A stretch of 64,000 bases of DNA. It comes from Plumapathes pennacea. Lineage: Eukaryota > Cnidaria > Anthozoa > Antipatharia > Myriopathidae. Under the pieces are notes generated by a model. It had not been told where the DNA came from and did not search any database. It was given only the letters and a program-made list of their open reading frames with translations. The stretch spans positions 12,095,578-12,159,577 of the forward strand of contig OZ038470.1 of assembly GCA_964036295.1 (NCBI GenBank). The letters run 5' to 3'. Positions 1 to 64,000 of the stretch are shown here, in pieces. Position 1 is the first letter of the stretch; each line of letters opens with the position of its first letter. Position numbers and translations under genes: made by a program.

Positions 1-3000
1 CAGGACGAAGTTTCCGCAAGCGACACAAGCAGCTGCAAGAAAAACGGTACATCAGGGCGTGGATATACTGTGAGTGTTAAGGCCCGTGCAAACGAACACA
101 CAACATGTTGGCACAATATCGCCTAAAAATTGTTGGGCACAACCTGCTGCATTCATTTGTACACAATGTTTGGCAATGTTGCATGACGTTGGCACATGTT
201 GCGTGAAGTTTGAAACCAGTCAAACTTTTTGCCCAACATGTCGTGATCGTTTAAACACCCTCAGCCAACATCGCACAACATTTATCAACAATATTGGGCG
301 ATGTTGTACCAGCATGTTCTGTTCGTTTGATCGATTCGAAATCGGTTCTGAGTTTGGCCGCTAAAATGCGATCGATCCGAGATGGGTACTAAGGGTGCGT
401 TTCTTTAATGGATCCATGATCCAAAGTATCCAATTTTGGATATGATCCAGTGAATCCGTCCTAAGTGTGGATCACATGGATTCATTATCCGGATTTGGAT
501 TTCAGTAAAGAAACAGATAATCTGTTTTTGATTTGTGATCCGGATTTGGATTCCTAAAAAGAAACACACCCTAAGGGCCCATAAGAACGATCTCCGATCC
601 ATCCAGGTTTGAGATTTCTTCAAGCTAAATGCGAGCCAAGTTTAAACAGTACTGGATCATTCTAAGTGAAGTGTGCAAGAACTACTTACTGGACTAATAC
701 ACATAAAATTATCTCAGTATTTGGTGTTTGTTTTGCGGTTGACGTTCAAAATACAGATTGTCCCAACCTTTTAAGAAGAAAATGTACGAGTGATGTAGTG
801 AGAATTGATAGTTCAATCAGCTATTATCTGGGCAAGGTATCAAAAGCTAAATTCTCCTTACTATATATGATATATTTCTGGTGAGAAAGTGAAGGAGAAA
901 ATTGAAGTTGGTCACACTTGGGATTGAAAGGATTAACACGAGTGTCTTACCGTCTCGGACAGGCCAGCTGTCGTCTTTGAAACAGCACAGCAGAGCGCGC
1001 AACAAGTCCGCAACATAAAAAGACACACTTTTGGGGGCAACCTGTTGAAATGCAACATTGTGGAATGAAAATCTTCAGATTGACAACAAGCGCAGTCAAC
1101 ACGAGAACAGGCCAGTTGCTCAAGGTCCTGCGCGTATCCACAACCTTCGATTTGAGAATTGTTTTGCGAGCACTCTCGCGTGAATGTTGTACAAAACGGC
1201 TTCAAAACTTAAGACAGCCATCATAACTCAAATAAGAGCGCAACATGAAGCATCTGTAGATGAGGTATAATACATGTCTGCCATGAAAGAAAATTGAAAC
1301 AAACGCTCAGCCTCCGGACAAAAGTGATGGCTCACAAACCTTGGTGGCCAATTCCGCAATACAGGCGCAAGCCGCCTCTCTGACCGCGTGGTTATCAGCC
1401 TCCGTCTGACTGATGTAAAACTCGACCTAAAGAGAAACAAAACAAAGCTCATAAGACATACTGACATACAGACAAAGAGGCAGAAAAAGAGTGCCCAATT
1501 TACGCCATCATCGTCACTGTCAATGTCAAAGCACTGAGGCCCGGTTGTTCAAAGCACGGTTAGGTTAGGTACAGTCAGCTCCATCTAAGACGCACACCCT
1601 CGGGACCAGCTCCAACTGTCCGCTTCAGAGAGGTGTCCGTCTTAAAGAGGGTTCATTTAGAGTATACAGTATGACTGAAGAAACGGCAGGGACCGCTCCT
1701 ACCAGGTGTCCGTCTAAGGGAGGTGTCCGTCTTAGAGAGGTGTCCGTTAAAAAGGAGTTGACTGTATGACTGAAGAAACGGCAGGGACCGCTCCACTACC
1801 AGGTGCCCGTCTAAGGGAGGTGTCCGTCTTAGAGAGGTGTCCGTTAAAAAGGAGTTGACTGTAATGACTGAAGAAACGGCAGGGACCGCTACTACCAGGT
1901 GTCCGTCTTACAGAGGTGTCCGTCTTAGAGGGGTGTCCGTTAAGAGGAAGTTGACTGTATAAACTTTGTCATCATTTTAAAGCCTGAAAATGAGGCGGAC
2001 TCTTCGCTCAATTGACGACTTCCTTGGTGTGTTTTGAACTCCTTAGCTTGTCTTTGATTGAAACACTGCAGTATTATGGCCAAGAGGTTGCCGTTGAGAC
2101 AATAAAGAAGTATATCCTGGGTTAGCTTAATCGAGCTTCGAACAACCGGGTCCTGTTATGTGTGTTGTTGGAAACGCTGTTTTCTTTCTATGTGTGTGCT
2201 GATTCATTTCCTTTGCTAACAACTCACCGTTTCTTTGATAAATTTCTGCACTAGATCTTTTCCTTTATTTCCAAATATTGTTTTCCAACTCTGCTGTGAG
2301 TAAATGCGTACACCTTCAGCGACATAATACCTGTCAGCAAAAGAAAAAGTTAAAGAAGAGCTTGATCACCAACTATGCGTGTTAAACGCCGTAAAGAATG
2401 CGCTGGTTGACGGACCCCGTTCAGCTTTCACACATCGACAATCAGTCGATCCAAGTTATACGTAATTCTCCACGCCGATGCAGTCAATCTAGTTCTCTTT
2501 AGAGCTGGTTTTCCACTGGTCAAACAAGAGTCGATTGTGATGAAACTAGCTGTAGTTACCTGTTTAAACACATTGCAGGCAGCAGCTTGGGGTAAAACTT
2601 TTCACGTGAATCCTCGTTTGGTAATGTTTGAAGGAACTGACGTGTTGCAACCGAGGCAGCCAATCGGACCTGAAAAGTCACAGGACAGATGAGGACCTCT
2701 CCAAAAAGCACCTTCTGGAGATGGAAGTCTCTTGTGTATAAATATCATCACCAGTGTTCGACATTAACGGTTGCCAGCTATGCCCGGGACAACCAAAAAA
2801 TTTTGGTCAGGTCGGTAAATTCAGGGCCGGGCAACCAGAAATTATGAAACTTTCTACTGCTTGAAGTCAATCTACAGTCTGAAGGGCAACCAACCTAAAA
2901 CCTTAATGTCAAGCACTGATTACCATTATATAATATTATAATTATAATATTATAATTACTAATTATAGTTCTTATAATGACTACGAGAGATGTTTTCGGA

Positions 3001-5406
3001 TGACTGTCAAAAGTTATCAGACTGTATTTTGACTGAATTGCACATCAAGCAATGCTTTGAAGTTCATGTTGTACAAGAGTTTGTGCGTGCTGTTTACGTG
3101 GCTTGCGTATGTAAGATCCTGAAATGTTGAGCTGCATCAAGCCATAACCTCGTTCCCAGTCTCTTTCATCTCCCTACCCCCACCCCCAAAGAAAGGCGGG
3201 GGCTGGAAGATGAAAGAGCTTGGGAACAAAGCTGCATCAAGCCGTTGACTTTTCATATGAAGGTAAAGGATAGCTGTATGAAACTATTTATCAAGCAAAG
3301 TTTCAAAATATAGTTAACACAACTTTTTAAACTTTTCCTCTTGTGAATACAAACTTAATATACAGAACTGTACCTGACTCCAGTTGTCTGCAAGGCCCTT
3401 TTTGAGATATTCGGCAAACTGCTCTCCATGTTTAAAGATGGCATTCATTTCCTCATTTTCATTATTTGCAACTGAGGCATCATCTGATAAATTAACACAA
3501 CTAGAAATTAACAAGACTAGTAACACAATAAATGATTTTACAATAACACGTCAGTTTCTCGCTTTGTGATTGGCTAATTTTCATTATCAATAAGAGGACA
3601 GACACATAAAATCGAGTGCTGACGACAGTGATTTGGACGAAGAAGGTGAATTCAGCTTCAATTTTACCTCAGTTCTTGCAAAAGCGACATTCGGCATTTG
3701 AAGTAGAGAACCAGAAGTGTTCAGAGGCGAATTTCCTTGAGCTTTGTCTTGAAATTGTCGAGAAAACCGCAGCAGAAAAGCGTCTAGTTTCATTTCTTTC
3801 CAACTTCTTTGACAAAATTTTATTTTGCACGCGCGAAATGCTCACGTCAAACTGTCACTTTTTGGCCAATGAAATGTCTTGAATTTCAACCTCGACCAAT
3901 TAGAAAGCGGGAAAAGTTGTTGACAACATTTCGGTCAAATCGAACAAAATCCAGTTTTCTTGCGTGTTTTCCCCGCGTCGTCGCTTGAGTTTTGTTATTG
4001 TAAAAAACAAATTGACGCCAGTTTTTTATGTGTCTGTCCTCTTATTGATCATGAAACGCGTCATAACATTGTCAAAAAGTTGCGGATCCACTCGGCGAAG
4101 CGCCTCGTGGATCCACAACTTTTTGACAATGTTATGACACGTTTCATGATCAATAAGAGGACAGACACATAAAAAACTGACGTCAATTTGTTAAATGGTG
4201 TTGGGAGACTTCATACTGAATCAGCTTGAACCCAAGCAAAAGATCTATCAGAATCGGTGAGACAGTATGTCACATTTGAGCTGAGGTCATTGAGCCACAG
4301 TGGAAACATTTTGTTGTTTGTTATATTCTTTGTGTGAGCATTTAAGATTGAAATGTATCAGACAGGTTGTCAGACGTCAAAACAAGAATCACACACACAA
4401 AAATTGGAATTTTGAAGATGACTTACTATCTCTTTTCTTTTTCACAAAGCCCTTCAGATTGCCATATTCTCAATACACGACAACAGACTTTTGCCTTATG
4501 ATAGGAGAAATCATCCTCTGATCACATATTTTGTATCATAACATTACCTATAATCACTATACACACCTTCATCCCTTCCAAGTCGTACAAGAGATGCACA
4601 GACGTGATAGCCAGTCTCTCGTACAAATCTGTTTGTGTGCTTCAGTGCTTGAAATATCAAATCCAACAGATCTTGAGTGATATGGTCATTGAATGTCTTG
4701 CCACATCCTTCAATCACTGCCTGGAGGCACCTATGTTGAGCAGCACAAAAAGGGAACATTTGCCCGCAAATAAGATTTTTATGCCTTTAATCTGATGTCA
4801 TAAATGTAGTTTCTTGGAATTTCAGTTATGGCTAGCACATGAAAGCTTCTATGCAATGACCAAAATCCTTACCCTAATTTTTCACTTTAAATGCACAAAA
4901 GGTCAGAAAGATAAAAATGCTACACACAAACAAACAAATTTGCAACACAAGAAGCACACACAGTACAAGAGCAAACATGAAATATGCAGTTGAAACAATC
5001 ATGGGTTGAAGAGAGTCCACTCTGACCTCATACTTGTCTCCAGATGTTTCCATCCTGCTGTATCATGAAATATTTTTGCAGCATCTGCATTTTTGGGCTG
5101 ACAACAGTGAACACAGAAATAACAATAATTGGAAAAGTGAACAGCAGAAGATTAGACCATTAAAGGGAGAGGGGGAGGGAGAGATTTGACCAATATTTGG
5201 CTTCAGTTGTTGGAATGAGGAATTTCAAGTTGGGAATCCTCACCCCAACCCACAATAACCTGATACACTTTTAACCCTTTCACTCCTGAGTGATCAACTT
5301 CAATTTTCTCCTTCAGTTTCTCACCAAAGATATATTATACAGTATGGAGAATGTGTTATAAGATCAAAGCTGATTGGACAATCAATCCCTAAATTTTCAT
5401 CGCTCT

Positions 5407-5447
<41 letters not shown>

Positions 5448-6420
5448 TTTTTTTTTTTTTTTTTTTTTTTTGTTATATTAAGCTAGGGGAACCTTTATTT
5501 TTAGCTTGGGAGTGAAAGGGCTATCAACAATGACTGCAGTCAAATTTCCAACTGAAATAATCAAATTCTTTTAAAATATATCTCTTACTATTGGCTGCTC
5601 CATGGATGGTCCTCCCAGTTTGTGCATCAAGGCCTCCGTTTCTGCAAACTCAGCACAATCCTGGGCTAATTTTCTCTCTAAGTTATCTGAGACACTGTTA
5701 ATAATAGCATCTCGGCATGACAGATAAACCCCAGGGCCTTTTACCTGGCACAGAGCACCAATCAGGTCCCCTACATCAAAAACCTCATTAGTAAATGTAA
5801 AATATTTGTTTATATTAATCTCAAGCTACAAACAAACAGACTCGAATATGCAAATCGAAAGATCCATTCGTCAAACGATTTTCAAAGATGCTTGAAAACG
5901 GAGACGAAATACAACGTGGCAAAATACTTCGAAAACGGACGCGCTTTCAATTGAAAACTGTGGACGAGTGCCTTCCGTGCCTTCCGTGCCTTCCGATTTG
6001 ATACGTGACCCGATTAGTAACTGGATCCGATAATTATTTTTGTCAGCTGACGCTTCACATTTTTTTCACAATAAACTCGGTATACTCACCAGAAGCGGAC
6101 CTAACCCGAGGTTCATCATCCTGCATCAGATGCAGTGCACACTTTCTTACAGATTCGTCGAAAGAATCGGACCCCAAGCCAGACGTAATCACCAACTTTG
6201 ACCCAGTCAAGCCTCCGACCTTCCTTTCCCACGGACATTCGCCCACAGATTCCACAAGAGAAAGAAGTGATTTATGCAGGGAAATGAGATTTTCGTCCGT
6301 TCTTGGAAACTCTTTAGAGTCCTTTAGCTTTAGCTCGAAGGACTTGAGAGCACGTTCTCGCTCCAACTTGGTGTGGCTGCACAGCTTATTCAAGATATCG
6401 CAGAGTGTTTCGTCCGCCAT
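1..6420 (-). CDS. HEAT/ARM-repeat protein, 5' ten exons (partial, runs off the left edge)
   Basis: I do not recognise the gene name. Ten exons join in frame with GT-AG introns: 6420-6090 (ATG at 6420), 5770-5589, 5097-5027, 4730-4567, 3483-3374, 2669-2560, 2330-2228, 1426-1340, 1041-951 and 32 to beyond position 1. All phases agree. The translation is almost wholly amphipathic helical hairpins of HEAT/ARM type, for example VRLAASVATRQFL (exon 6), AVREAACACIAELATK (exon 8) and CFKDDSWPVRD (exon 9) running into ACVACGNF (exon 10). No membrane segment or catalytic motif is visible, so a scaffold or adaptor role is inferred from fold type only. The first codons, ATGGCGGACG, sit in a GGCGG context common at housekeeping promoters. 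The introns hold many transposon fragments. I am confident of the exon chain and not of the identity. Confidence 0.75.
80..360. repeat. Imperfect inverted repeat rich in CAACATGTTG words
   Basis: This part of the last visible intron of the HEAT gene is built from variants of ACATGTTGGCAC and its complement. It starts near GCAAACGAACACA and ends near TGTTCGTTTGATC, so the ends are roughly inverted. Similar CAACATGTTGC-rich hairpins lie at 40865-41055 and 39620-39930. It is probably an old MITE; the ends are uncertain. Confidence 0.4.
392..572. mobile_element. Short MITE with 15-bp terminal inverted repeats
   Basis: The left end AGGGTGCGTTTCTTT is mirrored at the right end by AAAGAAACACACCCT, giving a 181-bp element with no coding capacity. 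The interior repeats GGATCC/GGATTTGGAT words. It lies in an intron of the HEAT-repeat gene. Such non-autonomous DNA elements usually use a transposase encoded elsewhere; none is visible here. Confidence 0.7.
760..937 (-). mobile_element. MITE of the TTAACCCTTTCACTCC family, copy in intron
   Basis: Read on the minus strand it begins TTAATCCTTTCAATCCC and contains the phrase AACTTCAATTTTCTCCTTCA plus an ACATCACTCGTACATTTTCTT block. The same blocks in the same order occur at 5271-5522 and 62039-62249, with shorter relatives near 11530-11660, 54732-54857 and 63346-63543. It is non-coding and diverged. Confidence 0.55.
1560..1955 (+). repeat. Minisatellite of about 90-100 bp units, GGTGTCCGTCTTAGAGAGG type
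   Basis: Three to four diverged units each contain GACTGAAGAAACGGCAGGGACCG followed by two or three GGTGTCCGTCTAAG/TTAGAG words and a GAGTTGACTGTA end. The CAGT...GGTGTCC wording resembles ends of DNA transposons seen again at 39140-39230 and, in variant form, 59885-60020. It lies between exons 7 and 8 of the HEAT-repeat gene. Confidence 0.6.
3131..3243. mobile_element. Short foldback element with 13-bp direct flanking repeat
   Basis: A GTTCCCAGTCTCTTTCATCT arm pairs with AGATGAAAGAGCTTGGGAAC across a C/G-rich loop. GCTGCATCAAGCC occurs exactly on both sides (3131-3143 and 3231-3243), as expected for a target-site duplication or template-repair duplication. Relatives with CCTCGTT(C/T)CCAGGCT arms are at 12023-12082 and 48902-48967. 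Confidence 0.6.
3545..4200. mobile_element. Foldback (palindromic) MITE, family with TGTGTCTGTCCTCTTATTGA arms
   Basis: The element starts with TTTCTCGCTTTGTGATTGGC, carries one free copy of the arm (near 3584-3608), a GTGCTGACGACAG word and GTAAAAAACAAATTGACG, then a near-perfect 181-bp palindrome at 4009-4189 centred on CTCGGCGAAGCGCCTCG. It sits in intron 4 of the HEAT-repeat gene. It shares module order with the foldback elements at 10391-11077, 16399-16710, 33475-33785 and 36791-37110 although the arms differ. Confidence 0.75.
5271..5522 (+). mobile_element. MITE of the TTAACCCTTTCACTCC family with TA and poly-T expansion
   Basis: It begins TTAACCCTTTCACTCCTGAG and ends GCTTGGGAGTGAAAGGGCT, an imperfect inverted terminal repeat. 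The interior contains a (TA)n run at about 5409-5443 and a T tract at about 5449-5471. It is in intron 2 of the HEAT-repeat gene and has no ORF of note. Confidence 0.65.
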
Positions 6421-7201
6421 TTTTTTACAACATTGAACGAGAGAACCTGGGATCGGTTTTACGAAGTCTTCGCGATTATTTTTCGGAAAGTACGAATGTT
6501 TTTCGCGAGAAATCGGGCTGTCGGTCTATCAACGAAGGCTCAGGTTGGCTCAGTTGCATCGTCGTCTGACACTCTAAGGCAAATAAGAAATGGCAGATAT
6601 ATATCTGCTTGTTTTGGAGTTTTGCTCTTTGTCCAAGTTCTAAAAATAGAAACGAAACAAACAAACAAGCAAACAAAAACAAAACAAAACAAAACAAAAA
6701 CAAAAATCAAAACACATACACACAAGACAAAAATGAGAAACCATTATTATAAGAGAATGCACAACATTGAGAGCTTTCGTTTGAGTGGTCACACAATTCG
6801 GGAGTTGGAGGTTTTCCAAGGCTGTGAAAAATCGGAGCCTTTGGAGGTGAGACAGACGTTATATCAAATAAAGCAGTTCAAAAACACCTCTCCGTAAGCG
6901 AAAATGAATGAAAACACTTGTTTCTATGCACACACGCCGCAGACTTGCCACGAAGGCTCTTATCGACCGTGCCGCGTCACCGCAAAAGGCGCGGTTTCTT
7001 AGTTACCGTGAATAACTTGCAAAACTTCTGATCTTTGAAAAGCTCCCTTCTGTCAGAAACGAACAAACAATGAATTCAAAATGTCCTCCTGAGTTCGAAA
7101 CAGCCTCATATTTTGTCTGAGCCGGTGCTTAGTATTCTTTCCGCCTCAGTATTCTTTTCGCATTTTTTTTTCCGTTGAAGTTCTGGCGCAACCGCCAGTG
7201 A
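6421..7201. promoter_or_regulatory. Shared upstream region of divergent genes (presumed bidirectional promoter)
   Basis: The HEAT-repeat gene starts at 6420 on the minus strand and POMGNT1 at 7202 on the plus strand, leaving 781 bp between start codons. A CAAAACAAAA-rich stretch (6655-6725) and CG-containing segments (about 6960-7000) are seen, but no clear TATA box next to either start. The bidirectional role is inferred from gene arrangement. Confidence 0.45.
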
Positions 7202-9549
7202 ATGAAGAACACTGACGAAATGTCTAGAAATTGTATTCGTATTATCCTTGTACTAGTTGTGTTCGTGACTTTTCTAGCTAATCTTCTTTTCATTTTGCAA
7301 ACGTCAAAGCAAATGAACGAATTCCACGCAAATTCGCACAATATACAACGGGAGCCCAAACAGGAGCGAGTAGCGGAGAAACTCGAGGACTCTCGAACGG
7401 AGCCACGACAGGACAATGCCGCGGCTGAACAAGTCGTCGCTCCAGGTTTGTTATTCTCTGTTTTTAATGTTACAGGCATGCTATGTTAGCTAGAACACCA
7501 AATTTGGCTATAATTTCCTCGCTCATCGCGTAAAAGTCCCCATTCGGTTTTCCGCCTCCGATACAATATCAACTGCCGGTGCACAAACCTTTTAGTCGCG
7601 CGATCTTCTTGTTCATCAAGCTAATGTTTCAGTATCTTCTACTGAATTTTTTATATGTTCAGTATGTTTGGCTGGTTGGACTGAGGTCGTCATACTTTCA
7701 ATGCTAGTACACGCCAGTGATTTAAAATCTTGCAAGGCTTGGTTCACACTTAAAATTAAAATGACTACATCCACTTCCTAGCAAACAAAGAGTATTGCTG
7801 CACAAAGCGCTTAATCTTTCAACAATTTTCTATTTTCTTTGCCCTGAATATTTACATCCAGTAGAAACTCTGTAAAAAAAATCCAAAGCTGTGTCTTCTC
7901 AAACGAGTCAAATGGAAAAGGATTCTCTATTAATCTTTCAATATAGTTCCCGAGGTCTAAACATAGGAGGTAATGGCCGACTATTGGATAGTTTTTTTTT
8001 CATACACAGCTCTAAAAGCGCAAACATTTACCCCCTATGTTTATCGAATTGGCCCCTGTATTTCTGGCTTTGCAAATGCATTAGTATGGACGTACACTTT
8101 CTTATCAACACTTTGCTTTATCTATTCAGAGTATATAGACATTCAAGTGTATTCAAGTAAAGAAAACGTCTCCGTCTTCGTCAATGGGAAAGCGGTAAGT
8201 ACATGTCACGTCACTTTAAATATCTACTCTGTAAAAGCGGGTACTGGTTGAGTTACACGATCGGCCATGAACTCGATAACCACACATTTACTTTAATGCA
8301 TGCTCCTTTGTAGTGAGCCATCTCAGCGGACTTGTTAAATCCAAGTACTATAAGTGGAGGACGCAATTTTTTACAATCCAAACAATCTCAAAAAGTTACC
8401 TAGTAGTAAATAAAGCCGGATCACTTGTTTATAGGTAAATTAACCAATTGTTTTCTGTGAAATTTCAGATTACTTGATCATTAAATGTTTACATAAGGCT
8501 GCTATCTATAGGGAGGATTTCGCCCAGTTACATGTGGTCCTTTGGAACAAATATGTTTTCCCAGCTTTGGGAAACTGATTTGTACTTTAATCTATCGTTA
8601 ATAACCGTATACAGGTGGTGGAGTTGACGAAGGATCTTTATCGAGGAGTAACAGTTACTGCTCTCAATCAAGCCACGGGCGCGCTCATGGCGTCACAGAG
8701 CTTCGACACGTACGGAGCAAGGGAGGAGTCTAAAGCACTAGTGGACTTTGTCAATAGCTTGTCTGAAAATAGAATACTTTGTTTCGCCGTGAAGGTTTGT
8801 TATTTGATTTCTTTCTTTTATCCATTACTACTACATACCACCTCTGCAACAACTGCTTCTCCTCACAACTGCTGCTTCTATATCAATATTACTCTTTCAC
8901 TGCTAGAACAACTGTTGCTACTGATACTGCCATCTCTTGAGCGTCTCTATCTTATAATAAATATAACCAGCTTATAGTAATAATAAAGTTAGGCCATAAG
9001 GAGACCGTGTTGTCATTTTTTTTTTTTTTTCTGCAGGACGAAGCTGCGTTAAGTCTACAGCAGAGTGCTCGAATCTTTATGAAAAGCTATGGCAGCGCCT
9101 TTTTCGGAATGATAAATTTCCGATCAATGTGGGCGATGGTTGTACAGCGGATGAATCACGTGAACATCGTGCACGCCGAGGGTTATCAGGGCGACCCGGA
9201 GCCTGGAAAATGGGCAAAGCCAGTTGTTCTTCATACGTCTGTAAGGGTAACCCCGCTTAGTAGCTCGTCATGTGACTGGGAGGACAACGAGGAAAATCGG
9301 CGAAGGCGGAAATTTTGTAACATCTATGAAGGATATGGTGGAACTTGCAAATGTAAGTCAGTCGCTTAGTCGGTCAGCTAGCTATAGCTAGTCAGACAGT
9401 CAGTCAGTCAGTCAGTCAATCAGTCAATCAGACAGTCAGTCAATCAGACAAATAAATGTATCGTCGGTTGGTCAATCGGTGAACTAGTTAGTCAGTTTGT
9501 TAGTTAGTCATTCATCGGTTAGTGATCGGTGAGCTATTTATTCAGTCGG

Positions 9550-9584
<35 letters not shown>

Positions 9585-12500
9585 GTACGTCAGTCAATCA
9601 GTCAGTAGTTGGTTGGTTGATCGATCGGTAAGTCAGCCAGCCAATCAGTCAACTTGTAAAAAAGTCGGTTGATCAATCCGTGAGCCAGACAGTTAGTCGC
9701 ACATAAGTTTATATGGGCTACAGTTAAAACTGCTGTTGCAAGATAACAACACCTCCGGTTTTCCCTCTCTCCTGTTTCAAAAGGTTCTGAGCCAGAGGAC
9801 ATCACTTTCAATCCTCCACCTCTGCCAGACGGCACAAGGGTCGATCTGCCAATAGCAGTCATGGCCAGCAACCGACCGCAGTACCTGTACCGCATGCTCA
9901 AGTCACTGCGGGGGGCCCAGGGCTTGAAACCAGACCTGGTGACCGTTTATATCGATGGATTTTTTGAGGAACCTGCAGCAGTGGTCAAACTGCTAGGACT
10001 CAGGGTTGTTCCACACAAACCTATCAGCGAGAGAAACGCAAGAATAGCCCAGGTTTTTAAATTTTTCTGAAAAACTATTTTTTCTGTATTTTCTCTCTTA
10101 ACACTAAATGCACACTCGCTTGCCTTGTCACAGCACTATAAGAGGTCACTGACAGACTCGTTTGACCGTAACCCTGATGCAAATTACCTCGTAATTCTGG
10201 AAGAAGACCTGGATGTTTCAGTGGATATTTTGAGCTATTTCAATCAACTGCTACCTGTCTTGAAAAATGATGAAAGTGTGTACTGCATATCAGCGTGGAA
10301 CGATCAGGTTAGTGTGATTGGCCACAGGACGCAGAGGAGTTCGCTTGCTTTCCATTATGTAAAATCCTATATATTGACTTACATGAAGGATACCACAAGA
10401 CACTAGTTTCTCGCTCTCTGATTGGTCGATTTACCGTGGTAAATAAGAGTCCAGACAACGATGCTGACGCCAGCATGTCACGTTTTGCAGCGAAATACAA
10501 CGAAAGTTTCCTGTATATTTCTAAATGTCGTGGTAAAAAACAAATTTCCACTGGTTTGCCGTGGTGTGGACTCTTATTTACCACGATTTACGTCATCACA
10601 TGGTCAAAATTAGTTGCGGACTCACTCGGCGAAGCACATCGTGAGTCCACAACATTTTGACCATGTGATGACGTAAATCGTGGTAAATAAGAGTCCACAC
10701 CACGGCAAACCAGTGGAAATTTATTAATTTTACCACAACACACTAGTTTCTCGCACTCTGATTGGTCGATTAACCGTGGTAAATAAAAGTCCAGACAACG
10801 ATATGACGCTAGTTGACGCCAGCGTGTCACGCTTTGCAACGAAATACAACAAAACTTTCTTGTATATTTCTAAATATTGTGGTAAAAAACAAATTTCCAC
10901 TGGTTTGCCGTGGTGTGGACTCTTATTTACCACGCTTTACGTCATCACATGGTCAAAATTTGTTGTGGACTCACTCGGCGAAGCGCCTCGTGAGTCCACA
11001 ACATTTTGACCATGTGATGACGTAAAGCGTGGTAAATAAGAGTCCACACCACGGCAAACCAGTGGAAATTTATTAAATTGACTCATATGAAGGATACCAT
11101 AAGACGATTTTTTGACAATTCAGGAGTTGACAGTGAATACTGCTATTAGAATGTACTCAATCATTTGAGTGGTTATACCTTCAAGTGAGGTTTCATTTGA
11201 CAGCTCAAGAGTTGGATGTTAACGCTGCTAGAAGTTGGGCGTTTTCGGGTTGATTCAATTTCACCTTTGGAAGTGAGAGGTTTAGTCGTCAATTAATCAT
11301 AACAGCAGCTAAGTTGGGAGTTTTGACTCGTCTCTTGAATACAACATTCTTCTCTAGGGCTACAAACATTCCGCCAATGACCCAAGCATGATGTACAGGG
11401 TAGAAACCATGCCAGGTTTGGGTTGGTAAGTACAAAAAGAAACGTAAATTCAAAGAGATTGAAGGAAACAGGGCGAATTAGCATAAAGATAATTTGTGTC
11501 ATGAAGTACTATAGTGAAATGGAGTACCCCTTCATATTCGACATCATACAGCATGGAGGTTTTGATAGCTTGCCTAGATCAATTCTCACTACATCACTCA
11601 TACAGTTTATTCTTAAAAGGATTGGAGAATCTGCATTTTGAGCTTGCGAGTGACAAGGGTCTAAAGCAGCGAGAATAGCCAGTTTTGCTCACTTTTTCGC
11701 CTTTCAACACCAGGGTTCTGAGTCGTAAATTGTACAAAGACGAGCTGGAGCCTAAGTGGCCGCATCCTCTGTATTATATTGACTGGGACATGTGGATGAG
11801 GTTGCCAGAACAGAGAAAGAACCGCGAAGCTATAATCCCAGACGTTTCACGGACATATCACTTCGGAGGCAAAGGGCTGAACGTGAATCTGGCATTTCAG
11901 GAATCTTACTTTGGTTCTCATGCACTAAACAGCAAAACCGACGTTAAGTTTGATGTGGATACGATGTACACGGATAACTACGAGAAAGAGATACACCGAC
12001 TGCTCGGGTGAGGCCGCGTAACAACCTCGTTTCCAGGCTCTTTCCTCTCCCAGCCCCTGGGAAGAGTCCAGGAACGAGGTTGGCCGTGCACGTGTTCTCG
12101 CGTCTCATTTGATCTCGAAACAAAGAAACTTTTAGATATCATATTATGCAAATGTCAAGCTAAAAAACTTACTGAACTAACTTGTGACAGAATGATCTGT
12201 TGAAGCTTGCTAAAACAACACTAGTGAATCAGGTTTACGCACGTCACTTGCTTTCATTGTGTAAATGACCTATGTACCTAAACACGAAGGATACCACAAG
12301 ACGTCTTTATCGCGGGCGCGACACAGGTCTTGCGGTATACTTCATGTCGGGCTCAATATATAGGGTTTTATGTAATGGAAAGCAAGCAGACTCCTCTGTA
12401 CAACGTGGTTTACACCGGTCTGGCAGATATTGTACTCCGTTTCGAATTCATATCCTTTCAGAGTCACCCATGCAGTAATAAGTTGAACCGCCGAAACAGA

Positions 12501-12905
12501 TAGCTCCCAAGCCATTACTAAACTTTTATTGTTGTTGTTGTTGTTGTTTATGCTTTCAGTGAAGCCCAGCTTCTGGACCACAGTAAGACACCTTGTTCAA
12601 ACGTGGAGGACTTCATACCAAACACCAGGAACAAAACTTACTTATTCTTCTTTAGACTCGACTATTATGGCGACTGGGACACATGGAGGAACATTGCCCG
12701 CTGTTTCTTAGTGTGGGACTTGGATGCGCGCGGATTCCACAAAGGGCTGTGGCGAATGTGGGTACGAGGAAACCAAGTCATTTATGTAGGCTGTCCAACG
12801 TCCGAGTACTGTTCATACAAACCGGGTGACTTGACACCCATTGATATGCCCGAGACACACACACGACCTCCGCAAAACTCATATTTGATAACTTCCAAGA
12901 AATAG
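7202..12905 (+). CDS. POMGNT1: Protein O-linked-mannose beta-1,2-N-acetylglucosaminyltransferase 1
   Basis: Nine exons join without phase conflict: 7202-7445, 8130-8194, 8615-8794, 9037-9352, 9784-10052, 10134-10307, 11358-11425, 11714-12007 and 12560-12905, giving 651 residues (about 660 in vertebrates). It is a type II Golgi membrane protein with one transmembrane segment near residues 14-31. The stem/FAM3-like lectin domain contains VTALNQATGALMASQSFDTY. The GT-A catalytic domain starts near DLPIAVMASNRPQYLYRML and has the metal-site motif EEDLD at about residues 381-385, then YYIDWDMWMR and FGGKGLNVN. The family transfers GlcNAc from UDP-GlcNAc to O-mannose on alpha-dystroglycan-type substrates. 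Intron 6 holds two tandem foldback elements and intron 4 a TCAG/TCAA microsatellite. No key residue appears lost. Identity is firm; the 5' UTR is not determined. Confidence 0.95.
9361..9660 (+). repeat. TCAG/TCAA/TTAG tetranucleotide microsatellite
   Basis: Degenerate GTCAGTCAGTCAATCAATCA-type repeats fill the first part of POMGNT1 intron 4, purest at about 9394-9450 and 9548-9605. There is no coding potential. Confidence 0.85.
10391..10727 (+). mobile_element. Foldback MITE, TTTCCACTGGTTTGCCGTGG family, copy 1
   Basis: Order of parts: ACTAGTTTCTCGCTCTCTGATTGG, one free arm (GTGGTAAATAAGAGTCC), GCTGACGCCAGC, GTAAAAAACAAATT, then a long palindrome with arms at 10542-10608 and 10653-10720 around an ACTCGGCGAAGC loop. 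It lies in POMGNT1 intron 6, within an older repeat (CTTGCTTTCCATTATGTAAAA...AAGGATACCACAAGAC) that also appears near 12247-12301. Confidence 0.8.
10732..11077 (+). mobile_element. Foldback MITE, TTTCCACTGGTTTGCCGTGG family, copy 2 (tandem)
   Basis: This copy immediately follows copy 1 in the same orientation and repeats every part, with an extra GACGCTAGTT insertion before GACGCCAGC and the complete loop CTCGGCGAAGCGCCTCG. The arms pair over about 70 bases. Head-to-tail tandem copies of a foldback element inside one intron are unusual. More copies: 36791-37110 (intact) and 47338-47530 (decayed). Confidence 0.8.
12023..12082. mobile_element. Short foldback element, AACCTCGTTTCCAGGCTC arms
   Basis: A 60-bp hairpin begins 15 bp after the end of POMGNT1 exon 8 (AACCTCGTTTCCAGG... 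against ...CCAGGAACGAGGTT). It belongs with 3131-3243 and 48902-48967. It lies close to the exon 8 splice donor. Confidence 0.6.
12245..12480. repeat. Inverted repeat in POMGNT1 intron 8
   Basis: CTTGCTTTCATTGTGTAAATGACC...AAGGATACCACAAGACG is followed by a reverse-oriented relative (AATATATAGGGTTTTATGTA...GCAAGCAGACTCC). The forward part matches the sequence interrupted by the foldback elements in intron 6 (about 10334-10400). It is probably a separate older MITE family; the ends are uncertain. Confidence 0.45.
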
Positions 12906-14207
12906 TTTGCAGGAAGACGTATAGCCCTTAGATTCTTGGAGCTGTAATTTCATATTTTAACGTGAAACAGCCATAGTGAAGACACTTTTCTCACAACGCC
13001 TTGCGCGAAAGTCTTCTGTAATATCACACCGTGTCTTATGAGCTGATGGTAATCTCGTCGATGTGGATTCTTAACACCGTCACAGATAACAAATTAAGCA
13101 AACAATTGAAGAATTTAAGGGGTAAGAAAACTTGGAATAATTTATATATAATTTATATAATTTAAGTTGTTAGAAACGTTGTTAACCTGAGCTAGAGTGT
13201 AGAGTGTTCACTTTCAAGTTTGCTGGGATTTATCGTGTGATTTAGGGTCTCTTCAAATAAGCCCGGTCATGTGTTCATATGGGAAATTTTAGCCCGGGTG
13301 GCCGAGATGAAAAATGCGGGAAGCGCCAAGGGCCTGGAAAAGCGTTCCGTTTAGTTAGCGACCTTGCAAGTCATGCGTAGTAAAAACACTTTCATCCCGG
13401 CTAAACTGGCTGGAGTGTTCATATGAGAAACGGGCCAGCACAGTTTACTGAGATCACGGTCACATCGGAATTTTTACAAAGGAAATAGTGGGAGGTCGAG
13501 GTCTCGGTAATGCGGGCTTATATGAAGAGACCCTCAAGGACAAACTACTGCGCATAACAACAGAAAAACATTTACAAATAATTATCAATGTTACCTCTGA
13601 CTCGGTCTGCGTCATTAAAGTACTTAGTCTTTGTAGGGCCGTCCGGCTTGTCCCAGCTTGTGTGGTTTGGTGCAGATTGTAATGCCTGTTCGTCTCGCAC
13701 AATTGACCACTAAAAGGAGCCCTCTCCAGTCGACAAACACTACCAACAGGGGTGAAGTGGTATGAACAAGAGTAGCCCTACCTAGCCGTGCGCACGGCGA
13801 CGAAAGCGGCTACCTCGAAAGCCGGTCGATCGATTACAGTACTGTATGCAAAATAAATTCAATGGGCCGAAATTCACCGAAAGTGTCAAATTTTCCCCAG
13901 CCGGGTAAGGTCGGGCACACGGTTCGAAAATCGAAGTTGCCGAGCTTTCGCTGGCATTTTCGCATCGAGAAATGGTGTTTATCGGCTGCATGTTAATGTG
14001 TCTGAGTAGTCTAGTCATCACTTACAGTGCATTATTCAATCAATGCATAAACATTAACATGACCAACAACATAAAAAACAATCAGGAAAAATCACAAGAC
14101 ATGCCTTTTATACTGGAGAGCTAAAAAGCAATCTGTTAGTGAAGCATACGACTAAACCGCTCAGCAATCTGTTAGTGAAGCAGACGACTAAACCGCTCAG
14201 CAATCTG
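12906..14207. other. Intergenic region between convergent POMGNT1 and HypX-like genes
   Basis: I see no gene here. The region holds the presumed POMGNT1 3' UTR, a MITE with long terminal inverted repeats at 13242-13534 (listed separately) and unclassified sequence from 13535 to 14125. Open frames inside it are short and lack family features. Confidence 0.6.
13242..13534. mobile_element. MITE with about 22-bp terminal inverted repeats, TAGGGTCTCTTCA family
   Basis: The left end TAGGGTCTCTTCAAATAAGC and the right end GCTTATATGAAGAGACCCT are inverted and nearly identical, enclosing 293 bp with no coding capacity. Sub-repeats (TGTTCATATG(G/A)GAAA near 13271 and 13414) occur inside. Confidence 0.7.
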
Positions 14208-14216
14208 TTAGTGAAA
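14130..14216 (-). repeat. Short tandem repeat overlapping the HypX-like stop codon
   Basis: The unit GCAATCTGTTAGTGAAGCA(T/G)ACGACTAAACCGCTCA (about 35 bp) is present about 2.4 times. The TAA stop of the HypX-like gene (14210-14208) lies in the last, partial unit, so unit-number change here would alter the 3' UTR. Confidence 0.7.
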
Positions 14217-15989
14217 TACAAACGCCTTACGAGCGTTGTGGTATGCGGGGTCTTGAAAGTTCTTTTTCATGATTTCTAGCTCGCTGCTTCGATGTTCTTC
14301 TACCGTTTTAAGATCATCTTCAGATGCTCTTTTACGAGCGGAGGAAGTAACCAGACTTCGGCCATATTCGTGCACTTGCTCTTCAAATTCTTCCACGTTT
14401 CCTCCCATCTCTGCGTCCAACAAACCCATCTCAACAGCTTGGGTCGATAACACTGGTTCTGCGGTGTGCAGAAGCTCTTGTGCCTTGCGTTGACCCACAC
14501 GCTCTTTCAAGAAGTACGTGTGATACTCAGAACCATACAGGTGCATCATCTTGTAGTGAGGGTTGAGAACGACGCCTTGTCGCGAGACCACAAGATCACT
14601 CGCCAGTGCCATCATGAAACCTCCCGCTCCCGCGTTTCCTCGCAGCGCAGAGACCGTGATCTTCTGACTCTGAAAGACGCGGCGAACTACATCGTTGATG
14701 GCGCTGATATTCTGCCATGATTCTATCGCTGGATTTGTGGCGCTCTCGATGGTATTGAGGTGAATACCGTTGCTGAAGAAGTTGTAGCCTCCTTTGAGAA
14801 TGATGACTTTGCACCGCTCGTCTTGCTCGACTTGTTCGAGAACCGACTGCAGGCGCATACACTGACTCGTGCTCATGGCTCCGTTGTAGAAATTGAAATT
14901 GATGTGGCACACTCCATCTGGCGAAACACTGGTCCAGATTTCTTGGAAAGTGTCTGGAAAAGAATTGAACAGAATCTGAACAGGAGGACTTGGCAAAACT
15001 GGAACTTCTTGAATATTGTGGTTGAGCCAGTACATCGCTGGAAGTTTAAGCTTCGACCGTTTCAAATGAGAGAGCCACAAAGCGCCTTGAGCACATTTGA
15101 CGAGCACAGCGTTGTCGCGTTGGCCGATAATCTGTCCAGGTCTTCCTTTGACGTTTACCAACTCTCCTCTCTCCAGATGAGCGCCAAATACTCGGAACTC
15201 CTCGGTCTAATGCCAGTTATCATTGATCTGAAAACAAAACCGCGCTACTGCTCCAGGAGAGGAATCAGACATGCGAACCTGAAGAGCCACTTCGTCAGCT
15301 GCTAGGTTCCAGTCTACCAGGCGGTTTTCTTTCTTCATGTTGGGTTTCAATGAGCCTCGGACTCTGGGGTTGTTGTAGTCCAGCGGTCTGGGCGGCTTGT
15401 TCCTGCGGAAATTGTCTAAAGCCGCCAGGACACTCAGCGCGGCTGCCTTCGTCACCTCGTGTACATACAAGCTGGATTTGGTGAGAGTATTGACGTCTGG
15501 ACGGTTTATTGGAAATGTGGTCGTACTCCATATGTCTCCAGTATCCATTTCCTTGTTGGCTTGCATGACTGTCACTCCCCACTCGGACTGACCCTCTTTC
15601 AGCGCCCAGTCTAGTGACGACATGCCACGATCTCCTTCGATCCCTGGGTGGACAATCAGACAGGGAGTGTTTGGGTTGGAGCAAATAGCCTCTGGGACTC
15701 TCTTGGTGAGAAATGGACACACGATCAGGTCGGGCTTTTTTTCTTGCGCTGCAGGAATCATGGATTGGGGATCTTCAACCTCGTGCACATGGACATTGTG
15801 GTTTCTCTGTTTTAGCTCCAGTGCTACTCGCTGGCTCAAACTGTTGTGTTTGTTGGTGAAGAAGAGAAGGTTCAGCCGTTCCCGCCTTAGTGAATCACTT
15901 TTAAACCTTCGCCCGGTAATTATTTGCAAGCGGGAGCTGTAGACTCTTGTCTTGACGACGTTGCGGCATAATACTCCAAGACCGGACAT
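14208..15989 (-). CDS. HypX/HoxX-like formyltransferase-crotonase fusion, one in-frame TAG
   Basis: A single intronless frame from ATG at 15989 to TAA at 14208 (593 codons) is interrupted only by TAG at 15209-15207 (codon 261). The N-terminus is Arg-rich and non-acidic (CRNVVKTRVYSSRLQIITGR), like a mitochondrial leader. Residues about 38-230 are formyltransferase-like with VHPGIEGDRGMSSLDWA (HPG at 114-116) and EMDTGDIW. After the stop, about 320 residues are enoyl-CoA hydratase/isomerase-like, with SALRGNAGAGGFMMALASD and VVLNPHYKMMHLYGSEYHTY. This order is that of bacterial HypX, which makes CO from formyl-tetrahydrofolate for NiFe-hydrogenase maturation. Animals lack that enzyme, so a one-carbon role here is inference. 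The TAG could be a pseudogene lesion, readthrough, an assembly error, or part of a 42-nt GT-AG segment (15248-15207) whose removal keeps frame. Lack of introns beside intron-rich neighbours hints at transfer or retroposition. Confidence 0.8.
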
Positions 15990-16304
15990 CTTTCCTCTGA
16001 AGTCAAGATTTTTCTCGTTAGAATAAAGTCACTTCAGGATTGTACTAAACGCTGACCCGTATAAAATGCTGAAGACGCACACAGAGGGAATGATCCCGTA
16101 CGAAAAGTTTGAGCCTGAAAGGGCCAAAGACACGCTCGAGTCCAGCCATAAACGTATCAATATTAGAGGTCAATCACAACCAGACATCAACCTAACATAA
16201 AATTTGTCATGTTCATGCACGTGGACGAGCCAGGCAAGTTTGGCTGCGAGAGATAAGAGGGACCATAACTATGGCGTTGTATCCCTGCTATATTCCCGAA
16301 CTTG
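15990..16304. other. Upstream region of the HypX-like gene
   Basis: No gene is seen. This is the presumed 5' UTR and promoter of the minus-strand HypX-like gene; no clear TATA box or named regulatory motif could be assigned. Confidence 0.4.
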
Positions 16305-16398
16305 AATGCTGAGCCGTGAATGTTGAACTGTAAACTTGAATGTCGCATTGTAAACTTGAATACTGAATTGTAAACTTAAATGCTGACCCTTGAATGCA
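16305..16398 (+). repeat. Short tandem repeat of GTAAACTTGAATGCTGA-type units
   Basis: Four or five diverged units of about 21 bp (TGAA(C/T)TGTAAACTTGAATGC) precede the foldback element that starts at about 16399. Non-coding. Confidence 0.55.
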
Positions 16399-16710
16399 TT
16401 TTATAAAATAACTATGATACTATGCGTGCCCTGATTGGCTAAATAACCGTGTTAGATGAGAGTATATTACACGCTGACGCGATACGCAATGTTTTTTACT
16501 TGGCTAATTATTTTATAAAAGAAATATATAACGTGTTCCCGTGTAATATAGCCTCATCTAAACACTTAGGAAGTTGGGAGAACACTCGAGTAGCGCCGGA
16601 AACCACTCGGCGGCCTCGTGGTTTCCATACGCTACTCTCGTGTTCTCCCAACTTCCCGCGTGTTTAGATGAGGCTATATTACACGGTAACGCGTTATATA
16701 TTTCTTAAGT
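16399..16710 (+). mobile_element. Foldback MITE, GTGTAATATAGCCTCATCTAA family, copy 1
   Basis: The left module TTTTATAAAATAACTATGAT...CTGATTGGCTAAATAACCGT is followed by a partial arm, CGCTGACGCG, then a 146-bp palindrome (16540-16685) with the loop CCACTCGGCGGCCTCGTGG. The end reads GCGTTATATATTTCTTA. Relatives: a copy lacking the palindrome at 19336-19484 and the palindrome alone at 31871-32027. Confidence 0.75.
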
Positions 16711-17406
16711 AAAGTTGAATGTTGCATAATTTTGGCGGGGATATAACACCATACACAACAGGCGAACTAACAACAACCTCACAATGTTTGGTTTATAATT
16801 TTACTTGCGATATATCAATTACAATAGAATGTATGGCCCATGTTAGCATAAAGTCTGGCTGGGAGGATTATAAGAGGGACAATCATCGTCATCTTTTTCA
16901 AAAACATCAGTTATAACCTCGCGAAACTCGTCATTTTCGTCAGAGCAACTCGCTCTTGTGGGATCATTTTCGGCCATGACACGAGGAACTTAGGCCGCTT
17001 CGGGATCAAATTGCATGATCAAATTAGAAGCGAGCGCTACCCTTCAGCTTGCACGCCTCGCTTATTAGATTGATAAAGACTTGTCACAGAGTGAATCTTA
17101 ATATTAAAAGATCAAAATTATGAAAATTAAGTACTCTAATTTGGCCATGGCGATATTCAAGTCGAGGCGATTGTTTTTACCGCGCAATCATCAAAACTCA
17201 AGTCGTACACGGATCCTACGACCAATTTCCTCGACTATCCACCGGAGTTTTGGCCATTTCCTTCATACAGCGAGGCCTAGCTTCTGATTGAGTGTAACAT
17301 TTTGGTGCGGAGCTCAAAAAAACTTGCCGAGGCGAACGTTGAGGTTTCTCCGATGAGTCGTCAAAATGGCTGGCACACTAGAAAAAGCTTATCTCCACCG
17401 CAAACC
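16711..17406. other. Gene-poor spacer
   Basis: I see no supported gene. Short open frames occur, but none shows a family motif or a convincing exon structure. The right part runs into the Penelope-like relic. Confidence 0.4.
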
Positions 17407-18066
17407 CTACGCTTGCATGGTCAACGTTCGGTAAGTGTGCTTCGCTGCTTCGGCAGATTCGGCTTTGTCGATTTCTTTACCTTCGAAACACTGAATTTCA
17501 CGCCGCCATCCAGCCCGGATGCGAGTCAAAGTAATTCGTCCGAAGCCGTTCACCATCAAATAAAAATATAATAGTTGATTGGAAATTTGAGACAACACCG
17601 TGCTGCCCTTGCAATAGCATTTGGATACAACGCAGAGTAAATTGTTCAGTTGTAGCGTCAGTGGATTCGTTGTCGGTAGTCTCGTTGGGTGCGGTGTTCT
17701 TGTGAGTGTTGCGTTTGACAAAGTTAGGGTCGTAGTCGTTCTTCTGGAAAACGCGTTCCAGGTGTCGGGTCTCGTTAAGTAAGTCGTCGGGAGAGTCACA
17801 AAGTAGTTGCGCTCGTTTCGTCAGCGTTTTGATCGTGGTAGCCTTGTGTGAAGTAGGGTTGTTGCCTTGTGAGCCACGACAACGACAGGCTACGAACAAC
17901 AGTCTACAGAAAACCAACGCACACTGACAGACTACTTGACCAGACTTCTTACAACCCTACTTCACACAAGGCTACCACAATCAAAACGCTGACGAAACGA
18001 GCCCGGACGGTCACAACCATCCTACTGTTCACACTCCTGGGTTCAAACCATTTGCCATACCTGTAA
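17407..18066. mobile_element. Penelope-like retroelement relic, internally inverted
   Basis: A minus-strand frame (17917-17498) and a plus-strand frame (17869-18066) both encode NPTSHKATTIKTLTKRA, and the plus copy also has TTVYRKPTHTDRLLDQTSYN. This is the RKPTHTD...SHK...LTKRA region after the catalytic core of Penelope-type reverse transcriptases. The sequences form an inverted duplication (17815-17864 against 17951-18000, about 86 bp apart). The catalytic YxDD box is absent, so the relic cannot act alone. Confidence 0.65.
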
Positions 18067-19335
18067 TTATGGTGCCAGACCCTCTTGGGTAATGTTTCGT
18101 TGCCAATAGGAATAGTAAATGATTAATAATGATCCAGAACATTTGTTTAGTTAAGGATTAAGAACATGATTGACATCGCTAAATCTTCGTGGATTGTACA
18201 TTTTGATGAATGCCATACGTTCTTGCTCATACCTCAAAGATGTCCAACCCGGAAATCCTGAGTCGATAAAGCTCCTTATGTGAAACGATTCAGTCAGCCT
18301 GAATATTAAACCAATATCACAGCACGCGTTTTGTGTGGCCAACTTTATCACCTCGCCCAGAGACCCTAAGCGGTCATCTGTCATCACTTTCCTCGTTACA
18401 TCACGAACTTAATTCGTTTGGCCGGATTCCAATTCCGCCCAATTATCACACCTTTTTCTGCCCGACCTAACTTCCTCATGGCTTCCCGGTGACTGATGAA
18501 CAAATCAGCTTCTGTCAGTTGAAAGGGGTATGTTACGCGCGGAGAACACACATGGGAAAACATGGGAAAACGTGCAGGATACGGTCATTCAATCCACCGT
18601 TTTGCAATGGCAGATATTCAGGCAGGACACTGAGCGCATTACGGCACGGAACGATCCACCCGATTTCCTTTGCCATCTTGCAAGTTAAAACCGCGAAACT
18701 CGAACTCAAACTCAAATTCAAACTCGAACTCGTATAGGCTTTTTTAAATATAAATGTAAAGGCTACCAAGTGAAGCGCGAAACTAATCTCAGTGGAGCGT
18801 AACCTCGTTATATGTCAAATCAGGAGGGGGTAGCAACAATTGACCCTCAGCATGCTCAGTCCACGTGCCTGTCTCGTGCATCCGGTACCGGCATTACTAA
18901 TATTATACGTGCAGGACATAAAAACTTTATTGGCGTGCCAATAATTATTAAATCAGCTCCCTTTGAAGCCACCGTAATGTAGGTCAACTGTTTGAATTGA
19001 ACTATACTCGTTTGGTATATATACTCTAAGCTAAGCATCACGACTACAGCGAATTTAACAAATGGTAACACATTTCCCATGATGCGGAGAACGGTATGCA
19101 ACTGATTGCAAAGATTCGGCGAAGGTGCGTTCGGTAGAGTAGTTTTCATGCACTACTTGGTGAACTGTTATCTCGCAGGATGGGCAAATTAAAGCAAAAG
19201 ATACGTACCTTTAATCCAAAGTATATGCCTTTCCTTTACAAGTGAGTTTATGAAAACCTGAACGCGGTGAACTTCTCAGTGCAATATTTCACTTACGATT
19301 GACAATAATACGGTGGCCGATAAAGGTTACGAAAC
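18067..19335. other. Unclassified spacer
   Basis: No gene could be supported. A minus-strand open frame at 18387-18151 (with LGEVIKLATQNACCDIG) is not recognised and is only 78 codons. The rest appears non-coding. Confidence 0.35.
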
Positions 19336-19484
19336 AATAAATGTTTTATTATAAAATAAGTATGATACTTCCCGCGTTCTGATTGGCTAAATAACTGTAA
19401 TATGACAGTATTTATTATTATAACGCTGACGCAGAACGTAATGTATTTTACTTGACTAATATTATTTTATTCCCATGCTCTGCG
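19336..19484 (+). mobile_element. Foldback MITE fragment lacking the palindrome
   Basis: TTATTATAAAATAAGTATGATACTTCC...CTGATTGGCTAAATAACTGT...ACGCTGACGCAGAACGTAAT...TTATTTTAT matches the left two-thirds of the 16399-16710 element, and no palindromic arms follow. It shows the modules exist without the hairpin. Confidence 0.6.
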
Positions 19485-19592
19485 TAGGTACTAATCTGAA
19501 CACCATGTCGTTTTTGAATGTTTGTCGTTCACGGGCGACCTCCCCGCGTAGCGGGGTTTGCTGGGTAGATCACGTGGTGTTCTGTTGGTCCG

Positions 19593-20430
19593 TTGCGAAG
19601 CAACGGACACTACAGGAGGTTGAAGGACTACACTCTTGCTGAAGAAGTAAATACGGCAAGTATGAATCAAGCAAAGAATCAAACCGAACACTCTCAAGAG
19701 AAGAAACAAGTTCGTCCTCAAAAACGAAGAGAGCAAGCGAGACTAAGACGAATTCGTGAGACAAGCCAGGAGCGGTGTATTCGTCTCGAGCAAACAGACA
19801 GTGCTGTTGCTGCCAAAAAAGCAAAACAACGGTATGACCGAGAGCATTATCAGCAGAAACGAGCTCAGAAGACAACCCAGGAAATAGAGCAGCGCATTAT
19901 AGCGGAGCAGGAACATCATATGTAGAAGCAGACCCAAGAAACGACTCAGGCAAAAGAACAGTGCGTGAAAGCCGCTCGACAACGAACTGCTTCCCAACGC
20001 CACAATGAAACGAATGCAGAAAGGACCCGCAGGCTCCAGACTCAAAATAAGGTCAAAAATCGACGCCGTGAGCAACGTTCGTCTCTTGTCGAAGAACGAC
20101 GCTTCCAGAGACAACAATATCTGCATGGCCGTGGATGGGCTAACCCTGACAACCCGGCTCTACACGCCGAAACAGCAGTGGGCACAAGAGGAACTTGCAG
20201 CTTTCCACCGCTACGAAGGAAACCTTAAGAAGGAAACATGGTCACTTGTTGCCAACCAAAGTATGACTGACCCGAACTATACTTGCATCAGCTGTAAGCG
20301 AAACAAAAAACTTCGTGCGTTTATTCTCGGGTGACAAGATGTGCAGAAATTTCTTAGCAGTCTCCCTGCCAATGTGAGTGATTTGCCGATTCTTATCACC
20401 AGGAAACAAGGGGCAGGTAAGAAATAAAAC
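19593..20430 (+). pseudogene. Degenerate transposon ORF, Helitron-like basic N-terminal region
   Basis: A Lys/Arg/Gln-rich frame (19593-19925) and its in-frame continuation after one stop (19965-20228) carry repeated R-x-R-x5-T-x2-E-R-x3-L units (RLRRIRETSQERCIRLEQT; RHNETNAERTRRLQTQ). A second frame to about 20337 ends in a CxxC segment, NYTCISCKRNKK, followed by SLPANVSDLPILITRKQ. Such basic repeats and CxxC words are common in N-terminal regions of animal Helitron proteins, but no Rep or helicase motif is visible. At least two stops and one frameshift break it. Confidence 0.4.
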
Positions 20431-20654
20431 ACTTCCTTTCCTTCCTTTGTACCTGGGCAATAAATTAATGCTTATGAGAAATACAGTAGTTGTCTTTGCT
20501 TTGTTGTTCTTTCATTATGTTTGTTTTTCATGTGAGGAACTGCCAACCATTTTCAATTTTCACACCTGATTCACTTGCTAAATCTAATATGCCTATTATT
20601 ACCGGAGCAAATCCCAGGAAAGTTAAGTAGTTCTACAAAAAGCTCAGGTTCAAC

Positions 20655-21749
20655 GTGCAAAGTTTGGAAACGCTTGGGCGACTCGCAGATGTCAAGGGAA
20701 ATGTGAGATCCACTTTAGATAAACTAAAGGAAATCAAAAATTATCTGGTGCGTGGAAACGAAGGCTGGAAGGACTGGGACTTCACAGATCTACTAAAAGA
20801 GCTCAAGAACTGGACTGAGATAAACCCAGTAGAAGAAAGCGCCGCAGAGAAGAGCCCGTCGAAGGGATATCAAGAAAAGCATCAAACGCGTGTTTACAAT
20901 ACACAATCAAACCATTCTCAGCAGGAGCCTCGCGCCGGAAATCGCTGTGTTTACTGTGAGGATGACAAGCACAGATCAACGGGATGTACAAAGATCACCG
21001 GAACCGATGAAAGAAAGAGCATTCTGTCTGAAAAGAGACTCTGTTTCAATTGCACCGGGGCAAGACATCGCGCAGACGAATGCAAGAGCAAATTAAGGTG
21101 TCAAGTGTGCAGCAAAAAACACCACACGTCGCTCTGTTACAAGCAACATGACAAAGCCAACTCACTGCTTGTCGCCACAGGAAATCCAACAGCGAGTGTG
21201 ACATATCCAGTTGTTCTTGTTCAAGTTGAGGGAATCAAATGCCGAGCCTTGCTAGACACGGGCGCAGGAAATTCCTACGTATCTGCTGCTCTCCTGGATC
21301 GAATTCCAAGTCGCAAGCTCAAGAAAGAAGTCAGAAAAATCGAAATGCTGTTGGGAACCTCGACCAGAGAAGTGGAGCTCACCACAATCGAGATTTCTGA
21401 GATAAATGGCAGATTTTCGATGCCCGTGGAAGTAACCAAAGTTGAGAAAGGAGAACTAATTTTCCTCGACAATCCAAACTATCAAGAAACGATAGAAAGA
21501 AATCCACACCTATCGGGAGTTGTGATGCATGATGACGACACAAAGAGCCGCCTCCCAGTGCCCATTATCCTTGGAGCGGGTGAATACACGAAGCTGAAAA
21601 CAACGAGTGCACCAAAAATTGGCGAGCCTGGTCAACCTGTTGCAGAATGGACACAATTCGGGTGGATTATCGTGTGCCTAGGAAAAGAGGCCTTGGGCTT
21701 GACGAACATGCTGCTGACTCAAACATCACACGCAGATGTGCCGGCTTGA
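20655..21749 (+). pseudogene. Element A gag C-terminus and aspartic protease (Bel/Pao)
   Basis: The open frame has three zinc-knuckle-like clusters (CVYCEDDKHRSTGC, CFNCTGARHRADEC, CQVCSKKHHTSLC) followed by a retropepsin-type active site, ALLDTGAGNSY, typical of Bel/Pao polyproteins. Upstream the homologous frame continues to about 20590 but has a TAG stop. Downstream it shifts frame before the element B insertion. In intact elements this region packages RNA and processes the polyprotein; this copy is broken. Confidence 0.8.
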
Positions 21750-21854
21750 TGTTCTTGGCCTGGCAGACACACCGAGCAACGACCAAGGCAGCGTGTACGT
21801 AGAATTCAAGGAGGAACTTGTTCGAGACAAAGAGGGTTGGTACGAGGCCAGTCT

Positions 21855-22097
21855 TATTATGGATTGTTCGCCCCCCAAACGCTAGTTTCCATAAACTTCA
21901 CTTTAATCACTTGGACTTTGATCACACGTGTACAAATCACTCGCTCGCTCACTTCTCTGTCGCGCACTGTTCCGTCTAACCTCGTGGTTGTAGTTGCCTT
22001 ATTGGCTATTGATCATTATTTGTCAATCACAATTAACACTCTTAAATCATCGATAAACTTAAACTAATTATAAATTCGTGAGCCCCAGTCCCCGACA
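21855..22097 (-). repeat. Element B 3' LTR
   Basis: A 243-bp LTR flanked on its low-coordinate side by GTCT. The inner side carries a purine-rich primer tract (TATGGGGGAG on the minus strand, 22107-22098), the start of plus-strand synthesis. It is nearly identical to 27439-27681. Confidence 0.93.
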
Positions 22098-22218
22098 CAC
22101 TCCCCCATATATACTTTCCTTAAAGTATATATGTGACTTAAGTTGGACTGGTCTCTGAAACTACAGCATAACGTTGAATCTAAACTGGTGTTCTCAATTG
22201 TCCTATAAAATTGATTGC

Positions 22219-24640
22219 TCAGTTTTCTTCCTGGTCCGCGATATCCTGGATTCTCGCTGTGGCTGCTGCTGCTGCATCTCTTCGGGGTCTTGGGTTGAAT
22301 TCTGCGGCTGTCGGGTTGAGCGGCGCAGGTGGAACTCGGTCGCACGACAATTCTAGAGGGTAGAGGTGTTGCGTCGCTCGCTCGAGAACGCTCTTGCCCG
22401 CTCTTAGTTTGGCTGCTCGTGTTATCCCGTCTCTCCCCTGAATTAGCTGCTCCACGATTCCGAGTTTCCACTGATGGCGTTTCTTTAGGTCATCTCTGAT
22501 TATGACCACGTCTCCAACACTTGGGTGAGGCGTCTGTTCGCCTCCAGCTCGGCGGTGTTGCTCTTGAAGGTTGCGCACGTACTCTTTGGTCCAGCGACTC
22601 CACATTGCTTCCTTGCAGCGGGTGAGGTACCTGGCCCTTTTTCGCAGCTCTGTCTCGGGAATGTGGTGCGCCTCTAGGTCGGGCAGGTTGTTAGGTTTCA
22701 GATGTAGCATCGAGCTTGGTGTAATCAGCAGTAGTTGAATGTCGTCTTCTAGATAGCTCAGAGGTCGACTGTTGATGGCGACTTCAACATCGAGCACCAC
22801 TTCCTCCAGCTCTTTCCATTTCAGGATCCCGTTGCCAACACTTTTGTAGAACGCATTCTTGAAAAGGCCAATCAGACGCTCGAATTGGCCACCCCACCAG
22901 GGAGCTCGGCTGAGGTTGAACTGCCACTTGATAGAGTGTTGGGCTAAGAAGTCGTTGAACTTCTCACTTGTTTGTGCTGCCTTGAGCCATTTCGCTGCCG
23001 CCTTGAACGTACTTCCATTGTCGGAATATATCAATCCAGGTCGTCCACGTCGGGCTATGAATCGTTTGAGACTTAGAACAAATTCTTCTGTCTCCAGGGA
23101 TCGCAGTAGGTCCAGATACACTCCCCTTCTCAAACTGCATCCATACAGCACCAGGTAGGCTTTGCTCTCCGTTTTCGGTTTGGATTGGTATGTTATGGGA
23201 CCGGCGAAATCCACTCCTATAACCTGGTACGGCGCGTCACCTTCGGTTTGGGTGCTGGGCAGGTTGCCTGGCGGTGGTGACTGGAAGGCTCGGATGCGGA
23301 ACCTCTTGCATCCCCAGCAGCTACCACGTACTTTCTTGACTAAGCGCCGTAGTCGTGGGACCCAGTACGACTCCCGCACTTTTGCCATTGTGAGTCCCAC
23401 TCCCCCGTGCAGTGTCATGAGGTGGGCTTGGCGAACCAGCTTGCTCGTGAAGGGATGCTCGTCCGGCAGGTAGACCGGGTATTCTCCCTCCAGCCGTCCT
23501 CTGCACTCCAAGACTTGCTGGTCGTTCAGCTGCAGGTTTAGGTGGAGTTGGTCCTCCTCGAAGTGGGCATTGTTCTGGGCGTCCACTTGAGTTCGTTTGA
23601 TCCACCACTTGTTCTGGGTCTCTATCTCTACTGTCGTTAGTGGACCGGACACTCTGTTTGCAGCAGCTGACTTGCAGTTTTGGATGAATCGTCTCACCCA
23701 GGCGCCGATTCGTAGAATCTTCCAAAGCTCGTACTTGTCTAGTAGTTGGTCGAAGCTGTTATCTGCCGGCATCGCCACTGCGAAGATCTCTCTTGTGACC
23801 TTTGTTTCTGCCTTTGACTCTGCTGAAGGCTCAAGCGTCTTGTCTGGTGGCCATTGGGATGGGTCTGACAGCCATGGCGGTCCATACTGCCATAGTTCTG
23901 AGTTGGCGATACTCCCCCCTCGGCTTCCCAGGTCGGCGGGATTCTCGGCGGTTGGCACGTGGTGCCACTGGACGTCTTGATGTCGCTGGATCTTGTTGAC
24001 TCGATTGGCTACAAACTGCCTGTACTCCCCCTGCTCGTGTATCCAATACAAAGCCACGGTTGAATCGGACCAGCAGTGTACTGCGACTGGGTAGCTGTCA
24101 AGGACGGTGCGTACGTTAGTGGCGAGGTTCACAGCCATGTGACCGGCAACTAGTTCCAGCCTTGGAATCGTCAGGTTTCGCTTGGCCAGTCGTGACTTGG
24201 CGCAGACAAGTCTTTGCGTTGTTCCCTGCTCCTGTCTCACTCCTGCGTAGACCGCTGCACAGACGCCGTGTGTGCTTGCGTCTCCGAATGCGTGTAGGGC
24301 TATCTCTTGAATTGGCTGTCGGTGAGGGGCAAGTGGGCGTTGCACGGTGACGTTGTCGGACAGTTCTGACCACCACTTGTTCCACTGCTTGCGCACGTGT
24401 TCTGGTAGTTTGGCGTCCCAGCCTACTTTGCTGTCGCAAATGTCGCGATAAATTAGTTTCCCAGTGAGGGTTGTGGGCGAGGCCAAGCCTAACGGATCAT
24501 AGATTCGGGCTACTTTGGACAGGACTCCTCTCTTGGTGGGCTCTGCTGCATCTCGCGGGAAGGTTATCGCCAGAGTGTCCCGTTTCTTGTCCCACTGCAG
24601 ATCTTGGTTTCTGACGATCCTGTTCCAAGTTGTTGTTTGG
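22219..24640 (-). pseudogene. Element B pol: RNase H, integrase and C-terminal domain
   Basis: An uninterrupted frame over this stretch has RNase H features (HAFGDASTHGVCAAVY; RLELVAGHMAV; HCWSDSTVALYWI), an H2C2 integrase zinc finger (HGGVGLTMAKVRESYW to CWGC) and a DDE core with VIGVDFAGP, YSDNGSTFK and WWGGQFERL. It ends in a basic tail near an SVGDVVIIRDD segment. All three integrase acidic residues seem present. It is separated from the RT part by a frameshift near 24640. Confidence 0.88.
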
Positions 24641-25380
24641 CATATGATACCTCATCATGGCCCTCTAAAGGGTCACTGTTTCCTTCTACTTCCTCGGCAT
24701 TCGAGTGCCATTTGTGCAACTTGAACGTTGCGTCATCGAAGACTTCAATAGTGGTTTGCTTCTTGCACCGGACCTCTTCTACCGCGGCTCCCCCTGTTAA
24801 TAGATCGTCCACGTACAGACCGTCTCGAATTTCCTTGACGATTTCTGGGTACTGGGTTTCCCATCTGGCGAGGTGTTGGCTGATGACTCCCCCCAGCAGA
24901 AATGGCGAAGACGTCAACCCGAACAGGGCTCGTGTGAAGCGGTAGACTTCCGTTTCGGTGTGCCCTGGTCTCCTCCAATGAAATCTCAGCGAGTCTCGCT
25001 CTTCCTCTTTAATCCTGATTTGAAGGAACGCCTTTTGTATGTCGCCCGCTATCACAATTGGGTAGAATCTTGCCCTTATTAGCACGCTCCAAAGGCGATT
25101 TTGGAGCGGCGGTCCCGGGTGTAGGCAGTCGTTGAGGGACGGCTTGTTAGTGTTCTCTCTCGCGGAGGCGTCGTACACAATCCGCAGCCTCGTACTCTCA
25201 GCGTTCTGTCTGGTTACTCCTTTGTGCGGAATATAGAACTCCTTTCCACTGGCTACTTGCGGCGCTGGTTCTACGACGCCCTGCTGGAGTTGTTCTTGTA
25301 TGATGGCATCGTACTTCTCGTACTCTCCGCTGCGCTGTACTTTCCTGATTAGGTTTTCTAATCGTCTCCGGCTTCCGATC
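24564..25380 (-). pseudogene. Element B reverse transcriptase segment
   Basis: The frame contains LRIVYDASA, PSLNDCLHPGPPLQNRLW, GDIQKAFLQI and the catalytic YVDD box (GLYVDDLLTGG), all Bel/Pao RT signatures. The start is joined directly to the protease end with loss of expected sequence and a frame change near 25385. The end shifts frame near 24640. Confidence 0.85.
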
Positions 25381-27364
25381 TCATTAGTTGGTCATTCTCT
25401 GGCGTGTCTTCTAACCCGAGCACGTCCAGCGCACAGAGCTGTTCGTAGTCTGTGCTTGTAGATTGGGTCAGTAGTAGCTTGCTGGTAACTTCTTCTCGCC
25501 CAGGTGACATCAACGTCCAGCCCAGAAGCGTTTTCTCTGCGACCGGTTGTCCTGGCGTGCCTACTCGTGGCGACGTTCTGGTCTTTATGGCTGCATATTC
25601 GCTGGCTCCAAGTACGACGTGGATCGGAAGTTGCGGCTTGCAATCAGACTCATTCATTTTTACGCCTTTCAGGTGGGCGTATTTGTTTATCATTGCTTCA
25701 TACCTTGGATTGCCCAAACTCATGAGTTGGGATTTGTGAACTTTCGTCATGTCCACATCCATAGAAAATGAGCCATCTACCGACTTGACATTCGCTGAGT
25801 AGATCTCGACTTTCACTGTTGTAGTTCCCAACATCATTTCGATCCGTTTGGTCTTAACTTCCGTTGGTCTCTTTCGCAAGGCGTTGATCAGCTTTGCAGA
25901 GGCGTATGAGCTTCCGGCTCCGCTGTCCAGCAGCGCTCTAGTTGGGATTCCGTCAACTTCAATTTGAAAAACAGGATAAACTACTTCATTGTTCTCAGAG
26001 TGGTGAGCTGTCATGAAGTTTTCCGGTTTGGATTCCTTTGTTGTCTCACAGATGGACGTGTGGTGTCTTCTGGCGCAGTTTTGACAAGTAGCGGTGCTTT
26101 TGCATTCTGCTGCCCGGTGTGTCGCTCCGGTGCAGTTGAAACACAGCTTCTTTTTGGCCAACACCATTTTCCGTTCTTCAGGTGCTTGTACAACTTGACA
26201 GGTCGATGACTTGTGATCCGATGAGTCACAATAAACACATGTGTTTGACCTCTGTTGACTTTTCTTTTGTTGGGTCTGGAAAACTTTACTTGGCTTGTTG
26301 CGATGTTTCCGGTATTCGTTGTCCGGTTGTTTTGTTGCTTCGACAGGATTCCTTTCTGTCCATTCCCCAAGTGCGTCTACCAGCTCGATAAAACTCCACT
26401 CCTTCCACTTAGGGTCTGTGCGTACCAGATCTCCCCTGATGCTGGACAGCTTGTTCAGCGTCATTCTCACATACCCATTCACGGTGTTTAGCTTCTTCAA
26501 AGTTTCCAGAGACTGTACGCTGTACCGTAGCTTCTCGAAGAATGTATGAATTTTGTTAGGTTGCGCGCCACTGATGGTCGGCAGAGCGATAATTCCTTCT
26601 ACATAAGCGTTGGTGACTTTGCTGGTGTTTCCATACTTCTCCAAAAGTATGTCTTTGGCTTTCGAGTACCCTTCTGCGGTGAACGGCAATCCATCAATGC
26701 TTGTTCGGACCTTCGGTTCCACGAGTTCCTTTAAGTAGGCGAATTTCGTTATTTCGCTAATGTTCTGTTTGTCTATCACTGACTGGAACTGGTTCCAAAA
26801 CCTCAGCCAGTCGCTGTAAGATCCGTTGAATTTCGTAATCGTCAGCTTCGGTAACTTCGCCGTGAGTCCGTCTTTGTTGGTCGGTTGATCTGGATGCGCT
26901 TCGTCTAACATCTGCTGATACTTTAGTTTTTGTTGTAGCAGCTTCTCCTCTTGTCTTATTTGACTGTCTCTCTCGTGCGCTTCATGTTCTTGTTGTAGCT
27001 GAAACTGCGCTTTCTCAAACTCCAGTTGTGCCCTTCTCTTCTCGGCTCGTTCGACAACTTCTGCCCTGCTGCTGACTTCTTTGATGTGGCTGGCGAGCTG
27101 TCGCACTTTACCGTCTGCTTCGGTTACTGCTTGCTCTATGACTTCTCCCCACTCTGTGACCTCTTCCACAGTCTCGCCCTTGCTGAACTTTAGCTCTTCG
27201 ATAGCTTCCTTCGTTGTGGTAACGGCTTTGACCATGTTTGATATAGAGTTTCGTTGTCTTTCGGAGACTTCTATGTCATCTTTGGCGAGGACAGCGTCTG
27301 TCTTGGCGGCGGTAAATGCCAGGACTTTCACTTTCGCTTGCAAGTGTGCAATTAGTTCTTCCAT
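25358..27364 (-). CDS. Element B gag-protease polyprotein (668 aa)
   Basis: The intact frame begins at ATG 27364, 75 bp inside the 5' LTR. It has an N-terminal coiled coil rich in E/K/Q (about residues 60-160), a gag core with SDWLRFWNQFQSVID, three zinc knuckles (CVYCDSSDHKSSTC, CFNCTGATHRAAEC, CQNCARRHHTSIC) and a retropepsin site, ALLDSGAGSSY. The frame terminates soon after ENDQLMRS because of the rearranged junction with pol. Functional gag and protease could in principle still be made; expression is untested. Confidence 0.85.
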   Translation of the reverse strand: MEELIAHLQAKVKVLAFTAAKTDAVLAKDDIEVSERQRNSISNMVKAVTTTKEAIEELKFSKGETVEEVTEWGEVIEQAVTEADGKVRQLASHIKEVSSRAEVVERAEKRRAQLEFEKAQFQLQQEHEAHERDSQIRQEEKLLQQKLKYQQMLDEAHPDQPTNKDGLTAKLPKLTITKFNGSYSDWLRFWNQFQSVIDKQNISEITKFAYLKELVEPKVRTSIDGLPFTAEGYSKAKDILLEKYGNTSKVTNAYVEGIIALPTISGAQPNKIHTFFEKLRYSVQSLETLKKLNTVNGYVRMTLNKLSSIRGDLVRTDPKWKEWSFIELVDALGEWTERNPVEATKQPDNEYRKHRNKPSKVFQTQQKKSQQRSNTCVYCDSSDHKSSTCQVVQAPEERKMVLAKKKLCFNCTGATHRAAECKSTATCQNCARRHHTSICETTKESKPENFMTAHHSENNEVVYPVFQIEVDGIPTRALLDSGAGSSYASAKLINALRKRPTEVKTKRIEMMLGTTTVKVEIYSANVKSVDGSFSMDVDMTKVHKSQLMSLGNPRYEAMINKYAHLKGVKMNESDCKPQLPIHVVLGASEYAAIKTRTSPRVGTPGQPVAEKTLLGWTLMSPGREEVTSKLLLTQSTSTDYEQLCALDVLGLEDTPENDQLMRSEAGDD

Positions 27365-27418
27365 TTTGCTCTTGAACGGGCTTCCTCACGAGTTGTCCCT
27401 AATCGCACGGTCGATGCG

Positions 27419-27436
27419 TCCCCGTCGGAGGTGCCA
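27419..27436 (-). other. Element B tRNA primer-binding site
   Basis: Two bases inside the 5' LTR the minus strand reads TGGCACCTCCGACGGGGA. The TGG start and position are those of a primer site complementary to a tRNA 3' end (CCA). I cannot name the tRNA with confidence. Confidence 0.6.
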
Positions 27437-27438
27437 GG

Positions 27439-27681
27439 TATTATGGATTGTTCACCTCCCAAACGCTAGTTTCCATAAACTTCACTTTAATCACTTGGAC
27501 TTTGATCACACGTGTACAAATCACTCGCTCGCTCACTTCTCTGTCGCGCACTGTTCCGTCTAACCTCGTGGTTGTAGATGCCTTATTGGCTATTGATCAT
27601 TAGTTGTCAATCAAAATTAACACTCTTAAATCAACGATAAACTTAAACTAATTATAAATTCGTGAGCCCCAGTCCCCGACA
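27439..27681 (-). repeat. Element B 5' LTR
   Basis: A 243-bp LTR upstream of gag, followed on its outer side by the target duplication GTCT (27682-27685). It differs from the 3' LTR at six positions, so the insertion is recent relative to element A. Confidence 0.93.
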
Positions 27682-27733
27682 GTCTACCCTGGCGAGGAAA
27701 TCATCCCACATTGCCAAACAACAAGGAGGGAAG

Positions 27734-28353
27734 CGTTATAGCAGAAAATTGGAATATCTTCCCGTAGTTTTGGAAGCGAATAAATTAGTGAATTGGAGTT
27801 CTTTTGTTGACAATTGTAAGAGTTAGAATAGATGTTTAATCAAGGTTTACGTTGTTGCTTACTGAGGCCTTCCTCAGGAAATTTAAGTGATCTTGTTATT
27901 AATTGAAGATCCTGCTTTAGGAAATGAGCAACAGCAAGTGCGCACACTGCCGTAGGCGTGCCAGCACCTTCTCTTCCTTCAGATCTTAACTACAGCCAAT
28001 CATATCCATTGGAATGTGTTAGTGTGATTTTAGAATAAGTGTAGTAAGCAAATAGATGAGCCACTCGAGTGTTAACGACATCTTAGCGGAAAAGTCCATT
28101 CGGAAATGTGAGTTCCGAATGTGACTTTGAACTTGGTCCTAGCGAAAATCCATTTCCTATCCTTTGTGCTATAATTCGGCCAGTGTAAAAACTATAGGAA
28201 ATCGCTGGGACGACTTAACACTTGTGGTGCATAAAAGCTGTCGGCTAAGAAACTAGTAAGATATAGTGAGACTTGTTCTTGAAAACGGAACATCGACGCT
28301 AAAGTGCATTGAAAGTGAGCTTCAACTCTAAAGTCTGTTATAGCCCCGTAACA
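27734..28353 (-). mobile_element. 620-bp insertion in element A, probable solo LTR
   Basis: GAAG is duplicated at 27730-27733 and 28354-28357. Skipping the insertion and one duplicate continues the element A frame (KEGS before, MRRLEYLN after). On the minus strand it starts TGTTACGGGGCTATAACAG and ends CTGCTATAACG, resembling LTR termini with one changed end base. No coding region is visible, which fits a solo LTR. Confidence 0.65.
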
Positions 28354-28358
28354 GAAGT

Positions 28359-29277
28359 ATGCGGCGACTAGAGTATCTCAACAAGAAACTTGAACGCCAG
28401 GGACTCACAGCCGAGTATGAGAAAATCATTGAGGAGCAGAAGGAAACCGGAGTTGTGAAGAAGGCAGAGCTGACGAGCGTCGGTGACCGGGAGTTCTACA
28501 TCGCACACAAACCAGTTGTTCGAGCCACAGCAGAATCAACAAAGCTGAGAATAGTATACGATGCTTCTGCAAGAGCGTATGATGGGGCTCCGTCGCTGAA
28601 TGACTGTTTGCATACGGGTTCACCCTTGCAGAACAAACTTTGGAGCGTCTTGACAAGGGGGAGGTTTAACCCTGTAGCTGCGACCGGAGATCTGAAAAAG
28701 ACCTTCCTACAAGTAAGAGTGAAAGAGAGCCACCGCAACGCAATGCGGTTCCACTGGCGCAGAGACTTTAAGATTCACGAGGGCACTTTTTGGACTTGCG
28801 CCATCGCCCTTTCTGCTTGGGGGAGTCACCGAAGTGCACCTCAACAGCTGGGAAGAGAAAGAGCGGGAAATAGTAGCCAAGATTCGCCGGGAGCTGTACG
28901 TCGACGATTTAATCTCCGGATCAACATCAGTGACCAAGGCCAGGGAACTGAAAGATAAGGCCACAACTATCTTTCAAGATGCGTGTTTTGAGCTTCACAA
29001 GTGGCATTCAAACGTGCCTGAGCTAGAATCAGCGCGGGCGTCAACCGAAGAGGAGCCTACATACGCGAAACAGCAGTTGGGTATCTCACAGGGAGAGTTC
29101 TCTAGTCTTCTCGGGCTCCGATGGAACAAGGAACGAGATACAGTGATCGTTACAATCCCAGCTGAGAAAGCCACCTTAACCAAGCGAGGTATCTTAGTTA
29201 AGCTGGCTAAAAAACCCTTTGGAACTAGTCGCACCTGTGACTTTAAGTGGCAAGATCATCTACAGAGCAGCTTGTGA
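28359..29277 (+). pseudogene. Element A reverse transcriptase, broken
   Basis: The first frame (28359-28775) has IVYDASARAYDGAPSLND and LQNKLWSVL. A frame change and lost sequence near 28770-28840 remove part of the palm. A second frame (28834-29277) has the RELYVDDLIS catalytic box and FELHKWHSN. It aligns part by part with element B RT, showing two related Bel/Pao lineages nested here. Confidence 0.8.
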
Positions 29278-30211
29278 CACCAAGATCGCCTGGGACGCGC
29301 GACTACCAAACAATCTAGCTGATTCGTGGCTCAAGTGGGAAAGCAGACTACCCCACTTCGTTGAAGCACCAAGATCGCTAGTCTTTCATCAAGAGGACAT
29401 CCAGCAAATCGAGCTATATTCCTTCGGAGACGCCTGCGCAAACGGGGTTGCAGCCTGCGTTTATGCAGTCGTCCGACAAGCATCGGGGACTAACCAGGGC
29501 CTTGTCGGAGCCAGATCGAGACTGTCCAAACAAGGATTAACAATCCCGCGGCTGGAACTGGTTGCTGGCCACATGGCCGTGAACCTCGTTGCCAGTGTAA
29601 GAGATGCTCTGGACGGACTTCCAATAAGCAGCACACATTGTTGGCTGGACAGTTCAGTAGCCTTGTACTGGATTCGGGGACAAGGAGAGTTCAAGCAGTT
29701 TGTCTCTAATCGGGTACAGAAGATCAGCAATCACCAGGAAGTAGTTTGGCACCATGTTCCCACTGCAGACAACCCTGCCGATCTCGGAAGTCGAGGAGGA
29801 TCCGTAGAGAGAGCTAATTTGTGGTGGTATGGCCCGAAGTGGCTTTCAACGCCAGAACATTGGCCAGCTGATGTACTGAACGAACCTTGCAAGGAGAGCC
29901 AGGCCAAAGCCAAAATCGTGCGCATGGTGCTAGCAGTTGCAGTTAATGATTTGAACGAGGTGAACGAGGTGAACGAGGTGAACGCGGTGAACGCGGTGAA
30001 CGAGGTGAACGAGGTGAACGCGGTGAACGAGGTGAACGAGGTGAACGCGGTGAACGCGGTGAACGCGATGAACGCGGTGAACGCGGTGAACGCGGTGAAC
30101 GAGGTGAACGAGGTGAACGAGGTGAACGAGGTGAACGCTGTGCGTGAATGCGGCGATTTGCATACAACTTCCGCTGCAACAGGAAAGGATCACGAATCAC
30201 GGGACCACTAA
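29219..30211 (+). pseudogene. Element A RNase H with in-frame repeat expansion
   Basis: The frame contains ELYSFGDACANGVAACVY, IPRLELVAGHMAV and HCWLDSSVALYWI (RNase H-like) and PTADNPADLGSRGG. It then runs into 21 tandem N-(E/A)-(V/M) triplets encoded by a 9-bp repeat and ends out of frame relative to the integrase part. Confidence 0.8.
29954..30142 (+). repeat. 9-bp in-frame minisatellite, 21 units of AAC-GNG-GTG type
   Basis: Exactly 21 units of AACG(A/C)GGTG (one with ATG, the last AACGCTGTG) encode (N-E-V)/(N-A-V) repeats. It lies at the RNase H-integrase linker of element A, where element B instead has a FDQLLDKYELWKILRIGAW-type sequence. Units differ mainly at one base (GAG or GCG), with similar variants clustered, suggesting slippage-driven growth. 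Confidence 0.92.
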
Positions 30212-31557
30212 CGACAGAGGAAACGAGCCAGCAGAGGCTGTTTTGGGAGAAACAAGCCCAAACGAGCTGTGACATCGAGCAAGACCGCATGGCGTTAAAT
30301 GTGCAGCCCAATCAAGAAGGATTGTTGGAGTGCCGGGGCCGAGTACAGGGAGAGTATCCAACATATCTACCAGACTCCAGCATGTTCTCCCTTCGAGTCG
30401 TAGAAGAAGCGCACCGGCAGACGCTGCACGGAGGGGTAGGACTGACAATGGCCAAAGTGCGCAGTCAGTATTGGATCCCAAGGCTGAGGCAAATGGTAAA
30501 GAAAGTTCGTGGAAGTTGTCACGGATGCAAACGGTTCCAAGCCCTGGCTTATGCAACTCCGCCCCTTGGACAACTACCAACTACTCGCACCCTAGGAACC
30601 AGCCCATATCAACGAGAAGGGAAAGCGTATGTCCTGCTGTATACCTGCAGCCTAACAAGAGGAATCTACCTAGATCTTCTACCAAACCTCGAGACAGCAG
30701 ATTGTCTGGCCAGCCTGAAGCAGTTTATAGCACGCTGAGGGAGACCGGAAAGAATCTACTCCGATAATGGCCGAACATTTGTCGGAGCTGCGAAGTGGAT
30801 GAGAGCTGTCATGAAGGACGAACGGCTGCAGAATTACCTATCCATCAACCAGATCAAGTGGCAATTCAATCTGAGCCGCGCCCCATAGTGGGGCGGACAA
30901 TTTGAAAGAATGGCTGGTCTCGCCAAGTCAGTCCTTAACAAGACGATCGGGAAAGGAGTGCTGAGGTGGAAAGAGTTGCAGGAAGTGTTACTTGATGTCG
31001 AGGTAACGCTCAACAACCGACCGTTAAGCTACGTAGAGGACGACCTGCAGTTTCCGATCCTTACAACCAGTTCTATGCTGTTCCTGAACAGTAACGTGCT
31101 TCCGGAGTTTGCGCCAAACCGCATCCAGGCCGCTGACCTTCGGAAGAGAGCAAAACACTTGCTGAAGTGTAAGGACGCGATGTGGAAGCGTTGGACGCAA
31201 GAGTATCTACGCAGCCTTCGCGAGAGACACCACGCCCAAGCAGCACCCGGGAGAGATACACCATCCGTCGGTGACGTGGTGATTATCCGATCTGAAGAAA
31301 GAAACCGAGGGAAGTGGTCGTTGGGGATTGTGAAAGACCTAATCGTTGGAAACGACGGAGTTGCTAGAGAAGCAAGACTACGCGCGGGAGAGTCTCATCT
31401 TGAGCGACCTGTACAGCATCTCTACTCCTTGGAGCTGACGTGTGACAGGCGACCTCCAGTTGTGATGAATCCACAAGCGGCTCCCTTCAGGCCTAGGCGA
31501 GACGCTGCCGTCGCAGCACGCCTCCGTGCGCAAGACATTGCCCGAGATGAAGACTAA
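30148..31557 (+). pseudogene. Element A integrase, two internal stops
   Basis: The H2C2 zinc finger (LHGGVGLTMAKVRSQYW to CHGC) and the YSDNGRTF core motif are recognisable. The stretch around the first catalytic aspartate, VIGVDFAGP in element B, is missing after TSPYQ. In-frame stops occur at 30736-30738 (TGA) and 30886-30888 (TAG). The C-terminal part to 31557 is open and ends in RRDAAVAARLRAQDIARDED. It cannot encode a working integrase. Confidence 0.85.
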
Positions 31558-31714
31558 ACATTATCTTTATCTTTACGCATCGAACTGTTGAACTGCATAG
31601 ACATTTGTTTGTTTACTAGTTACTGTTGTTGTCATTATCGTGATTATATTTCATGACATTGGATGAACAATAATTAGTGACATCTCTCTCCTTCGGAGAT
31701 GTATGGGGGGAGAG

Positions 31715-31870
31715 TGTCGGAAATTGCGTATTTGTTTGCTTAATTATGATTGACATGTCACGCGGAGAGATAGGATTACAGGACACGAGGCCGAGATAGA
31801 GAGATAGATTCAGTGTCTTTTTAAGAGTGAGATTTGTAAACGAATCGAGAATAAAACCGAGTTCACAACA
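31715..31870 (+). repeat. Element A 3' LTR or LTR remnant
   Basis: TATGGGGGGAGAG is followed directly by TGTCGGAAATTGCG, and the segment ends GTTCACAACA at 31870, giving TG...CA ends. With no 5' partner its full length cannot be verified. A foldback palindrome abuts it at 31871. Confidence 0.6.
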
Positions 31871-32027
31871 CCTCATCTAAACACTTGGGAAGTTGGGAGA
31901 ACATTCGAGTAGTGCCAAAAACCACTCGGCGGCCTCGTAGTTTTCTTACGCTACTCTCATGTTTTCTTAACTTCCCCCGTGTTTAGATAAGGCTATATTC
32001 CACGGTGACGCGTTATATATTTCTTAA
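31871..32027 (+). mobile_element. Foldback palindrome fragment, GCCTCATCTAAACAC family
   Basis: CCTCATCTAAACACTTGGGA...CACTCGGCGGCCTCG...GTTTAGATAAGGCTATATTC...CGCGTTATATATTTCTTA matches the hairpin part of 16399-16710 with several mismatches. The left modules are absent. A 15-bp TCGGCCCTCGTTG-type triplicate follows at about 32042-32095. Confidence 0.6.
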
Positions 32028-33221
32028 TTACTGAGCCCACGTCGTCGGCCTTCGATGTCGGCCCTCGTTGTCGGCCCTCTTTGTCGGCCCACATTTTCTC
32101 AGAGAGATGCTTAAGCTAATTCGAATCATGGAAAAGTCATTACTTGGACTGCCGAAGGCGGACCAAGTATTAAATGCAAAAGTTTTTTGTCGGGGTCGCA
32201 ATGCTGATTGGCTGGAGCACTCATCAGTGACGTCACTGCCATGAGTACAAATACATGATGTATTGAAATTAGTGAAACAACTGCATAACGTTGCAATGTA
32301 CAGAAATGTACGATGAGGCAAATGCCCAGAACCTTGAGAACGTGAAGACACACTATCTGAACGAAGGAGCTGAAGAATCTTGAATGACCGGCGACATGCG
32401 GGAAGCAAGTTCGCTTTTGTCTAATCGTTTAGTAAAGGTACATTGTGCGCCACACTGATTTGCTTATTTGGTTTTCGCGTTTGACTTTGCTGCTGTGTTT
32501 TTGTCGATACAGCTTGGCTCATTGCCATGAAATGAAACCACTATTGGAAGAAATTTGATTCACAGCTGTGATATTCCTCAGGAAGAAGCGGCCGTTGATA
32601 GATCTCGCTTTAATCAATTTCACTAAACTAGTTCAAGCACCTCCAAGACCTAGAAATCAGTGTTGATGGTGTAAGGAAACAACTGGAAAACTTAAATGTA
32701 AACAAGGCAACTGGTCCCGACCTCATTCAAGCTAGAATACTTCGTGACCTTACCAGTGAAATATCCGAGATGCTCACCTTCATATTCCAACAGCCCTTCA
32801 ATACAAGTGCCGTGCCAACAGATTGGTCAACAGCCGTTGTCACTGCAGTGTACAAAAAGGACTCTAAAGCCAACCCTGCAAATTATAGACCGATATCAAT
32901 TACCTGTCTTTGCTGCAAGGTAATGGAACACATAATCTTAAGCCACATAAACAAACATCTGGCTAGCAATAGTATCATAACGGAGAAACAACACATGCAT
33001 GGCTTCAGAAAAAATCTATCTTGCACAACCCAGTTGATATCAGCCATCCATGACTGGGCCTCTGGGCTCAATAACTACAGCCAGGTTGACACTATCCTGC
33101 TTGACTTTAGCAAGGCCTTTGAAAAAGTGGTGCAAAGCAAACTCTCCACTAAAATAAAATATTATGGCATTGACGGCCATACCCTCGGGTAAATAAACGC
33201 TTTCCAGAGGGGTCGCACTCA

Positions 33222-33341
33222 GGCCCGTTTCAAACGTCGCGCCACTGCCGTGCCGAACTCAATGCAAATGAGCAAAATCCATTGTTTAAGCTCATTTGCA
33301 TAGAGTTCGGCACGACAGTAGCGCGACGTTTGAAACGGGCC
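33222..33341. mobile_element. 120-bp palindromic MITE inside the LINE
   Basis: The terminal inverted repeat GGCCCGTTTCAAACGTCGCG pairs with CGCGACGTTTGAAACGGGCC, and the arms extend inward to GAACTCAATGCAAATGAGC. It splits the RT frame between GRTQ and VNGAHSD. Confidence 0.85.
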
Positions 33342-33474
33342 TTAATCCGTCTCAGTGAATGGAGCCCACTCTGATATTGCCAGTGTTACTTCTGGTGTTC
33401 CTCAAGGGTCTGTACTTGGCCCTACCCTGTTCCTACTGCACATCAATGATATTAACAGCTGTATCAGCTCTATT

Positions 33475-33785
33475 AGTATATACCACACAAGTGAATAGTG
33501 CTTTTCGCGCGCTCTGATTGGCTCCTCAATCTCGGAATATCAAGTACTATTCACCTCCCGGCAGTTTCCGGTAAAACAAAATGGCGCGCGAATCCAATTT
33601 TTGCCCACTTTTGTCGGAAATAAAATAGCTATTTGGGAGTTGGCTATTAAACTTGTGTGGTATATACTAAAACAATTATTCTCCTCAGTGTCGGTGAATA
33701 GCGGTGGATATTTACCTCGCCGAAACGGCTCGGTAAATATCCACCGCTATTCACCTCCACTTCGGCGAATAATTGTTAACTATCA
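33475..33785. mobile_element. Foldback MITE inside the LINE, GGTGAATAGCGGTGGATATT family
   Basis: The left module CGCGCTCTGATTGGCTCC and a free arm (GTACTATTCACC) are followed by a palindrome at 33671-33779 with the loop CTCGCCGAAACGGCTCG. It interrupts the RT just before LFADD. The loop and TGATTGG modules match those of the other foldback families although the arms do not. Confidence 0.8.
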
Positions 33786-34620
33786 GACTGTTTGCAGATG
33801 ATACCATTGTCTACTGACAGATAGACACAGAACTGGATCAAAAGTTACTACAAGAAGATGTAAACACTCTAGCCAAGTGGTGCGAAAACTGGTCCATGGA
33901 ATTCAATACAACAAAGTGCCACCTTCTACAAATTACAAATAAACGAGCACCAAGTGAATTCAATTACCAACCTCTAACCAAGGTAGCAACCCAAGATCAC
34001 CTTGGAGCAACGCAATCGCACGACCTCCGTTTCAGTAGTCATTGTGTAAAGACTACCCATAAAGCTAATAAAACACTGGGCATCGTCAGGTGCACATTAA
34101 AGCCGTGCACACAAAGCGTAAAGAAGCAAGCTTACGAGTGTTTTGTGAGACCTAAACTCGAATATGCATCGGCAGCATGGAAACCCCACACAGACCAAAA
34201 CGTAAACAGGCTGGAGCAGATTCAGAAAAATGCCGCTCGATTTGTTTGCGGTGATTATCGCAAAACTACACATTCCACGGATCTTGTGAACCCCTTGGAT
34301 GGGACACACTCGAACAGCGCCGATTGCTGCACCAAGCATCCCTATTCTACAAAATCCGAAGTGGGCGAGTCTGCATAGATTTCCCATCGTGTGTAATACC
34401 ATCATTGAGAGGAATCAAGCCGCACAACTACCAACAAGTACAACCCAACATTTTAAGTTATAGTTATTCTTCATGTTTTCCGAGGATGATAAGGGTATGG
34501 AATAGGCTACCACGAACTGCCCACGAAGCCGCGACAGTAGCAAATTTCGAACTATTAGCGAGACCAGCTTTAGCTTCTATGAAGCCTCCCTCTTACCTGA
34601 GGAGACTGTAGTCATTCCTC

Positions 34621-35449
34621 CCTATCCATTTTGTCATTTTAGCCTATTTATTTGTATATAGCATTTTTATTGTTTTATTCTGTTTTAGAAACTGCACCCG
34701 CACTGCAATAATCTAGGTTACACAGCACTTTATCGTTGCACGAATCATTGCACAAAACTTCCAGTATTAGTGTAAACTAAATTTGGGAGTATATTACCTA
34801 AGACCTAAGACCTTCCTAAACCATAGCCTTGCACCTTTTCCTGTACCACATTGCCAACACGATGTCTAACAGCACGTTTGCGAAGCTTATCTGTCGTCAA
34901 TAATAATAACACCTATAAGTAACCCGGTGACACATGATCGGGCATTAGAAACATTCCTTCTGAATCATCGAAACTCCACAATCAGAGTTTGACTTCTTGA
35001 ATTGATAGATATACATGTCGACGGCTGGTTTTGGAACAGAAACAAAAAGAAACAATCGGAAACGCTGGCGGTACGCAATTATTTTGTTTGTTTGTTTGTT
35101 TTGTCAAATTGCTTGAAGTTAACGTTCATGACCTCACTCAAGTGCTCGTCTTTGCAACTCAAGCTGTTTTATTTGATTATACACACAACTCTTCAAGGTT
35201 GTGGATGTCAGATTGTTTGTATATTTTCTATAAGGTTGTGTTCATAACTTCTGAGGCTGATCAAACCGACCCAAGCCAAGAGAAGAAAGTGACGCACATT
35301 TCTATCGCTCACATCTGCCGTCATTTGCTCGGGCGAAAAAGTCACGCGACCAACCGCAGCACGCAATCCAATCAGCCCATCCTATTTATCACGAACCAAT
35401 CAAATAGCGTGTGCCATTTCTCGGCCCGAGAAAAGAAATAATCATCTCA
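34621..35449. other. Spacer after the LINE
   Basis: The LINE 3' tail sequence and unclassified DNA. A short palindromic segment with CTCGGGCGAAAAAGTCACGCG...CTCGGCCCGAG lies at about 35327-35430. I see no gene. Confidence 0.4.
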
Positions 35450-36080
35450 CTCAGAAAATACAAAAACACAACGGATAGACCCCTCTGGTTTGTACACAGA
35501 TATCCAGACCAAGTATACTGGCCTACCCAGTCTTGTTCCAGTTTTATATTGGAAAGAATTACCTACAGACTAACGAAACCGCTATGCGCACAAAAATGGC
35601 AGTCGCATTTGCCAACATTTACTTGGCGTCCGAAACACTAATTCTAAGCCAAAACAGCATCAAACCCATTGAGTGGAAACGCTACATCGATGACATATTC
35701 TCTCTGTTGGAGTAGCAGCAGACAGGAAGTTGAGCATTAAATTGAACAAGCTAATCGTTTTCATCCGGCGATCAAATTTACGGCTGAAATCTCAGAAAAA
35801 GAAACCACATTCTCGGCACGATCATTTACGAAGGAGAACGATTTATTGATTAATCAACCTTTGATGTTCACACTCATTTAAACCGATTGAAACATTTCAA
35901 CACACACATTTTGCCTCTCGCCACTCACCAGGCGTCACAAGAATTATGAGAGGAGAAACCCTATTCGACGCCCTTCGGGGACAAATTACTCAAAATCAAC
36001 AGTTGAAGAAAATGTCACATCCCGAATGGCGCGTTTTTCCAAAGTGCTCGTTTATGGCATTTTCAACGAGCTGTTTCTCG
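35450..36080 (+). pseudogene. Penelope-like reverse transcriptase relic
   Basis: A short frame (35533-35715) encodes QTNETAMRTKMAVAFANIYL and WKRYIDDIFSLLE, matching the catalytic YxDD region of Penelope-type RT. Further fragments with TFDVHTHLNRLKHF and an EEKPYSTPFG stretch follow to about 36080, with several stops. It is heavily decayed. Confidence 0.7.
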
Positions 36081-36695
36081 GCGAAACGCGCACATCATGA
36101 AATTCTAATAACACAATTACTGTACCCTTGGTAGCAGCTTTACGTTGTATGAATGAAAAAAGGAGTCGATTTTGGGTTTACATGGACTTGAAGGTAAACT
36201 ATTTTTGGAGCGACAAAAATATGAATTGAAAGTCCTGTAACCACAACAATTTTGCAAGGTCCTAATTTTCATCTTGACACAAATCACGATGCGTATAACG
36301 ATTTGGCATTTAAAATATCATGAAAACATGGCGCATACAGAGCGGACGTAAATAGAAATTAGCTTGAATGATAGTTTCTGTTCATTCACATTGAATTTTA
36401 TAGAAAAACATCCATTCACATTTTTCATTTCGCATTACTTGATGCACAATACATAATACGTCAGTCGAGCCTGCGGTCATCTATGTTCGAGTCGGTGGTT
36501 GCTGCTAAAAAATCAGAAGCGTTTTCTACATCATAAACTGTGCACAAGACTGAACTGGAGCTTGCACACAATGTGAAATTTTACTTTGCAGTTGCATGTA
36601 CACTACTGAGTGATTGTTATAAATTTTATTTACGTCAAGAGCACATAAAAATACACTGCCTAATAACTTAATTCCATGTTACTTTTACACAAGAT
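36081..36695. other. Spacer without recognised gene
   Basis: AT-rich sequence with no supported feature; it lies between the Penelope relic and the duplicated block downstream of brambleberry. Confidence 0.35.
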
Positions 36696-37206
36696 ATTCT
36701 GTTTTACGGCAACTCAATATCGATTATAATAATTTACTATTTCAGGTACTAACTTACTATCAATATAGAAATACAATCGAACAATTCAATTTAATAAATT
36801 TCCACTGGTTTGCCGTGGTTTGGACTCTTATTTACCACGATTTACGTCATCACATGGTCAAAATGGCGCCTCGTGAGTCCACAACTAATTTGGACCATGT
36901 GATGACGTAAATCGTGGTAAATAAGAGTCCACACCACGGCAAACCAGTGGAAATTTGTTTTTTACCACAACGTTTAGAAATATACAGGAAACTTTCGTTG
37001 TATTTCGCTGCAAAACGTGACATGCCGGCGTCAGCATCGTTGTCTGGACTCTTATTTACCACGGTAAATCGACCAATCAGAGAGCGAGAAACTAGTGTGT
37101 TGTGGTAAAAATTCTGTTTTACGGCAACTCAATATCGATTAAAATAATTTACTATTTCAGGTACTAACTTACTATCAATATAGAAATACAATCGAACAAA
37201 TTCAAT
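36696..37206. repeat. 95-bp direct duplication flanking a foldback element
   Basis: ATTCTGTTTTACGGCAACTC... at 36696-36790 recurs almost identically at 37111-37206 (two or three differences). The foldback element occupies exactly the space between. Such a long flanking duplication is far larger than a normal target-site duplication. Confidence 0.85.
36791..37110 (-). mobile_element. Foldback MITE, TTTCCACTGGTTTGCCGTGG family, copy 3
   Basis: Read on the minus strand it has the same order of parts as the two POMGNT1 copies (TTTCTCGCTCTCTGATTGG, GTAAATAAGAGTCC, GCTGACGCCGGCATGTCACG, AAAAAACAAATTTCCACTGG, palindrome). The central loop is shortened to GGCGCCTCGTGAGTCC-type sequence. It sits just downstream of the brambleberry stop codon. 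Confidence 0.8.
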
Positions 37207-37226
37207 ATTGGATTTGAAAGGGCGAG

Positions 37227-40200
37227 TTACTTCATCCGGGTATGCATATAACAAGAGTTCCCGCCTTTGACCGCTGACCTCTTGCAAGCTGCGCCCGCTC
37301 TTGTAAGAGATTCGCATTGTCGTTTACTTGGTGTAGAGAATGAAGCAGGCAGGGACATGTTCAGAAAACGCTTCGTGTTGCCAAGGCGACAATCCTCTTT
37401 TGCAATTGGAAAACAAAGACTTTCATCCAACGGTCGTGAAACCGAGGCTGAGGAGGAATGGGAGGAGTGAGTCCACTGTAAGATCGCACAGCGGTAATCA
37501 CAGCGGTCACAACGACTTGGTGTAGTAGCTCAGCCCAACCTACCCCGCATAATGCATTTGTGCCAATAGACCAAATTCTACGCCAATTGAGAACTGAAGA
37601 GCCGATGGACGCAACTGAACTTTAACAAAAGCAGAAAAAAGTATGCGCAAGCAAAGAAAAGTAAAGTTCACAAAGGCATAAGGAGCACGGAGACAATTCT
37701 TAGTGCTCCCACTATTGGACTTGAGCTAAAATTTCACATCGTGTACAAAAAGATGACGTCACTGACAATTGGTGAGCCCGCGATTCTTCGCACCCTCCAC
37801 CCTCCAAAAACCGCTCGAGAGACAGGCGTAAGAGATGGCGTAACTAGAATAAGAGGAGCCCGCCATTATATTCTCCATACTTTCTCTTCCCGTTATCTCG
37901 CCGTGTCTGCTGTCCCTCTAACGGGGCTTTGTCTTTGTTGTTTGTTTGTTTGTTTGTTTTATTTGTTTTCGCTTTGAAGAAGTGGGGTGATGTGGGTGCC
38001 CTACCTTGTGAGCTACACGTGCTGTATATTGACAGGTCGGGTGTTTCCTGAAGACATGGCTGCGCTGAACAGATGGCTCTCGCGTCGTCCGCAGTTGGTG
38101 ACAAATGGAGTGGAGTTTTGGGGGCGCTTGTAAACTTATTCTTGGCGTACAGGAAGATCCAATTTCCTAAAAAGGATGCCAAGACAAAAACTTTGTGAGA
38201 TTTCGATAGATCTTGAGCTAGGTTTATGATAGGCATGCAGTCGCAGTGCTAGAATAGACTCCCAAGTAGAAAGAAGTCGCAGACATATATCGTAAAACAA
38301 AGGCTAAAGTAATAATATGGAGTCAGTCATTAGGGAGGCAACAAGTTTCGACAGACCAGAATCCAAAGAAATTGGCAAAGTAGTTTCGGTTTAAAGGAAA
38401 CGCAATCACGCTTTAATTTTGATTTTGCTTCTAGTTTTCCAAAAATCTTTCAAAACTTGTGGCAAGTAATCTACAGTGGAACCTCTACTTTGGGACACCT
38501 CCATTTAGGGGACGCCTCCATTAAGGGGACGCCGCCATTCAGGGGACACCTCCATTCAAGGGACACTTCCATTAAGGGGACGCCTTCATTAAGGGGACGC
38601 CGCCATTCAGGGGACACTGGAAGTTCCACGGCAGTGCAAAACGTTCAACTACGCCTGAAGCAACTATTATTACCATCTGTCCGAGTACAAGAGCGTCTTT
38701 ACAACTCACCGACCAAAGCCGCTGTTACCAGAATTGTCAAAGACGCGTAGGAGAGACTGGAGCCGAATCTGATCTCGCACCAGGCGTTGACCGGGATGAC
38801 AATCAACAACACGAGGCGAGTGAAGAGAGGAGCACTCAGGAACAAAACACTTAGAGTCGCGACCAGAAAGTAACCAACGTGCAGTAAACACGTGGACACA
38901 ATGGCCAGCTTGTTCCCAGTTCCTCCCAGATGCTCGGCCAGCCACGTCAGTCGAGAATCCACTTTGGTTTCCATGTCATTCAAAGTCTGAAAGGCGAGAG
39001 ACAGACAGACAGTCAGTGTGATAGAGACAATGAAATACTAGTACTTATAAGAACACTTTTCGTTGTCCCGAGGGTGTCCCCTTAATGGAGGTTCCACTGT
39101 AGTTTAATGCGAAACTAGTATCCGCCTGCCTCTGGGAAGCTGTATACAGTCTCTGTAAGGCGGACACTCTCGGGACTAGCATTTAGTGTCCGCCTTGGAG
39201 AGGTGTCCGCTTAGCGAGAGTTGGCTGTAGTGTCCAAAACCTAGTCAAATCCCGGCATTGATGAATTTTGCGGAGGAAACCTTCACGTTTACCTGTAACA
39301 GGAGAAATATGGTTGTGTTCATCTTCTTCAAGTTCTCCAAGGTTTCCTTGTAATGATGTTCTGTATCCATGTGGTAGGATGCCATCTGGGAAGTGCTATC
39401 GTCTGCAAAATACAAGATAGTAGGGCTACTGTTCAGTAAAAATGACTTTTGGCCATATATTATATCGCAGATTCTATCAGAAACACAACATTCGCAGATG
39501 TCCCCTCACCCTGGAGTTCAGAGTAAATTAAGAGTAAATTATGATGTTCAAGTTTTGCTTTCGCGACGTCAATTTTCGCTTTACTGTTTACTACTTTCAG
39601 TTGTCACGCAACCTCGCTAAAGGAACTTGTGGCTAAACGAGGACACATTGTGGCGGCAACATTGCGTCCTTCGATGTTTCCTAGGGTGGCAAAACGAGGA
39701 CACATTGTGACGGCAACATTGTGTCCTTCGATGTTTTCAAGGGTGGCAAAACGTGCGGCAACATTGTTGCGCACAGTGCGGACACAACATAAGTTTCTGA
39801 AGTTTTTCAGAAACATTTGTGTCCGCAACAAATGTTTCGCGCGTGGAAAAACGGGGCGACATTAGAGAAACATGCGCGTTAGCAATGTTGCCGCCACAAT
39901 GTGTCCTCGTTTTATCAGGCCTTATTGTGCAGCTTTCCTGAGTTGCTGTCGGGCCCAATTCTGCCTCATGATAATATCTGTCGGCGTTTTATACGCCATT
40001 GTCTTTCCTAGTTGTTTCTCGTGTCCTCCCTCTGTTTATGATGACTCACCTATCCTGTTCCACACTTCAAAAGCCTTCCTTCGAATTTTTTCCAGATCGT
40101 TTAGGATTTGCAGGTGACTTTCTTTACGGTCCTTCCCCTGTTTCTGAATTTCACTAGTTGCGTTTTCTGGAAAAGAAAAGAAAGAAAAAGAAACAGCTAG

Positions 40201-43200
40201 AGACGACCTAACGATATTATGACGAAAACCCTGATACTTTTACCACCTACTGAAGGGTTTATGGTCTAATATACACGCCCCGTTTAGCTCCTGAGTTTGT
40301 AAGCTTGGACAAAAATAAAGGTTTATTGCAGCCCAGAATAAGAGACAGACAGTAAACACAAAAGATCTCCCCACCCCACCCCTCCGCCCCCTTTCTCTTC
40401 CGTTCAGGGCCTGGAACCAGCGTAAACTCACCCAGTTTGTCAGTGATACTCTTTGTCATGTCACTCAACGCCATCTTGCCCTCGGAAATGATCGCCTTTT
40501 CCTGATTCAGTGCGTTTATGTTGCTCCGCAGCGATGCCGATATCGACCGCTGTACATCATGATAGCTGCTCTTAAGTTGGCGCTGCTGTCGCATCAAGTT
40601 GTCTTGACCAGCGGTCACTTTGTCGACAGTGCTCACTGCCAGGTCGGACAGCTGGCTTTGCCCTTCCTACACAAACACAAACACAAACACAAACACAAAC
40701 AAACAAAATAACAAAATAACAAGCAAACAGAAAGGAAAAAGTGATTACTAAACCAGGAGCGGATCCAGGGGAAAATCCGATCGTTCTCCAAATTTATGCG
40801 AGCGCCAAAGGCGCGCACTTCTAGTGTGGGCTGCTGCGGGGGACATACATCCAAACAAGGCTAAAGGTGAAGTAATACGGGCAACATTTTCTCGCAACTT
40901 TCGTGTTGCGAGTTGCGGCAACATGTTGCAAAAAGTATAAGCTGAGTCTACTTTTTGCAACATGTTGCCGCAGCTCGCAACAAGTTGCGCGCGTAGGTAG
41001 TAATGCGTGCAACAACAGGCCGCAACTTTGTTGCACAACAAGTTGCAAGATAATGTTGCCCGAATTATTTAACTATAAGAAGTAAATTTTAAATTCTGAC
41101 TGGTTACCCCTGTAAGCTGAATGTCTCCACTTCATGTAAAACCAAACCTAAAGCCTTGTCCTTTCTAAAGTATTGCTTCTTTCTTTCTTTTTTTTTTTTT
41201 TTTGAGTAGCGCCGTTTCGCACACTTTTCTGGCTGTCTGGCAGTATCTTACATGTATTAGTCTTAAAATTTCCTTCGCTTTCCTTCATATATTTTGCGAA
41301 AATTTCGTTATAATACGTGTACCTTCAAATTTTTCATAAGATCCAATTGATTCCCTGCTTGCTTTGCGAGCTCGTTGACCGTGTATTCGGTCTTGAGGCG
41401 AAACTGTTGTTGCCTGGTAGCATAGCACAGGGAGCGGGCGCGGTTGCTAATGATGTGATAGCTGTTCCACGTGCTCGCATCCATAGACCACGTGCACTCC
41501 GCCAGGGCCTGGGGCGACAGTTAGATAGCAAGAGTTTGGTTATGACAGGTCGCAATATTGTCTGCGCACGCGTGAACTGCCAGGGATATTATAGTTTCGA
41601 GGGTTTGTGCGGGAAAATGTCACTTTAGCAGGGAGCTAAATTAAAATCTTAATTCTTATTGGAAACTCTTAACTTTTGTCAAAAGCCGAGAGGTAGGAAC
41701 GTTTTTCGCAAAAAAGCCGCCTAAACTTATCGAGCTGCTAGGTAATCCGCTGACCAGATATCGCAATCATTTCGAGTATGCGCACGCATTATTGCGACCT
41801 GTCTAGTTTTATAGCAAGGGTTTGTTGACGTCAGAGACAAACGATCCCGCCGAAAGTGAGAGCGACAAGACAGACAGACAGACATGGGAAGACAGACAGA
41901 CAGCAAAGAGATGAATTATTTACTGACAGAGGTAATCTATAGCTGCTGGATGCAGGCTTTGTGAGCCTCATGCCAAGTAAAACAACTGAGACAGCATAAA
42001 GGGTAGACAAATTATCTGAATTACAAACAAGCTTACAGTGTGTGTGACCAGATGGTGTGATACTTTATCAGACAATTAGAACAGAAACACTTCTTGGTCA
42101 GTAATCATTGCAGTTGTATACAGTTGTATATGGTGTGGTCACTCAAGTGAAAGCTTCTAATAGCACTGTTCACACTGTTGTTCAGTTGAGTTCATCGTTC
42201 TTTTATTGGTGTATGAAGTTTGGACAAAAACATGCCAAGAAAAAGTAATATACAACTGATGACCTGCATTATTCCTTCCTAGAAAAGTTCACCTTTACAA
42301 CATAAAATCAGTAACTTGACATCATCAATACATTATAATTGCAATATTATTATTGTTATAATGTTTGGCCTACATCGCCAACAAAGAGTGTAATAACACA
42401 CTTACCATTTCTTCTGTGCAGTCAAATGTCGGCCTTCCCTCTGCTTTTGATTGACAGTTCAGTAGTGCCACACCCAGTTTCCCCAGTTCCTCCTCATTGA
42501 TATCTCCACATGACTTCCTAATACGGTTGATAACCTACACAGTAACCAATAAAATTGGATCATCTTTTAACAAATTGAATTGAACTGTCTTTTAATGAAT
42601 TAAATTGGACCGTCTTTCTACAAGGTAATGTTAATGTCTGCCTGCTTTTAACCAGCTTGCTAGCCCATTTGCTTTAACGCCAACACATTTAACCACACAA
42701 AATATTATTGGATTCTCTGGGCTCATCAGCTGTCACTCTGTTTTAATTTCTCAGTGGATTTCTGAAGAATAGTTTATTGGCTGGCATTTTGTTGTATGTA
42801 TATCCTATATAAAAAATGACATTGTTTGCATCATAGGTAATTTAACTCGATTTGCCTGCTGCAGATCCTGATTGAGAAATTATTATGAACATTATTTTCC
42901 AAATAAATGGACTGGACAAAATTATAATGAAATGTTCGCTTTATGATTATAGTAGAATTTGTCAATTTCCACCATATTTCTCGAAAAAAAAAAAAAAAAA
43001 AATTCAACACCAAAATAATAACCAGCTGGCTCAACCAGGGGTACTTACAATCTGATGACAGGCATCCAAAGGACTCAAATCCCCCATGAAATGCTTTGCT
43101 TCTTGCAGAAATTTCTCTTCTGCTAATGTCATTTCAAAGGGAACAGGGCTTTTTTCCAGATGCTTGGCTGTTTCCTCTGGATGCTCGGCGGTTTCTGGCT

Positions 43201-43291
43201 GAGAGGAACTTGAAAATGGCCACCAAGCAGTTGTTGGGTGAAACATTGCAAAAATCAGCAATAAACATAGAGGTACCAGCTGATTAATCAT
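37227..43291 (-). CDS. Brambleberry/KAR5/GEX1-type nuclear-fusion protein, 559 aa
   Basis: Nine exons join in phase: 43291-43049, 42534-42406, 41508-41323, 40666-40432, 40166-40050, 39402-39293, 38986-38710, 38166-38005 and 37447-37227. A signal peptide (about residues 1-22, ending TTAWWPF) leads into the conserved Cys region, with LGVALLNCQSKAEGRPTFDC, LAECTWSMDASTWNSYHI and NRARSLCYATRQQQFR. Coiled-coil segments follow (about 190-350), then hydrophobic membrane segments near 367-390, 393-409 and 417-440. The C-terminus has C-x9-C-x10-C-x2-H (C531, C541, C552, H555). Family members act in nuclear-envelope fusion: zebrafish brambleberry in fusion of mini-nuclei during cleavage, yeast Kar5 and plant GEX1 in karyogamy. 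Location in the perinuclear membrane is inferred. Introns 3, 5, 6 and 7 carry inverted repeats. Confidence 0.9.
38470..38640 (+). repeat. CAGTGGAACCTC...GGGGACGCC tandem words in brambleberry intron 7
   Basis: TACAGTGGAACCTCTACTTT is followed by about eight short units of (C)CATTNA(A/G)GGGGAC(G/A)CC. The same TACAGTGGAACCTCCATTAA wording occurs inverted at about 39070-39103, on the other side of exon 7. These look like ends of a DNA-transposon family. Confidence 0.6.
39055..39230 (-). repeat. Inverted partner of the CAGTGGAACCTC repeat, plus a GTGTCCGC repeat
   Basis: GTGTCCCCTTAATGGAGGTT leads into CCACTGTAG, the reverse complement of the 38470 repeat start. It is followed by TGTAAGGCGGACACTCTCGGG and GTGTCCGCCTTGGAGAGG words like those of the 1560-1955 minisatellite. 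It lies in brambleberry intron 6. Confidence 0.55.
39620..39930. repeat. Inverted-repeat region with GAGGACACATTGTGGCGGCA words
   Basis: Two direct units (AAACGAGGACACATTGTG(G/A)CGGCAACATTG) and one inverted unit (CAATGTTGCCGCCACAATGTGTCCTCG) enclose a small hairpin (AAGTTTCTGAAGTTTTTCAG). It is a probable MITE in intron 5 of the brambleberry gene. Confidence 0.6.
40865..41055. mobile_element. Palindromic MITE rich in GTTGC words
   Basis: TAATACGGGCAACATTTTCTC at the left is mirrored by AAGATAATGTTGCCCGAATTA at the right. A central hairpin (GCAACATGTTGCAAAAAGTA / TACTTTTTGCAACATGTTGC) is nearly perfect. It lies in intron 3 of the brambleberry gene. Confidence 0.75.
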
Positions 43292-44911
43292 TTTTGGGCT
43301 TGATCTGCAAAAATATGATAAAAGGAACTTTTTTTAATTAGCACGAGTAACGTAGAAATCTCGATTGACATTTTGTCCACCACCCTCCCACCCCAACCGG
43401 CAAATACACAGCTCTGTCGAGCTTGCGATCTCAATACGTACAGTAAACGTTATTTAAATGTAAAACATCTGAGACAAGATTAATAAGCGTCGAATGACAC
43501 GCCAGAAAGCTTGTACAAACGTCGCATTACTACGAACAGCACACAAAACTTCCTTCGTCACGTGCATGGAGTCCGGCTTCGACACAAAATATTCCGAAAT
43601 ATCGCAGTGACTTACCAAAATCGTAAATTTGAACAGTCCTTCGCTGTACTTGTGGTCTTATCGCGATTTCCAAAAAGTGTGAAGTGAGAAATGTCGCTAC
43701 CTCGATAATATACGCTGCAATGTACGTTTCAATGTATCAAACTTGAACAGCGCGCCACTCTTGTTCGCTCCCAGTTTGTCACGTCTTAGCTGGTCACCTG
43801 ACCGCACGTCACGCACACACCTTTCTTTGTTCTTTTGTTCGTGCGACAGCCGCTAGAGCCAGGCTCCGACCGAGGGCCTACATCGGGAGTCACCATGCAA
43901 AAATAGTTTAATATGCATGGCAAAAACAAGGTTTTTTTTAACGATTAAAATTCGCAGTAACAAGCACTGGCCATTGCACAGATCAGGACTTTAGGGAGAC
44001 TCGACAACACGCGCAACAATCGATTGTAAAAGTAAAAAAATAAATAAATAAATAGATGAATAAATAAAACATTTTTTATTTTGTTTTTTTTTTTGGGCGT
44101 ATACACGCTGACGCTGCAGTCTCCTGCGCTTTGGGAAAGATTTAGACAGAAAATAGGTGCCCGTGGTTTAAAATTAATATATGCGCACTGTCAGATCGTA
44201 GATCATGACCGAGAGGTACTGCAAATGAAGGGATGGTATATTTTTATATTAAACATCTTCCCTTTGTCGTTTATCACATCACAACAAGACGATTTTAATA
44301 TCGCAAACGCATCTTTTAATCTTGTAGTTACAAAAACAGATTTTATTTCACAAGTTAGACTGATAATAAGTGCGATACTTCCAGACATGTGATAAGTGAA
44401 ACAGCTTTTTTAATATAGAGAACATACATTGACTGTAACTTTAAAAGATAAACTCCACTGCAAAAATGATCTGTACACATACCGAAACATCGGATATTCC
44501 TTATTTTCTTTTTGGTTTTAAATACTTCTAGTATAGCCAGGCAATCTACCACATGCCTAGTTTGCTGATAAACATACACAACCGACGAACAGTATTTAAA
44601 AAAAAAAAAAGATTCATGTATCAAAAAAGTCAGTCGGGTTTTCAGCTAATTCTTCGCCAAAATGAGAGGAAAATACTGTTATCCCTGGACACCTAATTAC
44701 GTTTCCTTTTCCGTTGGGCACACACTAACAGTTTTCTGTACCAGCAATCCTTTGTAACATTTTTGTTTGGGATGTCCTGCAACCCGTAAAGCTACATTTG
44801 TGTCATCAAACGTAGTTGGTATTTCCTTTTTTCTTTAATCCAGAAAACAATATGAAATTATGACAAAAAAAAAAAAATCCTAAATAGTAATTCTCAATCC
44901 GTTTGGATTCA
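43292..44911. other. Intergenic region between brambleberry and the cathepsin L-like gene
   Basis: No gene is supported. It should hold the brambleberry promoter (CG-rich segments near 43540-43900) and the cathepsin 3' UTR. Simple AT tracts (AAATAAATAAATAGATG near 44041) are present. Confidence 0.5.
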
Positions 44912-47144
<2,233 letters not shown>

Positions 47145-47222
47145 GTTGAAAATCTGTTGAAAAATTACCAAAATCAGAATCACAAGCTGTAAAGACTGGT
47201 GCAATAAAAGTGCATAAAAGTT

Positions 47223-47337
47223 GTTTAAACCCTTTCACTCCTAAGCACCAAATGCAAATTTCCCTTGCCATTTTCATGGTTCTTTAGTCTAGGCAAGCTA
47301 CATGTATCAAAAGCCAAGTTCTCCATACTGTATAATA
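47223..47337 (+). mobile_element. MITE fragment of the TTAACCCTTTCACTCC family
   Basis: TTTAAACCCTTTCACTCCTAAG begins a partial copy ending near CCAAGTTCTCCATACTGTATAATAT. It lies upstream of the cathepsin L-like gene start and could overlap its promoter. Confidence 0.5.
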
Positions 47338-47530
47338 TCCATACTCTCTGATTGGTCGATTTACGATGCTGATGACAGCATCTCACACTTTTCAATGAAA
47401 TACAACAAAACCTTTTTGTATATTTCTAAATATTGTGGCAAAAAAAAAAAAAAAAAAAAAAAATCCACTGGTTTGCCTACCACGATTTATGTCATCACAT
47501 GGTCAAAATGTTGTGGAATCAGGAAGCGCT
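47338..47530 (+). mobile_element. Decayed foldback MITE, TTTCCACTGGTTTGCC family, copy 4
   Basis: It keeps CTCTCTGATTGGTCGATTTACG, GCTGATGACAGCATCTCAC, TTTGTATATTTCTAAATATTGTGG and one arm (CACTGGTTTGCC...ACGATTTATGTCATCACATGG), but the second arm is missing. The AAAAAACAAATT word has expanded into a long A run (about 47439-47462). Confidence 0.65.
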
Positions 47531-48596
47531 TAAGTTTCTGTATTAAAAATGCAGCTGCACACAAACACAGATCACTGTAGGGCAGGAAAATTGTGGACAG
47601 CATTTCGACATTGGTCCACTATTTCCAGACGAGCACCCAGGTTGGACCAACCCGCATGGTGAACTAGGTACTTATGTAATAAACACGACTCGCGCAAATT
47701 TTACACTTTCAACCAACAGCTTGATGTGGACAAAGCCACTGAAAAGAAGTGATTAGTAGCAATCTCTTTCGTAGCAAGGCATCTGATTTTTATGCCCATT
47801 CGACAGACCATTGCAATTTTGAGAAACATTCATTCAAACTATGCACGCGGAGAAGTCCGACGAACTGTCACAGATCGTGTGCTAAAACTGAAGTTGTTTC
47901 CCTTCCCCTTGAAAATAGTCTTTTGCGAAAGTGACGACTAAGTAACTAAGATCCACAAACTACTCACTTGTAGCTACTTGTTGAAGACTTGCCCTTGGAT
48001 ACTCGAAGAAAGAGATAAAACACTTCAGTCCCTCAGCCGTGAAATGTTGTGATGTTGACGCGCCGCTGCTCTGTTTTGTACGCCGGTAATCGAACATTGC
48101 CACGCTCTTCTCTGATTGGTCAGTGTTTTTAAATGTGTGATTTGATTGGCTAATCACCGGTACAGCGTATCACGCAGAGTCACGAGACTTTCATCTGACC
48201 TGTGACGTCACTTGCACAATGCGCGCGCGGAAGTCACGCGCCAACTGTGGTTTCCCAGTTATCTTATGCAATACAAGACACGATGACACGACCTTCACCA
48301 GAGCACGTTCAGATAATTTTAGAGGAAAATCCACAGACAGAGATGGCCGACACTAACAGTACATTCGTTATCGTAACAATCAGCATAAGACGGCTATTTG
48401 GATTGATTTTTTTGTCAAAAACAACAACAACAACGTGGGCATTGCTTAAAAAGGAACCAAGGAAAAAAGAAGGAAATATCCGGCAGCTAGTTCCCAGACT
48501 CCCTTGTCGGGCAAAGTTGAAGAGACTTGGGGAGAGAGACCGCGCTCGCCACGTGCGGTTCGGCAGTCGTTATTTAGCAGTGCTTGTATCACGTAC
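47531..48596. other. Gene-poor spacer upstream of cathepsin L
   Basis: I see no supported gene. Short frames at 47749 and 48202 have no recognisable features. CCAAT-type words (TCTGATTGGTCAG, TTGATTGGCTAATC) occur near 48112-48152 and may belong to a promoter or to foldback debris. Confidence 0.35.
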
Positions 48597-48793
48597 GAGT
48601 CTATTGTAGCCAGGCCCTCGTGCCTTGCTTTCAGTATCTGAGAGCAGTGGAACAGTCTAATGCGAGCCTGTAGTCCCTCCAATTGACACCCGAGTTCTCT
48701 GTGATCTATTTGATCACCGGATACAGCGCAAACTGTGGTCAATAAGTCAGCAGCCAAAGTGACAGAGCCGGTTATTAAAATGAAACATAAAAC
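48597..48793 (-). CDS. Possible exon of an unrecognised secreted or membrane protein
   Basis: A 197-nt open stretch lies between a plausible acceptor (TCCTTTACAG before 48793) and a plausible donor (GTACGT after 48597). The reading frame begins with a hydrophobic stretch, VLCFILITGSVTLAADLL, and continues with CAVSGDQIDHRELGCQLEGL. I do not recognise it and found no partner exon, so this may be a chance open frame. Confidence 0.25.
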
Positions 48794-48901
48794 CTGTAAA
48801 GGAACTAAAGAAACTTTGTTTTCGTCTAATACCCTGTCCTGCTAAGCTCCGAATAAACTCGGATAGCACGGGTTCATCATATGAGCCTCAGTCAGCGCAT
48901 C

Positions 48902-48967
48902 CTCGTTCCCAGGCTTTTTTACCTACCCCGGCGGCGGCGGGGTAGGGAAAAGAGCCTGATAACGAGG
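48902..48967. mobile_element. Short foldback element, CCTCGTTCCCAGGCT arms
   Basis: CCTCGTTCCCAGGCTTTTTT...TACCTACCCCGG pairs with the right part GGGGTAGG...AAAAGAGCCTGATAACGAGG. It is the third member of the family at 3131-3243 and 12023-12082. Confidence 0.6.
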
Positions 48968-49968
48968 ATGGCCCTGGCGATCCACTGGAGTGTGTGAGCC
49001 GGTTCGCTAAACAGTCGGTTAATTCGCCGGAGCGAACCCTTTCAAAACCAAGCAAACCCTTAGAAAGCCATTCAAATATTATCCTTTAGCCAACAATGCT
49101 TTGCGCGCTTGCTTTTTCATCCGGGAATGTACAACGGAAAAAAATCGTTTAAAGGATAGATAGCTGAAAGAGTTAGGTTGAATGTAATAATCTCTGTGAA
49201 GTGGAAAAGATTTTATTGCATCAGGCTGCCATGCCATTGCCTTGAAGTTCAGATTAATAATGATTGGGGTCGAAAAAATGGTCGATGGAGTTTTTAATTC
49301 GTGACCTCTAGTTGTTACATCTTGCGTTTTCTGGTTCAAGATTAAAAAAGAACAGAATATCAACCATCACCTTTGTCCAAATACGAAAAATAATAAAAAT
49401 ATTTCGACAGAGATAAGAATAACGGTTTTTTAAAGGAAAGAACAACGAAACAAACAGAAAATATAATTAGCGCCCTGTATCCGATATGCATCTGGGACAG
49501 CAAATGTTTATAGCACTCGGATAATTGATCCCATACAGTGGCATAGGACGCAGAAACAGTACTTACATGAAGCGTTTTTGTGGGTGACTGTCGAAACTAA
49601 TCGTGTGATTGGTTGAAACAAGTTTGTCAACATTCTCGGTCACAAATGCAAAAAACCAATTGACACAAGCAAGTGGAGACTGTTGACTGGTCTATTCTTC
49701 AAAGTAGAGCCAATCGCAAGTTAAGTTACTTCTGGTCAGTGCTCTTACAGCCTCTGCGATTGGTGATGTTGATTTTCGAAAGTCACCCGAAACCTGCTCT
49801 GTGTCACAGTCTCAATTCAACGTAACATTAACATCAACAGTGCGTACTTTGTACGGAGATTTGGGTTCAAGCCGACCAGACTATCGACTCTCCCAAAACT
49901 ACTCATACGCTTTGTTCGAGAGTTCGTTGGTAGAATTCAAGCCCACATCTCCGGTTCAAAGTTCCTCA
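48968..49968. other. Region 3' of the CHD gene
   Basis: It contains the presumed CHD 3' UTR and unclassified DNA. No further gene is supported on either strand. Confidence 0.4.
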
Positions 49969-63804
<13,836 letters not shown>

Positions 63805-64000
63805 TTAAAACACAGAAATAAATACACGAATGCACTTTATCATATCTTGTTAGCTTATGTAAGTTGCTGTTGAATCTCTTCTTTTTCTACATAGTTGTAT
63901 TCAACCAAGAAAACAACCAAATCGAAACTGAACGAAATCTAAAAGAGTATTTTCTGACAGCAGAGTTCACTTCCAACTCCTGAACTGTCAAATGAAACCT

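Follow-up and report, generated by a model that had tools for sequence, protein, structure and literature searches.

What is a homolog of the hydrogenase maturation factor HypX doing in the genome of the anthozoan Plumapathes pennacea, and what could it make there? The locus lies in a 64,000-nt stretch of DNA (hereafter, the window), in which a sequence-only reading had recognized a HypX/HoxX-type gene, suggested bacterial origin or retroposition, and proposed that the animal protein may produce CO or handle formyl groups in mitochondria.

Results

A HypX-like coding frame interrupted by a single stop codon

The coordinates given by the sequence-only reading (14208..15989) are right, as is the order of a formyltransferase half followed by a crotonase-like half; the basic N-terminus was borne out, and both of the motifs quoted in that reading are present in the read-through protein. 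Its description of one 593-codon frame needs correction, however: a TAG at codon 261 divides the frame into open stretches of 260 aa and 332 aa, and the gene lies on the (−) strand, with frame 1 of the (+) strand containing many stops over the same interval. Since 593 codons with no more than one stop are far beyond chance expectation (P ~9e-12 for random DNA of equal GC), the observed gene is real. The absence of obvious introns holds for the coding part in both genomic copies (described below). The features of the locus are as follows.

14208..15989 (−), HypX-like coding frame, 593 codons plus TAA, with one in-frame TAG (own-genome match 100%, 1 stop)
15207..15209 (−), the in-frame TAG, codon 261, in the second formyltransferase domain and ahead of the crotonase half (the copy on contig C1 lacks this stop)
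15879..15989 (−), basic, acid-poor N-terminal extension, residues 1-37, a putative mitochondrial presequence (pLDDT <50 for residues 1-35)
15495..15776 (−), PF00551 formyl transferase N domain, residues 72-165, in which His114, Asp120 and Asp149 correspond to His74, Asp80 and Asp109 of A. aeolicus HypX
15021..15338 (−), PF02911 formyl transferase C domain, residues 218-323, which holds the TAG
14235..14918 (−), PF00378 crotonase-like domain, residues 358-585, in which Tyr479 and Glu488 correspond to A. aeolicus Tyr416 and Glu426
14021..16090 (−), block common to the contig C1 copy, comprising the coding frame, ~100 nt upstream and ~187 nt downstream (beyond it, short scattered repeat matches only)

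Inspection by eye revealed several further elements around the gene. Just 5′ of the ATG, at window positions 15997-16021, both copies carry CTAAC ... TTCAG, which resembles a splice acceptor, and a 5′UTR intron ahead of the ATG is possible in both. A tandem unit of ~36 nt, with two full copies and one partial copy (~14125-14215), begins where the coding frame ends and extends into the 3′ flank; the C1 copy has it too. Approximately 0.5 kb upstream of the gene lies an inverted-repeat, MITE-like element (~16500-16690), and sequence resembling it is also present at other places within the 30 kb surrounding the C1 copy. Farther away, positions 20655-31557 contain pieces of BEL/Pao-type retroelements on both strands (Pao peptidase A17, DUF5641, DUF1759 and integrase H2C2), and positions 52897-53370 (−) show a weak match to CHDCT2 (slightly below the cut-off of 27.7, at 27.1 bits; E 4.8e-6), which is probably a piece of a CHD/Mi-2-type gene. 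No hydrogenase domain was found in the 8 window ORFs scanned out of 19 listed.

The read-through protein is a full-length HypX homolog

Domains PF00551, PF02911 and PF00378 all scored above the Pfam gathering cut-offs in a single chain of the read-through protein. The best PDB sequence matches were the A. aeolicus HypX entries (E 4e-112, query residues 36-591), and the next was a formyl-tetrahydrofolate (formyl-THF) dehydrogenase domain (E 9e-12). An AF2 model of the same protein, built from a 20-row alignment, had a mean pLDDT of 85 and a pTM of 0.85, with residues 1-35 below 50. HypX entries filled the first eight places among its PDB structural neighbors (best E 1.7e-57, with a TM of 0.85 on the query); ArnA followed in ninth place (E 1e-17). 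This full-length match to solved HypX in both sequence and fold, with three domains present, upholds the original identification as a HypX/HoxX-type homolog. The idea that the protein is instead a formyl-THF dehydrogenase of the ALDH1L type or an enoyl-CoA hydratase fusion formed by chance, both of which have distantly related folds, is exceedingly improbable and is ruled out by the match scores, because HypX matched over the whole length with 379 bits versus 47 bits over one domain for 10-formyl-THF dehydrogenase, and the Pfam scan found no C-terminal aldehyde dehydrogenase domain; the sequence-only reading had itself named best matches to such proteins as the way in which it might be wrong, and the best matches proved to be HypX.

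The window protein is 41% identical to the HypX of Cupriavidus necator, which is encoded in the hyp cluster on pHG1. It has the same domain order, fold (TM 0.85), and His-Asp-Asp and Tyr/Glu residues as the A. aeolicus (PDB 6j0p) and C. necator proteins. Unlike bacterial HypX, it is encoded without recognized hydrogenase genes around it, carries a basic N-terminal extension and falls within a separate eukaryote-side clade; in addition, the window copy has a stop, and its sister copy has Asn in place of a catalytic Asp.

Eukaryotic HypX proteins form an old clade apart from bacterial HypX

The sequence-only reading called the role of the animal protein undescribed; as a sequence, the family is not, as animal relatives already carry the NCBI name "hydrogenase maturation factor HoxX-like", which rests on homology only. 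Among the 120 matches listed, named relatives came from Oculina, Nematostella, Montipora, Hydra, Pocillopora, Actinostola, several Branchiostoma and Trichoplax, as well as from Hypsibius, Bradysia, Tubulanus, the moss Ceratodon, the brown alga Ascophyllum and Bacillaceae. Rotifers and the dinoflagellate Togula were among the relatives listed with a HypX-FolD fusion as the query (see below), and the annelid Owenia and the stramenopile Chrysoparadoxa were among further relatives listed. The window protein belongs to the same clade as the animal HoxX-like proteins, with 51-59% identity to the named cnidarian ones and 43-51% to those of Branchiostoma and Tubulanus. This old eukaryotic HypX clade is thus known by database name and is unstudied in the open-license PMC literature, where we found no study of a eukaryotic HypX.

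We built four trees from three row sets (85, 81, 81 and 58 rows), the first two quick and the last two careful, with rows chosen by hand so as to thin near-duplicates and unnamed rows. The rows of the first tree were the C1 copy, 54 proteins out of 121 and 30 bacterial loci out of 80; for the 81-row trees, 18 of the 85 rows were dropped and 14 added, and for the 58-row tree, 26 of the 81 rows were dropped and 3 added. In all four trees, one branch separated eukaryote-named from bacteria-named rows, with unnamed rows on both sides (SH-aLRT 100; 100/100 in the careful trees). The window and C1 copies formed a pair (100/100) with the database protein P0002 as sister (100/100), and they grouped with stony corals (100/94 in the 58-row tree); beyond P0002, the nearest rows were the stony corals, then Nematostella and the Hydra group. 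The animal clade, which comprises amphioxus, Trichoplax, the nemertean, the annelid and the cnidarians, had support of 100/97 in the 58-row tree and 100/98 in the careful 81-row tree without the annelid.

Because the copies are nested in anthozoans and the animal clade stands apart from all bacterial HypX, the window gene is, as judged from these alignments, an old inheritance rather than the product of recent transfer or contamination. A recent bacterial gene in the animal assembly would fit the intronless coding frame, but it has almost no probability left in view of the nesting of the pair among anthozoan rows and stony corals, the fully supported split between the eukaryote side and bacteria, the presence of two copies on contigs of 17.4 and 42.4 Mb, and the animal-type retroelements in the same window. 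Hence, the recent bacterial acquisition envisaged by the sequence-only reading is contradicted by the four trees, and contamination, which it had listed as a possible refutation, is ruled out by trees and genomic context; with its 17.4-Mb contig, BEL/Pao-type domains and weak CHDCT2 match, the locus is a HypX homolog in animal DNA, as that reading had held.

Not all animal sequences share this placement. Hypsibius (P0060) and Bradysia (P0063) sat with the moss Ceratodon (P0054) rather than in the main animal clade, and the rotifer fusions also fell outside it. A topology test that placed Hypsibius and Bradysia in the main animal clade, as a single origin of all animal HypX would require, rejected this grouping (p-AU 1.4e-6, for a group chosen after the earlier trees). 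Given their grouping with moss, transfer, a second history or contamination of the records is possible for the Hypsibius and Bradysia sequences.

The genome holds two copies, and the window copy is the interrupted one

Searches of the animal's own genome (290 Mb, 24 contigs) with protein and with DNA each gave 2 matches among the best candidates scored: the window copy on contig C9 (17.4 Mb) and a second copy on contig C1 (42.4 Mb) at 8392452-8394260, minus strand (L002 1498-3309), which is 92% identical and has no stop. Both coding frames are intronless, and the block common to the two copies spans ~2.1 kb. The coding sequences differ at 92 of 1779 bases (dN 0.038, dS 0.108). When polarized with relatives, 24 residue changes, including the stop, fell on the window copy and 22 on the C1 copy, with 3 ambiguous. 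At the position equivalent to Asp80, the C1 copy carries Asn, alone among the 261 rows with a residue there.

The window locus is therefore a duplicate, with a premature stop, of an old animal HypX member. Since a second, uninterrupted copy exists and carries an atypical Asn, the window copy looks recently disabled and the C1 copy is itself atypical. A recently disabled duplicate or null allele is the most likely status of the window copy, and the stop looks recent. With a stop in the window copy and Asn at the Asp80 equivalent of the open one, this species may be losing HypX function.

We consider it unlikely that the window copy is functional despite its TAG, whether through stop-codon readthrough, as a shortened formyltransferase of 260 aa or owing to an assembly or allele error at the TAG, with the C1 Asn120 copy being the degenerate one. 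Several observations are in keeping with such a function, namely, the retention of all five catalytic residues, the single disabling change in 593 codons, a dN/dS versus C1 of 0.35 overall and 0.23 after the stop, and the near-equal branch lengths of the two copies (0.037 and 0.035). However, a stop placed in the second folate domain deprives the product of its CoA half, and dN/dS before the stop is 0.56, although the contrast in N:S counts before and after it is not significant (P 0.09). As for how the disabled duplicate arose, the retroposition offered by the sequence-only reading is unproven: we saw by eye neither poly-A nor a clear target-site duplication in the aligned flanks of the two copies, and the C1 coding frame is intronless too.

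Catalytic residues are conserved across the family

According to the A. aeolicus HypX study, His74, Asp80 and Asp109 serve formyl transfer to CoA, and Tyr416 and Glu426 serve decarbonylation, with direct experimental results described as not yet available at that time (PMC6802093). A later review reports that CO generation from N10-formyl-THF has been demonstrated in vitro for C. necator HypX and that the bacterial reaction passes through formyl-CoA (PMC12134894).

We surveyed these positions in 264 aligned rows, consisting of 233 database proteins (including that of the window), the C1 copy and 30 of the 80 bacterial loci. The His114 equivalent was present in all 261 rows with a residue at that position, and the Glu488 equivalent in 262 of 262. 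Asp120 was conserved in 260 of 261 rows (the exception being the Asn of the C1 copy), Asp149 in 260 of 262 (two rows have Gly) and Tyr479 in 259 of 262, with Thr in three Bacteroidota. When read through, the window copy keeps five of five. The three Bacteroidota loci with Thr for Tyr416 (L037, L045 and L067) have hyp-type genes near them.

Most eukaryote-side HypX proteins inspected carry a basic N-terminal extension

In 20 of the 23 eukaryote-side rows inspected, a stretch of 15-120 residues in which Arg and Lys outnumber acidic residues precedes the conserved core. The stretch before the core is short in Hydra P0030 (4 residues), Bradysia P0063 (7) and the dinoflagellate Togula P0126 (0). 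For bacteria, we read 80 loci (the best 80 of at least 586) back to the upstream stop; at most 6 of these have room for at least 15 such residues from an upstream ATG, and 17 have room for an extension if any start codon is allowed. The hydrophobic moment of the window protein's N-terminus is not above that of shuffled sequences (410 of 500 shuffles reach it); among the 19 eukaryote-side rows tested, there were 8 whose hydrophobic moment was reached by <10% of shuffles. A mitochondrial location of eukaryotic HypX is plausible on this evidence.

Bacterial HypX also occurs away from hydrogenase genes

A scan of bacterial genomes confirmed at least 586 HypX loci, the best 80 of which were analyzed by ORF clustering, with hyp-gene calls made from cluster names read by hand from the sequences and some contigs short. 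At least one hyp- or hydrogenase-type gene was recognized nearby in 48 of these 80 loci and none in 32. For the 32 genomes of the latter loci, a whole-genome search detected HypD in 20 and gave no match in the other 12 (genome completeness not given), namely, L008, L009, L017, L032, L036, L046, L052, L060, L069, L072, L077 and L082; the control for this search was positive in 4 of 14 genomes, E. coli included. Nine of the 12 are not titled as MAGs (Peribacillus huizhouensis, Bacillus aerolatus, Cesiribacter, Marinomonas transparens, Andreprevotia and four Lysobacter). The lack of a HypD match in 12 of 32 genomes implies that HypX probably also acts outside hydrogenase assembly. On plasmids, three of the 8 regions opened from 47 records, with incomplete gene tables, contain HypX without annotated hyp genes within ~13.6 kb (Acaryochloris, Mycetohabitans and Nocardia), whereas hyp or hydrogenase genes are present in the remaining five. 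The neighbors of Lysobacter HypX gave no Pfam match in the frames called and no informative context.

In 4 of the best 80 of at least 586 loci, a co-directional gene with an MHYT domain lies downstream of HypX, assigned by Pfam for two of the four and by phmmer similarity for the other two.

L008 11736-14156, MHYT gene
L009 2828-5323, MHYT gene
L027 3234-6026, MHYT gene
L034 12756-14741, MHYT gene

An MHYT-PAS-GGDEF-EAL gene directly follows HypX in Peribacillus (55 bp gap), as does an MHYT gene in B. aerolatus (41 bp gap); in the Methylococcales and Methylococcaceae MAGs, the MHYT gene comes after one intervening gene of 282-288 aa. Such pairs occurred in 4 of the 32 loci without hyp genes versus 0 of the 48 with them (Fisher P 0.023), in a post hoc test and with the four loci forming two pairs of relatives and hence two lineages only. 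The two MHYT-bearing MAG genomes do have HypD elsewhere, and a search of 299 genomes from the order of Peribacillus (E 1e-80) found no further HypX-MHYT pair beyond the query genome. The MHYT domain of CoxC from Afipia has been reported to sense CO with copper (PMC11347149). CoxC-type MHYT proteins are sensors rather than producers, and their pairing with HypX is seen in bacteria only, by gene order alone; by analogy, the HypX-MHYT gene pairs are possible CO producer-sensor pairs, which suggests that HypX-derived CO can serve bacteria as a signal.

HypX is fused to FolD in several lineages

FolD converts methylene-THF to N10-formyl-THF, the HypX substrate. Proteins with the same HypX module as the window protein and added FolD domains (PF00763 and PF02882) made up 8 of the 120 matches listed with the window query. 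With a fusion as the query, they made up 120 of 120 listed, which is no frequency because the query was itself a fusion. Carriers are rotifers, a dinoflagellate, a brown alga, Chrysoparadoxa and Chloroflexota (P0123, P0124, P0126, P0091, P0241, P0182 and P0185), the HypX of the brown alga Ascophyllum being of the fused form. As the named bacterial and eukaryotic fusions lie on opposite sides of the main split in the trees, HypX and FolD may have been fused twice independently. If the enzyme that makes the substrate did join HypX on two separate occasions, this would be strong evidence about function.

Discussion

We favor, with moderate confidence, the reading that the window holds a stop-bearing duplicate of an old animal HypX and that the eukaryotic clade consists of mitochondrial N10-formyl-THF decarbonylases that release CO. 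Proteins of this clade would be imported into mitochondria, where the N-terminal domain would use its His-Asp-Asp residues to move the formyl group of N10-formyl-THF to bound coenzyme A. The formyl-CoA would then swing into the crotonase-like domain, and Tyr and Glu would promote its breakdown by decarbonylation into CO and CoA, the mechanism proposed for bacterial HypX. In the absence of a known NiFe hydrogenase to serve, CO or the removal of formyl-THF would be the product itself, and the CO might be used, for example, as a signal or, in cnidarians with CO-filled floats, as float gas. CO production or formyl handling, as the sequence-only reading had proposed, thus appears to be the best reading of the conserved active sites.

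The formyl-handling half of that proposal can also stand by itself: the proteins might dispose of formyl groups or supply formyl-CoA in mitochondrial one-carbon metabolism, yielding formyl-CoA or free THF and no CO. Such a role needs no hydrogenase partner, the reaction of bacterial HypX passes through formyl-CoA according to the review cited above (PMC12134894), and the FolD fusions tie HypX to folate flux as much as to CO. We nevertheless regard it as rather unlikely, because loss of CO formation should relax the residues linked to decarbonylation, and the equivalents of Tyr416 and Glu426, with the roles assigned to them in PMC6802093, are kept in nearly all rows. Under the decarbonylase reading, and since relatives of HypX occur in many animals and algae not known to have hydrogenases, eukaryotic HypX may be an overlooked animal source of CO.

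The carbon of the CO in siphonophore floats derives from serine, and, to our knowledge, the enzyme that makes CO in the gas gland has never been identified. HypX is present in Hydra, a hydrozoan as siphonophores are, and in anthozoans; occurring in Hydra and other cnidarians and using folate, it is an obvious candidate, by analogy, for the CO-making enzyme of siphonophore gas glands. Brown algae, too, make CO, although we found no paper saying so in the open-license PMC literature, nor one linking HypX to siphonophore CO. No siphonophore-named sequence was found among the HypX relatives listed. The secretion of CO by siphonophore gas glands is described in two papers (PMC6820529 and PMC3916360), the first of which cites work on the CO source and on folic acid derivatives in the gas gland; the words carbon monoxide, hydrogenase and folate are absent from the main text of two other siphonophore papers, on expression and genome (PMC8844502 and PMC13327316). 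We put forward only tentatively the broader idea that HypX is a heme-independent, folate-driven mitochondrial CO synthase which animals and other eukaryotes have inherited, and that it is the long-sought source of the CO in siphonophore floats and perhaps in brown-algal bladders; in other settings its CO would be a signal, as suggested by the bacterial HypX-MHYT gene pairs.

Heme oxygenase is, as far as we know, the sole widely taught enzymatic source of CO in animals. If our reading is true, a conserved HypX in animals would add another, supplied with one-carbon units from folate, and the HypX candidate would render the 60-year-old question of siphonophore CO directly testable.
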